A stretch of DNA of 64,000 nt from Rhodococcus sp. SMB37 (GTDB lineage: Bacteria > Actinomycetota > Actinomycetes > Mycobacteriales > Mycobacteriaceae), in contig NZ_SLVY01000025.1 in the NCBI RefSeq assembly GCF_004345605.1, positions 1 to 64,000 of the forward strand, written 5' to 3'. Below are positions 1 through 64,000 of the stretch, in pieces (positions within the stretch are counted from its first letter, which is position 1; the number at the start of each line of letters is the position of its first letter). The notes beneath the pieces are model-generated. The model did no database searches. It worked only from the letters and a program-made list of their open reading frames with translations, and was not told the DNA's origin. The position numbers and the translations under genes are program-made.

Positions 1-746
1 TGGACCCTGGGCAGGGTCGCGGTCGTGATCGAGCGGCTCACCGGCGTGACCTACGGGCCCACCCAGACCTGGACGATCCTGCGGACCCGGCTCGGCTGGA
101 GTCGGCAGCGACCCGCACGGCGGGCAGTCGAACGAGACGAGGACGCCATCGTCGCCTGGCGCGAGAACGAGTGGCCGCGGATAAAAAAATAGCGCGGCGC
201 CGAGGTGCATGGATCTGCTTCCAGGACGAAAGCGGCGTGTCGCTGCTGCCTGTGGTCCGCGCAACCTGGGCGCCGAAAGGCGTGACACCGGTTCTCCATC
301 ACCGATTCTCCTGGAAACGCATGTCCATGGCCGGAGTCCTGGCCTATCGACCCGACCGCAGCGAGAGCGCGTTCGTGTTCTCCATGACCGACGGTTCGTA
401 CAACACCGACAAGCTCATCGAGTTCCTCACCGAACTGCGCGGCCACTTCGCCGGGGAGCCGGTCATCGTGATCTGGGACGGATTGATGGCCCACCGGTCT
501 GCGGCAATGAAGGCATGGCTGTCGACCCAACGAGACTGGCTTCACGTCGAACGACTTCCGGCGTATGCGCCCGAGCTCAACCCGATCGAACAGGTCTGGG
601 GCAACATGAAATCCACCGAGCTGGCCAATTTGTGCCCCGATATTCTCGACGAGGTCCGTATCGCGACCGAGACCGGGTTGACCCGGATCGGGTCGAACTA
701 CGATCTGTGTCACGGCTTCCTCGATCACACCGGGCTTTCCTTATGA
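1..746 (+). mobile_element. IS630-family transposase, 3' part, two frames joined by an A7 slippery site
   Basis: The DDE transposase of an IS630-type element cuts and pastes the element at TA sites (family knowledge). Two frames are needed. Frame 1 runs from the window edge to a TAG at 190-192 and ends ...NEWPRIKK. The second frame, open through 744-746, continues with ARRRGAWICFQDESG. The join is a run of seven A at 183-189, read A|AAA|AAA, a canonical -1 slippery heptamer. The second part carries the family's catalytic motifs: D in CFQDESG, D in VIWDGLMAHRS and E in ELNPIEQVWG. The N-terminal helix-turn-helix region and the left inverted repeat lie outside the window. I could not fix the right end. 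A fixed frameshift mutation is the alternative, but the exact slippery phasing favours programmed frameshifting. Confidence 0.85.
183..189 (+). promoter_or_regulatory. A7 programmed -1 frameshift heptamer
   Basis: Seven consecutive A lie in an otherwise GC-rich gene, phased A AAA AAA relative to the upstream frame and followed at once by that frame's stop codon at 190-192. A -1 slip gives the residues KKIARRRGAW, which flow into the DDE domain. I did not resolve a downstream stimulatory stem. Confidence 0.7.
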
Positions 747-797
747 CCAGTTCTCACTCAATTACCGAAACATCTTTAAAAGAGAAAGGTTCTGCAT

Positions 798-1934
798 ATG
801 AAACCCGTGATTGTCGATGCTGCGCGGACCTCATTCGGCAAACGCGACGGCTGGATCTCCGGTCTGCACGCCGCTGAGCTGCTCGGGCTTGCGCAGCAGG
901 GCGTACTTGACCGACTCGACCTGGATCCCGCCCTCGTCGAGCAGGCTGTCGGCGGATGCGTCACACCGATCGGAGAGCAGTTCGGAAACATCACCCGCAC
1001 TGCGTGGATGCATGCCGGTCTGCCTTCCCATACCGGGGCATCGACGATCGACGCACAGTGCAGCACCGCGCTTCAGTCGGTTCTTCTCGTCGCTGGTCAG
1101 ATCGCGCTCGGCACACTCGACGTCGGGTTGGCGTGTGGTGTCGAACTGATGTCGCGGGTACCGCTCACCGCCAAGGTCGGGACCGGCGCTGGGACGCCGC
1201 GGCCGGCGAGCTGGTCGGTGGATACCCCCGACCAGTACACCGCCGCAGACCGGATCGCACGGCACCGCGGATTCACTCGAGAGGATCTCGACCACTTCGG
1301 TCTGCGTTCCCAGCAACGCGCCCGCGCCGCGTGGGACAACGGCTGGTTCGATCGGCAGATCATTCCTGTGCCCATCCCCGGCGACGAACTGGGTACAGCG
1401 GTCACACAAGATCAAGGGCTGCGCGAGACCAGCATGGACGCGCTCGCCCGGCTGCGTCCCACGATCGACGGCGGCCTCCACACCGCAGGGACATCGTCGC
1501 AGGTATCCGACGGTGCGAGCGCTGCAGTGCTGATGACCGAAGGCAAGGCTCGTGACCTCGGCGTGAGGCCGCGGGCCAGACTGCTCGCGCAGTGTGTCAT
1601 CGGGGGCGACACCGAATTCATGCTGGATGGCCCGGTCGCCGCGGCGCGAATCTTGTTCGACCGCACGGGTATGACCGTCGCCGACGTGGACCTGTTCGAG
1701 GTCAACGAAGCATTCGCCGCCGTGCCCATGTCGTTCGCGCAGGTCCACAAGATCGATCCGGATGTGCTCAATGTCGGCGGCGGTGCCATCGCTCTCGGCC
1801 ATCCGGCGGGAGCAACCGGTATTCGTTTGCTGGCCACAGCGATCGACGAGCTCGAGCGCAGGGACAAGCAGGTCGCGATGATCGCTATCTGCGCGTCGGC
1901 GGCCACTACATGCATGATCCTGGAACGGATGTAA
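798..1934 (+). CDS. thiolase (acetyl-CoA acetyltransferase / 3-ketoacyl-CoA thiolase family)
   Basis: A 378-residue thiolase, expected to cleave a 3-ketoacyl-CoA with CoA or to run the reverse Claisen condensation in the cytosol. The nucleophile is Cys88 in DAQCSTALQ. NEAFA lies at 303-307 and the GHPAG histidine is His335. The C-terminal catalytic cysteine appears to be Cys365, but the usual C-x-G-G-G stretch is replaced by CASAATTC, so activity or substrate range may be unusual. The start has an upstream purine-rich site (GAGAAAGG, about 783-790) and gives the expected family N-terminus (VIVDAARTSFGK). No hydratase, dehydrogenase or ligase gene is adjacent; it sits alone just behind the IS630 transposase. 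Steroid or fatty-acid beta-oxidation is plausible but not shown by context. Confidence 0.85.
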   Translation: MKPVIVDAARTSFGKRDGWISGLHAAELLGLAQQGVLDRLDLDPALVEQAVGGCVTPIGEQFGNITRTAWMHAGLPSHTGASTIDAQCSTALQSVLLVAGQIALGTLDVGLACGVELMSRVPLTAKVGTGAGTPRPASWSVDTPDQYTAADRIARHRGFTREDLDHFGLRSQQRARAAWDNGWFDRQIIPVPIPGDELGTAVTQDQGLRETSMDALARLRPTIDGGLHTAGTSSQVSDGASAAVLMTEGKARDLGVRPRARLLAQCVIGGDTEFMLDGPVAAARILFDRTGMTVADVDLFEVNEAFAAVPMSFAQVHKIDPDVLNVGGGAIALGHPAGATGIRLLATAIDELERRDKQVAMIAICASAATTCMILERM

Positions 1935-2405
1935 TCACGGCCTTCGCCCTTGACGCGGGCCATCGTGAACTGGCCGGTGCCGTCGGCGACTTGCCCGCAG
2001 TCACGCATCGATCGAGCGCATCCGTAACGCAGTCGCGGATCTCGTTGAGGACACGCGGCCCGAGATCCCGGATGTATGTGCCCGGCAGGGCTTGCACGCC
2101 CTGCATCTGCCAGAGGATTCGACCTGCGACCAGCTCGGCACCTGATCGCTCGAGACCAGGACCGGATCCGCTGGTGCCGAGACCGGCGACATCCACCTAT
2201 CCGAACCCCGCAGGCAACACCCCATATCCCGCGCGGCGCTTCGCAAAGCCGAGTACTGACACATTGCTGCGATAAGCCATTCGTGGCCTTCGGTGGCAAC
2301 GTGTCGGTGGGGAAATGATTGCGAAACCGACACCAACGCCTGCCCTCCGTCTGGTTCGCGAACCGTCACCGCCGATCATGGATGCTCCCGACTAGGCTCG
2401 ACGCC
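1935..2405. other. gene-poor interval with possible decayed minus-strand reading frame
   Basis: No intact gene is seen in this 470-base stretch. On the minus strand two adjacent frames each read like coding sequence: one through about 2196-2000 (RVLNEIRDCVTDALDR) and a shifted one through about 2010-1930 (VADGTGQFTMARVKGEGRD). This suggests a frameshifted remnant that I cannot assign to a family. The last part before cinA looks like ordinary leader sequence. Confidence 0.3.
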
Positions 2406-3773
2406 GTGAGCGTACGTGCGGGAATCATCGTGACCGGGACCGAGGTACTCACTGGGAGGATCACCGACCAGAACGGACCGTGGCTGTCCACTCAGCTCCT
2501 CGCACTCGGCGTCGACGTCGCCCACATCACGATCTGCGGCGACCGGCCCGCTGACCTGATCGCACAACTACGCTTCCACGCCGATCAAGGCGTCGGCCTC
2601 ATCGTCACCAGCGGTGGGCTCGGCCCCACCGCCGACGACCTCACAGTCGCTACCGTCGCCGAATTCTGCAACCGCGAACTACTGCTCGACCTCGAACTCG
2701 AGGAACACATCGCGGGTATCATCCGCCGCCACCGCCCGCGCACCCCGGACCTCGACGCAGGGCCGACGCGTATCGGGATCCGCAAGCAGGCACAGGTTCC
2801 CACCGGCGCCACCGCCCTGCCGCCGACCGGTACAGCACCGGGCGTGGTCATCCCCGCCGTGGCCGGTAACCGGCAAGTCCCGACCATCGTCATCCTGCCC
2901 GGACCGCCCGGCGAGCTCCAGGCCATGTGGCCGAACGCAGTCACCTCACCTGCAGTCGCCGAGGTACTGTCCCGAGCCGACGACCTGCAGCAGGAAACCG
3001 TGCGCGCCTACGGATTGCACGAGGCACAACTCGCAGAGACACTGCGCCGGGCCGACGCAGAGATCGCCGACCTCGACCGACTCGAGATCACCACATGTCT
3101 TCGACGCGGTGAACTCGACATGGTGACCCGATTCGCCTCCGCCGACGCGGACGTCTACCGCCGTCTTCTCGATGTCCTCACCGAACACCATGGACACCAG
3201 ATCTTCTCGACCGACGGCTCCACCATCGAAGACCAGCTGATCGACGTTCTCGACGGCCGGCTGATCGCGACTGCGGAGTCGTGCACCGGTGGCCTCATCG
3301 CTGCGCGGCTCACCTCCCGCCCCGGGTCGTCGGCCTATGTCACCGGTGGCGTCGTCTCGTACTCCAACGACGCGAAGTCCGATCTGCTCGACGTACCGGC
3401 CGAGATGATCACCACGCACGGCGCGGTGAGCGAACAGGTTGCCGCAGCAATGGCCGAAGGCGCCCGACGCCGTCTCGACGCCGACGTCGCGGTCTCCACC
3501 ACCGGCGTCGCCGGTCCCGGTGGTGGCAGCGACGACAAGCCGGTAGGCACAGTCTGCTTCGGCGTCGCGATCGACGGACGGCCGACGTACACGATCACCC
3601 GCCACTTCCCCGGGGACCGCGAACACGTTCGAACCCTCACCACGACAGCCGCACTGCATCTCGTTGTCGCACAACTCAAACGAGATCGAGCTGCACCCGA
3701 GCCCCCTCTACCGAGGCGAGAGCAGACGCCGACGCACCAGCTCGCCCGTGAGGTTACACGGCACGAAAAGTGA
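2406..3773 (+). CDS. cinA: CinA-like protein: MoCF domain plus nicotinamide-nucleotide amidase domain
   Basis: CinA/PncC proteins deamidate nicotinamide mononucleotide in pyridine-nucleotide salvage, and the N-terminal domain carries a linked pyrophosphatase-type activity (family knowledge). The N-terminal MoaB/MogA-like fold begins [19 protein letters not shown] and includes the [11 protein letters not shown] loop near residue 65. The C-terminal CinA domain carries [26 protein letters not shown] and [12 protein letters not shown] chose the GTG at 2406, giving 455 residues, because the family N-terminus starts there; the frame stays open upstream to 2319 but that segment is low-complexity. 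It is a stand-alone gene between two IS-scarred stretches. The last 30 residues are charged and unlike the family. Confidence 0.9.
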
Positions 3774-3881
3774 GCAGTTCGTTCTGTCTGCACCCCTGCT
3801 GACAGGGCCCCTGTTCGTGCACGCTTTCATCGACGAGGCCCCGCGCGCCGGTGATCCCGCAGCGAGTTCACCACGCCAATA

Positions 3882-4116
3882 GTGGTGCCACGAAGTTCTC
3901 GAGGGGCCGCGGCCAGGGCGGACGACCTGCCGCAGCTGCACCGGTTCGTCCGGGGCCTGGCGACCGATCACGATGCCGTCCGCAAACGGACTCACCCTCA
4001 CCTATAGCTCCGGCGCCGCCGAAGGCCACGTCAACCGCATCAGGATGCTCGAGCGGCAGATGTGTGGACGCGCCGGCTTCGACCTGCTCCGGAAGCGAAT
4101 ACTCCTCAGCCACTGA
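3882..4116 (+). pseudogene. fossil C-terminus of an ISL3-family transposase
   Basis: The sequence encodes the recognisable tail of an ISL3-type DDE transposase but in two frames: DDLPQLHRFVRGLATDHDAV in one, then NGLTLTYSSGAAEG, VNRIRMLERQMCGRAGF and DLLRKRILLSH in the other, ending at the TGA at 4114-4116. The frames join if one A is removed from the AAA at 3984-3986, so a single-base insertion broke the gene. Everything N-terminal to this is missing. The following bases (about 4117-4200) probably belong to the old element's right end. Confidence 0.8.
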
Positions 4117-4367
4117 CACACTCAGAAGCCGTATTGGAAAGTGGGCAGAACCAGAATTCAGTCGCCGTTGACGGTCAGCCGGGTTTCCCCACACCTCCCG
4201 GACAGCCGCTGTACATGATTTTCACCTGCTTCGACGCCGCCACCGACCGTGAACCACCACCGCGCCCCTGGTGTACGTGGGTCGCGGCCACACTGTTGCA
4301 TGCCGGGTCTACTGGAGGGTCTGATGCGCCCCGGGGCGCAACAAGGCCGCATGTACCTTTATTTTGA
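4117..4367. other. intergenic, likely right-end remnant of the ISL3 element
   Basis: No gene is supported here. The stretch follows the transposase fossil directly and precedes the 3' end of the minus-strand DUF418 gene. I could not identify an intact terminal inverted repeat. Confidence 0.35.
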
Positions 4368-5582
4368 TTATTTTGATTCGGTGGCGATCTTGACGCGCCC
4401 TGGACGGCTCCAGTTGGTGAAGCAACGCAGGAAGTACTCGGCCGGGCCATAGCGGTGGCGCCGTAGCCATCCGGCACTCACCGATACTTGAGCAGCAAAG
4501 ACGACAAGGGCAAGAACAATAAGCAGTGGCGGCGATACCCGACCGGCGAGCCCCAGGCCGATTCCTGAGAACAGGATGATCCCGACCAGTGATTGCCCCA
4601 GGTAGTTCGTCAGGGCGATGCGGCCGACCGGTGCCAGGACTGTGCGCACCCATGTGCCCCAGGGCGCATGCATGATGCGGATCAGTGTCGCAACATAGGC
4701 GGCCGTGAGGAATGGGGCCGTCACGACACTCACTGTCGTTGCCCAGGTGTTCGTGTCGCCTCCCATCAGCGCAAAGAGCGCTCCTCCTGGAAGGCCGACT
4801 GCGAAGCCGACCCACTGAACCCGCTGAAGCAGTGCGGTCCGGTTACCGAGCCGCGTGAACAGCTTGCGCCGAGCGGCAACCATCCCCAAGAGGAACATCG
4901 CCAGTGCAGTCGGCCCCAGCAAGGACGCGGCCTGGATGACGAGAAGCTCCAGCCCTGACACGTGGTGCCCCACGATCTCGACTGGTGATCCGAGCATGGC
5001 CTGAGTCTGGGCGGCTGCCGTGACGAGCGCCTCGTCGTGGCTGGGCATGAACATCGAGCGATCAAGGAGCGCGGCGCTGACGACGAGAGAAAGCACCACG
5101 AAGGCATAGATAATTCCCGATGTGAGCAACGCCGTCCGGTCTCGCACTCGGTGCATCCCCAACAGCACCAGACAGACCACAGCGTAGGTGGTCAGGACAT
5201 CCCCGCCGTACAGCAAAACGATATGGCCGACTCCGAGCAAGAAAAGCCCCAGTGACCTACGCAGCATCCGCGGCACGAACGACGCACCAGCACGCTCGGC
5301 AGCGTCCATCTGCAGCACGAAGCTGTATCCGAAGAGAAAAGAGAAGAGGAGATAGAACTTCATCGAGAACAACGCCGCCACCAAGAACCTTGCCGCGTCG
5401 TCTATCGGTGTTGAAAAACTGGGATCGTTGACCAAATTTCCCGGATAGGCCGAAGCCATAAAGGTGATGTTGACAACGAAAATGCCCAGCAGAGCGAACC
5501 CGCGTACGGCGTCCACGTCATGAACTCGCCCGCTCTCCACAGGGCCTTCGGCAGTTGCATGTTGACTCATGCAGAAAAGCAT
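4368..5582 (-). CDS. DUF418 family multi-pass membrane protein
   Basis: A 404-residue integral membrane protein of the DUF418/YeiB group, whose role is not established (some members are proposed transporters). The N-terminal signature DVDAVRGFALLGIFVVN starts near residue 22. About ten hydrophobic segments follow, with the family's C-terminal part (GRIALTNYLGQS, then the GP-E-LR motif in RYGPAEYFLRCFTNW). A second ATG lies four codons inside. Neither start has a Shine-Dalgarno, and a TATAGT -10-like hexamer ends nine bases before the outer ATG, so a leaderless transcript from 5582 is plausible. It is divergent from the TetR gene at 5657, and the repeat at 5590-5612 between them suggests that the regulator controls this gene. 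Confidence 0.8.
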   Translation of the reverse strand: MLFCMSQHATAEGPVESGRVHDVDAVRGFALLGIFVVNITFMASAYPGNLVNDPSFSTPIDDAARFLVAALFSMKFYLLFSFLFGYSFVLQMDAAERAGASFVPRMLRRSLGLFLLGVGHIVLLYGGDVLTTYAVVCLVLLGMHRVRDRTALLTSGIIYAFVVLSLVVSAALLDRSMFMPSHDEALVTAAAQTQAMLGSPVEIVGHHVSGLELLVIQAASLLGPTALAMFLLGMVAARRKLFTRLGNRTALLQRVQWVGFAVGLPGGALFALMGGDTNTWATTVSVVTAPFLTAAYVATLIRIMHAPWGTWVRTVLAPVGRIALTNYLGQSLVGIILFSGIGLGLAGRVSPPLLIVLALVVFAAQVSVSAGWLRRHRYGPAEYFLRCFTNWSRPGRVKIATESK

Positions 5583-5589
5583 AACAAGG

Positions 5590-5612
5590 AAACTATATAC
5601 CGTAAACTATAT
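5590..5612. promoter_or_regulatory. direct repeat / imperfect palindrome, candidate TetR operator
   Basis: AAACTATAT occurs at 5590-5598 and again at 5604-5612. The same bases form ATATA-(8)-TATAT. It overlaps the -10-like TATAGT of the minus-strand DUF418 gene, and the divergent TetR gene starts 45 bases away. This is a typical position for autoregulation and repression of the neighbour. Confidence 0.6.
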
Positions 5613-5656
5613 GGGGAGGTAGGCTTGCTCTTGACTCGTCAGAAGGGGAGTGCGCG

Positions 5657-6433
5657 ATGGCCGACACTGCGGTACCCGACTTCGTCCGACGTCTCTGGCG
5701 TCTCCCGACGGAACCCTCATCCCGGGGCCGCAAGTCCGTCCTCGATGTTGACACCGTCGTGAACACGGCTGTTCGACTCGCTGACAGCCACGGCCTAGAG
5801 GCTGCAACGTTGCCGAAGGTAGCCAAGGAATTGAGCGTTACGGCGATGTCGCTGTACCGACACATCGGCTCCAAACATGAACTGCTCCTGCTCATGGTTG
5901 ATGCAGCGAGCGAACCGGCTCCCGCAGGGAAGGTCGCATCAGGATGGCGAGAAGGCCTGCGATCATGGGCCCGCGACCTCTGGAAGCTCTACCAGAAGCG
6001 ACCCTGGCTGCCTCGGGTTCCGGTGTACCGTGCGCCTTCTGGGCCACGCCAAATAGCGTGGCTCGAAAGAGGTTTCGCGCAGTTGGCATCAACAGACCTC
6101 ACTGGGAAAGAGATGCTCGCAGCACTTACCCTGCTGAGCGGTTTCGTCCGCCACTCAGCCTTGCTCCAAGGAGAAATGGAAGAGGGACGAGAACCAGGCC
6201 AAGCTCAAACCGAGAGCCAACGTGAATATGCCGCAGCCCTCAATTGCGTCATATCATCGGAGCAGTTCCCTCACACCTCGGCCATTCTCACCTCCGGCGC
6301 CCTCGGAACCGACTCCGACCGCAACGACGAACCCGACCAGGACTTCGCGGAAGGCCTCGAACTCATCCTCGACGGCCTCGCAGCACGGATCACAGCCGCC
6401 TCCCAAGCGTCTATGGCGTGCCCCTGCGAGTAG
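5657..6433 (+). CDS. TetR family transcriptional regulator (TetR_C type)
   Basis: A 258-residue regulator. The N-terminal helix-turn-helix spans about residues 30-75 (VNTAVRLADSHGLEAATLPK, then TAMSLYRHIGSKHELL). The ligand-binding part resembles the TetR_C_1 class in length and in its W-rich region RSWARDLWKLYQKRPWLPRVP. The start at 5657 follows a good GAAGGGGA site eight bases upstream. It is divergent from the DUF418 membrane protein, with a repeated AAACTATAT element between them. The C-terminus ends in a short tail with two cysteines and abuts the remains of a ParB gene on the other strand. The ligand is unknown. Confidence 0.85.
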   Translation: MADTAVPDFVRRLWRLPTEPSSRGRKSVLDVDTVVNTAVRLADSHGLEAATLPKVAKELSVTAMSLYRHIGSKHELLLLMVDAASEPAPAGKVASGWREGLRSWARDLWKLYQKRPWLPRVPVYRAPSGPRQIAWLERGFAQLASTDLTGKEMLAALTLLSGFVRHSALLQGEMEEGREPGQAQTESQREYAAALNCVISSEQFPHTSAILTSGALGTDSDRNDEPDQDFAEGLELILDGLAARITAASQASMACPCE

Positions 6434-6439
6434 GTCCGA

Positions 6440-7000
6440 GTTGTTCCAGAGTTCGGCGGGAGATCATTCGGCTCCGGTTCGGCTTTCGCCTTGTCCGGTT
6501 GCGGATTCCGCACCGCTTCCCAGGCCGCGACCTGTTCTTCGATCGGGGCCTCGGCGGGTGTTCGTGCCTTGCCTGACCGCGAGGTCGCCTGCACGGAGTG
6601 CTGCCTGAATTTGGGAGAAAGTTTCAGTAAGGCGCGGCGTTGGGATACCTGCCCTTCGGAGCGTCCAAGTTCTGCTGCTGTCGCGTCGGCACGGCAGAAC
6701 TCCTTACTCGATGGCGGCGGCGAGACGTCGGTTGCCGTTCACAACGACGTACTGTGCTGTGCCGACCTCGGGCTTGTCTTCTGGCCAGAGTGTGAGCCAT
6801 GCGTCGCGGCCGACGGCAGTTCCGGGTTGCAGCTGCCGATCGGTGATGGTCGCGAGATCGGACAGGTCGCCGACCTCATCGCGGGGATCGCGCGGATTCA
6901 CGACAAGCTGCTCGATGGTAGGCCGGCCACGAAGCGGCTCAGAAATGAACCGAATCGCCCACGATCCATTGACGCACGACCGATTCGGTACGGTGATCAT
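6440..7000 (-). pseudogene. fossil of a plasmid-type ParB/KorB partition gene
   Basis: Reading the minus strand, the first part encodes a ParB nuclease-like segment, IEQLVVNPRDPRDEVGDL then AQYVVVNGNRRLAAAIE, closed by a TAA. After an apparent internal deletion, a different frame encodes a KorB-type helix-turn-helix, ATAAELGRSEGQVSQRRALL then KLSPKFR. Two further frame changes give AALRAGDLAVRQ and ARTPAEAPIEEQVAAWEAV. At least one deletion, one stop and two frameshifts make it non-functional. ParB proteins with this layout segregate actinobacterial plasmids, so this is probably a scar of an integrated plasmid or conjugative element, consistent with the IS remains to its left. Confidence 0.75.
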
Positions 7001-7486
7001 ATGAGCGTCGATTTCCCCGATTCGCAGACCTCATCCGACGACGACCCCCTGGCTCTCGACCGTCAGGTGTGTTTTGCCCTGTCGGTGGCGAACCGTGCGG
7101 TGCTCGCGGTGTATCGGCCGGTCCTCGAGCCGCTCGGACTGACGCACCCGCAGTACCTCGTCATGCTGGCGTTGTGGGAGCGGGCACCGCTGGCCGTCAA
7201 GGACATCGGCGCGCTCCTGCAGCTCGACTCCCCCACCCTGTCGCCGCTTCTCAAGCGACTCGAGACACTCGGCCTGATCACCCGCACCCGCAGCTCGATC
7301 GACGAGCGGCGACTGGTCGTCGACCTGACCGACGCCGGCCACGACCTGCGGATCGCCGCCGAGGGCGTTCCGAAACAGGTCGTCGACGCACTCGGCGTCG
7401 ACATTTCCGAACTCGAGGAACTGCACCGGGTCCTAGTCCGCGTCAACGCCGCCGCTCAGAAGCAGCTACACCAGAGCCAACGCTGA
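7001..7486 (+). CDS. MarR family transcriptional regulator
   Basis: A 161-residue winged-helix regulator of the MarR/OhrR type. The DNA-binding core reads LGLTHPQYLVMLALWE (about 47-62), LLQLDSPTLSPLLKRLETLG and the wing SSIDERRLVVDLTDAG. I chose the ATG at 7001 because the N-terminus then has the usual length; the frame is open further upstream but that stretch overlaps the ParB fossil on the other strand. There is no cysteine in the N-terminal helix, so the OhrR thiol-switch mechanism is not supported. It is convergent with the encapsulin gene, with a strong shared terminator between them. The target is not evident. Confidence 0.85.
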   Translation: MSVDFPDSQTSSDDDPLALDRQVCFALSVANRAVLAVYRPVLEPLGLTHPQYLVMLALWERAPLAVKDIGALLQLDSPTLSPLLKRLETLGLITRTRSSIDERRLVVDLTDAGHDLRIAAEGVPKQVVDALGVDISELEELHRVLVRVNAAAQKQLHQSQR

Positions 7487-7492
7487 CGGGTG

Positions 7493-7523
7493 TCGGTCCG
7501 CCCGGTCGCTACGGGCGGACCGA
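7493..7523. terminator. bidirectional hairpin between marR and encapsulin
   Basis: A perfect 12-bp inverted repeat (7493-7504 and 7512-7523, TCGGTCCGCCCG and its complement) with a 7-base loop lies between two convergent genes. There is no T-run, which is common for actinobacterial terminators. Confidence 0.75.
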
Positions 7524-7532
7524 CTCCACGAA

Positions 7533-8336
7533 TCAGCTCGTCGGAAGCAACGCGACCGAGGCCTCGCCGGTGTACACGAGGAACGTGAAGGTTTCCTGGA
7601 AGTACAACTGCACGTTGTCCGCGTCGTGCGACAGGTAGCCGATCGACAGGTCCTGCCCGACCTGCAGGTCGTAGTCGCCGCCGCGGGTGGTGGTGACGAA
7701 CGCACCGTCGATCGCCGGCGCCCAGATGATGTCGCCGTCGATCAGGCGACGGATCTGCTCGCGGATCGGGTAGCCGTGGTCGGAGGTCTCGCTGACCTTC
7801 GTGAATGCGTCGGCACTGAGCAGCACCGAGTACGGGCCACCCACACCGGCGAGGCGCAGCTCCGACAGCGCGAGGCTGATGGTCTCCGGGATGTCGCGCG
7901 GGTCCTCGGGCAGGTGCAGCGGAGCGTTCGTCGACGACGCACGAATGCCCTCGATATTCGCGGCCGCGTAGCCCTCGAAGATCGCGCGGTCCTCCGCGAA
8001 CGCGATCTTCTTGGCAGCATCCTTCACCGCGTCGAGATCGACATCGTTGGCGCCGCGCTCGACGTTGTCGAGTTCCTCGCGCGAAAGCGTGAACGGCACA
8101 CGCAGTTCGACGACGGACGCCACCCGATGCTGGCGGGCCCGCACTCCGTCGGCCGGCGCATCGATCTCGCTGGTGCGGCCGAGGCCGACCGCCGCGAAAT
8201 CGGTGCCGTGCGGACCGGAGAAATCCACTACGGTACGGCCGGCGACGTGCCGCTTGAAGGTGCGGGAGGCTTCCTCCTCGATCTCGGACCACGCCGCGTC
8301 GGTGATCGGGGCAAGTTCGCGATACAGATTGTTCAC
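7533..8336 (-). CDS. enc: encapsulin nanocompartment shell protein (family 1)
   Basis: A 267-residue HK97-fold protein that self-assembles into a hollow protein shell in the cytosol. Family landmarks are MNNLYRELAPITDAAW at the start, the TFKRHVAGRTVVDFSGPHG segment, FEGYAAANIEGI and the C-terminal FLVYTGEASVALLP. The length matches the family (about 265). The GTG start at 8334-8336 overlaps the TGA of dypB (GTGA), and an AAGGAG site lies inside the dypB 3' end, so translation is coupled to the cargo gene. The DypB C-terminus carries a docking peptide, so the shell should enclose the peroxidase. It is the last gene of a minus-strand run. Confidence 0.95.
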   Translation of the reverse strand: MNNLYRELAPITDAAWSEIEEEASRTFKRHVAGRTVVDFSGPHGTDFAAVGLGRTSEIDAPADGVRARQHRVASVVELRVPFTLSREELDNVERGANDVDLDAVKDAAKKIAFAEDRAIFEGYAAANIEGIRASSTNAPLHLPEDPRDIPETISLALSELRLAGVGGPYSVLLSADAFTKVSETSDHGYPIREQIRRLIDGDIIWAPAIDGAFVTTTRGGDYDLQVGQDLSIGYLSHDADNVQLYFQETFTFLVYTGEASVALLPTS

Positions 8337-9352
8337 AGCGTTGAACTCCTTCTGAGAGGGCCGATTCCGAGAGATCCGTCTCCGGCGGTCGGTGCGTTCG
8401 GTTCGGGGTGGACCTCTTGTTCCGGCGGTGCCGGCGGAAGGTCGTCGAGGAACTCCATGGCCGGGCAGAAGAACAGCGTGCCCGTGACGGCCGTGGAGAA
8501 GTCCAGAATCCGGTCGTGGTTTCCGACCGGATCGCCGAGGAACATGTTGCGCAACATCTGCTCGGTCACTTCGGGTGTGCCGGAATAACCGATGAAATAG
8601 GTGCCGAACTCGTCGGCACCGAAGTTCCCGAACGGCATGTTCGCTCGCAGGATCTGCCGTTCTTCACCGTTGTCGTCGACGATCGTATTGAGCGCCACGT
8701 GCGAATTCGCCGGCTTGACGTCGTCGTCGAGTTCGATGTCGTCGAGTTTGGTCCGACCGATCGCCCGCTCCTGTTCCTCGACGGACAGCGCGTTCCACTC
8801 CTCGAGGTTGTGCAGGTACTTCTGCACGATGACGTAACTGCCTCCTGCGAAGTCCGGGTCTGCGTCGGACACCAGTGCGGCAGCGGTCGCCTCGTCGTCC
8901 TCGGGATTCTCGGTGCCGTCGACGAACCCCAGCAGGTCGCGACGGTCGAAGTAGCGGAATCCGTGGGTTTCGTCGACCACCGTGGCGACGCCACGCAGCC
9001 GGTCGTTGATCTTCCCTGCGAGCTCGAAGCACAAGTCCATCGTCGACGCGCGAAGGTGGAACAGGAGGTCTCCCGGCGTCGCGGGCGCATGATGCGTGTC
9101 GCCGTCCAGCGGCACGAACTCGTGCAGTTCGGCAGGGCGCGGCCCGGAGAACAATCGGTTCCACATCTGAGATCCGATCCCCACGACGACCGAGAGCCCA
9201 CCGTCCGGGATGCGGAAGCCGACGGAACGACGCAGACCCGCGAGGTCGCCGAGCAGCTCTCGCACCGCGGATTCACCTCCCTCGTCCACCCTGACGACGA
9301 GGAAGATCGCCGCCTCGGTCAAGGGCGTGATGATCGGCTGGGAAACTGACAC
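8333..9352 (-). CDS. dypB: DyP-type peroxidase DypB with encapsulin-targeting tail
   Basis: A haem peroxidase of the B-type DyP family, using H2O2 to oxidise dyes, Mn2+ and lignin-like phenolics (known for Rhodococcus jostii DypB). Its residues line up with the RHA1 enzyme at a constant offset of eight: Asp145 in GFVDGTENP, proximal His218 in ANSHVALN, Arg236 and Asn238 in LRANMPFG. The last residues DGSLGIGPLRRSSTL match the encapsulin cargo-loading peptide (core SLGIG), after a proline-rich linker. It starts with GTG and overlaps the encapsulin gene by 4 bp. It has no signal peptide, as expected for an encapsulated cytosolic enzyme. The length of 339 is close to RHA1 DypB. Confidence 0.95.
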   Translation of the reverse strand: MSVSQPIITPLTEAAIFLVVRVDEGGESAVRELLGDLAGLRRSVGFRIPDGGLSVVVGIGSQMWNRLFSGPRPAELHEFVPLDGDTHHAPATPGDLLFHLRASTMDLCFELAGKINDRLRGVATVVDETHGFRYFDRRDLLGFVDGTENPEDDEATAAALVSDADPDFAGGSYVIVQKYLHNLEEWNALSVEEQERAIGRTKLDDIELDDDVKPANSHVALNTIVDDNGEERQILRANMPFGNFGADEFGTYFIGYSGTPEVTEQMLRNMFLGDPVGNHDRILDFSTAVTGTLFFCPAMEFLDDLPPAPPEQEVHPEPNAPTAGDGSLGIGPLRRSSTL

Positions 9353-9397
9353 AAGATCACCGTAATGGAAAGCGCCGTCGAAAGGGCGCAGCGAACG

Positions 9398-10990
9398 CTA
9401 TGTCACCATCCACGACAGCACCGACGTGGTCTGCAACCACACCACCACCGCGTACACGGCGAGCGCCGCGAGACTTACCGGAAGTAGCCGGCGAAGCAGG
9501 AATCCGTCCCTACCTGCCAAGCCCTCGACCGACGACACCAGGGCAAGATTCTGCAGCGCGATCGGGGTTCCGGCCGTTCCGCCGGTCATGTTGCCTGCCA
9601 CGAGGACGGTCGGGTCGAGACCTGCCTGCTGCGCGGCCGAGACCTGCAGGCTTCCGAACATCGCATTCGAGGCGGTGTTCGATCCCGTCACCACCACACC
9701 GAGCCACCCGAGAACTGGCGACAGCAGAGCGAACGCGGCCCCCGCACCCGCGAGGAACTGGCCGATCGTCGCTGTCTGGCCCGACAGGTTCATCACGTAA
9801 GCCAAAGCGACCACGGACGTCACCGTCGCGAACGACCACTTCAGCTGCACGACAGCAGCTACGAAACATCGCAGGGCGTCCCCCGCCTCGACACGCAACA
9901 GCGCGATCGACAGCAACGCGGCGACGAACACGATCGTGCCCGGTGCGGTCAGCAGATTCAGGGTGAACGTCTCGGCTGCGGGAACCTCGCCGGCCGCAGT
10001 CTCCACATCCACACCAGGCCAGGTGAACGAGAACGTCGCGCCCGACAACACCGACGCGACGGGACCGATGCGGCTGATCAGGAACACAGCGACGATCAGG
10101 GCGTACGGGGCGAATGCTTCGACGACACGACGGTTGCTGTCGAGTTCGTGCTGCGGCGCGGCGGACACCTCACCGGCGGGCGATCGGAATCGCAGGACGA
10201 TCAGCAGCACCACCAGTCCGGCGGCCGCACCGGCGATGTTGCTCAGGCCCACCACGAAGTAGGTCGCGCACAGGAACTGCGCCGATGCGAAAGCGATACC
10301 GACCGCGATCGCAATCGGCCACGTCTGCCGGATTCCTCGGGCACCGTCGACGACCGCGACGAGCACCAGCGGCACGAACGCCGCCAGCACGCACACCTGG
10401 GTCGCGACGACGGGCCCGATCTCCTCGATCGGAATCTCCGACACCTTGGACATCGTGAGAATCGGGGTGCCCATGACACCGAGGGGCGTGCCCACAGCGT
10501 TCGCGATCAACGCCGCAGCTGCCGCCCGCACAGGTTTCAGCCCTGCCCCGATCAGCACCACGGTGGCGACGACGATCGGTGTTCCGAAACCCGCGACGGC
10601 CTCGAGCAGCGCACCGAACAGGAACGCAATGACGATCGTCAGGATGCGGGGGTCCGGGGAGATCCGCGCGAAGGCACGGGTCAGGACGTCGAAATGCCCT
10701 GTCTCGACGGTCAGCCGGTAGACGAACACGGCGCTGACGACCGTCCACATGATCGGGAACACGCCGAAGGCGGCACCCTCGAGGCCGGAGCCGACCGCCG
10801 ACAGCAGCGGCATCCCGTAGACCGTCGCCGCAACCGCAACGGCTACGACGACCGCGACCGCCGCAGCGAGATAGGACTTGACGCGGAACACCGCCAGCAT
10901 CACGAGCATCGTCAGGAGCGGGAGGACCGCGACCAGGGCGGACCACGCGATCGACTCGCCGATCGGCGCGATCGGCTGCACATACGTCAC
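9398..10990 (-). CDS. lldP: L-lactate permease family transporter
   Basis: A 530-residue membrane protein of the LctP/LldP family, which imports lactate or glycolate with protons. About 13 hydrophobic segments are visible. Family signatures are FGALLEAVAGFGTPIVVATV (near 123-142), NAVGTPLGVMGTPI and, late in the protein, GSNTASNAMFGSLQ. The GTG start at 10990 has a GAGGGG site and lies four bases after the HIT gene's stop, so the two genes are co-transcribed. DypB follows 45 bases downstream. The substrate (lactate, glycolate or another hydroxy acid) cannot be fixed from sequence, and no lactate dehydrogenase gene is adjacent. Confidence 0.88.
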   Translation of the reverse strand: MTYVQPIAPIGESIAWSALVAVLPLLTMLVMLAVFRVKSYLAAAVAVVVAVAVAATVYGMPLLSAVGSGLEGAAFGVFPIMWTVVSAVFVYRLTVETGHFDVLTRAFARISPDPRILTIVIAFLFGALLEAVAGFGTPIVVATVVLIGAGLKPVRAAAAALIANAVGTPLGVMGTPILTMSKVSEIPIEEIGPVVATQVCVLAAFVPLVLVAVVDGARGIRQTWPIAIAVGIAFASAQFLCATYFVVGLSNIAGAAAGLVVLLIVLRFRSPAGEVSAAPQHELDSNRRVVEAFAPYALIVAVFLISRIGPVASVLSGATFSFTWPGVDVETAAGEVPAAETFTLNLLTAPGTIVFVAALLSIALLRVEAGDALRCFVAAVVQLKWSFATVTSVVALAYVMNLSGQTATIGQFLAGAGAAFALLSPVLGWLGVVVTGSNTASNAMFGSLQVSAAQQAGLDPTVLVAGNMTGGTAGTPIALQNLALVSSVEGLAGRDGFLLRRLLPVSLAALAVYAVVVWLQTTSVLSWMVT

Positions 10991-10994
10991 GAGA

Positions 10995-11423
10995 TCACCC
11001 CTCAGGCACGATCAGGGCGGACCTGATCGCATCGGCGGTGCCGTCGAGCACCGTCCGGTTGGGGGACTGCGGCCGGGCGCGGACTCCGAAGCCGTCGCCG
11101 CCGGTGCGCGGAACGACGTGCAGATGCACGTGGAACACTTCCTGGCCTGCGGCCACGCCGTCTGCCAGGAAGAGGTTCACGCCGTCGATCGGGAGCGCAC
11201 TCGCCCGAAGGGCCGTTGCGATGCGTTGCCCCGCCGCGAACACCGTCGCCCCGTCGTCCGGGTCGAGCTGCGCCAGACCGGATGCGTGCCGCTTGGGTAT
11301 GACCAGTAGATGCCCGGACGTGAAGGGCCGGATATCCATGAACGCGAGTACATCGGGTTCATCCAGTACCACGCTCGCAGGTGCGGTTCCGGCCACGATC
11401 GCGCAGAAAATGCAGTCGTTCAC
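10995..11423 (-). CDS. HIT domain protein (histidine triad nucleotide hydrolase)
   Basis: A 142-residue HIT superfamily protein. The triad motif is HVHLHVVPR (near 100-108) and the N-terminus CIFCAIVAGTAPASVVLDE is typical of HINT-like purine nucleoside phosphoramidases or dinucleoside-polyphosphate hydrolases. The two cysteines in CIFC may form half of a metal site, as in some family members. It starts 24 bases after the tetR stop and is followed four bases later by the permease gene. Its link to lactate transport or the peroxidase is not obvious. A second HIT gene lies at 22692. Confidence 0.88.
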   Translation of the reverse strand: MNDCIFCAIVAGTAPASVVLDEPDVLAFMDIRPFTSGHLLVIPKRHASGLAQLDPDDGATVFAAGQRIATALRASALPIDGVNLFLADGVAAGQEVFHVHLHVVPRTGGDGFGVRARPQSPNRTVLDGTADAIRSALIVPEG

Positions 11424-11447
11424 GTAGGTAAGGATCTCACTCGGGGA

Positions 11448-12062
11448 CTACGCCCCGACGGCGGGCCGTCGGGCAGCGCTGAGCACTCTCAACAATTCCG
11501 CCTCCACGACACTGCGGTCACGCTGTGGATCATCGCTGTGCGCGAGGTACAGCATCGCTTCCTCGACGGCAGCGACGACCAGATGAGCGAGCACCGATTC
11601 ACGAATCGACTGTTCCGCCCCCTCGGGACGGAACGACTCGAGCATCAGTTCGACGCTGCGCAACGTCGAACCGCGGTGGGTCTCCCGTACCTCGGCCCAT
11701 CCGAGCACCGCGGGTGCCTCGATCAGCAGCAGACGTCGGGTCGCCTGGTCGTAGACCGCGTCGAGGGACGCGAGCACCGCGGCGGTGAACGCGTCCCACC
11801 GATCGTCGTACGGCTCGTGCGGCACGAGGGTTTCCTCGGCCTCCTTCTGGAGGCGCTCGATCACGCCCCGGAACAGTTCACGCTTGTTCGCGAAGTGGTG
11901 GTAGAGCGCGCCCCTGGTCACGCCCGCCACTGCCACGATCTCTTCGGTTGCCGCCTCGGCATACCCGTCCCTGAGGAACACCTCGAGCGCTGCGTCGAGG
12001 AGCGCGGTGCGTGTGCGCGCCGCGTCCCTGATCCGCCCGTTGATTCCCGCCTTCTCCGACAC
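11448..12062 (-). CDS. TetR family transcriptional regulator
   Basis: A 204-residue repressor with a clear N-terminal helix-turn-helix (LLDAALEVFLRDGYAEAATE, then GVTRGALYHHFANKRELF) at about residues 20-66. The C-terminal region (RWDAFTAAVLASLD) suggests a TetR_C variant common in actinobacteria. The GTG start has a GGGGAG site. It is the gene immediately upstream of HIT, the lactate permease, dypB and encapsulin on the same strand and may regulate that run. I saw no convincing palindrome in the 67 bases before it. Confidence 0.85.
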   Translation of the reverse strand: MSEKAGINGRIRDAARTRTALLDAALEVFLRDGYAEAATEEIVAVAGVTRGALYHHFANKRELFRGVIERLQKEAEETLVPHEPYDDRWDAFTAAVLASLDAVYDQATRRLLLIEAPAVLGWAEVRETHRGSTLRSVELMLESFRPEGAEQSIRESVLAHLVVAAVEEAMLYLAHSDDPQRDRSVVEAELLRVLSAARRPAVGA

Positions 12063-12129
12063 TGTCGTCTCCCCTGTTGTGTGCAGCTACCCCCATCGAA
12101 CATCCCCCTGTGGTAGCCGTCCCCTTCGG

Positions 12130-13551
12130 CTACAGAATCGGCGCCGGCGAGTACTTCGCTGCCTCCGGATATTCCGTTACCAAGTCCTCCACGGCGCCGA
12201 CCACCCGCGCCGTCTGCGCCTCGGCAGCACCGACGAAGACCGACCGGTCGGCGAGGGCCGCGTCGAGCCCTGCGCGGTCGAGCGGCAACCGCTCGTCGGC
12301 TGCGAGGCGGTCGAGCAGGTCCGGTTCGCGGCCCTGTTCACGCATCGCCAGCGCCACAGCCACAGCGTGTTCCTTGATGGCCTCGTGCGCGGTCTCTCGT
12401 CCTACACCTGCTCGCACTGCGGCCATGAGCACCTTGGTGGTGGCCAGGAACGGCAGGTACCGGACGAGTTCCTTCTCGATCACCGCCGGGTACGCACCGA
12501 ACTCGGCGAGCACCGTCAGGAAGGTCTCCATCTGCCCGTCGATCGCAAAGAACGCATCTGGCAGCGCGACACGGCGCACGACCGAGCAGAACACGTCGCC
12601 TTCGTTCCACTGGGCGCCGGCGAGCTCGGCAGCCATCGAGGCGTAGCCGCGCAGCACGACCTGCAGCCCGTTGACTCGTTCGCACGAGCGGGTGTTCATC
12701 TTGTGCGGCATGGCCGACGATCCGACCTGACCCGGCTGGAACCCCTCGGTGACCAGCTCGTGTCCGGCCATGAGGCGGACGGTGTGCGCGAAGGACGACG
12801 GACCCGCGCCGACCTGCACGAGCGCCGACAGCACGTCGTGGTCGAGCGAACGTGGGTACACCTGGCCGACGCTCGTCAGCACATGCGAGAAGCCGAGATG
12901 CTCCGCGACCTTCGCTTCGAGCTGCTCGAGCTTGCCGGCGTCGCCGCCGAGCAGATCGAGCATGTCCTGGGCAGTACCCATCGGGCCCTTGATGCCGCGC
13001 AGCGGATACCGGTCGATCAGTTCACGTACGCGCTGCAGCGAGATGAGGAGTTCGTCGGCCGCCGACGCGAACCGCTTCCCCAGAGTCGTGGCCTGCGCCG
13101 CGACGTTGTGCGAGCGTCCCGCCATCACCAGCGCCGAATAGTCGGCGGCGCGCTCGGCGAGTCGAGCGGCGACCGCGACACCGTGTGCATGAACGTGCTC
13201 GAGCGACCGCAGGATCTGCAGCTGTTCGACGTTCTCTGTCAGGTCGCGGCTGGTCATGCCCTTGTGCACGTGCTCGTGACCGGCGAGGGCGTTGAACTCC
13301 TCGATCCGGGCCTTCACGTCGTGTCGAGTGATCCGCTCGCGGGCGGCGATGGAGTCGAGGTCGACCTGATCGAGGACACGCTCGTAGTCGGCGACCGCCT
13401 CCGCCGGCACATCGATCCCGAGCTCGGCCTGGGCACGCAGCACTGCGAGCCACAGCTGGCGCTCGAGCACGATCTTGTGCTCCGGCGACCACAACTGCCG
13501 CATTTCGGGGCTGGCGTACCGGGTGGCGAGGACGTTCGGGATGTTGCTCAC
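12130..13551 (-). CDS. purB: adenylosuccinate lyase
   Basis: Catalyses two steps of purine synthesis: SAICAR to AICAR plus fumarate, and adenylosuccinate to AMP plus fumarate. The fumarase/aspartase superfamily signature is GSSAMPHKMNTR (near 275-286) and the early lyase motif is GMTSRDLTENVEQLQ. The GTG at 13551 gives 473 residues and the expected N-terminus (SNIPNVLATRYASPEM); the frame continues upstream but overlaps the next gene. The signature carries Thr where most members have Pro (KMNTR). purD lies 6 kb away on the same strand, a loose purine grouping. Confidence 0.93.
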   Translation of the reverse strand: MSNIPNVLATRYASPEMRQLWSPEHKIVLERQLWLAVLRAQAELGIDVPAEAVADYERVLDQVDLDSIAARERITRHDVKARIEEFNALAGHEHVHKGMTSRDLTENVEQLQILRSLEHVHAHGVAVAARLAERAADYSALVMAGRSHNVAAQATTLGKRFASAADELLISLQRVRELIDRYPLRGIKGPMGTAQDMLDLLGGDAGKLEQLEAKVAEHLGFSHVLTSVGQVYPRSLDHDVLSALVQVGAGPSSFAHTVRLMAGHELVTEGFQPGQVGSSAMPHKMNTRSCERVNGLQVVLRGYASMAAELAGAQWNEGDVFCSVVRRVALPDAFFAIDGQMETFLTVLAEFGAYPAVIEKELVRYLPFLATTKVLMAAVRAGVGRETAHEAIKEHAVAVALAMREQGREPDLLDRLAADERLPLDRAGLDAALADRSVFVGAAEAQTARVVGAVEDLVTEYPEAAKYSPAPIL

Positions 13552-13582
13552 GGAGCAACAGTTTACGGACCCGTACCCGCGA

Positions 13583-14194
13583 TCACTCATCGGCTGGCGG
13601 TGCAACGGTGTCGACGACGTCGATCAAGATCCCTCGTGCCAGCGCTCTCGGGTCGGGATCGAGCTCTCCGAGACCACCGAGCACCGCACCGTCCACCACC
13701 GCGACGAGCCGACGCAGCTGATCTGTGTGTACGTCCCGGCCGCACCGGTGGAGAAGTTCGGTGAGCAACTCGTCGAGCTGCTCACGCATCTCCAGCTGCA
13801 CGTCGCGCAGCTCGGGATGGCGTGCCGTCGCGACGTAACGCTCGTACCGCGAGATGAGGCGCTCCCGGTCTGCGGGGCCGATCGCCTGCGGGCCGATCAG
13901 CAGGTCGACGATCAGATCGGCAGTGGAGTCGACGGCGCGCGGCGCTTCCGGGACCTCGCGCACCCAGTCGCCCATCACGTCGAGTTCGCGCACGCTGTTG
14001 AAGTGCACGGCACACGTTACGAGGTCGTCGAGCGAATCGAAGTAGTACGTCGTGGACGCCAGTGGTAGGCCGGCGCGGGTCGCGACGGACCGGTGCCGAA
14101 CCGCGTCGATTCCGCCTTCGAGTATGAGATCTGCTGCAGCCTCGACCAGCGCCTGGCGGCGCCGCTCGCCTTTCGGAGTAGCAGCAATCGACAC
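13583..14194 (-). CDS. TetR family transcriptional regulator
   Basis: A 203-residue regulator. The helix-turn-helix reads RRRQALVEAAADLILEGGID then AGLPLASTTYYFDSLDDLV, in which the recognition helix carries the tandem TYYF pattern. The C-terminal ligand domain is of unknown specificity. The GTG start at 14194 is followed by the typical short N-terminal arm. It is divergent from the cholesterol oxidase gene at 14332, with 137 bases between them, and lies 31 bases upstream of purB on the same strand. By position it may control the oxidase or itself. I found no strong palindrome in the gap. Confidence 0.85.
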   Translation of the reverse strand: MSIAATPKGERRRQALVEAAADLILEGGIDAVRHRSVATRAGLPLASTTYYFDSLDDLVTCAVHFNSVRELDVMGDWVREVPEAPRAVDSTADLIVDLLIGPQAIGPADRERLISRYERYVATARHPELRDVQLEMREQLDELLTELLHRCGRDVHTDQLRRLVAVVDGAVLGGLGELDPDPRALARGILIDVVDTVAPPADE

Positions 14195-14331
14195 TTAGTC
14201 ATCGTGACAGCCCGACCGCCTCTACCAGGGGCGAACGGAGCAGAGACCGCCCGGTACGATCAGCCCGCTGGCATGGGGGCTCGGCTGTCGCGTCCCCGGG
14301 TCGTCTCGACACGATCGGAGCTAAGTCGGAT

Positions 14332-15960
14332 ATGAAGCGTCGTCGGTTCCTATTGGCATCAGCGTTGGGCGCGGCCGTGGCGTCCGCGGGGGTGCCCGGC
14401 ACCCGCCTTCCGATCGCGTCGGCGCTGCCCGTCGGCATCGACGAATACCGGCGCCTCGTCCCCGAGCTGTTCACCCCTCCCCCCACGCCACCGGCCCATT
14501 CGGACGTCATCGTGGTGGGTTCCGGGTTCGGCGCGAGTGTCGCCGCACTGCGGTTGGCGGAGGCCGGCACGCAGGTGACCGTGCTCGAACGCGGCATGCG
14601 CTGGCCGCGCGACCCACAGCGGGAGGTCTTCACAACCGATCTGCTCGCCGACGGGCGTGGCTACTACCACCGCACGAATTTCACCGGCCCCACCGGAATT
14701 CCCGTCGTGTGCGACGACTTCGCGGGTGTGCTGGACGTGACCGACTATCCGAACATGTCGGTGTGGCGCGGCGCTGCCGTCGGTGGTGGCTCGATCGTGT
14801 TCACAGGCGTGATGATCGCCCCCGAGCAGCACTTCTTCGAGCAGGTGTTCGGCGACCGGTTGAGCTACGACGAGATGCACTCGACGTGGTACCCCAAGGT
14901 CCGGTCGATGCTGCGGCTCGACACGATGCCCGACGACATCTACAACGCCGCCGAGTTCACGCATTCGCGACGCTGGGACGAAGACGCCATCAAGGCCGGC
15001 TACACACCGCACCGCATCGATGGCATCTGGGACTGGGACATCGTCCGCGCCGAACTCGCGGGATCGGTGCGCCGCTCGGCGGTGGCCGGCGAAACGAACC
15101 TCGGCAACTCCAATGGCGCGAAATTCGACCTGACCCAGAACTACATTCCCGCCGCGGAGGCCACCGGTCGGGCCCAGGTGTGCCACGCGCACCGGGTGCT
15201 GTCGGTGGGGCAAGAACCCGGCGGCCGCTATGTGGTGGAGGTGCAGGCCGTCGACCCCACCGGCGAAGTCCTGAGTACCTCGACGCTGACCTGCGACAGG
15301 CTGGTGCTCGGCGCAGGCTCCATCGGCACCACGGAACTGCTGGTCAAGGCCCGGCACACGGGCACGCTGGAGAACCTCAACGAATACATCGGACGGGGTT
15401 GGGGCACCAACGGCGACGCGGTGCTCGTACGCTCGGTGGCCCTCACCGACGGTTTCGGCGGCGACCAGGGCTCGCCTGCGGCCTCCCGTGTGGTCGACGA
15501 ATCGGGTATGCCTTTGAGTCTCGAGAACTGGTTGGTCGCGGGCACCGCGAAGGACGTCGGCATGCTCGCGTCCCTCGGAATGACCCTCGACCCGACCCGC
15601 GCCGAGGTCGTCTACGACGCGAACGCCGATCGCGGGGTGGTGAACTGGCCGGCCGGGGGCGAACGCGCAAGCGTCGACGCACTCCGAGCTGTGCACAACA
15701 AGATGGCGGCAGCGGGCGGCACCGTTCCCGGCGCCGAACCGATGGCTGCGGACGTCAACGCGTCGTTCACCGCACACCCGCTCGGTGGTGTGGTGATGGG
15801 CGATGCGACGGACGGTTACGGCCGGGTGCACGGTCATCCCGGCCTGTACGTCGTCGACGGTGCCCTGATCCCCGGCAGCACCGGCACGGTCAATCCGTCG
15901 CTGACCATCGCCGCACTCGCCGAACGCAACATCGCACAGATCATCGCGTCAGGCAGGTAG
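14332..15960 (+). CDS. choE: secreted GMC-type cholesterol oxidase
   Basis: An FAD-dependent flavoenzyme that oxidises and isomerises cholesterol to cholest-4-en-3-one with release of H2O2. The N-terminus MKRRRFLLASALGAAVASAG is a Tat-like signal with a twin Arg followed by F-L-L and an A-rich core, so export is expected. The FAD-binding motif is VIVVGSGFGASVAALRLAEA (near 58-77). The C-terminal catalytic motifs are AHPLGGVVMGD (His) and GTVNPSLTIAALAERN (Asn). The length of 542 fits type I enzymes such as Rhodococcus equi ChoE. ATG 14332 has a GGAGCTAAG site. It stands alone between a divergent TetR and a convergent aminotransferase, and is thematically linked to the mce4 locus 25 kb away. 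Confidence 0.9.
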   Translation: MKRRRFLLASALGAAVASAGVPGTRLPIASALPVGIDEYRRLVPELFTPPPTPPAHSDVIVVGSGFGASVAALRLAEAGTQVTVLERGMRWPRDPQREVFTTDLLADGRGYYHRTNFTGPTGIPVVCDDFAGVLDVTDYPNMSVWRGAAVGGGSIVFTGVMIAPEQHFFEQVFGDRLSYDEMHSTWYPKVRSMLRLDTMPDDIYNAAEFTHSRRWDEDAIKAGYTPHRIDGIWDWDIVRAELAGSVRRSAVAGETNLGNSNGAKFDLTQNYIPAAEATGRAQVCHAHRVLSVGQEPGGRYVVEVQAVDPTGEVLSTSTLTCDRLVLGAGSIGTTELLVKARHTGTLENLNEYIGRGWGTNGDAVLVRSVALTDGFGGDQGSPAASRVVDESGMPLSLENWLVAGTAKDVGMLASLGMTLDPTRAEVVYDANADRGVVNWPAGGERASVDALRAVHNKMAAAGGTVPGAEPMAADVNASFTAHPLGGVVMGDATDGYGRVHGHPGLYVVDGALIPGSTGTVNPSLTIAALAERNIAQIIASGR

Positions 15961-15987
15961 TAGCCGCGTTCAGGGCAGCAGCACCGT

Positions 15988-17184
15988 TCAGGGCACCGGC
16001 AGCCACCCAGCGAGCCGGTCCAGCGCTGCGGACACGTCCGCGGTCGATCCGGCGAACGACAGGCGCACCGTCTCGTCACCGCGGACCGTATCGAAGTCGA
16101 TGCCGGGTGCGAGCGCCAGACCCGTGTCGTGCAGCAGTCGGGAGCACCACGCTGTGGACGTCTCGTCTCCCAGCAGGTGCGCGATGTCCGCGTACACGTA
16201 GAACGCGCCGTCGGCCGGCGCCAACTTCGTGATCCCGAGATCCGGTAGGCCGGACAACAACAGTTCACGGTTGGCGGCGTAGCGGGCGACGTGCCCGTCG
16301 AGTTCGGCGCGCGATTCGGCGCCGAATGCCTCGATCGCCGCGAACTGCGAGATCGACGGCGGGCACACCGTCATGTTCGAGGCCAGGCGCTGCAGGGCGG
16401 GCCGTAGCGATTCCGGTACGAGCATCCACCCGAGTCGCCAGCCCGTCATCGAGAAGTATTTCGACACCGACCCGACGACGACCGACTCCCTCGACGTCAC
16501 CCAGGACGTCGACGTCTCAGGCGGAGCCACCGAGGTCCCAGAGGAGCTCAGGGTCCCGAATTCGATGCCGTGGTAGATCTCGTCGGAGATCAGCAGCGCG
16601 CCGTGATCGTCGCACCAGCGGGCCAGCGCGGCGAGTTCGTCCGGTTCGATCATGGTGCCGGTGGGGTTGGCCGGACTCGCGACCACCAGCCCGGCCGGCG
16701 GGGTGTCCAGTGCCTCGAGCATGGCAACGGTGGGCTGGTAGCGGGTGTCGGGACCGCAATCGAGTTCGACCACGTTGCAGCCGAGGGCGGCGAGCGTGTT
16801 GCGGTAGGCCGGGTATCCGGGCCGCGCGACGACCACGGTGTCGCCCGGATCGAATGCGGCGAGGAACAGCAGGGTGAATGCGCCCGACGACCCGGTGGTG
16901 ACCACGACGTCGTCGGCATCGACATCGACCCCGTACCGGTCGCGGTGGTACCCGGCGATCGCTTCGCGCAGCGCGAGGATCCCGAAGGTCTCGGTGTAGC
17001 CGAGGAGTTCGGTGTCAACAGCGTGCCGGGTCGCGCGCAAGACCGGTGTGGGTGCCGGCGTCGACGGCTGCCCCGCAGCCAGGCTCAGCACGTCACCGTG
17101 GGTGCGTTGCCGCTCGGCGGCAGCCTTCCACACGTCCATGACGTGGAACGTCTCGATACGGGAGCGTCGGGATTCAGTGCGCAC
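15988..17184 (-). CDS. PLP-dependent class I/II aminotransferase
   Basis: A 398-residue fold-type I aminotransferase. The PLP lysine lies in GSVSKYFSMTGWRLGW. Other landmarks are SPANPTGTMIEPDEL (cofactor Asn) and DEIYHGIEF (Asp and Tyr), and the C-terminal VRLSFAGS holds the carboxylate-binding Arg. The amino-acid specificity is not clear; it resembles aspartate or aromatic aminotransferase-like enzymes. I chose the GTG at 17184 since the coding N-terminus (RTESRRSRIETFHVMDVWKA) begins there. An AGGAGG site is about 18 bases upstream, rather far. It starts 31 bases after the CocE-type hydrolase and is probably co-transcribed. Confidence 0.85.
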   Translation of the reverse strand: MRTESRRSRIETFHVMDVWKAAAERQRTHGDVLSLAAGQPSTPAPTPVLRATRHAVDTELLGYTETFGILALREAIAGYHRDRYGVDVDADDVVVTTGSSGAFTLLFLAAFDPGDTVVVARPGYPAYRNTLAALGCNVVELDCGPDTRYQPTVAMLEALDTPPAGLVVASPANPTGTMIEPDELAALARWCDDHGALLISDEIYHGIEFGTLSSSGTSVAPPETSTSWVTSRESVVVGSVSKYFSMTGWRLGWMLVPESLRPALQRLASNMTVCPPSISQFAAIEAFGAESRAELDGHVARYAANRELLLSGLPDLGITKLAPADGAFYVYADIAHLLGDETSTAWCSRLLHDTGLALAPGIDFDTVRGDETVRLSFAGSTADVSAALDRLAGWLPVP

Positions 17185-17215
17185 GACGTCGACGGTAGTC
17201 GTCCTCCTCGTGCGG

Positions 17216-18982
17216 TCAGAGTCGGACGTACTGGCGACCGAAGAGGGCACCCCACGCGATGGGGAGGTCGTGGAGCGAAGCGGGGGTGGCGGATGCGACA
17301 GGGACGCCGGTGGCATCGTCCACGGAGACCTCGGTGGGCACCACGGGTAGCAGCAGGTGCGAATCGAATCGCCCACCCGTGTGCACGATGTGGAAGCCCT
17401 TGTTGATCGTGTCGTCGTGCCGGATGTCGGGGAGGGTGTCGAAGTCGTGGCCCGTGATGACCAGCGCGAGCGACGATCCCGCTTCGAAGAAGGTGCTGTG
17501 CGGCATGATCTCGATGTCGACGGGCACGATCTGTCCGGCCGACAGCGGCCAGTACGCAGCCGGGTCGATCACCGGACGGTACGCCGTCGATGCCTCCGGA
17601 TCGAGCGCGCGGTGCGAGACCCGGATCCATCCGTGCGCGACGACCCCCTCTTCGAAGCCGTCGTGTCCTTCGAAACGGACCTCGTCGCCCGACGGATCGA
17701 CCTTCTTCAACGCGACGAACAGGTCCATGTCCTTGGCGTCCTTGGCCTCCACCCATAGTCGCAACGCGGCGTGGCCGGTGATCTCGGTGTCCTCGTCGAA
17801 CGTGGTCGTGAAGACCGATTCGTCGCCGGCGACAGGGAACATCCGGACACTGGTCTCCTCGGCGGGTTGCTCCGGCTGCAGGCCGCCGCCGGCGTGATCG
17901 AGGTGGAGCGGGACGTAGCGGGTGTCCGGGATCGGCCACTGCGAAACGTGGCGTTCGGAGTAGGTACGCAGGTCGTGACGAGTCTCGACGCGGACGTGCG
18001 GAACTTCGTCGAACCCGTTGTCCTCGCCCTTGAGGAAGTGGTCGAAGAACCGGCGCTGTATGTCCAGCGCTTCGGCGCCGTAGAACATCTGCCAGGTCTT
18101 GCGGCCGTGCGTGTACAGCCACTTGTCGGGCGATCCCAGCTGTGAGTAGCCGGTGATGGAGCCGCGTGTGCGAGGCCCCTGGTCGGACCACGACGCTCCC
18201 ACCAGAGCAGGAACGGTGATGTCCGCGAAAGGCGGCGGGCCGACGACGTGCCGGCAGCGGCCCGGGAATCGGCGCCACAACCACGGCGAGATCTTCCGGA
18301 TCGAGGTCGACGGCGAGCGACTACCGCGCTGCGTCGCGCGCCACCAGAAGTCACTGAAACGCGTTTCGGGGATTCCGCCGTGACTGAGCGTGTCGCGGAA
18401 GGGATCGGTGATGCCCTCCCACGGGGAGAACGCGGCGAGGTGGGGCGGATGCTGCGCCGCGGTGTACCACTGCAGGGTCGCCAGGTGCGACGCGCCGGCC
18501 ATGCCCACCTTGCCGGTGCACCACGGTTGTTCGGCAGCCCATTCGACGACGTCGGCGGCGTCTGCCGCGATCCGGCCGAGCAGCAACCGGGGGCGGCCGT
18601 CGCTGGCGAAGCAGCCGCGCAGGTCGGCGACGACCACTGCGTATCCGCGCGGCACCCAGTAACCGGGATCGGGTGCTTCGAACGCCGTGTGGTCGCTCAG
18701 TTCGAGTTCTCCGACGAAGTTGCCGGACTCCGCGAGCTCGTCGAAGTTCACCGGATAGTCGTCGACACCGGCGTCCTTGCCGTACGGGGTGACGCAGACG
18801 AGGGCGGGGCACCGCTCGGCCCCATCCGGCCGATACACGTTCGCCCGCAGGGTGGTGCCGTCGGCAGTGCGGATCGGGACATCACGTTCGACGACGACGT
18901 CGCTCGGCAGCGGATAGAGCCTGATGCAATGGTGCTCGAGCGGAGTCGGATCCTGCGTCGGCACACGCTTCCACGAACCCAT
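17216..18982 (-). CDS. CocE/NonD family alpha/beta hydrolase (X-Pro peptidase-like)
   Basis: A 588-residue serine hydrolase of the CocE/X-prolyl dipeptidyl aminopeptidase group. Domain order is the alpha/beta-hydrolase domain from about residue 30 (RDVPIRTADGTTLRANVYRP), the nucleophile region GKVGMAGASHLATLQW, and a C-terminal jelly-roll domain (EITGHAALRLWVEA onward). The nucleophile elbow reads G-A-S-H-L-A where CocE has G-x-S-Y-x-G, a departure from the consensus. It has no signal peptide. It precedes the aminotransferase in the same direction, possibly ester or peptide breakdown followed by transamination; the substrate is not known. Confidence 0.85.
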   Translation of the reverse strand: MGSWKRVPTQDPTPLEHHCIRLYPLPSDVVVERDVPIRTADGTTLRANVYRPDGAERCPALVCVTPYGKDAGVDDYPVNFDELAESGNFVGELELSDHTAFEAPDPGYWVPRGYAVVVADLRGCFASDGRPRLLLGRIAADAADVVEWAAEQPWCTGKVGMAGASHLATLQWYTAAQHPPHLAAFSPWEGITDPFRDTLSHGGIPETRFSDFWWRATQRGSRSPSTSIRKISPWLWRRFPGRCRHVVGPPPFADITVPALVGASWSDQGPRTRGSITGYSQLGSPDKWLYTHGRKTWQMFYGAEALDIQRRFFDHFLKGEDNGFDEVPHVRVETRHDLRTYSERHVSQWPIPDTRYVPLHLDHAGGGLQPEQPAEETSVRMFPVAGDESVFTTTFDEDTEITGHAALRLWVEAKDAKDMDLFVALKKVDPSGDEVRFEGHDGFEEGVVAHGWIRVSHRALDPEASTAYRPVIDPAAYWPLSAGQIVPVDIEIMPHSTFFEAGSSLALVITGHDFDTLPDIRHDDTINKGFHIVHTGGRFDSHLLLPVVPTEVSVDDATGVPVASATPASLHDLPIAWGALFGRQYVRL

Positions 18983-19064
18983 TTGTCACCTCTGGCCTCT
19001 CAGAAGATGCACCGAGTGTGAAACATTCTTGAAGCAGGCGCAAGGTTTGCCACGCGGTATCAAG

Positions 19065-20318
19065 TCAGAGCGTGATTCGCCCCTCGACCGCAGCGAGGCC
19101 GATGTCCTTGCGGAAATGGCCGCCCAGGAGCCTGATGTCGTTCAGGGTCGCGTACGCGTCCGCACGTGCCGCCTCGAGATCGTCGCCCACCCCGACGACG
19201 CTCAGCACACGACCGCCGGCCGACACGAGCGCGCCGTCGTCGCCGCGCTTCGTACCCGCGTGGAGGACCTTGTCGCTGTCGGCACCGCTGATCACGTCGC
19301 CCGTCCGGGGACTCGCCGGGTAGTACTCCGCTGCCAGCACGACCGTCACCGCGGCGCCGTCGCGCCACTGCAGCGGAGGCAGCTGCGCGAGAGTGCCCTT
19401 CGCGACCGCACCCAGCACTTCACCGAGCGGGGATTCCAGCAGCGCGAGCACGGCCTGCGTCTCGGGATCCCCGAAACGGCAGTTGAATTCGACGACCGCG
19501 GGACCTTCCTTACCCATGGCCAGGCCCGCGTAGAGCAGGCCGGAGAATCCGCTACCGCGACGCACGAGTTCGGCAGCGACCGGCTTGACGACGTCGTCGA
19601 CGATCTGCGCGACGGCGTCTGCGGGCAGCCACGGAAGCGGTGTGTACGCGCCCATGCCGCCGGTGTTGGGGCCGAGGTCGCCGTCGCCGACGCGCTTGTG
19701 ATCCTGTGCAGGAAGCAGCGGCACCACGGTCTCGCCGTCGACCAAGCAGAACAGCGATACCTCGGGTCCGTCGAGGAACGACTCCAGCAGTACGGGGTGC
19801 CCGTTCTCGATGATCTCCGCTGCGTGATCGCGGGCGGCGTCCCGGTCGGTGGTCACCACGACACCCTTGCCCGCGGCAAGACCGTCGTCCTTGACCACCC
19901 AGGTCGGGCCGAACCGATCGAGGGCCTCGTCGATGATCGCGGGAGTGTCGACGACCTCACTGTGTGCCGTGCGCACACCTGCGGCGGCCATGACGTCCTT
20001 CGCAAAAGCCTTCGAACCCTCGATGCGGGCAGCGGCGGCGGACGGGCCGAAGCACGGGATACCCGCGTCACGCACGGCCTCGGCGACGCCGAGCACCAGC
20101 GGGACCTCGGGACCGATTACGACGAGATCGACCTGCTTGCTCTTCGCGAGCGCGACGACCTCGTCGGCGGACGAAGGATCCACCGGATGCTGCTCGGCGA
20201 CCTTCGCGATGCCGGCGTTGCCCGGAGCAGCCAGAACGGCCGTCACACCCGGATCCCGGGACAGAGCCAGGGCGAGAGCATGTTCACGGGCACCGGAGCC
20301 GATAACGAGTACGCGCAC
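19065..20318 (-). CDS. purD: phosphoribosylamine--glycine ligase
   Basis: An ATP-grasp enzyme joining glycine to 5-phosphoribosylamine in step two of purine synthesis. The N-terminus [45 protein letters not shown] and the metal-binding end [17 protein letters not shown] are all present. The GTG at 20318 gives 417 residues, the family length; the frame runs on upstream but overlaps the kinase gene. It lies ten bases after the kinase-like gene, in an operon-like pair. The product is cytosolic. Confidence 0.95.
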
Positions 20319-20328
20319 GCAGGACAGA

Positions 20329-20994
20329 CTACGGGACGGGGCTCCACACGAGATCGGCACGGCCACGGGTGCGAGCGACGGCGGTCGCGTTGGGCAGATC
20401 GACCTCGCGGACCCAGTCGTGGGCCTGCGTCCGAGCACGGCCACCCATGCGATGCCGGCGGACCAGCCGCGGAGTCAGCGTCCCGGCAGCCACATCGAGG
20501 TAGATCACAAGATCGAGAAGCGGACGAATCTCCTGCCAGCCCCCGGTGTCGAACAGCAGGTAGTTCCCTTCGGTGACCACGACGCGGGCAGACGGTTCGA
20601 TGGCGTGCACCGCAGCCACGGGGTCGTCGAGTCTGCGCGAGAAGTCGGGGGCGTAGACAGTTTCGTCGCGGCGCAGTCGCATGCGCCGGAGCAGTTCGCG
20701 GAATCCCGCCACGTCGAAAGTGTCGGGTGCCCCCTTGCGCCCGCGTGCGCCGCGCGCGTCGAGCTGGGCGTTGGACAGGTGGAACCCGTCCATCGGCGCC
20801 AGACCCGTTTCGATTCCCGCGCGGGTGAGCGCACCGACGAGCAGCCCGGCCGCACGGCTCTTCCCGGATCCGGGCGGTCCGCACAGCCCCACGATCGTCC
20901 GGCGGTCCTCCGGTAGCGGAGCCAGAACCTCGGTCACGAGCTCGTCGATGAGCGCACGCTGTGTACCGACACGTGCGGATCCGGGCCCGTTCAT
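20329..20994 (-). CDS. P-loop nucleoside/uridine kinase-like protein
   Basis: A 221-residue P-loop kinase of the uridine kinase / pantothenate kinase-like group often annotated as nucleoside/nucleotide kinase family. Walker A is [11 protein letters not shown]; the substrate-side motif is [34 protein letters not shown] is typical of the FrcK/YggC-like subgroup. The ATG at 20994 is the first clear start; a GTG at 21048 would add 18 residues. It lies ten bases upstream of purD and may supply or salvage nucleotides, but the phosphate acceptor is unknown. Confidence 0.8.
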
Positions 20995-21062
20995 GGACGT
21001 GACGATACGACCGACCGGCCCGGCGGGCTGGACACGCTCCTCCGCCACACCTATCGTTAATC

Positions 21063-21086
21063 CGAAATTCCGAAATTACGAACTTA
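21063..21086. repeat. three tandem octamers upstream of the lipoprotein gene
   Basis: CGAAATTC, CGAAATTA and CGAACTTA follow one another without gaps directly before the lipoprotein's ribosome site. The AT-rich, evenly spaced units could be an operator array for the ArsR-like protein encoded at the end of the same operon. This is inferred from position only. Confidence 0.5.
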
Positions 21087-21096
21087 CGGAGCAGAC

Positions 21097-22191
21097 ATGT
21101 CGACGAAGGCCCTCGCCGCACTTGCCGCCGCGACCGCCCTGACACTCACGGGGTGCACCGACGCACCGCCTGAAGACGACACGGCAACCGCCACGACCAC
21201 CACCGACGACTGCGCTTCCCTCCCTGCCGCCGACGTGACGAGTCCCGAAGGCTGGATCGGGTACCTCGCCGAACACCCCGACTCGATCGGTCTCGTCATC
21301 GACGACGGGAACGGGAATGTCGTCGCGCACGGCGCCGACGACCCACAGCCACTCGCGTCGGCAGTCAAGGTCGTCCACCTTGCCGCGTATGCGCAGGCCG
21401 TTGCAGACGGCAACCTCGACCCCGCCGAACAGATTCCCGTCTCCGAGTGGGAACGCTGGTACCTCCCGGACACGGACGGCGGCGCACACCCGGCCGCACT
21501 GCAACGCCTCGGAGTCACCGCCGAGGGCACGGTCACCCTCGACGACCTGGTCACCGCGATGATCCAGGAGAGCGACAACGCCGCACCCGACTACTTGCGC
21601 GATCGACTCGGCGACGACGCGCTGACGGCAGCTGCCGCTCAGGGCGGCTGGGACGACTTCGAACCGCCGACTCTGCTCGGCAATACGCTCGAATTCATCG
21701 CACCCGAAGACACCGCCGCCGGCCTGTGGGACACCGCGCAGCGCTACGCGAACGATCCCGGCTTCCGCACCGAGATCCTCGAACTCGTGCAGCAACCCGA
21801 TGTGTTGCCCGACGACCCGTTCGGCGAAATGGACCGGATCCAACGAGACGACAACGCGGGAGCCGCCGACCGGCTTGCGGGCATCCATCGGGCGATCGCC
21901 GACGGGTCGTTCGGGAGCGGAGCGGACTTCGCTCGCGGTCACCTGGAATGGCAGCCCGCACCTCCCGGCGCCGAGGGTCTCGGATTCAAGGGCGGAAGTC
22001 TGCCCGGGATACTCACCGAGGCAATGAGTCTGCGACTGGCCGACGGCACCGTCGCGACCGCGGTGATACTGACGTCGAACATGACCGAAGCCGACTACAC
22101 GGCCGCGCTCGGAAGCTTCGCGCACCAAGGTCTGATGTTCGCGGCGATGACCGAGCCCGAGATCCTCGATCGGATACGGTGCGCTGTGTGA
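21097..22191 (+). CDS. lipoprotein with serine beta-lactamase / DD-peptidase fold
   Basis: A 364-residue predicted lipoprotein. The signal ends in the lipobox LTGC (Cys20), followed by an acidic Thr-rich linker. The penicillin-binding fold motifs are in order: S88-A-V-K91 (SxxK), S159-D-N161 (SDN) and K298-G-G (KTG equivalent, in GFKGGSLPG). The class A beta-lactamase deacylating Glu is not identifiable by eye, so a DD-peptidase-like or other esterase role is as likely as beta-lactam hydrolysis. The start has a GGAGCAG site. Its stop overlaps the start of the ArsR-like gene (GTGA), so the two are translationally coupled. Three tandem octamers precede it. Confidence 0.75.
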   Translation: MSTKALAALAAATALTLTGCTDAPPEDDTATATTTTDDCASLPAADVTSPEGWIGYLAEHPDSIGLVIDDGNGNVVAHGADDPQPLASAVKVVHLAAYAQAVADGNLDPAEQIPVSEWERWYLPDTDGGAHPAALQRLGVTAEGTVTLDDLVTAMIQESDNAAPDYLRDRLGDDALTAAAAQGGWDDFEPPTLLGNTLEFIAPEDTAAGLWDTAQRYANDPGFRTEILELVQQPDVLPDDPFGEMDRIQRDDNAGAADRLAGIHRAIADGSFGSGADFARGHLEWQPAPPGAEGLGFKGGSLPGILTEAMSLRLADGTVATAVILTSNMTEADYTAALGSFAHQGLMFAAMTEPEILDRIRCAV

Positions 22192-22673
22192 ACGACCGCC
22201 CGACCGGCAGCCACGAGGCCCGCATCGCCGACCTCGAACGGCGCGTCCGCCTCCTCGAGAACAGCGCCGCGCCCGAAGAGAGCCCGGCCTCGGCATCACC
22301 TGGGGCGGCAGGCAGCATCGGCTATCAGGGCACCGTGTCGTTGTCCGGCACCGTGTCGTGGACCATCGAATACGACGCTGCCGCCACCCTCGGTCTGGAT
22401 GGGTCCGCGATCGCGGCGGTCCTCGATGCGCTCGGCAACCCCGCCCGGCTCGCGATCGTGCGGACCCTGCTGCGGGGGCCTGCCACTGCTGGGGAATTGC
22501 AGGAAGCGACGGCCCTGTCGTCCCCCGGCCGCCTCTATCACCACCTGAGGACACTTTCGGCTGCACATGTCGTCGAACAGCAGTCCCGCAACCGCTACCA
22601 CATCCCACCTGCGAAGGTCGTCCCGTTACTGGTCCTCTCACTCGCCGCGGCAGATGTCGCCGAGCAGCTGTGA
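22188..22673 (+). CDS. ArsR-like winged-helix regulator
   Basis: A 161-residue protein. The N-terminus HEARIADLERRVRLLENS looks like a short coiled coil, followed by an A/G/S-rich linker. The winged helix is at about 85-145: LGNPARLAIVRTLLRG, then ATAGELQEATALSSPGRLYH and HLRTLSAAHVVEQ. There is no ArsR metal-binding cysteine pair. The GTG at 22188 overlaps the lipoprotein stop, so regulator and lipoprotein form one unit. The arrangement suggests that the regulator controls its own operon, perhaps through the octamers at 21063-21086. The ligand is unknown. Confidence 0.75.
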   Translation: MNDRPTGSHEARIADLERRVRLLENSAAPEESPASASPGAAGSIGYQGTVSLSGTVSWTIEYDAAATLGLDGSAIAAVLDALGNPARLAIVRTLLRGPATAGELQEATALSSPGRLYHHLRTLSAAHVVEQQSRNRYHIPPAKVVPLLVLSLAAADVAEQL

Positions 22674-22691
22674 TCGGCCTATTGTGCCGGT

Positions 22692-23117
22692 ATGGCTTCC
22701 GTGTTCAGCATGATCATTTCCGGTGACCTGCCAGGTCGGTTCGTGTGGGAGGACGACGACGTCGTCTCGTTCCTCACCATCAATCCCCTGACCGAAGGGC
22801 ATGTCCTCGTCGTTCCGCGACAGGAGGTGGACCACTGGCAAGACGTCGACGACAACCTCTGGGACAAGGTCAACCATGTCGCCCGCGTCGTCGGCCGAGC
22901 AGTGTGCGCCGCGTACGAAGCACCGCGCGTCGGGCTGGTGATCGCCGGCCTCGAGGTCCCCCACCTGCACCTTCACGTGTTCCCCGCGCACACGCTCGGC
23001 GACTTCGATTTCTCACAGGCAGAGAAGGACCCGTCGGCCGAGTCGCTCGACCGTGCCCGCGACCGGATCCGGGCGGCACTGCGCGAACAGGGGCACGGAG
23101 ACCACGTCCCCGACTGA
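22692..23117 (+). CDS. HIT domain protein
   Basis: A 141-residue HIT protein with the triad HLHLHVFP (near 97-104) and the usual N-terminal half (FSMIISGDLPGRFVWEDDDV). It is likely a nucleotidyl hydrolase or transferase acting on nucleotide phosphoramidates or dinucleoside polyphosphates. It starts 18 bases after the ArsR-like gene and may be the third gene of that operon. It is divergent in sequence from the HIT protein at 10995 and lacks the CIFC start. Confidence 0.85.
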   Translation: MASVFSMIISGDLPGRFVWEDDDVVSFLTINPLTEGHVLVVPRQEVDHWQDVDDNLWDKVNHVARVVGRAVCAAYEAPRVGLVIAGLEVPHLHLHVFPAHTLGDFDFSQAEKDPSAESLDRARDRIRAALREQGHGDHVPD

Positions 23118-23138
23118 AGCCGCGTCGGAGGCGGAACA

Positions 23139-24260
23139 TCAGTGGGCCCGGGTCTCCGATGCAGTCGACTCCGACTCACCGGCGGCGGCCAGCACCGGTC
23201 CCGCGCCGTCCGGACCGTCGCCGAGGGGATTGTCGAGGAACGCGGTCAGCTCCACCCACGACGTGGCGGGCGCCGTCGTTCCCGCGAGTATCCCGAGGTG
23301 AGTGCCCGGGACGCGTACGCACCGTACTCGTGGCGCCCCGGTGAGTACCGACGTGACCGGCTCGACCGACGGAATCGGAGCGAGAACGTCGTCGGTGCCG
23401 CCGAGCGCCAGCACGGGGACGTCGACATCGGCCAGTTCGACGACGCGACCACCCAGCTGGAGCCGTCCGGTCGTCAGTTCGTTGCCCACGGTCACCTGCA
23501 CCGCAAGCTGACGGAATGCCCGGCCTGCGTAGCCCTCGATCTCGTTCTGGAACCGGTCGACGCGCTCCATTCGCGCGAGCTTCTCGCGGTCGGCGATATT
23601 GGCGGCGACGAACCACGGCCGCCTCACCTCGCGTTCGATCGCGGTGATGCGGTAAGCAATCCGCACTACAGGTGCAGGAATCCCGCCGAAAAGATGGTCG
23701 GCGACGTCGATCGCCGGCTCCGCGAGATATCTGCCCGCCAAGCGCGGGAGAACCATCAGCGGAATTTTCTCGTAGTCGATCGGTGTCCCGAACGTGGTGA
23801 TCGAGCGGACCGGTAGCTCCGGGTGGGCCGCCGAGGTCAGCAGTGTCAGACTTCCCGCGATGCTCCACGCGACGATGTCGACCTTGCGCCCACCCGACAG
23901 TTCCGCGACACGATGAATTGCCTCGGGTAGCACGTCGTCGATCCAGTATTCGAGACCGAGGTCGCGGTCGTCATCGGTCATCTCCCCGTACTCGATGAGG
24001 AAGACACTGCGGCCGAGCCCCACGAGGTACGCCGCCAAGCTCTGCTCCGGCATCAGGTCGAAGCAGGTCGGCGACGCTGCGAGTGGCGTCACGAGCAGCA
24101 CGGGGTCGCCGGCGTCCTCGGGGCCGAAGCGACGCAGCGTCCGGTGCGGACCGTCGCCGACCACGACCGACGGTGTCCGGTGCGGCTCGGCGACACCGTC
24201 CGCCACGAACAACGACCACGCGTTGCGGGCGGCGTTCGACACGAAATCCGTTATCCCCAT
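23139..24260 (-). CDS. PhaC-like alpha/beta hydrolase
   Basis: A 373-residue alpha/beta-hydrolase with resemblance to polyhydroxyalkanoate synthase/depolymerase-like proteins: VLLVTPLAASPTCFDLMPEQ and FLIEYGEMTDDDRDLGLEYW, with the nucleophile region VDIVAWSIAGSLTLL. The nucleophile is Ser in A-W-S-I-A-G rather than PhaC Cys (G-x-C-x-G), so it is more likely an esterase or lipase than a polymerase. Late acid and histidine candidates are LGGTDDVLAP and VPGTHLGILAG. The ATG at 24260 has a strong AGGGAGAAAG site. The IS605-type element has inserted about 50 bases upstream, which may have separated the gene from its promoter. Confidence 0.78.
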   Translation of the reverse strand: MGITDFVSNAARNAWSLFVADGVAEPHRTPSVVVGDGPHRTLRRFGPEDAGDPVLLVTPLAASPTCFDLMPEQSLAAYLVGLGRSVFLIEYGEMTDDDRDLGLEYWIDDVLPEAIHRVAELSGGRKVDIVAWSIAGSLTLLTSAAHPELPVRSITTFGTPIDYEKIPLMVLPRLAGRYLAEPAIDVADHLFGGIPAPVVRIAYRITAIEREVRRPWFVAANIADREKLARMERVDRFQNEIEGYAGRAFRQLAVQVTVGNELTTGRLQLGGRVVELADVDVPVLALGGTDDVLAPIPSVEPVTSVLTGAPRVRCVRVPGTHLGILAGTTAPATSWVELTAFLDNPLGDGPDGAGPVLAAAGESESTASETRAH

Positions 24261-24287
24261 CTTTCTCCCTACCTGTCCTACCGAATC

Positions 24288-24345
24288 GGCACGATGCGAG
24301 ACGCAGTTTGACTTCCTCCCCCGCGTCAACGCGGAGGATTCCTAC
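24288..24345 (-). ncRNA. predicted right end and 3' part of a TnpB guide RNA
   Basis: In IS605 elements the guide RNA spans the tnpB 3' end and the right-end hairpin, and its guide is the adjacent chromosomal flank (family knowledge). Here the hairpin lies at 24315-24337 and the element appears to end near 24307, so the guide would be read from about 24306 towards 24288 on the minus strand. The boundary may be off by a few bases. Confidence 0.45.
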
Positions 24346-25592
24346 GCAGCCCCACCAGATGGTGCGGTCTGTTCAGCGGGTTCCTGCTTCACCGGGTCCG
24401 CGCATGCAAGCACACGTCTTACGCTCCCTCCACAAGCGTTTACCCTCTCCACCAGCCCAGCGGCGAGCAACACATTCACAGCAGCGTTGTAGTCCCGATC
24501 CAACACCAACCCACACGACGGGCACACCCACACCCGCACATCCAACGGCTTCTTCCCGTCCTGCACCCCGCACCCCGCGCATACCTGCGACGTCGGTTCC
24601 CACCGGCCGATCGTGTGCACCACCGCGCCATACCGTGCGGCTTTCTCCACGATCAACCGCGTCAGGGTCGACCAGCCGGCATCGTGCACCGACTTGGCCA
24701 CCCTCGTGCGCGCCAAACCCGCCACCGACAACCCCTCGAGCGCGACCGCTTGGTTCTCGCGGACCAACCTCAAGGCCAGCTTGTGGTGATGATCCCACCG
24801 CGTCTCACGCACCTTCCGGTGCGTCACCGCCACCCTCCGACGCGCCTTGTCCCGATTCCTCGACCCCTTCATGGTGCGTGAGTATGCCCGCTGCGCACGG
24901 GCCAATCCTCGCTCCTTCGACCGCAACCAGCGAGGATTGTCGATCTTCTCGCGAGTACCGTCGTCGTAGACGATCACCGCAAGGTCAGTGAGGCCGACGT
25001 CAATGCCCGCGCATCGGGCTGACGCCGACTCAGGGAGAACTACAACAGGCACGGGCTCGTCGACCACGAAGGACACATAGTGCCGACCGTCGGCCTCCCG
25101 GATCACCGTCACACTCGACGGGTCCACCGGCAACGGCCGCGACGACTCGTACCGCACACGCCCGATCTTCGGCAACCGCACAAACCCGCTACCACCGCCC
25201 GGCTCGAGGACACCGACACCCGCGTTACGGGTGAAACGAGCAGACTGGCGATGTGTCCGCTTCTTGAACCGCGGCGCACCGACCTTGCGGCCTTTACGTT
25301 TGCCGGTACGAGAATCGAAGAAGTTCGCGTACGCGCGATGCAGATCCGCCAGCGACTGCTGCAACGGCACCGACGACACCTCCGCCAGCCACGCCCGTTC
25401 GGGAGTTGTTTTCGCGGCGGTCAGCGCCGCCGACAACTCACCCTTACTCGGGATCGGCCGGCACGCCCTGCGGGCAGATTCCCTCGCGGCGAGTGCATCG
25501 TTGAACACGACCCGGCAGCACCCGAACAGTTGAGACAGCGCGTGCTGCTGCTCCCCTGTGGGGTAGGCGCGGTAGCGGTATCGCTTCAACAC
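24342..25592 (-). CDS. tnpB: TnpB (OrfB), RNA-guided nuclease of an IS605 element
   Basis: A 416-residue TnpB, the ancestor-type relative of Cas12, which cuts DNA under guidance of RNA from the element's right end. The RuvC residues are intact: Asp198 in AGIDVGLTDLAV, Glu286 in VALEGLSVAGLA and Asp367 in DRDYNAAVNVL. The zinc finger is C338-x2-C341 and C357-x2-C360. The N-terminal OrfB helix-turn-helix part begins MLKRYRYRAYPTGEQQHALS. It therefore looks active. The tail after about residue 380 is A/E/P-rich and reaches the right-end hairpin, as usual for TnpB genes that overlap their guide RNA. Confidence 0.92.
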   Translation of the reverse strand: MLKRYRYRAYPTGEQQHALSQLFGCCRVVFNDALAARESARRACRPIPSKGELSAALTAAKTTPERAWLAEVSSVPLQQSLADLHRAYANFFDSRTGKRKGRKVGAPRFKKRTHRQSARFTRNAGVGVLEPGGGSGFVRLPKIGRVRYESSRPLPVDPSSVTVIREADGRHYVSFVVDEPVPVVVLPESASARCAGIDVGLTDLAVIVYDDGTREKIDNPRWLRSKERGLARAQRAYSRTMKGSRNRDKARRRVAVTHRKVRETRWDHHHKLALRLVRENQAVALEGLSVAGLARTRVAKSVHDAGWSTLTRLIVEKAARYGAVVHTIGRWEPTSQVCAGCGVQDGKKPLDVRVWVCPSCGLVLDRDYNAAVNVLLAAGLVERVNACGGSVRRVLACADPVKQEPAEQTAPSGGAA

Positions 25593-25615
25593 ACCAGCAC
25601 GATTGCATTGGTGTC

Positions 25616-26032
25616 ATGACTGATTTCGACCTTGTCAGACGTGGTAGACATGCTGTCTGGGATTGTCATGCACATTTGGTGTTCGTCACAAAGTTCCGCC
25701 GGGGCGCGTTCACCGGACCGATCTTGGTGGACTGCGAGAAGATCATGCGGAGAGTCTGCGCGGACTTCGGCTGCGAACTGCGGGAGTTCAACGGCGAGGA
25801 TGACCACGTGCATCTGCTCGTCGACTTCCCCGCCACCGTGCAGCTGTCGAAGCTGGTGAATTCACTCAAAGGCGTGTCATCGCGGCACTTGCGGCGCGAT
25901 CACGCGGAGCACCTTTCCCGGTACCTGTGGGGCGGGCATTTATGGTCCCGCTCCTACTACTGCGGGACTGCGGGCGGCGCCCCATTGTCGGTGATTGCCG
26001 AATACGTGACGTCTCAACGTCGCCCTGCGTAA
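25616..26032 (+). CDS. tnpA: IS200/IS605 Y1 transposase TnpA
   Basis: A 138-residue HUH single-strand transposase. The HUH motif is H64-V-H66 in DDHVHLLVDFP and the nucleophile is Tyr130 in LSVIAEYVTSQ. The length fits the family. It is divergent from tnpB with 23 bases between the starts. The C-terminal sequence after the catalytic Tyr is short (eight residues), as in compact members, so activity is plausible but not certain. Confidence 0.9.
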   Translation: MTDFDLVRRGRHAVWDCHAHLVFVTKFRRGAFTGPILVDCEKIMRRVCADFGCELREFNGEDDHVHLLVDFPATVQLSKLVNSLKGVSSRHLRRDHAEHLSRYLWGGHLWSRSYYCGTAGGAPLSVIAEYVTSQRRPA

Positions 26033-26100
26033 CGGTGATTCATCTCCACCGCGAAACGATGGAGCACTCTCACCGAGATCGGTAGAGCAGGCCGAGTGTC

Positions 26101-27552
26101 TCACTCCGGGTGCAGGCGCGGAATCCGCACGCGGAAGGTCGAGCCCTGCCCCGGGATGCTGTCGACGTCGACGGTCCCGCCGTGCGCCGCGACCAGGGCC
26201 GCCACGATGGACAGTCCCAGGCCGCTGCCGCCACCGGTACCTCCGCTGCGCGAACGAGAGCTGTCGGTGCGGTAGAAGCGCTCGAACACACGCTCCCGGT
26301 CGACCTCCGACAGCCCTTGCCCGGTATCGGCGACTTCGAGCACTGCGTCGGTGTCGACCGTGCCCACCCGGACCGTCACGGATGCGTCGGCCGGCGTGTG
26401 GGTCAGTGCGTTGGTCACCAGATTGCCGAGGACCTGACGCAACCGGACATCATCCCCCAGCACCTCCGGTGTGCCCGGCCCGTCCAGGACCTCGAGGTCG
26501 ATGGTGCGGTCCGGCGCGACGACCCTCGCGCCGTGCACGGTGTCAGCAGCGATCGCGAGCAGGTCCACGGGCTTGTGCTCGAGCGGGCGTTGCGCGTCGA
26601 GGCGTGCAAGCATCAGCAGATCCTCGACAAGTACGCCCATGCGACGCGATTCGCTCTCGATGCGGCCCATCATCATGTCCGTATCGTTGCTCGCACCCTG
26701 CTTGTACAGTTCGGCGAATCCTCGGATCGTCGTGAGCGGCGTGCGCAGTTCGTGACTCGCGTCGGCGACGAACCTGCGCATCCGTTCCTCCGAGCGCCTG
26801 GCCGACTCCTCCGACGCCTCGGTGGCGGTGAACGCCTCCTGGATCCGGGCGAGCATCGTGTTGAGTGCGACGGACAGACCCCCCACCTCTGTTCTCGGAT
26901 CCGATTCCGGGACACGTTCACTCAGGTCACCGGCGGCAATCGCGGCCGTCGTACGTTCGACCTCCTGCAGCGGGCGCAGGCTGCGCCGAACGGCGAAATA
27001 TCCGGCAACGCCGAGAAGCACGAGCACAATCCCGCCGATCACGAGTTGCAGCACGATGAGTCGGCCGACGAGATCCTCGGTTTCCGACAACGTCAGTGCA
27101 ACCGTGGTGGTGCCGCCGTCCCGGTCGCTTGTCGTCAGTACCCTCCATTCGACGTCGGATCCGTCGGTCGAGCCCACTGTGGTGAGCCCGGCGTCCGGTA
27201 TCGGCAGCAGCTCCGGAGACTCCGACTGGTCGTTGATCAGTAACCGGATCTCGCCGTCGGCATCGGTGAGACGGACATAGAAGGGGCTCGGCGGGCGGCC
27301 TGCTTCCACGGTCTGTGGCAGTGGAGGTAAGGGGCGGGCGCCGAGTGGTTTCGCCCAGGTCTGTGCGGCGTCGTGCAGGTCTCGGTCGAGACGAGAGATC
27401 ATCGACGTCTCGAACGCCGAGGTCACAGCGAACCCCGATGCCAGCAATCCCAGTCCCGCGAGCAGGACCAGAGCCGCGACCAGCTTCAGCCGCAGCGGCA
27501 CCGCATGCAGTCGCGGGAGCGAACGAGACATGCCGGCAGGCCGGGTGCTCAC
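26101..27552 (-). CDS. phoR: sensor histidine kinase, PhoR-like
   Basis: A 483-residue membrane kinase. TM1 is at about 22-43 (LKLVAALVLLAGLGLLASGF), followed by an extracellular sensor region at 44-163 with a P-rich stretch, TM2 at 164-188, HAMP at about 189-240, HisKA with phospho-acceptor His267 (ADASHELRTPL), N box RQVLGNLVTNALTH, G1 VADTGQGL, F box VFERFYR and G2 GGGSGLGLS. The GTG start overlaps the TGA of the response regulator (GTGA). The PhoR name rests on pairing with the PhoP-like regulator; the sensor region itself is not diagnostic. The 3' end abuts the IS605 element's end. Confidence 0.85.
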   Translation of the reverse strand: MSTRPAGMSRSLPRLHAVPLRLKLVAALVLLAGLGLLASGFAVTSAFETSMISRLDRDLHDAAQTWAKPLGARPLPPLPQTVEAGRPPSPFYVRLTDADGEIRLLINDQSESPELLPIPDAGLTTVGSTDGSDVEWRVLTTSDRDGGTTTVALTLSETEDLVGRLIVLQLVIGGIVLVLLGVAGYFAVRRSLRPLQEVERTTAAIAAGDLSERVPESDPRTEVGGLSVALNTMLARIQEAFTATEASEESARRSEERMRRFVADASHELRTPLTTIRGFAELYKQGASNDTDMMMGRIESESRRMGVLVEDLLMLARLDAQRPLEHKPVDLLAIAADTVHGARVVAPDRTIDLEVLDGPGTPEVLGDDVRLRQVLGNLVTNALTHTPADASVTVRVGTVDTDAVLEVADTGQGLSEVDRERVFERFYRTDSSRSRSGGTGGGSGLGLSIVAALVAAHGGTVDVDSIPGQGSTFRVRIPRLHPE

Positions 27553-28259
27553 GCCCGTGGCTCACGCATCACGTAACCGACGCCCCGCAAGGTATGGATC
27601 AGCGGAGTGTCACCGGTGTCGACTTTGCGTCGCAGATACGACACGTAGGACTCCACGACACCCACCTCTCCCCCGAAGTCGTAGTTCCACACGTGTTCCA
27701 GGATCCGGGGTTTGCTCAGCACCGTGCCTGCGTTGACCATGAAATAACGCAGCAACGTGAACTCGGTGGGAGACAGCGAGACCGGCTGTCCTGCTTTGAA
27801 CACCTCATGGGTGTCGTCGTCGAGTTCGATGTCGGCGAACGTGATGCGTGCCGATCGCTCTGACTCCGAGACCTTTCCCGCGCGGCGCAGGATCGTGCGC
27901 AACCGCGCGATGACCTCTTCGAGGCTGAAGGGCTTGGTCACATAGTCGTCGGCTCCGAGTGTCAGCCCCGACACCTTGTCCTCCACAGCATCCTTTGCGG
28001 TGAGAAAGAGGACCGGTGCGTCTATGCCGTCGGCGCGCAGGCGCCGCAACATCCCGAACCCGTCCATGCCGGGCATCATGACGTCGAGGATCACCGCATC
28101 GGGACGGAAGCGGCGGGCTTTGTCGAGGCCTTCCGTGCCACTCGAGGCAGTCTCGACCTCGAACCCCTGGAACTTCAGGCTCACCGACAGCAGTTCGACG
28201 ATGGTCGGCTCGTCGTCGACGATCAGGATGCGGGCTTCGGGCTTGTCTGTCACGTGCAT
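27549..28259 (-). CDS. phoP: OmpR-family response regulator, PhoP-like
   Basis: A 236-residue response regulator. The receiver has D15/D16, phospho-acceptor D59 (AVILDVMMPGMDG), T87 and K109; the winged helix runs from about 140 to 235 (SLSPTEFTLLRYFMVNAGTV, then VESYVSYLRRK). Stretches such as IVELLSVSLKFQGFEV and GVGYVMREPR are as I recall them in M. tuberculosis PhoP, which controls envelope lipids and pH or stress responses. The ATG at 28259 gives the normal N-terminal extension. It is the first gene of a two-gene operon with the kinase and is divergent from the guanidine-riboswitch gene. Confidence 0.88.
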   Translation of the reverse strand: MHVTDKPEARILIVDDEPTIVELLSVSLKFQGFEVETASSGTEGLDKARRFRPDAVILDVMMPGMDGFGMLRRLRADGIDAPVLFLTAKDAVEDKVSGLTLGADDYVTKPFSLEEVIARLRTILRRAGKVSESERSARITFADIELDDDTHEVFKAGQPVSLSPTEFTLLRYFMVNAGTVLSKPRILEHVWNYDFGGEVGVVESYVSYLRRKVDTGDTPLIHTLRGVGYVMREPRA

Positions 28260-28402
28260 ATTGTCGCGTCCACCCCTGGAGTCCCGCTGGAAGTTCGCTG
28301 TGAACTTCCTGGGAGCCGCATGCGGTGAGATTGCCCACCGAATCCTTGCCGCCGTCGATCTCATTTCCTAGCCTGGAGCGATGGTGACCGCATGCCGGTC
28401 TC

Positions 28403-28443
28403 CCGGACGAGCGCACCGTACCCGGCCAGCGACAAGACGGTGC
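28403..28443 (+). promoter_or_regulatory. guanidine-III (ykkC-III) riboswitch
   Basis: The 41 bases follow the class III guanidine aptamer closely: CCGGACGAG, then a GCACCGT/ACGGTGC stem (28413-28419 with 28437-28443, 7 bp, perfect), with ACCCGG and GACAAGACGG between. CCGG 28403-28406 can pair with CCGG 28422-28425 to close the pseudoknot. The Shine-Dalgarno AGGAG (28444-28448) begins right after the stem and the exporter's ATG is at 28457. Control is therefore most likely translational: guanidinium stabilises the pseudoknot and exposes the site. Confidence 0.9.
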
Positions 28444-28456
28444 AGGAGTTGTCGTC

Positions 28457-28771
28457 ATGGCATGGATCGTCCTCGTAGTGTCCGGGGTCCTCGAAGCGGT
28501 ATGGGCCACAGCGTTGGGTAAATCGGCAGGTTTCACCCGACTCACCCCCAGCATCGTCTTTCTCGTTGCGCTGACAGTGAGCATGGCCGGACTGGCCTAT
28601 GCAATGCGCACCCTTCCCGTCGGCACGTCGTACGCGGTATGGGTCGGCATCGGCGCGGCGCTGACCGTCGGTTATGCGATGGTCACGGGCACCGAAGCCG
28701 CATCGGTCGTCAAAATCCTCTTGATCGTCGGGATCGTCGCATGTGTGGTGGGCCTGAAGATCCTGCACTGA
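28457..28771 (+). CDS. gdx: SMR-family guanidinium exporter (Gdx/SugE subtype)
   Basis: A 104-residue four-helix small multidrug resistance protein in the inner membrane. The essential Glu13 lies in VLEAVWATALGKS, and GTSYAVWVGIGAALTVGY is the conserved helix-3 motif. The SugE/Gdx subtype exports guanidinium in exchange for protons as an antiparallel homodimer; a single unpaired gene fits this. The guanidine-III riboswitch upstream gives independent support for the substrate. The start has an AGGAG site adjoining the aptamer. It is divergent from phoP. Confidence 0.93.
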   Translation: MAWIVLVVSGVLEAVWATALGKSAGFTRLTPSIVFLVALTVSMAGLAYAMRTLPVGTSYAVWVGIGAALTVGYAMVTGTEAASVVKILLIVGIVACVVGLKILH

Positions 28772-28813
28772 TCACCGACATGATTCCTGTGTGTCTCGGG
28801 TTACAGTGAACCC

Positions 28814-29644
28814 GTGAAATTGGGGTCCGCGCTCTCGATGCCGCTGCGAGTCGGTCTGGCCGCGGCAGATTCCGCGCTGCTCGTCGCCGAAACGGTCATC
28901 GGCACGATACGCATCGCGGTGTCGCCGGCGACCTATTCGGCGCTGGGCGCGGTCGGACTGAACGACACCCGAGACTCGATCGGGTTACTGCAGCAGGTGT
29001 CGCGGTTGACCGCAGACGATCGCGGGCTCGGGCAGGCCCTCCGCCCCGGCGGACCGCTCGACCGACTCCTCGCGACCGGTGGTCCAGTGGATCGGCTCAC
29101 CGCCCCCGGCGGCCCACTCGAACGCCTCCTCGAGCCTGGAGGAGCGCTCGACCGGCTGACCGTTCCCGGCGGCGCACTCGACCGGGTACTCGCCGACGAC
29201 GGAGCCCTGGACCGACTCCTGTCCGAGGGTGGACTCCTCGACCGCATCACCGCGCCCGACGGCCCGCTCGAACGACTGCTGGCACAGGACGGCGCGGTCG
29301 AGCGCCTCACCGCGCCCGGCGGTTTGGTCGATACTGCACTCCGCCCCGGTGGGGTCATGGAACGCGCACTCGCCGAAGGCGGCACGCTCGACGTGCTGCT
29401 GGCCGAGCGGGGCGCGCTGGAGCGATTGCTCGCCGAGGGTGGCCCGCTCGATCAGATCGTGTCGCTGTCCGAGACCCTCGCGAGCCTCACCCCTGGCATA
29501 GTCCGGATGAACGAGAGCGTCGACACCCTGCAGGAAACCGTCGAGCTACTCCGCAGCGCGGTCGGCCCATTGGGCGACCTCGCAGGCAAGCTGCCCGGGC
29601 GGTGGCTACGCAGCAGCAAGGGAGAACTGCTGCCGCCGTCGTAG
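28814..29644 (+). CDS. decapeptide-repeat protein of unknown function
   Basis: A 276-residue protein I do not recognise. Residues 1-78 contain two weakly hydrophobic stretches (RVGLAAADSALLVAETVIG, then SALGAVGL) and no clear signal peptide. Residues 79-218 are fourteen tandem 10-residue repeats with consensus G-G-x-L-D/E-R-L-L/T-A-P/E. Residues 219-276 form a helical C-terminal part (NESVDTLQETVELLRSAVGP) ending in a basic, hydrophilic tail. The strict spacing suggests a regular solenoid or coil in which L/V/I positions pack inside. The GTG start follows the exporter by 42 bases. It could be a membrane-associated scaffold; no function is claimed. Confidence 0.75.
   Translation: MKLGSALSMPLRVGLAAADSALLVAETVIGTIRIAVSPATYSALGAVGLNDTRDSIGLLQQVSRLTADDRGLGQALRPGGPLDRLLATGGPVDRLTAPGGPLERLLEPGGALDRLTVPGGALDRVLADDGALDRLLSEGGLLDRITAPDGPLERLLAQDGAVERLTAPGGLVDTALRPGGVMERALAEGGTLDVLLAERGALERLLAEGGPLDQIVSLSETLASLTPGIVRMNESVDTLQETVELLRSAVGPLGDLAGKLPGRWLRSSKGELLPPS
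29048..29467 (+). repeat. 14 x 30-nt in-frame tandem repeat
   Basis: Fourteen 30-base units in phase with the reading frame encode the decapeptide consensus GGxLDRLLAP. The units differ by third-position and conservative changes, so the repeat is old and maintained at protein level rather than a recent DNA expansion. Confidence 0.85.
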
Positions 29645-29677
29645 TCGCGGCCGTCAGCTCTCCGGCGTAGTCGGCCC

Positions 29678-30541
29678 TCAGCGCTGGTCCCGACGCAGCG
29701 CCACGAGTTGTGCCGCATCTGCGGCCGCGCGCATCGTGGCATCGCGCAGCGACACCCCGGCGCCGAGCAGAGCCGCGAGCGTGCCCGCAAAATGGTCGCC
29801 CGCACCGGTCGTGTCGACCACATCGACGTGCGGTACCGGGATGTGTTCGACGCCGTCCGCCGTGCCGATCACGACGTCGTCGCCGCCTCGTGTCACCACC
29901 ACGGCCGGAACCTTGTCGAGCAACCGCGCGACGGTGACGTCGATGCCGGTGTCCGGATCTGCATCCGCGTAGTAGGAGGCCTCGTGCTCGTTGACGACCA
30001 ACGGGTTCGCCACCCGGAGGATCTCCGGTTCGACCGGCGCCGTCGGACTGGGGTTCAGAATGAACCTGCGCGCACGATCCCGCGTCCAGTGCGCCGCCGC
30101 GCGGGTCACCGACGGTGGTAGTTCGAGCTGGGTGAGGACGGCGGCCGGATCGAGATCGTCGAGAGCTTCGGTGACGTACGCAGGGTCCAGCAGACCGTTC
30201 GCACCGCCGATCACGATGATCCGATTGTTCCCGTCCTCCGCCAGAACGACGATCGCGCGACCTGTCGCGTCGTCGAGTTCGGTCAGGTGGCGCGTGTCGA
30301 CACCCGCTGCTCGCTGAGCAGCGCGCAGGACGTGGGCGGCATCGTCGTTTCCGACGGCTCCGATGATTGCCGTCGCGGCGAGCCTGGCAGCTCCGATCGC
30401 CTGATTGGCACCTTTTCCGCCGGGATGGGTCGACAGACTCCGGCCCAGCACCGTCTCCCCGTCCTCGGGGGCACGCGTCACGAGCGCAGTGAGGTCGAGG
30501 TTGAGGGATCCGACGACGGCCACCACGCACTGCTGGGGCAC
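29678..30541 (-). CDS. rbsK: ribokinase / PfkB-family sugar kinase
   Basis: A 287-residue PfkB kinase. The N-terminus VVAVVGSLNLDLTALV, the sugar site HPGGKGANQAIGAARL and the catalytic loop DTTGAGDHFAGTLAALL (Asp base) are clear. Ribose is the probable substrate, giving ribose-5-phosphate, but other pentoses or nucleosides are possible. I chose the GTG at 30541, seven bases after the TetR stop; two internal GTGs five and six codons on are alternatives and no good ribosome site separates them. It is probably co-transcribed with the TetR gene. No ribose transporter is adjacent. Confidence 0.85.
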   Translation of the reverse strand: MPQQCVVAVVGSLNLDLTALVTRAPEDGETVLGRSLSTHPGGKGANQAIGAARLAATAIIGAVGNDDAAHVLRAAQRAAGVDTRHLTELDDATGRAIVVLAEDGNNRIIVIGGANGLLDPAYVTEALDDLDPAAVLTQLELPPSVTRAAAHWTRDRARRFILNPSPTAPVEPEILRVANPLVVNEHEASYYADADPDTGIDVTVARLLDKVPAVVVTRGGDDVVIGTADGVEHIPVPHVDVVDTTGAGDHFAGTLAALLGAGVSLRDATMRAAADAAQLVALRRDQR

Positions 30542-30548
30542 GCCGGTG

Positions 30549-31160
30549 TCAGTCTGCAGCACTGCCGGGCTCGAGCCCCGGGCACACCATGTGCACCACT
30601 TCGTCGGCCCAGGTCTCGTCGACTCGTCCGTGTCGCAGGTAGGCGCCGAGGTACGACCCGACGAGCGTGGACACCGCGGTGTCGATGTCGAGGTCCGCGC
30701 GGAGTGCGCCGGCGTCGACGGCGGCACGGAGAACTTCTGCCGCGACCTGGCTGCGATTGTTGATGATGTCGCGGAACGATTCGGTGAAGTCGGGGTCCTG
30801 GTCGGTCAGGACCGCGCTGACGCTACCCATACCGATATCGCTGGACAGGGCCACTCGGAGCAGGTCGAGGGTCCACTTCACCCGGTCGTACACGCAGAGC
30901 CCGTCGGGCATGCGCGGCGCCGCGGACTGCGAGTCGAGCGCTGCCTCCAGCAGTTCGTCGCGGTTGGCATACCGACGGTAGATGGTGGTCTTCGCGACAC
31001 CGGACAATGCGGCGACGGACTCCACAGTGACACGGTTCGGGCCGTGAGCGCGCAGGATCGCGAGCACCGCACCCAGAATTCTCGAGTCCGTTCCGGCGCG
31101 CGACTTGACGGAACGTCGCGGCGATACGGACGCGGGTTCCACGTCGGCATCGACAACCAT
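30549..31160 (-). CDS. TetR family transcriptional regulator
   Basis: A 203-residue regulator with a helix-turn-helix at about 23-67 (ILGAVLAILRAHGPNRVTVE, then SGVAKTTIYRRYANRDELLE) and a TetR_C-type helical domain. Two in-frame ATGs six bases apart sit behind AGGAGGG; the second, at 31160, has the better spacing. It is divergent from the stress-protein-like gene at 31299. The long perfect palindrome at 31240-31269 lies between them, so autoregulation and control of that gene are likely. Ribokinase follows in the same direction. Confidence 0.88.
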   Translation of the reverse strand: MVVDADVEPASVSPRRSVKSRAGTDSRILGAVLAILRAHGPNRVTVESVAALSGVAKTTIYRRYANRDELLEAALDSQSAAPRMPDGLCVYDRVKWTLDLLRVALSSDIGMGSVSAVLTDQDPDFTESFRDIINNRSQVAAEVLRAAVDAGALRADLDIDTAVSTLVGSYLGAYLRHGRVDETWADEVVHMVCPGLEPGSAAD

Positions 31161-31239
31161 GTCCATCCCTCCTAGGGCGAGTGTTCCCCGCATATGCATC
31201 GAGTCTGCGGAAGAACACACCCCGAAATCAAACACTACG

Positions 31240-31269
31240 AAACGATACGCTACGCTGAGCGTATCGTTT
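31240..31269. promoter_or_regulatory. perfect 12-bp inverted repeat, TetR operator
   Basis: AAACGATACGCT (31240-31251) and AGCGTATCGTTT (31258-31269) are exact complements with a 6-base spacer. A nested register TACGCT-g-AGCGTA also exists because TACGCT is partly duplicated. It lies between the divergent tetR and stress-protein genes, an ideal bidirectional operator position. Confidence 0.8.
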
Positions 31270-31298
31270 TTCCAATTGTTCAGTTTCGAGGGCTGCCC

Positions 31299-31772
31299 AT
31301 GACAGAGATCTATGCACCGACTCCGGGATACAACTTCGATTCGGAGACACTTCTCGAGAGCTATCGCACATACGACGCAGTGGAACGCGCGATCGACCAC
31401 CTGTCCGACGAAGGATTCCCGGTCGAGTACCTACGGGTCGTGGGCCAGGGCGTCACCACGGTCGAACAAGTCGAAGGCCGGATGACCACGGCGCTCTCCA
31501 CCGCCAAAGGTGCGGGTGTGGGCGTGTGGACGGGCCTGCTCTTCGGACTTCTGCTCGCTGTTTTCCTTCCCGCGAGCACCGTCGCCGGGCCCGTCTTCGT
31601 CGGCATCGCGTTCGGGGCGCTGTGGGGCGGCGCACTCGGCTTCGTCGCCCACTACAGCACGGGTGGCCGACGCGACTTCATCTCGCGCAAGAGCATCGAG
31701 GCCAGCCGGTACGACCTGATGGTCGAGCAGGATTTCGCTGCCCAAGCACGGGAGAAACTCGCGCTACGGTGA
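31299..31772 (+). CDS. general-stress-protein-like membrane protein (YflT-type N-terminus)
   Basis: A 157-residue protein. The N-terminal part (ESYRTYDAVERAIDHLSDEG then FPVEYLRVVGQGVTT) resembles the general stress protein 17M / YflT domain. Two glycine-rich hydrophobic segments (about 82-100 and 104-122) form a membrane hairpin. The C-terminal part RKSIEASRYDLMVEQDFAAQ is a soluble alpha/beta-like tail. It is common in actinobacteria and sometimes mislabelled as a transporter. The ATG at 31299 starts the family N-terminus; the Shine-Dalgarno is weak (GAGGG). It is probably repressed by the divergent TetR through the 31240-31269 palindrome. Confidence 0.72.
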   Translation: MTEIYAPTPGYNFDSETLLESYRTYDAVERAIDHLSDEGFPVEYLRVVGQGVTTVEQVEGRMTTALSTAKGAGVGVWTGLLFGLLLAVFLPASTVAGPVFVGIAFGALWGGALGFVAHYSTGGRRDFISRKSIEASRYDLMVEQDFAAQAREKLALR

Positions 31773-31838
31773 ATCCGTCGCCGCTCGAGTACGCGCTTTC
31801 GCCCCGACAAGCCCGCCTCGAGATGGCATGATCCGAAC

Positions 31839-32084
31839 ATGGCCGGTCCGACGTCGAATTCATCGCCGCAGTTGTCAGTGGGTACTGCCGTGATCGTCAG
31901 AGCCGGGGTTGCCGAAGCGAGATCGACACCCGGCAAGATCGTGGAGGATTACGGCAGTACCCAGCAGGTAGTGGGCGCAGACCTCGGGCGCGACTGGGCA
32001 CCGATCCGACGGTGGGCGGTCGCGCTCGACGACGGGCGTCTGGTGTTCGTCGACGACGACGATCTGGAAATCGCCCCCGCCTGA
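31839..32084 (+). CDS. small conserved hypothetical protein
   Basis: An 81-residue protein I do not assign to a function. The first ten residues are Ser/Asn-rich, followed by a compact beta-rich segment (GTAVIVRAGVAEARSTPGKI then WAVALDDGRLVFVDDDDLE) resembling SH3-like small domains. The ATG at 31839 is the only good start. It lies 66 bases after the stress-protein-like gene in the same direction and ends five bases before the convergent YdcF gene. Confidence 0.6.
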   Translation: MAGPTSNSSPQLSVGTAVIVRAGVAEARSTPGKIVEDYGSTQQVVGADLGRDWAPIRRWAVALDDGRLVFVDDDDLEIAPA

Positions 32085-32089
32085 CCTAC

Positions 32090-32713
32090 TCAGGCAGCGA
32101 CGATCCCCGCCACCGGAATCCTGGCGTCGACGGCCTGACGGAAATTGATCATCGCACGCTCGAGGTGGTCACGGTTGGTGACCAGCACGGCTCCCGTTGC
32201 GCGACGCTCGAGCAGCACGTCGTTGGTGAACCGCGCGTTCTCCACAGTGGAGGTCGACTCGGGCTCTTCGATGATCCGCTCTGGCGGAATTCCCCGTGAT
32301 ACCAGCCATTCCTTCATCGCCCCGGCCTCGGTGATGCCGTCACGTGGCACTCCTCCGGTGACGACGATCGGCGCCGTCGGATAGCGCTCCGCCGCGCGGA
32401 GAGCCGCTTCGAGTCGTTGCTCGAGCACAGGCTGAATCCTGCCGTCCTCGGTCAGCCCTGCCCCGAGAACCACGAGGTGGGTGCCGACCGGGTTCACGTC
32501 GAGCATCACCGGAAAACGTGGGGTCAGGTTCTCCAGCTCGGTGCAGGCGATGATCAACTCGTCGATCGTGCCCTGACAAAGCGGTGTGATCGACAGGATT
32601 CCGTTGACGATCGTGTCCATTGTGGGTGTTGCAGCGGCTTGCCCGGTCGAAACTCCGAGCGTGGCCGTCGCTGCCACTGTGGCCGCGAGCACCGTCCGTC
32701 GAACAACTCTCAT
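32090..32713 (-). CDS. secreted YdcF/SanA-like (DUF218) protein
   Basis: A 207-residue DUF218-type protein. A signal peptide is visible (VLAATVAATATLGVSTGQAAA, cleavage near AAATP). The fold motifs are HLVVLGAGLTEDG, IVVTGGVPRDGITEAGAMKE, IIEEPESTSTVENARFTND and VLVTNRDHLERA. Proteins of this family are linked to envelope biogenesis and vancomycin or SDS sensitivity, but the reaction is unknown. The ATG at 32713 has a GGGGGA site six bases upstream. It is convergent with the small hypothetical gene. Confidence 0.82.
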   Translation of the reverse strand: MRVVRRTVLAATVAATATLGVSTGQAAATPTMDTIVNGILSITPLCQGTIDELIIACTELENLTPRFPVMLDVNPVGTHLVVLGAGLTEDGRIQPVLEQRLEAALRAAERYPTAPIVVTGGVPRDGITEAGAMKEWLVSRGIPPERIIEEPESTSTVENARFTNDVLLERRATGAVLVTNRDHLERAMINFRQAVDARIPVAGIVAA

Positions 32714-33021
32714 GCACGTCCCCCATCCAGGCGTGGTCGGATTCCGGCTGCGCCGCACTGTGCCATATCGACCGGACAGTTCGTGAGTTGCGACTGCACC
32801 GTCGGAGACGTTCACCAAAGGTGCGAAGAAATTTGAGGAACCCCGACAACACGAGAAGGACCATGCGGACAAACCTCCCGCACGGGATCCAGGGTCCTCA
32901 CACAAGCAAGCGCTGGGCACGCGCGCCGAGACACGTCATGCACGATGGCCGGGCATCCTGCAAAAAGAAAACGGAAGGGGCCGCTCCTCGGCGGAGAAGC
33001 GGCCCCGACCCACGTTTCGCG
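32714..33021. other. intergenic, contains the tRNA-Thr terminator
   Basis: I see no coding potential here. The stretch holds the leader of the YdcF gene, weak promoter-like sequence and, at 32977-33006, the terminator of the minus-strand tRNA. Confidence 0.6.
32977..33006 (-). terminator. intrinsic terminator of tRNA-Thr
   Basis: GGGGCCGCT (32977-32985) pairs with AGCGGCCCC (32998-33006) across a 12-base loop. On the minus strand the stem is followed by TTCCGTTTTCTTTTT, a classic T-rich tail. Confidence 0.85.
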
Positions 33022-33096
33022 TGGAGCCCCCTGTCAGGATTGAACTGACGACCGCTCGCTTACAAGGCGAGTGCTCTACCACTGAGCTAAGGAGGC
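33022..33096 (-). tRNA. tRNA-Thr (anticodon TGT)
   Basis: A 72-nt cloverleaf plus encoded CCA. The acceptor stem is GCCTCCT with AGGGGGC (one T-G pair); the anticodon stem CTCGC/GCGAG encloses CTTGTAA with anticodon TGT, decoding ACA; the T arm contains GTTCAATC. It lies upstream of and divergent from thrE. Confidence 0.95.
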
Positions 33097-33219
33097 ATTT
33101 TCAAGCGCGGCCCATCATATAGTGCGTCACACTCACGACGCACACCCACCCGGTTTGGCTACCGTAGAACTCATGCGTTTCACCCCTGCCTGCCACGGAT
33201 TCGTAGTGGACGGTCGCCG

Positions 33220-34842
33220 GTGAATTTCCTCAATGGCGCCGCCAACCTGATCTTCGGCAAACGACGCGCGACCATCGACGCGGTCACTGCCGCACCCGCG
33301 CCACTCCAGCCGATCGACCTGACGGACGACGCAGTGGTCGCCGAGGCGCTGGACGTCGCAGTTCGCGTGGGGGAAGTCCTGCTCGCAGCGGGCACCGGCG
33401 CGATCGACACTTCCGAGCAGGTACGGTTCGTCGCCGCCACCTACGGTCTGGCCCAGTGCGATGTCGACGTCACCTACAACTCGATCGTGCTGTCGGCCTA
33501 TCGTGGGCAGACGATGCCCCCGGCCAGCACCATGCGCGTGGTGCAGTACCGATCGATGGACTTCACTCGACTGGCAGCGGTCGATCGTCTCACCCGGAGG
33601 ATCCGGCGCGACGCAATCTCACCGGCGCAGGCCCACGAGGAACTCATGGCGCTCACCAGCGCGCCCCACCCCTACAACCGCTGGGTTGCGACAGTCGCGT
33701 GGTCGGGCATGGCCGCGGCGATCTCCGTGCTGCTCGGCGGCGGGTTCCTCGTCGCATTGGTGGCCTTCGGATCGACATTCGTGATCGACCGCGCCAACCG
33801 GCTTCTCAACGCTGCGGGGTTGCCCTTCTTCTTCCAGCACGTGGTGGGCGGCATCATCGCGACGGCCCCGGCCATCACGTTGTACGGGTTCCGCGAAACG
33901 CTCGGTTTCGAGATCTCGCCGGGACTGATCATCGCGGCGGGTGTCACCGTGCTGCTGTCCGGCCTCTCTCTCGTGGGTTCCGTGCAGGACGCCATCACGG
34001 GCGCGCCGATCACTGCGTCGGCGCGGTTCTTCGAATTGCTGATGATGACCGGCGGAATCATCGCGGGTGTCGCGACGACGCTGCGGATCGCCGAGGTGTT
34101 CGGGGCCGAACTCCCCCTGATCACCTATGCCCCGCTACCCGATCTGGCGCAGCTGCCGACGAAGGTCACTGCGGGTGCGGCGGCCGCGCTGTTCTATGCA
34201 CTGGCCTGTTATGCGGAGCGCCGGGCCTTGACGGTGGCCGCGCTCGCCGGCGCTGCGGGCGCCCTCGTCTATCAGCTGTCTCTGGGGCTGAGCCTCGGGC
34301 CGATCGTGTCGTCCGCGATCGCCGCGACGGTGATCGGCTTCGCCGGTGGTCTGATGGCCCGCCGCGCTCTGATCCCACCGCTCGTCGTTGCCGTCGCCGG
34401 TATCACTCCCCTCTTGCCGGGTCTGGCTCTGTACCGGGGTCTGTACGCGATGCTGCGCAACGAAGTCACCAGCGGCATGACGGCTCTGTTCTCGGCGTTC
34501 GGCATCGGATGTGCCCTCGCCGCCGGGGTGACCCTCGGTGAGTGGCTCGCCCGGACGACGCGTCATCCTCGTGTCCTCCTCGGGGGCGCCGCGAGCGGGC
34601 TGCGCCGCCCGCAGATGCGCCGGACCGGGTCCCGCACCGCCATGGAGGAAGCCGAAGATCGACCGAGTGCCACCGCGACGACCGGACCGATTCCGGTCAT
34701 CGACGGCACCGCTCCCCTGCCCATAATCGAGGGCACCGGACCACTCCCGACGTCACCGATCTCCACCACCGCTCCGATCCCTACACAAAAGACGAGAGTC
34801 ACGCAGCGATTTCGTCGGCTGCGTGACTCTCGTCGGATGTAG
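33220..34842 (+). CDS. thrE: threonine/serine exporter ThrE
   Basis: A 540-residue inner-membrane exporter of threonine and serine, known from Corynebacterium. The N-terminal cytosolic DUF1212-type domain (VRVGEVLLAAGTGAIDTSEQ, then TYNSIVLSAYRGQ) is followed by ten hydrophobic segments in two blocks (about 160-290 and 315-450). The C-terminal 90 residues are hydrophilic, with PIPVIDGTAPLPIIEGTGPL-type repeats. I chose the GTG at 33220. The last codons lie inside a 17-bp hairpin. The neighbour is tRNA-Thr(TGT), probably by chance. Confidence 0.9.
   Translation: MNFLNGAANLIFGKRRATIDAVTAAPAPLQPIDLTDDAVVAEALDVAVRVGEVLLAAGTGAIDTSEQVRFVAATYGLAQCDVDVTYNSIVLSAYRGQTMPPASTMRVVQYRSMDFTRLAAVDRLTRRIRRDAISPAQAHEELMALTSAPHPYNRWVATVAWSGMAAAISVLLGGGFLVALVAFGSTFVIDRANRLLNAAGLPFFFQHVVGGIIATAPAITLYGFRETLGFEISPGLIIAAGVTVLLSGLSLVGSVQDAITGAPITASARFFELLMMTGGIIAGVATTLRIAEVFGAELPLITYAPLPDLAQLPTKVTAGAAAALFYALACYAERRALTVAALAGAAGALVYQLSLGLSLGPIVSSAIAATVIGFAGGLMARRALIPPLVVAVAGITPLLPGLALYRGLYAMLRNEVTSGMTALFSAFGIGCALAAGVTLGEWLARTTRHPRVLLGGAASGLRRPQMRRTGSRTAMEEAEDRPSATATTGPIPVIDGTAPLPIIEGTGPLPTSPISTTAPIPTQKTRVTQRFRRLRDSRRM
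34791..34834. terminator. 17-bp hairpin inside the thrE 3' end, shared with mbtH
   Basis: GACGAGAGTCACGCAGC (34791-34807) and its exact complement (34818-34834) enclose a 10-base loop. The hairpin ends eight bases before the thrE stop and 18 bases before the convergent mbtH stop, so it probably terminates both and fixes the codons KTRVTQRFRRLRDSRR. Confidence 0.8.
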
Positions 34843-34851
34843 AAGAAGTTT

Positions 34852-35091
34852 CTAGGCGCTGCCCTGGCGTGCCTTTTCGTCGGCCTCCATCGCGTCGCGC
34901 AGGCTCTTCGGACGCATATCGGTCCAGTTCTGCTCGACGTACTCGACGCAAGCGGCGCGCGACTCTTCGCCGAATACCACCCGCCACCCCTGCGGGACCT
35001 CGGCGAAGGTCGGCCACAGCGAGTACTGCTCCTCGTCGTTCACGAGAACGTAGAAGCGGCCGTCTTCGTCGTCAAATGGATTCGTGCTCAT
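34852..35091 (-). CDS. MbtH-like protein
   Basis: A 79-residue MbtH-family chaperone that binds and activates NRPS adenylation domains. All landmarks are present: [36 protein letters not shown] and WTDMRPKSL. The ATG overlaps the stop of the N-monooxygenase gene (ATGA), placing it in a siderophore operon. No NRPS gene is in the window, so the partner synthetase must be elsewhere. Confidence 0.95.
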
Positions 35092-36497
35092 CTCGCCTCA
35101 CTTGTTGCGTAGGTGTGCTGGTTCGGTATTCTATCAAGCTCACCGGTCCCTGCGTGCTCCACCGATTGCTCAGCCTGCTCCACCGATTGCTTCCGTAGTC
35201 GGCGTTCGAGGACCGACGTGAGAACCTCTCCTGCCCGAACGGCCGCGTTCGACAATAGCGACGCAGTCAAACCGTGAGTCTTCTCCGTCCCTCCCAGCAG
35301 GTACACGTCGGCCGCGACATCGGCCGGCAGATCCAGACGATAGTCGCGTGCCACCGGCGGCACCGGGGTGTCCCATGCGAGGTCTCCGAGTATCGAGCCG
35401 AGCGATGCCGGCTCGAAGCCGGTCGCGAGGACGACGGCGTCGCACTTCAGAGTGTCGGACAGGCCGTCCAGGTTGTTACGAATCTCCACGTCGATGCCCG
35501 CGGCGGTCTCCTCGGTTGCGAGGACCTCGGATGCACGACGCATGAACAGGCGGCGCGGCCCGCGCACCCGTTCGCGGTACTCGGCTGCGTACAGCGCTTC
35601 GATCAGTTCGGGCGCCACGACCGCATAGTTGGTGCTCTTGTGCAGTGTGAGGAGACGCTCGCGCTCCTCGACCGGGGCGGCGTGCAGTTCGTCGACCACT
35701 GCGGGGTCGAAGATCCGGTTGGCGTAGGGGCTGTCGTCGGCGGGGCTGTAGCCGAACCGGCCGAAGACGTTGTGGACCTCGGCCTGCGGGTAGTTGGTGT
35801 GCAGGTACTGCACCACCTCGGCAGCGCTCTGACCGGCGCCGACCACGACGAACCGCTGGTGAACCGGGGAGGGCATCTCCTCGAGATGGAACAGGAAGTC
35901 GTGGTTGTGGAAGCAGCGCGCAGACTCGGTCGCCCAGCCGGGAACGCGAGCCCGAAGGCCGACACCCATCACGACCGTCCGAGCATGGACAACACTGCCG
36001 TCCGCAGAGCGGATCGCGAACAGGTCGGCGCTCCCCCGCGCGTTGTGCAACGGCTCGACAGACACGATGTCGGTGCCGTAGCGCACGTCGGTACCGACCC
36101 GTCGGGCAGCCCACTGCAGGTAGTCCTGGAACTCGAGCCTGGTGGGGAAGAACGTCTGATGATTGACGAAGTCGACGAGCCGGTCGTGCTCATGAAGGTA
36201 GGAGAAAAAGCTGTAACTGCTGGTCGGATTACGGAAGGTGACCAGATCCTTGGGGAAGGCGATCTGCATGGTCGAGCCTTCGAGGAGCATTCCGGGATGC
36301 CACCCGAACTCGGTACGACGCTCGAAGAAACAGGCGCGAACCTCGTTGCCCGGAGAGGTGTCGTTGTGTTCCTCGATCGCGATGGCCAACGCCAGATTCG
36401 CGGGTCCGAAACCGATACCGACGAGGTCGAAGACTTCCCCGTGCGGGTCGCCCTGCACCTCCGATTGACCGGTGAATGTGCTGGATCGGTCGATCAT
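35088..36497 (-). CDS. L-ornithine N5-monooxygenase (SidA/PvdA-like)
   Basis: A 469-residue FAD/NADPH hydroxylase that makes N5-hydroxyornithine, or a lysine analogue, for hydroxamate siderophores. The FAD motif is [17 protein letters not shown] (near 24-40). The substrate part is [20 protein letters not shown], the NADPH motif [16 protein letters not shown] and the late motif [11 protein letters not shown]. The ATG at 36497 follows GGAAG; a GTG one codon earlier is possible. It overlaps mbtH by 4 bp. A candidate iron box lies about 65 bases upstream. Rhodochelin and similar Rhodococcus siderophores are assembled from scattered loci, which fits the lone tailoring genes here. Confidence 0.9.
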
Positions 36498-36559
36498 CAC
36501 TCAACTTCCGTAGTCGGGGGCAGGATGCCCGCAGCCGGCTCGCTTCAACACCCCTGGAC

Positions 36560-36578
36560 AAAGCTCAGGCTAACCTTG
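36560..36578. promoter_or_regulatory. candidate IdeR/DmdR iron box
   Basis: The core AGGCTAACCT (36567-36576) matches the right half of the IdeR consensus (TTAGGTTAGGCTAACCTAA) exactly; the left half is poor. Its position ahead of the N-monooxygenase/mbtH operon fits iron repression. Confidence 0.6.
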
Positions 36579-36675
36579 GTTGGGGGAGCGTACCAAGCGA
36601 AGTCCCCTCTGTGGGGATCCTCGTTCGGCCGCGTCCGCTGCCCCTGCCGAAATGCCCGAAAGGCCCGAAACAGCA

Positions 36676-36713
36676 CGAGCGCGGCGGAACCCCAGGGGAT
36701 TCCGCCGCGCTCG
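36676..36713 (-). terminator. terminator of the alpha/beta hydrolase gene
   Basis: CGAGCGCGGCGGAA (36676-36689) and its exact complement (36700-36713) form a 14-bp stem with a 10-base loop, 29 bases past the stop of the minus-strand hydrolase and before the iron box of the next operon. Confidence 0.8.
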
Positions 36714-36741
36714 CACCACGCCTTCGAGGCGCTACCAAGCC

Positions 36742-37542
36742 CTAGTCGGCCAAGAAGTCCAGCAGAAGTTTGTTCACGGCCTCCGGACGCTCGAGGTACC
36801 CGTAATGCCCGGCATCCGGGATCTCCTCGTATCGGGCATTCGGAATCGCATCGGCGACCTCACGCGACAGGTACGACGGAATCATCCGGTCGTCGGCGAA
36901 ACCGACCGCGAGGCACGGCACCCGCACCGCCCGGTAGGCGGCACGGCGATCGAATTCGCGATCCATCCCCAGTTGGGCGCGCACACCGGGCGCTGCGCGA
37001 CCACCACTGAATTCGAACACGTCGAGCCAGTCGCGGGCGGTGTTCTCGTCGGCCAGCGACGCAGGCGACAGGTTCATCACCGCGGTGAGCGCAGCCTTGT
37101 ACTTCGCAGGCAGTTCCACTCCGCTGTCGTACAGCTGACGCTCACCCTCGGTCAGCGTGATCTGGAATCGGTCCATCCGAGCATGCCCCGCGAGGAAAAC
37201 GGCCTTCCGCACCAGATCCGGCCGGGCAAGCGCGAGTTCCTGCGCTACGCGCGAACCCATGGACGTTCCGACGACGTGCGCCGGGCCTCCGAGCAGCTCG
37301 ATCAGGCCTGCGGTGTCCTTGACCATGTCCTCGATGGTGATACCACCGAGACTCTCCCCCGACGGCGCGATGCCGCGATTGTCGAACGTCGCGACGCGAT
37401 ATCCCTCCTTCACCAGAGCGGGAACCTGATGCAGATCCCACACGCGGCCCGGGCTACCGGTCCCCATGATCAGGACGACCAGGTCGCCGGAACCCTTGAC
37501 CTGGTAATTCAGTGGGATTCCGTTGATGGTGGCGATGGGCAT
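36742..37542 (-). CDS. alpha/beta hydrolase
   Basis: A 266-residue alpha/beta-fold hydrolase. The oxyanion region is VLIMGTGSPGRVWDLHQVPA, then FDNRGIAPSGES; the nucleophile elbow is VVGTSMGSRVAQEL (Ser in T-S-M-G-S); the late His is in PDAGHYGYLERPEAV. The ATG at 37542 has an AGGAAGG site. It lies upstream of the siderophore genes on the same strand but is separated from them by a strong terminator, so it is probably an independent unit. The substrate is unknown. Confidence 0.82.
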   Translation of the reverse strand: MPIATINGIPLNYQVKGSGDLVVLIMGTGSPGRVWDLHQVPALVKEGYRVATFDNRGIAPSGESLGGITIEDMVKDTAGLIELLGGPAHVVGTSMGSRVAQELALARPDLVRKAVFLAGHARMDRFQITLTEGERQLYDSGVELPAKYKAALTAVMNLSPASLADENTARDWLDVFEFSGGRAAPGVRAQLGMDREFDRRAAYRAVRVPCLAVGFADDRMIPSYLSREVADAIPNARYEEIPDAGHYGYLERPEAVNKLLLDFLAD

Positions 37543-37745
37543 GAAAACCTTCCTCGGCGAATAGCGAACAGCGCCACATCTCGACACGTGGCGCAACCCC
37601 CGCTACACCGTACCGTGATGGCTCGTCGCCCCACGCCTCCACGCACCTGACTCGATCCAGCGCAAGGCGGGTGGCGTCGACGCGTCCGATTCTCATAGAG
37701 TCGGGTAGAGCGCCTGCTCACAGCAGTCACCCCGGGAGGACAATC

Positions 37746-37913
37746 ATGGCCGCGGAACCCACGGCGAAAGACATCGTGGACGAGGATCTCGAACCCCTCG
37801 CCGACGAAACCGCACGCCAGGCGCAGCGCGTCGTCGCCGCATACGCCGAGGATGCGGACGAGTGCCGCATGCTCCTGTCGATGCTCGGCATCGGCCCGCT
37901 CGACAAGAACTGA
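37746..37913 (+). CDS. small acidic protein upstream of otsA
   Basis: A 55-residue acidic, helical protein ([20 protein letters not shown] then [17 protein letters not shown]). I do not recognise a family function. The ATG at 37746 has a GGGAGGAC site nine bases upstream. It ends 31 bases before the otsA start, in the same direction, so the two are probably co-transcribed and the protein may be a partner or regulator of trehalose synthesis. Confidence 0.65.
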
Positions 37914-37944
37914 ACCAACGATCCGTAGGCGGAGAGGACACGAT

Positions 37945-39450
37945 GTGACGACCGGCGAGGCGGACCCGCGCAAAGATTCCGACACGTTCACCGAATCGGA
38001 CTTCGTGGTCGTCGCGAACCGCCTCCCGGTCGACCTCGAACGGCTCCCGGACGGCTCCACCCGCTGGAAGCGCAGTCCGGGTGGTCTCGTCACCGCGCTG
38101 GAGCCGATCCTGCGCAGTAACCGCGGCGCATGGGTGGGCTGGGCGGGTGTCGCGGATGCGGATATCGACCCGATCGTCGAAGACGACATGGTCCTGCATC
38201 CCGTGCCACTCAGCGCCGACGAGATCGCCGACTATTACGAAGGTTTCTCCAACGCGACCCTGTGGCCGCTATACCACGATGTCATCGTGCGCCCGGAGTA
38301 TCGCCGTGAGTGGTGGAACTCCTACGTCGAGGTGAATCGGCGATTCGCCGAAGCAACGGCGAAGGCTTCCGCGCCCGGCGCGACGGTGTGGATCCAGGAC
38401 TATCAGCTCCAGCTGGTCCCGAAGATGCTCCGCATGCTGCGGCCCGATCTCACCATCGGGTTCTTCCTCCACATCCCGTTCCCGCCGGTCGAACTGTTCA
38501 TGCAGATGCCGTGGCGTACCGAGATCGTCGAAGGCCTTCTCGGCGCCGATCTCATCGGGTTCCACCTCGCGGGAGGCGCAACGAACTTCCTCTACCTCGC
38601 CCGCCGCCTCGCCGGACACCAAACGTCCCGCGGGACAGTCGGTGTGCGTTCCAAACTCGGTGTGGTGCAGGTCGGGTTCCGCACCGTCCGTGTGGGGGCC
38701 TTCCCGATCTCGATCGCATCCGGAGCGTTGGACGAGCAGTCCCGGAGCAGATCGATCCGTGCACGCGCCAGGGCCCTCCGTAAGGAGCTCGGCAACCCTG
38801 CGAAGATCCTGCTGGGCGTCGACCGGCTCGATTACACCAAGGGAATCGACCTCCGGCTCGATGCGCTTCGAGAACTTATCGCCGAAGGCCGCGTCGACCC
38901 GACCGATACCGTCATGGTGCAGCTCGCGACACCGAGCCGTGAACGAGTCGAATCCTACGTGCAGATGCGCGGCGAGATCGAGATGGTCGTCAGTCGCATC
39001 AACGGCGAGTACGCGGAAGTCGGCCGACCGGTAGTGCACTACATCCACCGCCCGGTCCCCCGCGAAGAGCTGATCGCGTTCTTCGTCGCAGCCGACGCGA
39101 TGCTCGTGACTCCCCTGCGCGACGGAATGAACCTCGTCGCCAAGGAATACGTCGCGTGCCGCAGCGACCTGGGTGGAGCGCTCGTCCTCAGCGAATTCAC
39201 CGGTGCCGCTGAGGAGCTGAAGCAGGCATACCAGTGCAACCCGCACGACCTCGAGGACGTCAAGGACAAGCTCGAGGCCGCGCTGACGCAAACTCGCGAG
39301 GAGGGCCGCAAGCGGATGCGAGCCCTTCGTCGCCAGGTTCTGACCCACGACGTGGATCGGTGGGCTCGTGCGTTCCTCGACGCTCTCGCGCACGAGGGCG
39401 CCGCCGGTCCCGCGCTGGTCGCCCCTGCGGAGACCGGCGAGCCGAACTGA
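37945..39450 (+). CDS. otsA: trehalose-6-phosphate synthase
   Basis: A GT20 retaining glucosyltransferase making trehalose-6-phosphate from a nucleotide-glucose and glucose-6-phosphate. The N-terminal [11 protein letters not shown], the W-rich acceptor loop (GAWVGWAG), [30 protein letters not shown] and the C-terminal [15 protein letters not shown] are intact. The GTG at 37945 with GGAGAGGA gives 501 residues. In M. tuberculosis otsA also lies next to the mce4 locus, so the position is syntenic. Trehalose is the carrier for mycolic acids and an osmolyte in these bacteria. Confidence 0.94.
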
Positions 39451-39459
39451 CCTCGCGTT

Positions 39460-40050
39460 CTAGATGGGAGTCAACCGGTTCACGAGCCAGCGCCCGTCCT
39501 GGTTTTCGAGTTCCACACGGACCCGGCTCCCACTGCTCACGGCTTCCGGGTTCTCGGAACTGGTGGTGATCTGGTTCAGGAACAGCAGCGTCACTGCGTG
39601 ATCGGCGTCGGCCGACACCACCGACGATGCCTGCACACTCACCTGCACGCTGATCGACTTCTCTTTCGCTCCGGGCGCGATGATGTTCTGCATCAGGTTC
39701 ATGTACTCGTCACGGAAGTCGCCGGTGAGTCCGTCGGCCGCAGCTGCGGTCTGCTCATCGACGTTGTCGAAATCGTAGGCGAGCATCGCAACGGCCTGTT
39801 CCTCGGCCGCGGCCACTGCCTCGGTCCTGGCCGACTCGGCGGCGGCGTCCTGGATCGTGCCGTACCCCAGCCATCCGACGAGGACCACGAACACCAGCAC
39901 GACCACCCCGAGTGCACCTGCGATCAGCGGCAGTCGCGATGTCGACGACTCGGTGTCGCTCCCCGCCGGTGTGGTGTTCCCGGCATCCGTCTTGTTCTCG
40001 ACATCCGTGTCGGCAGCTGTCACGGGTTCTTCCTTCCGATCATCGCTCAC
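39460..40050 (-). CDS. Mce-associated membrane protein (Mas), second copy
   Basis: A 196-residue Mas-type protein: an acidic N-terminal cytosolic tail, one TM helix (LPLIAGALGVVVLVFVVLVG, about 40-59) and an extracytoplasmic domain with the SNTF2/VirB8-like pattern ending GSRVRVELENQDGRWLVNRL. Mas proteins stabilise Mce transporters. The GTG start overlaps the previous mas stop (GTGA). It is the last gene of the minus-strand mce4 operon and corresponds to Rv3492c by order. Confidence 0.85.
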   Translation of the reverse strand: MSDDRKEEPVTAADTDVENKTDAGNTTPAGSDTESSTSRLPLIAGALGVVVLVFVVLVGWLGYGTIQDAAAESARTEAVAAAEEQAVAMLAYDFDNVDEQTAAAADGLTGDFRDEYMNLMQNIIAPGAKEKSISVQVSVQASSVVSADADHAVTLLFLNQITTSSENPEAVSSGSRVRVELENQDGRWLVNRLTPI

Positions 40051-40664
40051 GGCACGAACTCCACCTTCGATGCCAGCAAACGGCCTTCCTCGTCACAGAC
40101 CGTGACGCGGAGGCGGAAATCGCGGGGCTCCGGTTCCGATTGTTCTGCGTTGCTCACCATCGCGCGGGACGCGACCAGCGACGCAGTGCACGAACCGTCC
40201 TCGTTCTGGATGCCTGCCTCGAGCACTTCACCCGTGGTGGTGACGCCCGCCTGCTGCACGACCTCGACGAACGGCCCTTCACGACCTTCGAACTCGGCCT
40301 TGAAGTCGCCGGTTGCGCCCTCCATGAGTCGCTTGACGTCAGCATCGGCGGTGTCGGCCTGAATGTTGGTCAGATTCAGCACGGTCTGTCGCGCAGCCTG
40401 CAGATACTCTTCGCGACGGTCGTTGCGGTCGGCCGCGGACTGTCGTTCGAACAGCAACCACGCCCCCGCTGCGATGAGCCCGACGACCAGTACCGATGCG
40501 GCTACGGTCACGAGTCTCGCCCACCGAGGGGCCGCAACGGGGCCCGGACGCTTCTCGGACTCACTGTCATTGCTCTGCTCACCCGTGCTCGACCCGGCTT
40601 TGCTCAGGTCGACCTTGCGCGCATCGGCGCTGCCCGCTCCGGGGTTCTCGTTCTCGTCAGCCAT
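40047..40664 (-). CDS. Mce-associated membrane protein (Mas), first copy
   Basis: A 205-residue Mas-type protein with a charged N-terminus, a TM helix at about 52-72 (LVTVAASVLVVGLIAAGAWL) and an outer domain (DVKRLMEGATGDFKAEFEGR, then LRVTVCDEEGRLLASKVEFVP). Two cysteines in the outer part could form a disulphide. The ATG shares its A with the mce4F stop (TGATG), so translation is coupled. By order it matches Rv3493c. It is likely to stabilise the complex at the membrane. Confidence 0.85.
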   Translation of the reverse strand: MADENENPGAGSADARKVDLSKAGSSTGEQSNDSESEKRPGPVAAPRWARLVTVAASVLVVGLIAAGAWLLFERQSAADRNDRREEYLQAARQTVLNLTNIQADTADADVKRLMEGATGDFKAEFEGREGPFVEVVQQAGVTTTGEVLEAGIQNEDGSCTASLVASRAMVSNAEQSEPEPRDFRLRVTVCDEEGRLLASKVEFVP

Positions 40665-42079
40665 CAGCCCTGTTGTGCCTTCATATAGGTTTCCAAACTC
40701 GTCCCATCTCCGAGGTCGGTGTGCCGGAACACAGTGCCGTCCGGTCCAAGGTACGTGCCCGTTTCCGGATCGATCCGGCGCGCAGTCACGCCGGCGGGCG
40801 CCGCATCGGCACCGCCCTCGGTGTACGACGCCGGCGTCGGCATGTCGTTCTCCGATTCGACCGGCGTGGGGGCACCGCGCCACGGGTTGTCCGAATAGCC
40901 CGGCGTGTAACCCGTACGGCACATCTCGGGGGTCGGTGCCCGCCGACCGGGGTACTCCATGCACGGTACATTCCGTGCTCCACGCACCGCGTTCGGATCC
41001 GATTGCGGCAGTTGGCAGAAGATGTTGTCGGGTGTCTCCACCATCGATGTATCCGCCGGGCTGCGCCACTGGTCGGGCGGCACGAAACCGGATAGGCACG
41101 GCGGCGGGTCGTGCAACTGCAGATGGAAGTCGACCACCGCACCGTCTTCTGCCGGTCCGCCGCCGGCAGCTGTGACCAGGGCGGTCGTCATCGGTGGGTA
41201 CAGCACCAGGATCTGTTCGATACCCGCGTTGTAGATGACCCCGACTTCACCGACGCTCACCAGGTTGGCGAGGAGCAGAGGCAAAGTCGGACGCAGATCC
41301 TGCAGAAGGGTTTCCGCCTCGGCAGCAGCCGCGGGTCCCTTCTCCATGAGTGCCCGCAGATCCGGATCACTCTCGCGGAGCCGATCGGTGAAGGTCACCA
41401 TGTCGCGGGTCCACGATCGGATCGACTCGCTGGTGACCACCTGAGTGTCCAGGAGGGGCCCGATTTCGTCCAGGAGCCTACGTGTTTCGCCGGAGTTCGC
41501 CGATGCCTCCTGCACGAACAGGCGCGTCGAGTCGATCAGCTGCTGCAGTTCCGGACCCGTCCCGTTGAACGCATCGAATGCCTCGTCGACGACGGTCTGC
41601 AACCGTGTGTCGGAGATACTCGCGAGCAGGACATCCGCCTGATCGAGCAGTGCACCGACCTCCTGAGGCACCGTCGTGCGATCGAGGGGAATCACATCGC
41701 CGTCGCCGAGGTGCTCGTCTGCCGACCCATTCTCGTGCGGCACGAGATCGACGTACTGTTCACCGACCGCAGACACGCTGCGCACCGCAGCCTCGACGTC
41801 GGCGGGAATCTTCTGGCCGGAATCGATGGACAGCACCGCGTCGACGCCCACCGGCGACAACGTCACGCTCTTGACGGTGCCGACGGTGTTCCCGCGGTAC
41901 GTCACGTTCGAATGCGGATAGAGACCACCGGTCGATGCCAATTCGACGGTGACGTTGTACTGACCGATACCCACCAGCTGTGGAAGGCGCACGTACATCA
42001 GCGACATCACCACGAGCCCGATCACGGTGAGTACTGCGAAGATCGAGAGCTGGATGCGGACGAACCTGGTGAGCATCAT
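40664..42079 (-). CDS. mce4F: Mce4F, sterol-importer substrate-binding protein
   Basis: A 471-residue Mce protein: N-terminal TM anchor (QLSIFAVLTVIGLVVMSLMY), MlaD/Mce domain at about 40-115 (YNVTVELASTGGLYPHSNVT, then YRGNTVGTVKSV), a long helical channel-forming part and a C-terminal Pro/Gly-rich tail with Cys pairs. In Mce complexes one copy each of A-F builds a hexameric tunnel across the periplasm. The ATG at 42079 overlaps the mce4E stop (ATGA). Confidence 0.9.
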   Translation of the reverse strand: MMLTRFVRIQLSIFAVLTVIGLVVMSLMYVRLPQLVGIGQYNVTVELASTGGLYPHSNVTYRGNTVGTVKSVTLSPVGVDAVLSIDSGQKIPADVEAAVRSVSAVGEQYVDLVPHENGSADEHLGDGDVIPLDRTTVPQEVGALLDQADVLLASISDTRLQTVVDEAFDAFNGTGPELQQLIDSTRLFVQEASANSGETRRLLDEIGPLLDTQVVTSESIRSWTRDMVTFTDRLRESDPDLRALMEKGPAAAAEAETLLQDLRPTLPLLLANLVSVGEVGVIYNAGIEQILVLYPPMTTALVTAAGGGPAEDGAVVDFHLQLHDPPPCLSGFVPPDQWRSPADTSMVETPDNIFCQLPQSDPNAVRGARNVPCMEYPGRRAPTPEMCRTGYTPGYSDNPWRGAPTPVESENDMPTPASYTEGGADAAPAGVTARRIDPETGTYLGPDGTVFRHTDLGDGTSLETYMKAQQG

Positions 42080-43293
42080 GGCGCTGGTACCTCCCACGGC
42101 AGACCCGGGATCTTGATCTCGCCGATACCCGGGATCGTCACTGTTCCCTCCGGTCCCTGCGGCGCCGCGGGCGGCGGTGCCAGCGGCGCCTGGAAGGGGT
42201 CGACCGCCTGCGCCGCGAGACCGGCATCCGTACCGAGGATGCCTTCGGGGCCCGCCAGTCGCCCGGCCAGTGGAGTTCCGGTCAGGAAGTTCAGGTCGAG
42301 CCGATCGAGTGTCAGGTCGATCGTCATCGCGAGATTTGCATAGTCACCCCGGATGACCTGGTCGATCCCCGCCTGCGGGAACGGGTAGGTCAGCAGCACA
42401 CCGAGTACCTCGGTCAATGCGCTGCCCGAGTCGGCGAGCGCGCGCAGCGTCGGAGACAATGCCTGCAGGTTCGTCTTCAGATCGTCGCCGCTGTTCTCGA
42501 CGAGCCGGCTCGCAACGGTACTCATCTCTCCCAGCGAGGTCACGGCCGACGTGAGATTCTGGCGCTGATCGGCGAGCACCTCGAGAGCCGGGGGCAATTC
42601 CTCCAACGCCCGTACGAGCGTCTCGTTCTGATTGTTGACCGTGGACGCGAGTCGATCCATCCCCTCGAGCGCCGACACGATGTCCTCACGTTGGGTGTCG
42701 AGAGTGGAGACGAGCTCGTCGAGACGCGGCAGCAGATCGCGAATCGAACCCTCCCGGCCGACGAGGGCCGCGTTGAGCTCGGTGGTGATGTCGTTGATCT
42801 GGGCGAGGCCGCCACCATTGAGCACGACCGACAGTGAGGACAGGGTCTGTTCCGTCGTGGGATACGCACCCGCGCGCTCGATCGGGATGATGTCCCCCGG
42901 TTCGAGCCGGCCTTCGGGAGGTTCGGTGGTCGGTGCCGCGAGTTCGAGATGTTGCGACCCGAGAAGCGACGTCTGCCCGATGCGGGCGGTCGCGTTGGCG
43001 GGCAACGCGACGTAACCCTCGAGCGACACCGTCACCAGTGCATGCCAGTTCTCGACCTCGATGTTCTCGATGGAACCGACCGTCACGTCGTCGATCCGGA
43101 CGGGCGAATTCTGTGTCAATGTAGTGACATTCGGCATCCGTATCTGAACCTGGTACGCGTCGTCGCCGCGTCCCGCAGCCCCGGGCATCGGGATGGAATT
43201 GAGCCCGTTCCACTCGCACCCGGTCAGCGTGGCAGCCGCGACCACCGTCGTTGCCGCTGCGACGAACCGCGCGGCTCTGCTCCGCATTCTCAT
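42076..43293 (-). CDS. mce4E: Mce4E, lipoprotein Mce subunit
   Basis: A 405-residue Mce protein with a lipoprotein signal ending LTGC (Cys26), as is usual for the E subunit. The Mce domain is at about 48-120 (VQIRMPNVTTLTQNSPVRID, then VTVGSIENIEV), with a helical region up to about 320 and a Pro-rich tail (FQAPLAPPPAAPQGPEG). The ATG overlaps the mce4D stop. It is thought to contribute to the outer part of the hexameric tunnel. Confidence 0.9.
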   Translation of the reverse strand: MRMRSRAARFVAAATTVVAAATLTGCEWNGLNSIPMPGAAGRGDDAYQVQIRMPNVTTLTQNSPVRIDDVTVGSIENIEVENWHALVTVSLEGYVALPANATARIGQTSLLGSQHLELAAPTTEPPEGRLEPGDIIPIERAGAYPTTEQTLSSLSVVLNGGGLAQINDITTELNAALVGREGSIRDLLPRLDELVSTLDTQREDIVSALEGMDRLASTVNNQNETLVRALEELPPALEVLADQRQNLTSAVTSLGEMSTVASRLVENSGDDLKTNLQALSPTLRALADSGSALTEVLGVLLTYPFPQAGIDQVIRGDYANLAMTIDLTLDRLDLNFLTGTPLAGRLAGPEGILGTDAGLAAQAVDPFQAPLAPPPAAPQGPEGTVTIPGIGEIKIPGLPWEVPAP

Positions 43294-44618
43294 CGTCCGC
43301 CTCCCGGCTGCAGCAAAGACCCCAGGTCGCCCGGAACGCTGATGCCGGGCATCCCCTGGATCAGCCCGTCCAGCGGCGATGCCGGCATCGCGGGCTGCTC
43401 CGGAGCGGTTCCGCGCCCGGCCGACGTCTCTGCGAGCCACGGCTCGGAGTACTCGATCTGGTCGGGGAACGCCTGGACACCGGCCAGTGGATTGGAGAGC
43501 ACCGGAAGGTAATTGGCCTGGATCGACGACAGGACCGGACCGAGTTGCTGTCGGCACAGTTCCTCACTGCGCTCGGATGTCGCATTCGCAGCGGCACCCA
43601 CGGATCCACACATCCACTCGATCGGGTTGGCAGCGTTGTTGATCGCGAGGGCACCTGTGAGCGAGCCCTGGGCGGGCTTGTAGATGTTGTAGAAGTTCGA
43701 CAGCGCGGTCGGGCCGGAATGCAGCACCCGTTCGATCTCGGGACGCTTACGGGCGAGCACCTCGGTCGCGTCGGCCAACCGCTGCACCGATTCGGTGAGG
43801 CCCGCACGGTTGTCCTGTACGAACCGCTGTACATCTCCGACCGCCACATTGAGGTCGGTGAGCGAGACACCCAGTTGATCGGAGCTTTCGGCGAGAACAT
43901 TCGACACGGATGCCAAGCGGCCACCGAACTGCACGATCTGCTCGTTGCTCTGCGAAAGCACCGACACGAAGGTCTGCAGGTTGCGGACGGTGCCGAACAG
44001 ATCGGTCCGCCCTTCCGACAGCGTGTTCATGGTGTCGGAGAGTTCCCGAAGTGTGCTGTTGATGGTCGCGCCGTTGCCGTCGAGATTCTCCGCGGCGGTG
44101 TCGATGAACCGCCCGAGGGAACCCTGCGGATCGAGTTCTTCAGGCCCGAGTGCTTCCGACAGGCGCATCAACTCGGCCTTGATCTCATCCCATTCGACGG
44201 GAGATGCGGTGTGCTCCACGGGTATCGTCGCGTCATCGGCAATCTCCTCTCCGCCGGAGTAGACCGGCGTGAGCTGAACGAACCGCGCCGACACGAGGCT
44301 CTGGGCGATGATCACGGCCTTGGCGTCTGCAGGCACATCGACAGAATTGTCGACCTGCATGGTCACGCGCACGACCTCGTCGCCTGGGTCGATGTCGGTG
44401 ATCTTCCCGACGGACACACCCAGGACCCGCACGTCGTCGCCCTCGTACAGGCCACTCGTGGAGAGGAATTCGGCATGGATCGTACGTTTTCCCAGGCCGG
44501 AGAACACCGCGAGCCCGACGGCGACAAGCGCGATGATCACAACGCCGGCGATCGCAGGCAGCAGCCAGGTCGGGCGGCCTCGGGCCGCGCTTTCGGTAGA
44601 TGTGGTGTGGGCGTTCAT
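43290..44618 (-). CDS. mce4D: Mce4D subunit
   Basis: A 442-residue Mce protein: TM anchor at about 18-40 (TWLLPAIAGVVIIALVAVGL), Mce domain (FLSTSGLYEGDDVRVLGVSV then GKITDIDPGDEVVRV), a helical part with heptad-like repeats (NLQTFVSVLSQSNEQIVQFG) and a C-terminal disordered Gly/Pro tail. Cys residues near 349 and 366 may pair. It overlaps mce4C by ATGA. Confidence 0.9.
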   Translation of the reverse strand: MNAHTTSTESAARGRPTWLLPAIAGVVIIALVAVGLAVFSGLGKRTIHAEFLSTSGLYEGDDVRVLGVSVGKITDIDPGDEVVRVTMQVDNSVDVPADAKAVIIAQSLVSARFVQLTPVYSGGEEIADDATIPVEHTASPVEWDEIKAELMRLSEALGPEELDPQGSLGRFIDTAAENLDGNGATINSTLRELSDTMNTLSEGRTDLFGTVRNLQTFVSVLSQSNEQIVQFGGRLASVSNVLAESSDQLGVSLTDLNVAVGDVQRFVQDNRAGLTESVQRLADATEVLARKRPEIERVLHSGPTALSNFYNIYKPAQGSLTGALAINNAANPIEWMCGSVGAAANATSERSEELCRQQLGPVLSSIQANYLPVLSNPLAGVQAFPDQIEYSEPWLAETSAGRGTAPEQPAMPASPLDGLIQGMPGISVPGDLGSLLQPGGGR

Positions 44619-45673
44619 TCGCCATCCCTCGTGATCGACGGCGGGTCCTTCGGAATTATGTCCTGCAGATCCTGCGGAAGAAGGTCGGGTGCCAATTGAC
44701 TGTCCACAATGGCCTTCCACCACGGCGCCGGGAGGATGTTCGACACGTAGGCATTGAAGAACGGTCCGCTCGCGACGGATTCGCCGAGGGCACTGATGTA
44801 GGGTCCGAGCCCGTCGAGTGCACCGGCGATGTTCTCCTTGTTGGCCTGCAGGTTCTCAGTGACCCTGTTGAGTACCTCGAGTGTCGGGCCCATCTGCGCC
44901 TGGTTGTCCTGGACGAGGCCGGTCAGCTCCCGCGACACCGCCGAGATGTTCGCGATGAGTTGGGTGATGGCGTCGCGTCGGAGGCTCAGCTCACCGAAGA
45001 GCGAGTTCGCGTCGACGATCAGTTCGTTGACCTGGTCGCTGCGCTCGGCCAGGATGCCGGTGACGCCCTCGGCGCGTTCGAGGAGTTGCGACAGCGATTC
45101 GTCGCGCGCGTTGATCGACTGCGACAGGCGGGTCATGCCGTCGAGGGCACCGCGGATCTCGGGCGGTGTGTCCTGCAGCGAATCCGACAGCGCTTCGAGC
45201 GATTCGTTGATCTGTTCGGTGTCGAGTTCGGACGTGGTGGTCGTGAGGTCGCCGAGAGCGTCGGTCAGCGAATACGGCGAGTTGGTGCGGTCGAGGGCGA
45301 TCACCGACCCCGGCCGCATCACCCCCTGCCCACCAGGGCGGACGGCGAGGGACTTTGCACCGAGCACGGTGTTGGTCTTGATGTCTGCACCGGTGGCGTC
45401 GCCGAGGCCGATCCCGTCGCGGATGGAGAAGGTCACCAGCACGGCATCACCGTCGAGGGCGACGTCGGTGACGGATCCGACGTCGACTCCGGAGAGGGTG
45501 ACGTCGTCACCGGGTATGAGACCGCCGGCGTCTGCGAACCGCGCCGAGTAGGTCAGTCCACCGGAAAGAAACTGCAGTTGGTCGTATTGCAGGCCTGCCA
45601 CGACGATCGCGACGGACACCGCAAGTCCCACAGCGCCGATCCGGAGGGTGTCGGGTTCTCGGATTCCACTCAT
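44615..45673 (-). CDS. mce4C: Mce4C subunit
   Basis: A 352-residue Mce protein with a TM anchor at about 11-30 (IGAVGLAVSVAIVVAGLQYD), Mce domain (FADAGGLIPGDDVTLSGVDV, then GSVTDVALDGDAVLV) and a helical tunnel region; the C-terminus ends QDLQDIIPKDPPSITRDGE. It is shorter than D-F. The ATG overlaps the mce4B stop. Confidence 0.9.
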   Translation of the reverse strand: MSGIREPDTLRIGAVGLAVSVAIVVAGLQYDQLQFLSGGLTYSARFADAGGLIPGDDVTLSGVDVGSVTDVALDGDAVLVTFSIRDGIGLGDATGADIKTNTVLGAKSLAVRPGGQGVMRPGSVIALDRTNSPYSLTDALGDLTTTTSELDTEQINESLEALSDSLQDTPPEIRGALDGMTRLSQSINARDESLSQLLERAEGVTGILAERSDQVNELIVDANSLFGELSLRRDAITQLIANISAVSRELTGLVQDNQAQMGPTLEVLNRVTENLQANKENIAGALDGLGPYISALGESVASGPFFNAYVSNILPAPWWKAIVDSQLAPDLLPQDLQDIIPKDPPSITRDGE

Positions 45674-46695
45674 TCGAGGATCGCGCACCTTCCGGTCGTC
45701 TGTGCGGCGGACGTGAATCGGATGGTCGTTCCGTCCGGACCCGACACCTTGAAGGTGTTGGCACACAGGAAGAATTGGAAGAAGTTTCCGTACGCACCGA
45801 CTCGGATGAGCTTCTTGTAGTCCGACGGCAACCGTTCGAGGGTGGCGTTGATGTCGTCCTCTCCGAGGTCCAGTTGTGTCATGGTGCGGTTGGTTTCGGC
45901 GATCACCGACTGCAGATCGGGCCGCGTGTTCTGCAGCAGCGAGGCGAGATCCGCCGTGCCGGCGGCGATCTGCGGGATGGCGGCGCCGATCGGGTCTCGG
46001 TCCTCGGCGAGCCCACCGACGAGGGCATGTAGCTGATCGATCGTCTCGGTGAACTCGCGATCGTGGTCGTCGATGGTCCCGAGGACACCGTTGAGATTGT
46101 CGATGACGTCCCCGATCAACTGATCGCGGTCGGCAATCGAGTTGGTGAACGAGTTCGTGGAGCCGAGCAACGACACCAATGTGTCGCCCTGCCCCTGGAA
46201 GACCTGCAACAACGCACCCGAGAGATCGTTGATCTGCTTCGAATCGAGGCCCTTGAGCAGAGGCTTGAACCCTCCGAGCAGAAGGTCGAGGTCGAGAGCG
46301 GGCTCGGTCTGTTCGACGGGGATGGTGCCACCTGCGCCGAGAATATCGATGCTGCCCGGCCCTTCGAGGAGTTCGAGGTAGCGGTCGCCGACCAGATTCT
46401 CGTAGCGCACGGTCGCGCGGGTACTCGCGAACAGTGTGTGATGGGAGTCGACGTCGAAATCGACTTCAGCGTGGTTGCCGTCTCCGATGTCGATGCCCGT
46501 GACCGATCCGACCTGGACTCCTGCGATTCGCACCTTGTCGCCCTTTTCGAGCCCCGATGCGTCGGTGAATGTGGCGTGATAGTCCTCGGTTCCGGTGAAA
46601 CGCGCCTGACTGAACACCACTGCGAGCCCCGCGAAGACGAGCACCATGACGAGCGCGAAGATCGAGAACTTGATCGTGGAGTCTCTCATGGTCAC
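45670..46695 (-). CDS. mce4B: Mce4B subunit
   Basis: A 341-residue Mce protein: TM anchor (IKFSIFALVMVLVFAGLAVV), Mce domain (FTDASGLEKGDKVRIAGVQV then GSVTGIDIGDGNHAEV) and a C-terminus with two cysteines (FFLCANTFKV and TTGRCAILE). The GTG at 46695 gives the 4-bp overlap seen elsewhere in the operon; an ATG two codons on (46689) is equally possible. Confidence 0.9.
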   Translation of the reverse strand: MTMRDSTIKFSIFALVMVLVFAGLAVVFSQARFTGTEDYHATFTDASGLEKGDKVRIAGVQVGSVTGIDIGDGNHAEVDFDVDSHHTLFASTRATVRYENLVGDRYLELLEGPGSIDILGAGGTIPVEQTEPALDLDLLLGGFKPLLKGLDSKQINDLSGALLQVFQGQGDTLVSLLGSTNSFTNSIADRDQLIGDVIDNLNGVLGTIDDHDREFTETIDQLHALVGGLAEDRDPIGAAIPQIAAGTADLASLLQNTRPDLQSVIAETNRTMTQLDLGEDDINATLERLPSDYKKLIRVGAYGNFFQFFLCANTFKVSGPDGTTIRFTSAAQTTGRCAILE

Positions 46696-47870
46696 TGCCC
46701 CGCCGGAAGGTAGTCGCCGAACAGGAAACCGAAGATCGTCGGGTACCGGATCCACGCCTCGGTCGCCGGCTTGTACGGAACGGTCGCGGTGTCGGTCACC
46801 ACGAACGAAGCATTACCGTCGCGTACCGGATCGAAATTCGGCAGACCGTGACAGTTGGGGCCGCCCGACGCACCGACCACCGGAAGGTCCTCCTCGTGGT
46901 TGTAGGGGGTCGCTCCGCCCATGAAGCTGGTGCTGAGCATGAGGGCCGGGTACTTCCCGGTGCCCGCCATCGGTTCGAATGCGACGCGAGCATCGTTGAG
47001 ACCGACGATCAAGCACGTGAGTTCGGGCGAGTACTCACTGAGCAATGTGGTCGTGTCGGTCAGATGATCGAGCGCCGTGGTGAGCTGAGCTTCGTTCTGC
47101 CCCAGCACGTCCCGACCGGTGTTGGCCAGCCCGGTGAGATTCATCAGCAGCAGGTCGAGTTGTTCCTGCTCGTCGACGATGGTGTTGCCCACATCCGTCG
47201 CATTCCCGATCGTAGTCATGAGATCCGGCGCGACATCGGCATACAGCTGCGCGACGGTCGCTCCGACCTCGAGATCGTATTCCAGCTGCGGCAGCGACGG
47301 GTTCATCTCGGCGAGGTAGTCATCCGCCTCGACCAGAGTGGCGCCCAGTTCGTCACCGCGCCCGTTGAGCGCTTCGGACAGTGCTCCGAGAGTCGCATTG
47401 AGTTTCTCCGGCTGGATCTGCGCCAGCACATCGGAGAGGTGTTCGAAGACCGTGTTGAATTCGACGGTGACGCTCTCTGCCGCGATCACCGCGCCCTCGT
47501 GCAACGGAATGGACGACGGATCGTCGGGGACGATGATGTTCACGAACTTCGCGCCGAAGACCGTGGTCGATTCGATCGCGACCTGCGCGTTCGACGGGAT
47601 GAGGTCCATCTGCCCCGGCTGCATCGCGAGTTCGAGGACGGCGCCGTCGGGGCTGTGCTCGATCGACGCGACCCGGCCCACCTCGACGCCGCGCAATTTC
47701 ACCTTGGCGTCGGTGTCCATCACCAGACCGGATCGGGCCGAGGTGACGGTGATCGGTGTGGTCGACGTGAATCCACCGACGAACAGTGTCAGCGCCACAG
47801 CGATGATCGCCACCAGTCCGCCGACCAATCCGACGGCAGCAAGTTTCTTCTTCCACGAAGGGGTATCCAT
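46692..47870 (-). CDS. mce4A: Mce4A subunit
   Basis: A 392-residue Mce protein: basic N-terminus, TM anchor at about 9-33 (LAAVGLVGGLVAIIAVALTL), Mce domain (VTSARSGLVMDTDAKVKLRG, then VEVGRVASIEHSPDGAVLEL) and a helical region. The FVNIIVPDD strand and the late ASGGPNCHGLPNFDPVRDG region are typical of A subunits. In M. tuberculosis Mce4A is needed for cholesterol import. The ATG at 47870 follows the yrbE4B stop by seven bases. Confidence 0.9.
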   Translation of the reverse strand: MDTPSWKKKLAAVGLVGGLVAIIAVALTLFVGGFTSTTPITVTSARSGLVMDTDAKVKLRGVEVGRVASIEHSPDGAVLELAMQPGQMDLIPSNAQVAIESTTVFGAKFVNIIVPDDPSSIPLHEGAVIAAESVTVEFNTVFEHLSDVLAQIQPEKLNATLGALSEALNGRGDELGATLVEADDYLAEMNPSLPQLEYDLEVGATVAQLYADVAPDLMTTIGNATDVGNTIVDEQEQLDLLLMNLTGLANTGRDVLGQNEAQLTTALDHLTDTTTLLSEYSPELTCLIVGLNDARVAFEPMAGTGKYPALMLSTSFMGGATPYNHEEDLPVVGASGGPNCHGLPNFDPVRDGNASFVVTDTATVPYKPATEAWIRYPTIFGFLFGDYLPAGQ

Positions 47871-47877
47871 GCGCGCC

Positions 47878-48726
47878 CTATCCCGACAGGTTGAAGTTGC
47901 CGGAGGTGCCGTACACCGCAAGGGAAATCAAGAGGGTCACCGTCACGACAGCGATCAACGAGGCCCGCACCGCGTTACCGACCGCGACGCCGACGCCGAC
48001 GGGGCCTCCACTCGCGTTGAATCCGTAGTAGGTGTGGATGAGCATCACCGCGACCGCCATCACGATGGCCTGCACGAACGACCACAGGATGTCGGTGGGT
48101 ATGAGGAATGTCGAGAAGTAGTGGTCGTACACACCGGCCGACTGTCCGTAGAGGACGACGGTCGCGAACCTGCTGGCGATGAACGACGCGATGACCGCGA
48201 GCGAGTACAACGGGATGATCGAGATCATCCCGGCCATCACGCGGGTCGAGACGAGGTACGGGATGGACGGGATCGCCATGGTCTCGAGGGCGTCGATCTC
48301 TTCGGACACGCGCATCGCGCCGAGCTGCGCGGTGGAGCCCGCACCGATCGTCGCCGCCAGCCCGATACCGGCGATGGTCGGCGCCGCGATGCGCACGTTG
48401 ATGAACGCGGCGAAGAAGCCCGTGAGCGCCTCGACCCCGATGTTGCCGAGCGAACTGAATCCCTGCACGGCGATGATGCCGCCGGTGAACAGGGTCAGGA
48501 AGCCGACGATCACCACGGTGCCGCCGATCACCGCGAGCGCGCCTGTGCCCATGCTGATCTCCGCGATCAACCGCACGGTTTCCTTCGGGTAGTGCATCAC
48601 CGCGCGTGGCATGGAGCCGAGGGCGCGGGCGAAGAACAGTGCTTGCTCGCCGAGTTTGTCTATCGATTTCGACGTCTTGCCGAGTCGTCGCGCGGCTCTG
48701 GGGAACCGCCCTGTCATCAGTGCCAT
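47878..48726 (-). CDS. yrbE4B: YrbE4B permease
   Basis: A 282-residue MlaE-type ABC permease with five to six hydrophobic segments and the conserved cytosolic-helix motif VSEEIDALETMAIPSIPYLV that couples to the ATPase MceG (encoded elsewhere). VQGFSSLGNIGVEALTGFFA is the characteristic B-subunit stretch. The ATG has a GGGGGGA site. It pairs with YrbE4A. Confidence 0.93.
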   Translation of the reverse strand: MALMTGRFPRAARRLGKTSKSIDKLGEQALFFARALGSMPRAVMHYPKETVRLIAEISMGTGALAVIGGTVVIVGFLTLFTGGIIAVQGFSSLGNIGVEALTGFFAAFINVRIAAPTIAGIGLAATIGAGSTAQLGAMRVSEEIDALETMAIPSIPYLVSTRVMAGMISIIPLYSLAVIASFIASRFATVVLYGQSAGVYDHYFSTFLIPTDILWSFVQAIVMAVAVMLIHTYYGFNASGGPVGVGVAVGNAVRASLIAVVTVTLLISLAVYGTSGNFNLSG

Positions 48727-48739
48727 CGTGTGTCCCCCC

Positions 48740-49504
48740 TCATCCGCCGGTCAGCTTGATGCCGACGGCGGTGACGAGGAGGTTGACGACGAAGAGCGCC
48801 ATGAAGGCGAACACCACCGTCTGGTTGACGGCGTCGCCGACGCTCTTCGCGCCGCCCCGCACGTTGAGACCGAGGTATGAGGCAACGAGTCCGGCGATCA
48901 TGCCGAACAGGCCGGCCTTGACCTGGGAGATCATGAGTTCTCCGAATCCGGTGAGCAGCGTGATGCCGTTGATGAAGGCGCCCGGGTTCACGCCCTGGAA
49001 GAAGACCGAGAACCCGAAACCGCCGAGGATGCCGATGGTGCAGACGAGTCCGTTGAGCAGCAATGCGACGACGGTGGACGCGAGGACCCGCGGTACGACG
49101 AGGCGCTGGATCGGATTGATACCGAGCACCTTCATCGCGTCGATCTCCTCGCGGATGGTCCGCGCGGCCAGGTCTGCGCAGATTGCGGTCGCTCCGGCAC
49201 CGGCGACAATGAGCACGGTGACCATGGGACCGACCTGAGTGACAGCACCCAGTGCCGCTCCTGCGCCGCTGAGGTCGGCGGCGCCGATCTCCCTCAGCAG
49301 GATGTTCAACGTGAAGCTGACGAGCACGGTGAAGGGAACCGCGACGAGGATGGTCGGCATCAGGGAGACCCTGGCGACGAACCATGCCTGGTCGATGAAT
49401 TCGCGTCGCTGGAATGGGCGGACGAAGGCGGCGCGCGCGGTTTCGCCCGTCATGGCGAACAATCCGCCGACGGCGCGAAGGGGGACTTCGAAGAGGTCTA
49501 CCAC
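48740..49504 (-). CDS. yrbE4A: YrbE4A permease
   Basis: A 254-residue MlaE-type permease. The coupling helix is IREEIDAMKVLGINPIQRLV and the C-terminus is GGAKSVGDAVNQTVVFAFMA. The GTG at 49504 has a GGGGAG site five bases upstream; the open frame further upstream lacks family sequence. It is the first gene of the ten-gene mce4 operon, with a KstR-like palindrome about 80 bases upstream. Confidence 0.92.
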   Translation of the reverse strand: MVDLFEVPLRAVGGLFAMTGETARAAFVRPFQRREFIDQAWFVARVSLMPTILVAVPFTVLVSFTLNILLREIGAADLSGAGAALGAVTQVGPMVTVLIVAGAGATAICADLAARTIREEIDAMKVLGINPIQRLVVPRVLASTVVALLLNGLVCTIGILGGFGFSVFFQGVNPGAFINGITLLTGFGELMISQVKAGLFGMIAGLVASYLGLNVRGGAKSVGDAVNQTVVFAFMALFVVNLLVTAVGIKLTGG

Positions 49505-49964
49505 CGCACTCCCCCTTCGTTCACTGATTGGCCTGCACCACGCCACAACAGCAGCGATGCTGTGACCCGCGTCATATTAACTAGAACGTGTTCACGTGTC
49601 AAAGATGCACCGCTTCCACGGTTGAATTACCAGTTCGACTTACGAGAAGAACGTGATCGAGCCGAAGAATCCCAACCCTTCGTAAGGCCGTTTACGCTGG
49701 CACTTCGAGGGATAAACCGGACCGCCGCGGCACCGTCACCGACGGCGCACACAATTCGGTCACGACAGCGATAACTCCCGGCCCCGGAGGGGAAACTAGA
49801 ACAGATTCTCATTTTATCCAGGCGTCGATGAATTCGATGCTCCCGATACCGGAGCCCGGCGGCGCCGACACCCGGATTGCACAGTAACCGACACCGCCGG
49901 TTGCAGTAAAACCCGATCCGGACGAGCGTCCGGATCGACCCTTGCTACGAAGCTTAGAGGTGAA
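49505..49964. other. mce4 promoter region
   Basis: A 460-base intergenic stretch between the yrbE4A start and the hsd4A stop. It contains the KstR-like site at 49582-49595 and a weaker relative at 49797-49810. I see no coding signal or strong hairpin. Confidence 0.6.
49582..49595. promoter_or_regulatory. KstR-like operator before yrbE4A
   Basis: TAGAACGTGTTCAC agrees with the KstR consensus TnnAACnnGTTnnA at all fixed positions except the last. It begins with the same CTAGAAC as the sites at 50969 and 51257. Confidence 0.72.
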
Positions 49965-50882
49965 TCACAGGTCGAGAGCCGCTGATGCCGAGAACGTCCT
50001 GGCCGGGTCCCGGTCGGAGAAGTACCCGCCGAGCTCGGACGCGAGCGCGGCCGGGGTCCACTGCCCGACGGCATCGAAGCGCTGTTCGACGGTCGGCGCT
50101 GCCATCAGCGCAACCATCGGGCCGTAGACGATGAAGACCTGGCCGTTGACCTTCTCCGCCGCAGGTGAGGCCAGGTAGGACACCAACGATGCGACGTGGT
50201 CAGGAGAAAGAGGGTCGATCTCCCCGTCGGGTGCGTCGCCGAACACCGCTTCGGTCATCGCGGTCCGAGCCCGCGGGCAGATCGCATTGGCGCGGACGCC
50301 GTAGCGCGACAGGCCACGCGCCGCCGATACGGTGAGCGATGTGATCCCCGCCTTCGCAGCACCGTAGTTGGCCTGCCCCTCGGGACCGAGGAGCCCGGCT
50401 TCGGATGAGGTGTTCACGATCCGCGCGTACACGGGACCGCCGACCTCCTTCGACTTGCCGCGCCAGAAGGCGGCAGCGTTGCGGCAGAGGAGGAAGTGAC
50501 CGCGCAGGTGCACCGACACGACGGTGTCCCATTCCTCGTCGGACATGTTCGGAAGCATCCGGTCGCGGACGACACCGGCGTTGTTCACCACGATGTCGAG
50601 CCCGCCGAATCGATCCACAGCGGTGGCGACCATGGCATCGGCGGTCTCCCGTTCGGCGACGCTGCCGGGCACGAACTCCGCGTCGACACCCAGCGCCCGG
50701 ATCTGCGCGAGGGTGTCGTCCACCGCGTCACCGGGAGCGAGATCATTGACGATCACCCTCGCGCCCGCACGGGCGAGACCGAGTGCCTCGGCGCGTCCGA
50801 GCCCCGCACCGGCACCGGTCACCACCGCAACTTTGCCTTCGAGCGACACATCCTCGTCGCGACCGTTGCCGACAGCACTCAT
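49965..50882 (-). CDS. hsd4A: short-chain dehydrogenase Hsd4A
   Basis: A 305-residue SDR. The NAD(P) motif is TGAGAGLG (near 22-29), NNAG at NNAGVVRD, the catalytic Ser in NTSSEAG and the YGAAK motif (Tyr, Lys). Length and order match Rv3502c, a steroid/3-hydroxyacyl-CoA dehydrogenase of the cholesterol side-chain pathway. A peroxisomal MFE-2-like 17beta-HSD fold is suggested by TGAGAGLGRAEALGLARAGA. The ATG at 50882 has an AAGGGAG site. It has its own KstR-like site upstream. Confidence 0.88.
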   Translation of the reverse strand: MSAVGNGRDEDVSLEGKVAVVTGAGAGLGRAEALGLARAGARVIVNDLAPGDAVDDTLAQIRALGVDAEFVPGSVAERETADAMVATAVDRFGGLDIVVNNAGVVRDRMLPNMSDEEWDTVVSVHLRGHFLLCRNAAAFWRGKSKEVGGPVYARIVNTSSEAGLLGPEGQANYGAAKAGITSLTVSAARGLSRYGVRANAICPRARTAMTEAVFGDAPDGEIDPLSPDHVASLVSYLASPAAEKVNGQVFIVYGPMVALMAAPTVEQRFDAVGQWTPAALASELGGYFSDRDPARTFSASAALDL

Positions 50883-50968
50883 TCACGCACTCCCTTGCCA
50901 AGTCGGGCGGGCATCCGAGATGCCCTCACCCGTGGTCCACCCCGGGGATCCGAAGCCGCCCCGGAATC

Positions 50969-50982
50969 TAGAACTTGTTGCT
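50969..50982. promoter_or_regulatory. KstR-like operator before hsd4A
   Basis: TAGAACTTGTTGCT fits TnnAACnnGTTnnA except for the final base. It lies 87 bases before the hsd4A start and 41 bases past the fdxD stop. Confidence 0.6.
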
Positions 50983-51022
50983 GTTTATGACAAGACCCGG
51001 CGAACCCTCCGCCGGCTCGCCG

Positions 51023-51211
51023 CTACCGAACCTCGGACAGCGCCGCACGCGGGCACTGCGCGATCGCGTCGCGAACGAGATCCTCACTCCCTGCGGGAGT
51101 GGGGTGCACGACGATCAGTTCATCGTCGTCGTTCAGATCGAAGACCTCGGGTGCGATCCCCACGCACACACCATTGGCCTCACAGCGGTCGAAGTCGACC
51201 TCGACATCCAT
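51023..51211 (-). CDS. fdxD: 3Fe-4S ferredoxin FdxD
   Basis: A 62-residue acidic ferredoxin. The cysteine pattern is Cys10-x5-Cys16 ... Cys53-Pro (CEANGVC, QCPRAAL), which fits a 3Fe-4S cluster with three ligands. Such ferredoxins feed P450s and hydroxylases; by synteny it is Rv3503c. It is divergent from fadE26 and shares the KstR-like site at 51257-51270. Confidence 0.9.
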   Translation of the reverse strand: MDVEVDFDRCEANGVCVGIAPEVFDLNDDDELIVVHPTPAGSEDLVRDAIAQCPRAALSEVR

Positions 51212-51256
51212 TTCCGGACCTCATTCCCTCGCCGTACGAGTCGTTCGAACTCACAC

Positions 51257-51270
51257 TAGAACGCGTTACA
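51257..51270. promoter_or_regulatory. KstR operator between fdxD and fadE26
   Basis: TAGAACGCGTTACA matches the KstR consensus TnnAACnnGTTnnA at every fixed position. It lies between divergent genes, 46 bases from the fdxD start and 48 from the fadE26 start, so one site can control both. Confidence 0.85.
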
Positions 51271-51317
51271 ATTCTGTGCAATGATTCGTCGGATCCTATG
51301 ACGACGAAGGAGCGTTC

Positions 51318-52496
51318 GTGGACATCAACTACACCCCCGAGCAGCAACGGCTACGCGAGGAACTGCGCGAGTACTTCGCCGCCCTGATGACGGAAGAACG
51401 ACGCGGGGCGCTCGCCGCCACGACCGGCGAGTACGGTTCGGGCAACGTGTACCGCGAGGTCGTCCAGCAGATGGGCAAGGACGGGTGGCTCACCCTCGGC
51501 TGGCCGGAAGAGTTCGGCGGCCAGAACCGTCCCGCGATGGATCAGCTCATCTTCAGCGACGAGGCTGCCATCGCCGGCGCGCCCGTTCCATTCCTGACGA
51601 TCGATTCGGTCGCGCCGACGATCATGCACTACGGCACCGACGAGCAGAAGGCATACTTCCTCCCGCGCATCTCTGCCGGTGAACTCCACTTCTCCATCGG
51701 ATACTCCGAACCGGAGGCAGGCACCGACCTCGCGTCGCTGCGCACCAGCGCCGTCCGCGACGGCGACGAGTGGGTGATCAACGGCCAGAAGATGTGGACG
51801 AGCCTGATCGCCTACGCCGATTACGTGTGGCTCGCCGTCCGCACCGATCCTGATGCCAAGAAGCACAGGGGAATCAGCATCCTCATCGTCCCCACCGACG
51901 CCGAGGGCTTCTCCTACACGCCCGTGCACACCATGGCCGGCCCGGACACGAGCGCCACCTACTACCAGGACGTCCGGGTTCCGGCCTCTGCACTGGTCGG
52001 CGAGGAGAACGGCGGCTGGGCCCTGATCACCAATCAGCTCAATCACGAACGGGTCGCGCTGACCTCCGCCGGTCCCATCCTCAGCGCACTGCGCGAAGTC
52101 CGGACCTGGGCCCAGCAGACGCAACTTCCCGACGGACGGCGCGTCATCGACCAGGAATGGGTCCAGATCAACCTGGCCCGCGTGTACGCCAAGGCCGAGT
52201 ACCTCCAACTCATGAACTGGGACATCGCCTCCGGTACCGGACCACTCGGACCCGCGCCGGCCTCGGCCAACAAGGTCTTCGGGACGGAATTCGCCACCGA
52301 GGCCTACCGACTGCTCATGGAGATCCTCGGCCCCGCCGCGACGGTGCGGCAGAATTCGCCCGGCGCACTACTGCGCGGACGCATCGAACGGATGCATCGC
52401 AGTTCGCTCATTCTCACCTTCGGCGGCGGCACCAACGAAGTGCAACGCGACATCATCGCGATGACCGCACTCGGCCTGCCGCCTTCGAAGCGCTAG
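51318..52496 (+). CDS. fadE26: acyl-CoA dehydrogenase FadE26 (ChsE4-like)
   Basis: A 392-residue acyl-CoA dehydrogenase. Family motifs are IGYSEPEAGTDLASLRTSAV (near 128-147), GQKMWTSLI and, at the C-terminus, LRGRIERMHRSSLILTFGGG with GTNEVQRDIIA. In M. tuberculosis Rv3504-Rv3505 (ChsE4-ChsE5) form an alpha2beta2 enzyme that acts on sterol side-chain CoA esters. The GTG start has a GAAGGAG site. It is followed by fadE27 after 14 bases. Confidence 0.93.
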   Translation: MDINYTPEQQRLREELREYFAALMTEERRGALAATTGEYGSGNVYREVVQQMGKDGWLTLGWPEEFGGQNRPAMDQLIFSDEAAIAGAPVPFLTIDSVAPTIMHYGTDEQKAYFLPRISAGELHFSIGYSEPEAGTDLASLRTSAVRDGDEWVINGQKMWTSLIAYADYVWLAVRTDPDAKKHRGISILIVPTDAEGFSYTPVHTMAGPDTSATYYQDVRVPASALVGEENGGWALITNQLNHERVALTSAGPILSALREVRTWAQQTQLPDGRRVIDQEWVQINLARVYAKAEYLQLMNWDIASGTGPLGPAPASANKVFGTEFATEAYRLLMEILGPAATVRQNSPGALLRGRIERMHRSSLILTFGGGTNEVQRDIIAMTALGLPPSKR

Positions 52497-52510
52497 AAAG
52501 GACATCCGTC

Positions 52511-53626
52511 GTGGATTTCACTCTCACCGAAGCGCAGCAGGACCTCTCGGAACTCACGCGCAGCATCGTCACCGACATCGTCACCAACGAGCATCAGCGC
52601 AGCCTCGATGCCGCAGACGACCGCACCGACCACGTCCTGTGGGATGCACTTGCGTCGTCGGGCGTGCTCGGCGCGGCACTGCCTGATTCGGTCGGCGGCG
52701 ACGGCTTCGGCCCGCTCGAACAGGCCAGCATCCTCATCGAACTAGGACGCGGCGCCGCGACAGTCCCCTATCTCACCTCGATCGTCGTATCCGCTTCCGC
52801 GATAGCGGAATTCGGGACAGAGGCACAGCGTGCGGAATGGGGTGAACCCGCCGGGTCCGGCGAGAAGATCCTGACTGCAGCGCTGGCGGAAGAGGTCAAC
52901 GACGACCCACTGCACCCCACCACCTCGGCCACAGCGTCCGGGTCCGACCAGGTGCTGAACGGCACCAAGATCGTCGTCGAGTCCGGGCCCGCCGCCGACG
53001 GCTTCCTCGTGCCCGCCGCGACGGAGAACGGCGTCGCAGTGTTCCTGGTCCGCGCGGACGATCCCGGCGTGAGCGTCACTCCGCAGCAGACCACCGGTCT
53101 CGGTTCCACCGGCATCGTCACGCTGGACGGAGTCGTGCTCGGACCGGATCGCATTCTCGGTTCCGACGGCGCGGCCGTCGCCGCCTTGCTGCGCGACCGG
53201 CTGCTCCTCGGGTCGGCCGCCTACCAGTGCGGAGCCCTGGACCGAAGCCTCGAACTCACCGCCGACTACGCACGTGAGCGAGTCCAGTTCGATCGACCCA
53301 TCGGCAGTTTCCAGGCCGTCGCGCAACGCCTCGCCGACGCGTACATCGACGTCAGAGGTGTTCGCCTGACGTCGTGGCAGGCGGCCTTCCGCATCGCCCA
53401 GGGCGACCCCCACGAGGAAGACCTGCGCACCGCCGCGTTCTGGGCGGCTGATGCAGGGCATCGGGTGGCACACACCGTCGTGCACGTCCACGGTGGGGTC
53501 GGTCTCGACCAGGACCATCCCGTTCATCGGTACTTCCTCGTTGCGAAGCATCACGAATTCCTGCTGGGATCCGCCACGACGCAGTTGCGTGCACTCGGCC
53601 GGGAACTCGCCGGCACTCCTGCCTGA
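52511..53626 (+). CDS. fadE27: acyl-CoA dehydrogenase FadE27 (ChsE5-like)
   Basis: A 371-residue acyl-CoA dehydrogenase of the shorter, more divergent partner type. The N-terminus FTLTEAQQDLSELTRSIVTD, the central LGSAAYQCGALDRSLELTAD and YARERVQFDRPIGSFQAVAQ, and the late VHVHGGVGLDQDHPVHRYF are typical. It is expected to pair with FadE26 in a heterotetramer, in which only one subunit type usually supplies the catalytic Glu (family knowledge). The GTG at 52511 has an AAAGGA site; the open frame upstream overlaps fadE26 and is not coding. Confidence 0.92.
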   Translation: MDFTLTEAQQDLSELTRSIVTDIVTNEHQRSLDAADDRTDHVLWDALASSGVLGAALPDSVGGDGFGPLEQASILIELGRGAATVPYLTSIVVSASAIAEFGTEAQRAEWGEPAGSGEKILTAALAEEVNDDPLHPTTSATASGSDQVLNGTKIVVESGPAADGFLVPAATENGVAVFLVRADDPGVSVTPQQTTGLGSTGIVTLDGVVLGPDRILGSDGAAVAALLRDRLLLGSAAYQCGALDRSLELTADYARERVQFDRPIGSFQAVAQRLADAYIDVRGVRLTSWQAAFRIAQGDPHEEDLRTAAFWAADAGHRVAHTVVHVHGGVGLDQDHPVHRYFLVAKHHEFLLGSATTQLRALGRELAGTPA

Positions 53627-53644
53627 CGTTCGGAGGCTGTCACG

Positions 53645-55267
53645 ATGATCGACACCGTTGCCGCTCTACTCGGCCGACTGACCGAGGTCGACGACCGCGG
53701 CATGCGGTTCGAGGATGCCTTCGTCTCGTGGAGCGAGCACGTCGCACTCTCCCACGATCGGGCAGCACTGCTGCGCGACATTCTCGATTCGTCGCGTCCG
53801 CCGCACGTCGGCGTGCTTCTCGACAACGTGCCGGAGTTCTCGCTCCTGCTCGGCGCTGCCGCTTTCTCGGGATCCGTGGTGGCGGGCCTGAACACCACCC
53901 GGCGAGGAGAGGCCCTCGCCCGCGACATCCTGCTCGCTGATTGTCAGGTGGTGTTCACCGAGACCACGCACATCGGACTTCTGGACGGGCTCGACCTTGC
54001 CGGTGTACGTGTGATCGATATCGATTCCGACGAGTGGCGCGCGACGATCTCCCCGTACGCCGGCTCCGAACAGATCGTCGACGCCACCGAACCGGACGAC
54101 CTCTTCATGCTGATCTTCACCTCCGGTACCAGCGGCGATCCGAAGGCCGTGCGGTGTACTCACGCGAAGGTCACCGGACCTGGGAGCATGCTGGCCGAGA
54201 GGTTCGGGCTGGGTCCGGCCGACACCGTCTATCTCTCGATGCCGATGTTCCATTCGAACGCGGTGATGGCCGGGTGGGGTGTCGCCTTGGCCGCCGAGAG
54301 CTCGATCGCGCTGCGTCGCCGGTTCTCGGCGTCGGGATTCCTTACCGACCTGCGCAAGTACTCGGTGACATACGCGAACTACGTGGGTAAACCGTTGTCG
54401 TACATCGTGGCGACACCCGAGCTCCCCGACGACGCGGACAATCCGCTGCGGATCATGTATGGCAACGAGGGCAGCGCCCCCGCGGTCGCCGAGTTCTCCC
54501 GCCGCTTCGATGCGGTCGTGGTGGACGGCTTCGGGTCCACCGAAGGCGGTGTGTCGATCGCCGCGACACCCGGTGCACCGCCCGGAGCGCTGGGCCGGCT
54601 TCCCGGCAATGTCGTGATCCTCGATCCCGAGACCGCGCTGGAATGCCCGGCGGCGGAGTTCGACGCGGACGGCCGCATCGTCAACGCCGACGAGGCCACC
54701 GGAGAGCTCGTCAACAACGAAGGCGCCGGTGCGTTCTCCGGCTACTACAAGAACCCGCAGGCAGATGCCGAACGAATCCGCGACGGCAAGTACCACAGCG
54801 GCGACCTCGCATATCAGGATGCCGACGGCTTCGTGTACTTCGCGGGCCGCAGTTCCGGATGGTTGCGCGTCGATGGGGAGAATCTCGGCGCAGCTCCCAT
54901 CGAACGCGCGCTGGTGCGTTATCCGGGCTTCGCGCAGGTGACGGTCTACGGCGTACCCGATCGATACGTGGGCGACCGGGTCATGGCCGCGGTCGTTCCC
55001 GCCGCGGACGCCGAGTTCGACCCGACCGCCTTCTCCGAATTCCTCGATGCTCAGGCCGATCTCGGACCCAAGCAACTCCCGACTTTCATCAGGGTGGCGC
55101 GAAGTCTCCCCCGTACCGCAACGTTCAAGATACTCACACGCTCGCTCGCCGCCGAGCGGTGGAATTGCACGGATCCGGTCTGGGTCCGCGAGCGCCACGA
55201 GAGCGAGTTTCGTTTGTTGACACCCGAGCTGACCCGGTCCATGGAACCACACCCGGCGCACACCTGA
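53645..55267 (+). CDS. fadD17: acyl-CoA synthetase FadD17
   Basis: A 540-residue ANL-superfamily acyl-CoA ligase that activates steroid side-chain carboxylates with ATP and CoA. The P-loop-like motif is LIFTSGTSGDPKAVRCTHAK (about 156-175), with YGNEGSAPAVAEF and VDGFGSTEGGVS following; the hinge is YHSGDLAYQDADGFVYFAGR. The catalytic Lys lies near the C-terminus (PRTATFKILTRSLA). The ATG has a GGAGG site. By order it is Rv3506, third gene of the fadE26-fadE27-fadD17 operon. Confidence 0.93.
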   Translation: MIDTVAALLGRLTEVDDRGMRFEDAFVSWSEHVALSHDRAALLRDILDSSRPPHVGVLLDNVPEFSLLLGAAAFSGSVVAGLNTTRRGEALARDILLADCQVVFTETTHIGLLDGLDLAGVRVIDIDSDEWRATISPYAGSEQIVDATEPDDLFMLIFTSGTSGDPKAVRCTHAKVTGPGSMLAERFGLGPADTVYLSMPMFHSNAVMAGWGVALAAESSIALRRRFSASGFLTDLRKYSVTYANYVGKPLSYIVATPELPDDADNPLRIMYGNEGSAPAVAEFSRRFDAVVVDGFGSTEGGVSIAATPGAPPGALGRLPGNVVILDPETALECPAAEFDADGRIVNADEATGELVNNEGAGAFSGYYKNPQADAERIRDGKYHSGDLAYQDADGFVYFAGRSSGWLRVDGENLGAAPIERALVRYPGFAQVTVYGVPDRYVGDRVMAAVVPAADAEFDPTAFSEFLDAQADLGPKQLPTFIRVARSLPRTATFKILTRSLAAERWNCTDPVWVRERHESEFRLLTPELTRSMEPHPAHT

Positions 55268-55285
55268 TCTCGGCTCCCCCTGATA

Positions 55286-57151
55286 TCAAGGCAGAGCAGC
55301 GGACGCGCCCCGGCGTAATCGCACCCTCCGTGGCATCCTGGGATGCATGGGCGGATAGATCAGGCTCAGGGTCGAGCCGAGCGTGAAGTAGCTGCGCAGC
55401 ACCCGGAAAACCAAATACATCGGGACGTACTTGACCGAACCGGGCCGCCAGATGAGACAGACGACGACGGTCATGATCATCGACATTCCGAGCAGGGTTG
55501 CGACGACGGGTTGCCATCGCATCGAGGTGAAGGTGGATTGGAAGGCCACTCCGGCCACCACGGCGTAGAGGATCAGCGGTGCCAGCATCGCGCGGCGGGC
55601 GGCATTGACGAGGTTGAAAGGGAGAACGAAGGTCCCGACCATGGTCTGCCGATCGAACAACATGGCTCGGTTCCGGGCGGTGAGGTGATAGATGCTGCGG
55701 AACCAACGGGTTCGCTGTTCGAGAAGATGCGCGTACGAGGCGGGGGTTTCGCTGTAGTACACCGCATTCGGGTCGGCGACGCTACGGTATCCGGCCGCGG
55801 TGAGGCGCATACAGATGTCGGTGTCTTCGCCGTTCATGCCTTGGACCATGCCGCCGACTTCGAGAAGCTGGCTACGCCGGTACACGGCGAACATTCCCGG
55901 GATTCCCATCACCCCGTCGTATCCGTCGAGGGAGACCTGGAAGAAGCCGTGTCGCATGTAGACCTCGATGAGGCGGCACTTGTCCATCCAGGTCTTTTCT
56001 TCCGCGGGCATCGGGATCCCGCCGACACAACCGACGTCGGGCTCGGCGAAGTGACGCATCGCGTGTTCCAGGCAACCGGGCCCGATCACCGTATCGGCGT
56101 CGATGCGGACGATGAATTCCTCACGGATACGGTCGATGCCCATGTTCAAGGCGATTGCCTTGCCCGGGGTGGGACAGTCCAGCACCTCGCCGGTGATGTG
56201 GCTGCAGTCCCGCAGGGCCTCCTCGGCGATCTCACGGGTGGTGTCGCTCGAAGCATTGTTGACCACGTACAAGTGGATTCGCCCGGGGTAGGTTGCTGCT
56301 CCCTCATCGACCGAGGCGATGGTGGCGCCGATGCTGTGTGCTTCGTTGTGGGCCGGCACCAGAATGGCTGCCGGTGGGGCGAAATGCAGTTCGTGGGACT
56401 TCCTGAGTGTGCGGAACCCCAATACTGCCGTGGTGGAGGCGAGGATCTGTTGCATCAGGAACACCCCGGCCCCGATGCCACCCAGGATCGCCCAGCTCTT
56501 CAGGACATCGACCACGGGGTAGAAGACGTGGATTGCCAGTGCTGCGCCGACCATTGCGATGATCAGACAGCACGCGAGTTTGAAGAACGAAGAGAGGGGG
56601 ATCCGGGCCGCGGTACCTGGTAGTGGGCCCTGCTGGGGCAACTGCGCCTGTCGGAGCAATGTGTGCGGGAAGATGGCCAGCGCCGCGAGCCCGGAGATCA
56701 TCTGCCCGGCGAACATCGAGATCGAGACGATGCCTGCATGCTGCAAGAGGCCGCTGAGGATGTCGACGACCAGGCAGAAGATAGCGAACTTCCCGAGCAG
56801 GCTCACCGCGATGAAGAGTCGACGCCAGCCATTGGAATACGCGAACAGGGCGTAGGTGAGAAAGAACAGAGCAATGAACATGCGCAAGGGGAATTCGACG
56901 TTGCCTCTCCCTTCCGAGAACAACACCAGATCGCGAGGAATGTAGACGAGTTCGGAGTGGATCAGGAAGGTCCGCAGGCACATGACAAGAATCGACAGTC
57001 CGACGAGTGTCACGAGAAATCCGTTGGTGCCGCTGGCAGGTCTGTCCACCGCATAGTCGGCCGGTGCGCTGTCGACCGATCGAAAATGATCCACTATTGC
57101 CGTGTGGTCACTGTCCCCTGCCGGCGGTCGGTCTTGCGACACATTGGTCAT
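55286..57151 (-). CDS. processive GT2 glycosyltransferase, BcsA/HasA-like
   Basis: A 621-residue membrane glycosyltransferase. About four TM helices precede the catalytic domain (about 45-245) and several follow (510-600). The GT2 motifs are AILVPAHNEAHSIGATIASV, D-x-D in VRIDADTVIG, the acceptor-side ED in NGEDTDICMRL and Q-x-x-R-W in LEQRTRWFRSIYH. These mark a processive beta-polysaccharide synthase (cellulose, hyaluronan or PNAG type). There is no PilZ domain, so no direct c-di-GMP control. The ATG overlaps the stop of the BcsB-like gene (ATGA). The polymer is unknown. Confidence 0.85.
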   Translation of the reverse strand: MTNVSQDRPPAGDSDHTAIVDHFRSVDSAPADYAVDRPASGTNGFLVTLVGLSILVMCLRTFLIHSELVYIPRDLVLFSEGRGNVEFPLRMFIALFFLTYALFAYSNGWRRLFIAVSLLGKFAIFCLVVDILSGLLQHAGIVSISMFAGQMISGLAALAIFPHTLLRQAQLPQQGPLPGTAARIPLSSFFKLACCLIIAMVGAALAIHVFYPVVDVLKSWAILGGIGAGVFLMQQILASTTAVLGFRTLRKSHELHFAPPAAILVPAHNEAHSIGATIASVDEGAATYPGRIHLYVVNNASSDTTREIAEEALRDCSHITGEVLDCPTPGKAIALNMGIDRIREEFIVRIDADTVIGPGCLEHAMRHFAEPDVGCVGGIPMPAEEKTWMDKCRLIEVYMRHGFFQVSLDGYDGVMGIPGMFAVYRRSQLLEVGGMVQGMNGEDTDICMRLTAAGYRSVADPNAVYYSETPASYAHLLEQRTRWFRSIYHLTARNRAMLFDRQTMVGTFVLPFNLVNAARRAMLAPLILYAVVAGVAFQSTFTSMRWQPVVATLLGMSMIMTVVVCLIWRPGSVKYVPMYLVFRVLRSYFTLGSTLSLIYPPMHPRMPRRVRLRRGASAALP

Positions 57152-59076
57152 CGTGGGAGATCCTGCCGCGGTGGTACTTCGGTGCTCACTGTGCCGTCAC
57201 CGTTGATCGTGAAGCTGCCCTGCGGAGTGATCACCTGCGCCGTCTCGCGCCCGAAGTCGGGCAGTTCTGTGTGTCCGATGGAGCCTCGGGGCTGGATCAT
57301 CACGCCGCCTGCCCCACCGGCGCCGGTCACCGCCTCGACGAGGAGCCCGTTGTCGAACGCCGGAATATCGAGTGCAGCGTTGTCCGGGCCGGCGACGATC
57401 CGACCGTTGGTAAGGCTGACGAGAGGACTGACGTCGGGCGCCGTCCCGACGAGAATGAACGGTTGACCGGCTGCCGGTTCTTCGTTCCACCGGAAGTCGG
57501 GATTCTCCCCGGCGGGAATGAACTCGGTGAGCGTGGGGATGATCGCGTTGAGCTGTTCGACGACATTCTCGCCGGAGTTACCGGGAAGGTAGACGGCGAA
57601 TCCGGGAGCCAGTATCCGAGATACTGCGGTGAAGCCGGCGCCGGGGTCGGCCCCCAGGCCGAGCGCGGAGTCGGCCTGTAACTGTATGGGGTAACTCGTC
57701 ACGCGCACGTCGCAGCCACCGAGATCGCGGTCGCGTTCGACCGACAGCGTCAACGTGTTCTCGAGCAGTTCGCTGGCCGGCGGCAGCGGAATCATCACCC
57801 TTCCCGCGGTGTCGTTGAGGCTTTGACTGGCGACCAGAGTTCCGTTGAGGTCGACGTTGAGAATCCATCTCAGATCGTCGGGCGAATCCGGGAGCTGAAA
57901 ATTGGCAGAAACCGACTGTGGTAAACGGCCTTCCGGGAGATCGGCGAGCGAGTAGCCGATCCTCCAACGACGGGTCTCGGTGATCTGCCCGACAGCCGGG
58001 TCGGCGCCCAGGGCTTCGAGGGCCACCTGGTCTCCACCGAGAGGCGGAGTCGATATCGCGGCAGGATCTGCAGCCGCACCGTCGGCGGTGGTGATAGCGG
58101 GACTCGTGAGATAGCGCGAGATCGCCGCGCCGTCCGGCGTTGTCACACCCAGTACGGGTGAGTCGGAGAGCCGGCCGACGGCAATGCCTTCGGCCGAGCC
58201 GTCCGGGCCTGACCACCCATCCTCACGCAGGGTGCTGTCGGGTCCGATCAGGATGGTGCTGCGTTCATCCGATTCGGGCACGTCCGACGCGAAGGTGACC
58301 TCGTGGCCTGCTCGGGTGAGCGCGATACCCATTTGCGCGGCAGCGGTACGCCATTGAGTGCCCTGATCGGCCAGGACAATCGTCACGTTGCGATCCCAGG
58401 ACACCACCGCGTCACGCACAGTGCGAATCGGCTCGTCGAGCGCAGCCTCGACCGTCGAGTCGGGATCGAGGTGAATCTGCAGACCGGCGGAATGATCCGG
58501 AGTACAGGTCTCGTCGTGCCGGGTACCATCGGCACGGATCTGGACACGAACCCGGCCGTCGGCCGCGATCTGTTCGGGTACGTCGATGTAGGTCTCGATC
58601 TCTGTGTCACCGGCGGCGAGTTTGTTGTTGAACACCTGCTGGCCGTCCATCGACACCGACAGGAACACAGTGCTGTTATCAGGTATCTGGGAGGTGCCCG
58701 CGAGCTGGAGACGCGTCCGGCTGCGCCCCGAGTCGGCGGGCAGTGTCACCAGATAACTGGTCGAGGGCGAATCGTCGGTCAGCCACACGCCGTCGGCATG
58801 ACCCGATCCGGCGAGAGTCTTGACGAAGTGGCGATCTGCCGGCACCTGCAAACTGTGGTCGTCCGCGTCACGAGTGAACCACGCGGGCCTGACCAGGAAG
58901 AATGCCAGCAGGACCACCAGTGCCACTGCAAGTACCCACCACGCAGCCTTGGGAACCGTACGCCCCTTCTCGCCGCTGAAGTACTCAGCTCGCTCGGAGT
59001 CTGCCTTGCCGTCCGGATTCGGATCCGAACCATCCGAAGCAGATGGTGTGCCGTGGTTCTGCTCGTCGTCACTCAT
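57148..59076 (-). CDS. BcsB-like polysaccharide synthase accessory protein
   Basis: A 642-residue protein resembling the BcsB co-subunit. A cytosolic Ser/Asp-rich N-terminus (about 1-40) is followed by one TM helix at about 43-66 (WWVLAVALVVLLAFFLVRPA) and a large extracellular region with alternating jelly-roll and flavodoxin-like segments, as in BcsB (ADGTRHDETCTPDHSAGLQI, and GGCDVRVTSYPIQLQADSAL near the end). BcsB normally has a C-terminal anchor; here the only anchor is N-terminal. I prefer the ATG at 59076 (GAGGG site); the frame is open to 59187. Stop and start overlap the synthase gene, so the two are translationally coupled. Confidence 0.75.
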   Translation of the reverse strand: MSDDEQNHGTPSASDGSDPNPDGKADSERAEYFSGEKGRTVPKAAWWVLAVALVVLLAFFLVRPAWFTRDADDHSLQVPADRHFVKTLAGSGHADGVWLTDDSPSTSYLVTLPADSGRSRTRLQLAGTSQIPDNSTVFLSVSMDGQQVFNNKLAAGDTEIETYIDVPEQIAADGRVRVQIRADGTRHDETCTPDHSAGLQIHLDPDSTVEAALDEPIRTVRDAVVSWDRNVTIVLADQGTQWRTAAAQMGIALTRAGHEVTFASDVPESDERSTILIGPDSTLREDGWSGPDGSAEGIAVGRLSDSPVLGVTTPDGAAISRYLTSPAITTADGAAADPAAISTPPLGGDQVALEALGADPAVGQITETRRWRIGYSLADLPEGRLPQSVSANFQLPDSPDDLRWILNVDLNGTLVASQSLNDTAGRVMIPLPPASELLENTLTLSVERDRDLGGCDVRVTSYPIQLQADSALGLGADPGAGFTAVSRILAPGFAVYLPGNSGENVVEQLNAIIPTLTEFIPAGENPDFRWNEEPAAGQPFILVGTAPDVSPLVSLTNGRIVAGPDNAALDIPAFDNGLLVEAVTGAGGAGGVMIQPRGSIGHTELPDFGRETAQVITPQGSFTINGDGTVSTEVPPRQDLPR

Positions 59077-59286
59077 CGCCGCCCTCGACAGATCCGAGTC
59101 CGGTGTTGTCGGGTCCAACACTAATCGCGACGGCCTGTCGTTGGGGTCCGAAATTGAACCCGCATCCCCATCGGTACGGCCGTTCAAACGCGCGCGGACA
59201 CCCTTGTCGCCTCACATACCCTGCGGTATGGTCTGGCGGAACCCGTAGTTCGGGAGCCTGATCCGTGGGGGGAGGCGAATACACCG

Positions 59287-60066
59287 ATGGTTTCGAATTC
59301 CCGAACCACAGTGTCTCGAAATGTTGCATCCGCGCTCGGCGGCTTCTACTCGCTGTCGCTCGACGCGTTCACCGGACTGTTCCGCGAGCCGTTCCAGTGG
59401 CGCGAGTTCCTCACCCAATTCTGGTTCATCGCCAGGGTTTCCCTGGTCCCCACCGTGCTGATGTCGATCCCGTTCACCGTACTCGTGGTGTTCACCCTCA
59501 ACTCACTACTTCTCGAGATCGGGGCCGGCGACCTCAGCGGGGCCGGCGCGGGTCTCGGCGCGATCACCCAGATCGGGCCTCTCGTCACCGTCCTCGTGGT
59601 CGCCGGAGCGGGCGCCACGGCCATTGCCGCTGATCTCGGATCCCGCACCATCCGCGACGAGATCGCCGCACTCGAAGTACTCGGCATCGACCCCGCGACA
59701 CGGCTCGTGCTCCCCAGAGCGCTCGCGTCGATCGCGGTTGCGGTCACGCTCAACGGCGCGGTGTGCGCGATCGGGCTGACCGGCGGATTCTTCTTCTCGG
59801 TCATGCTGCAGAACGTCGATCCCGGCGCCTACGTCGCAGGCGTCACTCTGCTCGTGGGTCCTGGGGAGCTCCTGCTGTCCGAGGTCAAGGCCGCCGTATT
59901 CGGTCTCCTTGCCGGTCTCATCGCGTGCTATCGCGGCCTGTCCGTGACCGGCGGAGCAAAAAGTGTCGGCGAGGCCGTCAACGAGACCGTCGTGTTCGCG
60001 TTCGTCGCACTGTTCCTCGCCAATATGCTGCTCACCGCCGTCGGGATCGCGGTGATGGGCCGATGA
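59287..60066 (+). CDS. YrbE-A permease, second mce operon
   Basis: A 259-residue MlaE-type permease. Motifs are IRDEIAALEVLGIDPATRLV (coupling helix) and GGAKSVGEAVNETVVFAFVA. It is clearly homologous to YrbE4A (48740) but diverged, so it belongs to a different mce operon. The ATG is preceded by GGGGGAGG 12 bases upstream. The operon runs on plus, opposite to mce4, and starts about 210 bases from the divergent BcsB-like gene. The transported lipid is not known. Confidence 0.92.
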   Translation: MVSNSRTTVSRNVASALGGFYSLSLDAFTGLFREPFQWREFLTQFWFIARVSLVPTVLMSIPFTVLVVFTLNSLLLEIGAGDLSGAGAGLGAITQIGPLVTVLVVAGAGATAIAADLGSRTIRDEIAALEVLGIDPATRLVLPRALASIAVAVTLNGAVCAIGLTGGFFFSVMLQNVDPGAYVAGVTLLVGPGELLLSEVKAAVFGLLAGLIACYRGLSVTGGAKSVGEAVNETVVFAFVALFLANMLLTAVGIAVMGR

Positions 60067-60923
60067 GCCTCGTCGGGCTCAGCACGAGCCGCGGGGTGCT
60101 CTCGGGAAAACGCGCGGCCCGATCCGTGTCTCGGGGGATCGACGCCCTCGGCCGCCAGGTCATGTTCTTCGTCGGCGCACTCGTATCGACCGGCCGCGCC
60201 GCACGCCACTACCCACGCGAGACCCTGCGCGTCGTCTCCGAGATCGGTCTCGGCACAGGGGTCCTCGCGATGGTCGGGGGAAGTGTCGCAATCATGGGGT
60301 TCCTGACTCTGTTCGCAGGCGCCACCGTCGCAGTCCAAGGTTTCACATCGCTCGGCAACATCGGTGTCGAAGCACTCACCGGGTTCCTGTCGGCATACGT
60401 CAATGTTCGTGTGGTCGCGCCGGTGGTCGCCGGCGTGGGATTGGCCGCGACAATCGGCGCCGGCACCACTGCGCAGCTCGGTGCGATGCGGATCAGTGAG
60501 GAGATCGACGCTCTGGAGGTCATGGCGATCCGCTCGATTCCGTATCTTGTCGGCACGCGCATTCTCGCGGGCCTCATCGCGGTCGTCCCTCTCTACGCAC
60601 TGTCGGTCCTCGCGTCGTTCCTGTCGAGCCGCATCGCGACGGTTGTGATGCTGGGCCAGTCACCGGGCGTCTACGACCACTATTTCGCGACATTCCTGCG
60701 GCCCGCCGACGTGCTGTGGTCATTCCTCCAGGCCATCACGATGGCCGTCGTCGTCATGACCGTGCACAGCTACTACGGGTACACCGCCACCGGCGGCCCA
60801 TCCGGTGTCGGCGTCGCAACGGGACGGGCAGTGCGGATGTCACTGATCGGCGTGGTCACCGTCACCCTGCTGATCTCCCTGGCCCTCTACGGCAGCAGCC
60901 GGCAGCTGCACCTGGCGGGGTGA
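60063..60923 (+). CDS. YrbE-B permease, second mce operon
   Basis: A 286-residue MlaE-type permease overlapping the A gene by ATGA. It shares VQGFTSLGNIGVEALTGFLS and ISEEIDALEVMAIRSIPYLV with YrbE4B. The basic N-terminus (LSTSRGVLSGKRAARSVSRG) is longer than in YrbE4B. The ATPase MceG is not in the window. Confidence 0.92.
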   Translation: MSLVGLSTSRGVLSGKRAARSVSRGIDALGRQVMFFVGALVSTGRAARHYPRETLRVVSEIGLGTGVLAMVGGSVAIMGFLTLFAGATVAVQGFTSLGNIGVEALTGFLSAYVNVRVVAPVVAGVGLAATIGAGTTAQLGAMRISEEIDALEVMAIRSIPYLVGTRILAGLIAVVPLYALSVLASFLSSRIATVVMLGQSPGVYDHYFATFLRPADVLWSFLQAITMAVVVMTVHSYYGYTATGGPSGVGVATGRAVRMSLIGVVTVTLLISLALYGSSRQLHLAG

Positions 60924-60927
60924 TCCG

Positions 60928-62100
60928 ATGCGCGCCGGTCAGGCCCCTACCTGGGTCCCGAAAGTCGTCGCGGCCGCACTGGTCGTGGTGATCGCCGTCG
61001 TCCTGCTTCTCGTCTACCACAGCTTCCGAGGCTCGTTCACACCCGGAATCAGCGTCACCGTCGAAACCGACAGAGCCGGCTTGATGCTCGAACGTGGATC
61101 GATGGTCAAGGCACACGGAGTACAGGTCGGCACGGTCGCCTCCGTCGCGCACACCCCCTCCGGAGCAGTCATCGAACTCAGTCTGGACCCCGACGATGCC
61201 GAACGCATCCCGGCCGGGGTCGGAGCCGACATTCGTGCCACCACCGTGTTCGGTGCCAAGTACGTCACTCTCACCGACCCACCGGTACCGGGGCCGACGG
61301 GACTGTCCGACGGCGCAGTACTGCTCGCCTCGAGTGTCACAGTGGAGACGAACACCGTGTTCGAGTCGTTGTCGGGTGTGCTGAAGGCCGTCGACCCTGC
61401 GAAGCTCAACAGCACTCTCGGTGCGGTGTCCTCCGCGCTTCGCGGACGCGGCGACGCCCTCGGTGCCGCGATCGACGATGCCGACGTCATCCTGTCGCAG
61501 ATCGAACCGCGGCTCGACGTCATCGACCGCGACCTCGCCGCCGCCGAGTCCTCCGCCGACATATACACCGGTGCCACAGACGATCTGGTGGATTCCCTCG
61601 ACGACGTCGCCGTCACCGGCGGCACGATCGTCGACCGCGCCGACGACCTCGACCGGGTTCTCCTCGCCACCTCCGGCATGAGCGACGCGGGGCTGCGCGT
61701 GGTAGGCCCACACACCGGGGAAATCGTCGAGATCCTCGACCTGCTGCGTCCCACCGCATCGCTCCTCGACGAATATTCCCCGGTGCTGCCCTGTTTCTTC
61801 CAGGGCGCCGACCGCGCCCGCAGGCTCGCCGAACCGGCATCCGGAGGCAACGGAGCGACCATGATGCTCAATTCCACGTTCCTGCTGGGTGTGGATCCGT
61901 ACGAGTACCCGCGGAACCTGCCGGTCGTCGAGGCCACCGGTGGACCTCGCTGCGGATTGCTGCCGATCGTCGCACCCGAACAGACACCGGCCCCCTACCT
62001 CGTCGCGCGCACCGGTGCGAATCCCTTCGAGCGGGGCAACACGTCGCCGGTGTTCGTGCCGGACTCGCTGTTCGAACTGCTCTCCGGAGCACCGTCATGA
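60928..62100 (+). CDS. MceA subunit, second mce operon
   Basis: A 390-residue Mce protein: TM anchor at about 12-30 (VVAAALVVVIAVVLLLVYHS), Mce domain (VETDRAGLMLERGSMVKAHG then VQVGTVASVAHTPSGAVIEL) and a helical tunnel region. It aligns with Mce4A in length, in the YVTLTDP strand and in the late ATGGPRCGLLPIVAP region. It starts four bases after yrbE-B. Confidence 0.9.
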   Translation: MRAGQAPTWVPKVVAAALVVVIAVVLLLVYHSFRGSFTPGISVTVETDRAGLMLERGSMVKAHGVQVGTVASVAHTPSGAVIELSLDPDDAERIPAGVGADIRATTVFGAKYVTLTDPPVPGPTGLSDGAVLLASSVTVETNTVFESLSGVLKAVDPAKLNSTLGAVSSALRGRGDALGAAIDDADVILSQIEPRLDVIDRDLAAAESSADIYTGATDDLVDSLDDVAVTGGTIVDRADDLDRVLLATSGMSDAGLRVVGPHTGEIVEILDLLRPTASLLDEYSPVLPCFFQGADRARRLAEPASGGNGATMMLNSTFLLGVDPYEYPRNLPVVEATGGPRCGLLPIVAPEQTPAPYLVARTGANPFERGNTSPVFVPDSLFELLSGAPS

Positions 62101-63113
62101 CCAGGACGGCGGTCGGAGCGGGCATATACGCGACGGTGATGCTGCTGATCCTCGGCGGGCTCTTCGTCGTGTTCGGCCAGGTCCGATTCGGCGACACCAC
62201 CGAATTCCGAGCGGTATTCGACGATGTGTCCGGACTCGAAGACGGCCAGTTCGTGCGCGTGTCCGGCGTCGAGGTAGGGAAAGTGTCGTCCGTCGACTAC
62301 ACCGACGGCAACCGCATCGAGATCGCGTTCGACGTCGAGTCCTCGTACACACCCACTCGCGCGACGGTCGCCACCGTCCGCTATCTGAACCTGGTCGGCG
62401 ACCGGTATCTGGAACTGTCCGACGGCCCGGGCGACGCCACCCCGATGGAACCGGGCGAGGCCATCGGCACCGACCGCACCGAACCCGCACTCGACCTCGA
62501 CGTACTGATCGGAAGTTTCAAGCCGCTGTTCCGGGCGCTCGAACCCGACCAGGTCAACCAGTTGTCCGCCGATCTCATCACCGTGCTGCAAGGCCAGGGT
62601 GGATCCGTGGAATCGATTCTCGTGCACGCGGCGTCGCTCACATCCAGCATCGCCGATCGAGACGCTCTCGTCGGCCAGGTCGTCGCGAACCTCGAATCGG
62701 TGCTGGCAAATCTTGCCGCGCATAGCGACACATTCGATGCTGCTCTCCACCGTGCGCAGCAACTCGCGTCCGGTCTCGCCCAGGACAGCACGCTGCTCGC
62801 CGACTCCGTCGCCCACATCGACGCAGCCGGCGCAGAAGTCGCGGCGTTGCTCACCGAGGCACGCGCGCCACTGTCCGGTACGATCCGTGAAACAGGAAAT
62901 CTGGCGACACTACTCGACTCTCGCAGCGACACGATCGAGCAACTGACCACCGAACTTCCCGAGGCGTATGCCTCGCTCACCCGGCTCGGCGCCTACGGCG
63001 GCTTCTTCAACTACTACCTGTGCGGGATGCTCATCAAGGTCAGCGATCCCTCCGGCAACACCATCACCTCTCCCCTGTTCGGGCAGACCACGGGCAGGTG
63101 CGCGCCGCAATGA
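62097..63113 (+). CDS. MceB subunit, second mce operon
   Basis: A 338-residue Mce protein with a TM anchor (IYATVMLLILGGLFVVFGQV) and Mce domain (FDDVSGLEDGQFVRVSGVEV, then GKVSSVDYTDGNRIEI). The C-terminus has the two cysteines seen in Mce4B (YYLCGMLIKV and TTGRCAPQ). It overlaps MceA by ATGA. Confidence 0.9.
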   Translation: MTRTAVGAGIYATVMLLILGGLFVVFGQVRFGDTTEFRAVFDDVSGLEDGQFVRVSGVEVGKVSSVDYTDGNRIEIAFDVESSYTPTRATVATVRYLNLVGDRYLELSDGPGDATPMEPGEAIGTDRTEPALDLDVLIGSFKPLFRALEPDQVNQLSADLITVLQGQGGSVESILVHAASLTSSIADRDALVGQVVANLESVLANLAAHSDTFDAALHRAQQLASGLAQDSTLLADSVAHIDAAGAEVAALLTEARAPLSGTIRETGNLATLLDSRSDTIEQLTTELPEAYASLTRLGAYGGFFNYYLCGMLIKVSDPSGNTITSPLFGQTTGRCAPQ

Positions 63114-64000
63114 CACAGTTCCGCGAAATGAACCAAGTTCGTGTCGGCGTCATCGGCACCGTCGCACTTATCGTAGTGGTGTTGTGTGCCTTGAATATCC
63201 AGTCACTTCCCTTCGTCGACGCAGGCGACACCTACCGCGCGCGGTTCGTCGACGCCGGCGGGCTGAATACCGGCGACGTCGTGCAGGTGGCCGGTAAAGA
63301 CGCCGGGCGGGTCACCGACATCGAAATCGACCACGACGCCGTCGCCGTCACATTCACCGTCACCGACGACGTGACTCTCGGCGTCGACACCACCGTCGAG
63401 ATCGCCACGGCCACCGCGCTCGGCGCACGTCACCTGCGTGTGCGCCCCGCCGGTCCAGGAATCCTCGATCCGGATACAACGATCGACGTCGATCGCACCA
63501 CCGCTCCGTATCAGCTCACCGATGCCCTCGGCGATCTCACGGAGACCGCAGCGGAACTCGATGCCGAGCAGCTGCGCACATCCATGAACGTGCTGTCGGA
63601 TACCCTGCGTGACACCCCCGATGACGTTGCTGCCGCGCTCGACGGGGTCATGCGGCTGTCCGATTCGGTCGCCTCCCGCGACGAATCCTTGCGCGAACTG
63701 CTCCGGCATGCCGAGGAAGTCACAGCAGTGCTTGCGGAGCGCAGCACCGCAATCGATTCGCTGATCGTCGACGCGGACCGTATTCTCACCGAGCTCGACC
63801 GTCGTCGCAGTTCCCTCGACACCCTGTTCGCGAACGTGCGGGCACTGGCGGTCGAGGTCGGGGACCTCATCGTCGACAACGAAGCACAGTTGGCTCCGAC
63901 ACTGCGAAAGGTCAACGCGGTGCTCGAGATCCTGACCCGCAACCGCGACGACATCGCCCTGGCGATCCAGCGGCTCGGCCCGTACGCGACCGAACTCGGT
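63110..64000 (+). CDS. MceC subunit, second mce operon (cut by window end)
   Basis: 297 residues are visible and the reading frame is open at the window end. The ATG overlaps the MceB stop (ATGA). TM anchor: VGVIGTVALIVVVLCALNIQ. The Mce domain, FVDAGGLNTGDVVQVAGKDA then GRVTDIEIDHDAVAVTFTV, is followed by TALGARHLRVRPAGPG and the helical region. It resembles Mce4C (44615). Genes D-F probably continue beyond 64000. Confidence 0.88.
   Translation, partial: MTQFREMNQVRVGVIGTVALIVVVLCALNIQSLPFVDAGDTYRARFVDAGGLNTGDVVQVAGKDAGRVTDIEIDHDAVAVTFTVTDDVTLGVDTTVEIATATALGARHLRVRPAGPGILDPDTTIDVDRTTAPYQLTDALGDLTETAAELDAEQLRTSMNVLSDTLRDTPDDVAAALDGVMRLSDSVASRDESLRELLRHAEEVTAVLAERSTAIDSLIVDADRILTELDRRRSSLDTLFANVRALAVEVGDLIVDNEAQLAPTLRKVNAVLEILTRNRDDIALAIQRLGPYATELG

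Follow-up and report, generated by a model that had tools for sequence, protein, structure and literature searches.

The gdx Locus and Its Leader

The window, i.e., the whole stretch of 64,000 nucleotides that was analysed, carries on its forward strand a gene for an SMR transporter, preceded by a structured leader that had been described, from the letters of the sequence, as a guanidine-III riboswitch. An Infernal search with the Rfam Guanidine-III model, which that preliminary description had proposed as a check, returned a match of 68.1 bits, compared to a gathering score of 36 (E 6.2e-12). The alignment spans the whole model and contains one single-base deletion, and no non-standard pairs are marked in it. 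The parts of the locus, including a putative promoter, are as follows.

28346..28374, forward strand: putative promoter, TTGCCG (28346-28351), 17-nt spacer and TAGCCT (28369-28374), from its position and recurrence in relatives
28381..28446, forward strand: Guanidine-III riboswitch, full match to RF01763 (model positions 1-67)
28386..28400, forward strand: 5' hairpin (P0), GACCG-CATGC-CGGTC, part of the Rfam model
28403..28443, forward strand: 41-nt aptamer core, from the positions of its elements and the Rfam match
28403-28411, forward strand: CCGGACGAG, 5' part of the aptamer core, letters found at this place
28403..28406, forward strand: 5' strand of pseudoknot helix P2, CCGG, pairing with 28422-28425
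28408, 28409 and 28418, forward strand: predicted ligand-contact bases C6, G7 and G17 in the numbering of Thermobifida fusca, counted from CCGG = 1-4
28413..28419, forward strand: 5' strand of P1, GCACCGT, pairing with 28437-28443 in a perfect 7-bp helix
28420-28425, forward strand: ACCCGG, letters found at this place
28422..28425, forward strand: 3' strand of P2, CCGG, pairing with 28403-28406
28431-28440, forward strand: GACAAGACGG, letters found at this place
28437..28443, forward strand: 3' strand of P1, ACGGTGC, pairing with 28413-28419
28444..28448, forward strand: Shine-Dalgarno sequence AGGAG, its first base adjoining P1, 8 nt ahead of the ATG
28457..28771, forward strand: gdx-type SMR transporter gene, 104 aa, stop included (PF00893, 70.8 bits)

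The 41-base core, the perfect P1 helix and the two CCGG strands lie where the preliminary description had placed them, and its statement that the Shine-Dalgarno sequence abuts the 3' end of the aptamer holds as well, since AGGAG starts on the base that follows P1. The Rfam match exceeds the 41 bases named there because the 5' hairpin is included in it. With a P1 of 7 bp and a P2 of 4 bp, an H-type pseudoknot is possible in the window; the ATG at 28457 lies 13 nt past P1. The bases C6, G7 and G17 are named as guanidine contacts in the T. fusca aptamer (PMC5696562; here and below, citations refer to the available excerpts of the papers), and all three are present in the window when counted in that numbering. 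RF01763 was found once in the 6.2-Mb, 52-contig assembly, and the Rfam models of guanidine-I and guanidine-II had no match anywhere in it. We consider the assignment of this leader to the Guanidine-III class, whose members sense the toxic compound guanidine, secure, and binding of guanidinium by its aptamer would be expected from the class.

Conservation of the Structure

For the comparative analysis, 209 loci were drawn from a collection of 235 by a consensus pattern that allowed up to three substitutions and required a P1 of at least 4 bp. Of the 26 loci that missed the pattern, the seven derived from gdx searches were rescanned with Rfam, and three of these carry RF01763; the other 19 came from Rfam matches and do not enter the structural counts. 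Among the gdx-derived loci, all 11 with two or three substitutions in the pattern are RF01763 according to Rfam. The set of 209 was not deduplicated: the window is present in it twice (L001 and L111), and some named and unnamed loci represent one genome.

Among the 138 distinct aptamers, 548 of 552 P2 pair cells are standard, and P1 is represented by 61 distinct arm pairs; these conservation counts for both helices are limited by the consensus pattern and the P1 rule used for collecting the set. P2 differs from CCGG/CCGG in 10 of the 138 aptamers, and in seven of the 10 all four pairs are kept through two-sided changes (TCGG/CCGA, n=2; GCGG/CCGC, n=3; CCTG/CAGG, n=1; CTGG/CCAG, n=1). The remaining three variants lose one pair (L060 and L190) or two pairs (L076), the double loss being perhaps a register error of the search pattern. 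All 138 distinct aptamers of this set, which was pre-selected by consensus, retain the G-C pair holding G17. Directly ahead of the aptamer, 151 of 187 distinct leaders have a hairpin whose stem is 5 bp or longer, compared to a mean of 75.6 (sd 5.6, largest value 89) in 50 matched shuffles of the same stretch. As an extreme of variation, a guanidine-III riboswitch of Gordonia effusa (L043:2890-3020) has an insertion of about 20 bases that separates the CCCGG strand from GACAAG, and still scores 46.6 bits.

Distribution and Linkage to SMR Genes

Of 301 genomes sampled within the family, 205 contain RF01763, including at least 17 of the same genus besides the window's own; in the class-wide sample the count is 175 of 394 genomes, and 60 of 138 genera are represented. 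The best named matches came from Rhodococcus and close genera, in agreement with the setting that had been proposed for this DNA. A protein-based scan yielded 553 relatives of gdx; among the best 80 of these, 76 carry the riboswitch, 73 by the pattern and three by Rfam only, and the other four (L037, L038, L103 and L110) have no RF01763 match over the cut-off. Conversely, an SMR gene starts within 70 nt past an uninterrupted P1 in 199 of the 209 aptamer-bearing loci (a set that is not deduplicated and counts the window twice), and in 174 of these 199 the distance is 11-20 nt. The riboswitch is real, correctly identified and widespread, and it is an ordinary member of a class that has already been described.

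Several relatives show other arrangements. Two tandem SMR frames stand behind the riboswitch in L168, L172, L206, L210 and L214, unlike the single gene of the window, and possibly represent heterodimeric pairs. An arginase-family gene starts 10-11 nt past P1 in six loci of the same family (L003, L009, L020, L021, L025 and L123); L192 also has such a gene behind the riboswitch, with an unclear start position. The best solved relatives of the L003 protein, 9fek and 7esr, carry the deposition titles putative or probable agmatinase 2; we take both to be guanidinases. By this sequence relationship, the guanidine-III riboswitch would precede a guanidinase-like gene in some relatives. Linkage of ykkC-III to speB has already been published (PMC2864571), and the legend to Fig. 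2 of PMC12186494 names classes I and II alone for guanidine degradation operons. In two further loci (L143:1074-1334 and L166:1084-1362), the riboswitch is located ahead of a small hydrophobic protein of 87-93 aa that starts with MYDVVQ(I/V)AGSLLILAAFAG and had no Pfam match; the small protein of L125 starts alike (MSDALQILGSLLILAF) and diverges afterwards. The protein of L143 and L166 is a possible unrecognised guanidine-linked membrane protein.

The Transporter

No gene other than the one at 28457..28771 matches PF00893 (SMR) in this genome. NCBIfam models rank the 104-aa product of this gene as SugE (98.8 bits), followed by Qac (48.2) and the EmrE family (27.9); it should be noted that the SugE equivalog NF008512 has a cut-off of 126 bits, which this score does not reach, and we therefore call the protein Gdx-like after its nearest relative and its riboswitch, and not a SugE equivalog. 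Among solved structures, Gdx-Clo (6wk5) is matched with E 2.4e-20, versus 4.1e-7 for the best EmrE entry. The alignment to this guanidinium/proton antiporter is gap-free over residues 1-102, and, counted in it, E13 is retained together with W16, S42, Y59 and W62, which we take to be pocket residues of Gdx-Clo. The differences are that Gdx-Clo comes from another bacterial group and that the protein encoded here has V63 for T63 in the WTGIGA stretch. In Gdx-Clo, E13 is a ligand of guanidinium, and the protein also transports substituted guanidinium ions and guanidinyl compounds (PMC7695847).

The SMR gene is thus closer in sequence to characterised Gdx than to Qac or EmrE and is of the Gdx subtype by this measure, because its best relatives are of this type and the riboswitch is linked to 76 of the 80 best-matching gdx loci. 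Guanidinium is its likely substrate. The claim that the riboswitch gives the transporter a firm substrate assignment is supported as to type, and is somewhat too strong as to substrate, considering the missed SugE cut-off and the acceptance of substituted guanidinium by Gdx-Clo. The finding of one SMR gene points to a homodimer with dual topology.

Predicted Guanidine Metabolism and Neighbouring Genes

Apart from the gdx locus, the genome contains a guanidine-carboxylase-like cluster on another contig (C3, 389409-397036; L238). It consists of genes for a TetR-type protein, two DUF1989 proteins, a carboxyltransferase without the biotin-carboxylase part, a 2OG-Fe(II) oxygenase and a sodium:solute symporter (SSF). 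The best NCBIfam models for the DUF1989 genes are UAAP1 and UAAP2, and the UAAP2 match stays under the cut-off of that model. A rule that requires Asp separates guanidine carboxylase from urea carboxylase (PMC11410670); in the alignment, the C3 carboxyltransferase has Asp at the specificity position, which is one of the two residues in the rule, and a full-length carboxylase on contig C5 has Asn there. Guanidine-releasing enzymes of the ethylene-forming type are dependent on 2OG. The best solved relative of the C3 oxygenase is 9ovh (E 1.6e-58), labelled as an ethylene/succinate-forming enzyme, and two entries with the same label, 5lun and 6cf3, are weak matches. Since enzymes of the ethylene/succinate-forming type can release guanidine (PMC12186494), the C3 cluster might be a source of guanidine in addition to breaking it down. 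A search of the genome for arginase-family genes was negative. Because of this result and the Asn of the C5 carboxylase, export had been considered as the sole route for guanidine; this reading was dropped when the second, Asp-bearing carboxyltransferase and the two DUF1989 genes were found.

Directly after gdx, at 28814-29644 on the forward strand, lies a gene for a 276-aa repeat protein with GGxLDRLLA-like repeats, for which NCBIfam gave no match and Pfam gave a sub-cut-off match only. In 33 of the 199 SMR-linked loci it lies behind gdx in the same orientation (the 199 include the two copies of the window, which were absent from the database searched). We do not claim this protein as a functional partner of gdx, because its gene is on a different contig from the riboswitch in two (G176 and G186) of the 17 same-genus genomes that have both places listed. 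On the other side of gdx, a divergent pair of genes for an OmpR-type response regulator and a histidine kinase occupies 26101-28364 on the reverse strand; similar regulators were seen in 17 of the fetched loci and similar kinases in 13. A plasmid search returned eight records with partial matches, none of which covers 80% of the query, and revealed nothing special about the window.

Putative Promoter and Leader Length

Counted from the first hairpin base, a TANNNT box begins at -14, -13 or -12 in 58 of the 168 leaders whose 5' hairpin has a stem of 4 bp or more, and outside -17 to -9 no window of three offsets contains this motif in more than eight leaders. The TAGCCT of our locus starts at -17, slightly farther than the mode. 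Both TTGCC and TA(A/G)CCT are found in seven of 15 other same-genus leaders (L008, L010, L013, L016, L024, L027 and L223), and the other eight differ. Strict scans for a sigma-70 consensus promoter and for a terminator had no match in 28200-28900.

From the usual spacing of the -10 element, transcription in the relatives would start about where the hairpin itself begins. The start in the window is predicted at about 28380-28382, probably near 28381, which is five bases ahead of the hairpin and the exact beginning of the Rfam match. The leader would then probably be about 75 nt long and almost all riboswitch; this reading rests on the placement of the TANNNT box 12-14 bases before the hairpin in the 58 relatives.

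Mode of Control

We consider it very probable that this locus combines a guanidine-III riboswitch with a gdx-type gene under guanidinium ON control. In the proposed mechanism, the riboswitch would make up nearly the entire 5' leader of gdx, with transcription beginning about 5 nt before the 5' hairpin. Rising guanidinium would bind in the C6/G7/G17 pocket and stabilise the triplex pseudoknot of P1 and P2, and the stabilised fold would make the adjoining Shine-Dalgarno sequence usable, and/or block the entry of a ribonuclease into the message; Gdx would then be made, and guanidinium would be exported in exchange for protons. RNA family, conserved structure, gene linkage and, by sequence, transporter subtype are direct observations in this scheme, and the ON direction is likely from the riboswitch class, the literature and the logic of an exporter.

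Published accounts are consistent with this scheme. Guanidine is proposed to stabilise the triplex pseudoknot, destabilise competing structures and expose the ribosome binding site, in a paper that regards the mechanisms of classes II and III as less firmly established (PMC5696562). In PMC12186494, class III is predicted to act as a translational ON switch, with control of mRNA stability too, and guanidine-III is described as protecting messages from RNase E scanning, with a citation of Richards and Belasco 2021. The translational ON control predicted in the preliminary description agrees with both papers; an alternative fold sequestering the Shine-Dalgarno sequence was not found.

Specifically, duplex energies and ensemble models revealed no conserved anti-Shine-Dalgarno element in the leaders of relatives. 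Pairing of CUCC (28400-28403), a pyrimidine run ahead of the aptamer, with GGAG (28445-28448) was considered as a candidate and rejected as a general mechanism. The complementarity is weakly specific, with a mean duplex energy of -6.92 compared to -6.60 for permuted pairings (z -2.2; 189 distinct leaders of the 209, relatedness not removed), and the mean pairing probability exceeds 0.5 in 10 of 172 leaders folded with 16 nt after P1 and in seven of 180 folded with 40 nt. In the window, P0 together with P1 (-17.0 kcal/mol) is preferred over the anti-Shine-Dalgarno pairing together with P1 (-12.0). Longer complements were seen by eye in L002 and L015.

Changes above 0.1 in the modelled exposure of the Shine-Dalgarno sequence have no consistent direction: with 16 nt after P1, 74 of 172 leaders gain exposure and 37 lose it, and with 40 nt, 24 of 180 gain and 92 lose it; these folding models are weak, since they do not include pseudoknot energies, the ligand, the ribosome or the cotranscriptional order. 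The same limit applies to the window, where the Shine-Dalgarno bases are 0.61-1.0 unpaired in the unbound model. When 47 nt after the Shine-Dalgarno sequence are included, the bound model closes three of its four bases (0.16-0.32) against the coding sequence, contrary to ON control; with shorter tails there is little change (0.77 to 0.79) or opening (0.76 to 0.99). Translation is slightly favoured over mRNA protection as the probable level of control.

Alternative Explanations

A chance resemblance or a decayed relic has a negligible probability. No supporting point for it was found, and it is ruled out by the Rfam score (E 6e-12), by the occurrence of RF01763 in at least 17 further genomes of the genus and by the shuffle control, in which the core pattern, present once in the window, was absent from all 100 dinucleotide shuffles; the reading frame is intact as well. 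It is unlikely, too, that the physiological ligand or substrate is a substituted guanidine or another cation and not free guanidinium. Class III also binds methylguanidine and aminoguanidine and, less tightly, ethylguanidine and agmatine (PMC5696562), and Gdx-Clo carries substituted guanidinyl compounds (PMC7695847). However, the bases in the pocket correspond to the guanidine class, the G-C pair holding G17 is invariant in the pre-selected set, and a guanidine-carboxylase-like cluster is present in the same genome.

The aptamer may act mainly as a roadblock at the 5' end, its guanidinium-stabilised fold shielding the message from RNase E scanning without any switch that masks the Shine-Dalgarno sequence. 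We regard this as possible, if clearly not the leading reading, in line with the lack of a conserved anti-Shine-Dalgarno element and of a consistent change in exposure, with the report of this mode for guanidine-III (PMC12186494, citing Richards and Belasco 2021), with a leader that probably starts at or near the 5' hairpin and so places the fold at the extreme 5' end, and with the presence of an RNase E/G-family gene in the genome. The last two points make mRNA protection a serious alternative to exposure of the Shine-Dalgarno sequence, or a partner of it. On the other hand, the Shine-Dalgarno sequence adjoins P1, and the tight placement of the SMR start, 11-20 nt past P1 in 174 of 199 loci, points to selection acting on translation initiation. 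A hairpin at the very 5' end might also limit the entry of RNase E regardless of the ligand. The opposite direction, in which the ligand represses the gene because the bound pseudoknot next to the Shine-Dalgarno sequence obstructs the 30S subunit, is very unlikely. Pseudoknot riboswitches in which the bound fold obstructs initiation do exist (preQ1 and SAM-II), the gap between P1 and the Shine-Dalgarno sequence is zero bases, and the bound model, run with 40 nt after P1, makes the Shine-Dalgarno sequence less exposed in 92 of 180 leaders and, with a longer tail, closes three of its four bases in the window. Yet that model ignores the ribosome and depends on the amount of coding sequence included, the published reading of the class is ON (PMC5696562), and an exporter shut off by its own substrate makes little sense.

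Comparison with Known Systems and Implications

The closest structural reference, the guanidine-III (ykkC-III) aptamer of T. fusca, shares with the window the pseudoknot core, the pocket bases and the place upstream of an SMR gene, whereas its ribosome binding site is 16 nt from the 3' end of the aptamer (PMC5696562) and that of the window begins on the next base. The guanidine-III riboswitch that acts through RNase E (Richards and Belasco 2021, via PMC12186494) belongs to the same aptamer class, and no overlapping expression platform that is conserved was found among the relatives examined here; compared to it, the leader of the window opens with a hairpin. The occurrence of ykkC-III in Gordonia and other Actinobacteria has been noted (PMC11117675), and among the papers listed in searches of open-licence PMC full text, none is devoted to a guanidine riboswitch of Rhodococcus.

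As a tentative generalisation, which we hold to be less probable than its opposite, guanidine-III riboswitches of actinomycetes may work without classical masking of the Shine-Dalgarno sequence: the whole leader would consist of a 5'-terminal hairpin and an aptamer that begin where transcription starts, a separate expression platform would be absent, and guanidinium would lock this 5' structure against decay and/or present the adjacent Shine-Dalgarno sequence. The zero-base gap between the aptamer and the Shine-Dalgarno sequence, together with a leader that would be nearly all riboswitch, makes this locus a clean system for the study of class III action without a visible anti-Shine-Dalgarno element. 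For the organism, the sole SMR gene found in the genome gains guanidinium as a likely substrate, instead of the default "multidrug" label.
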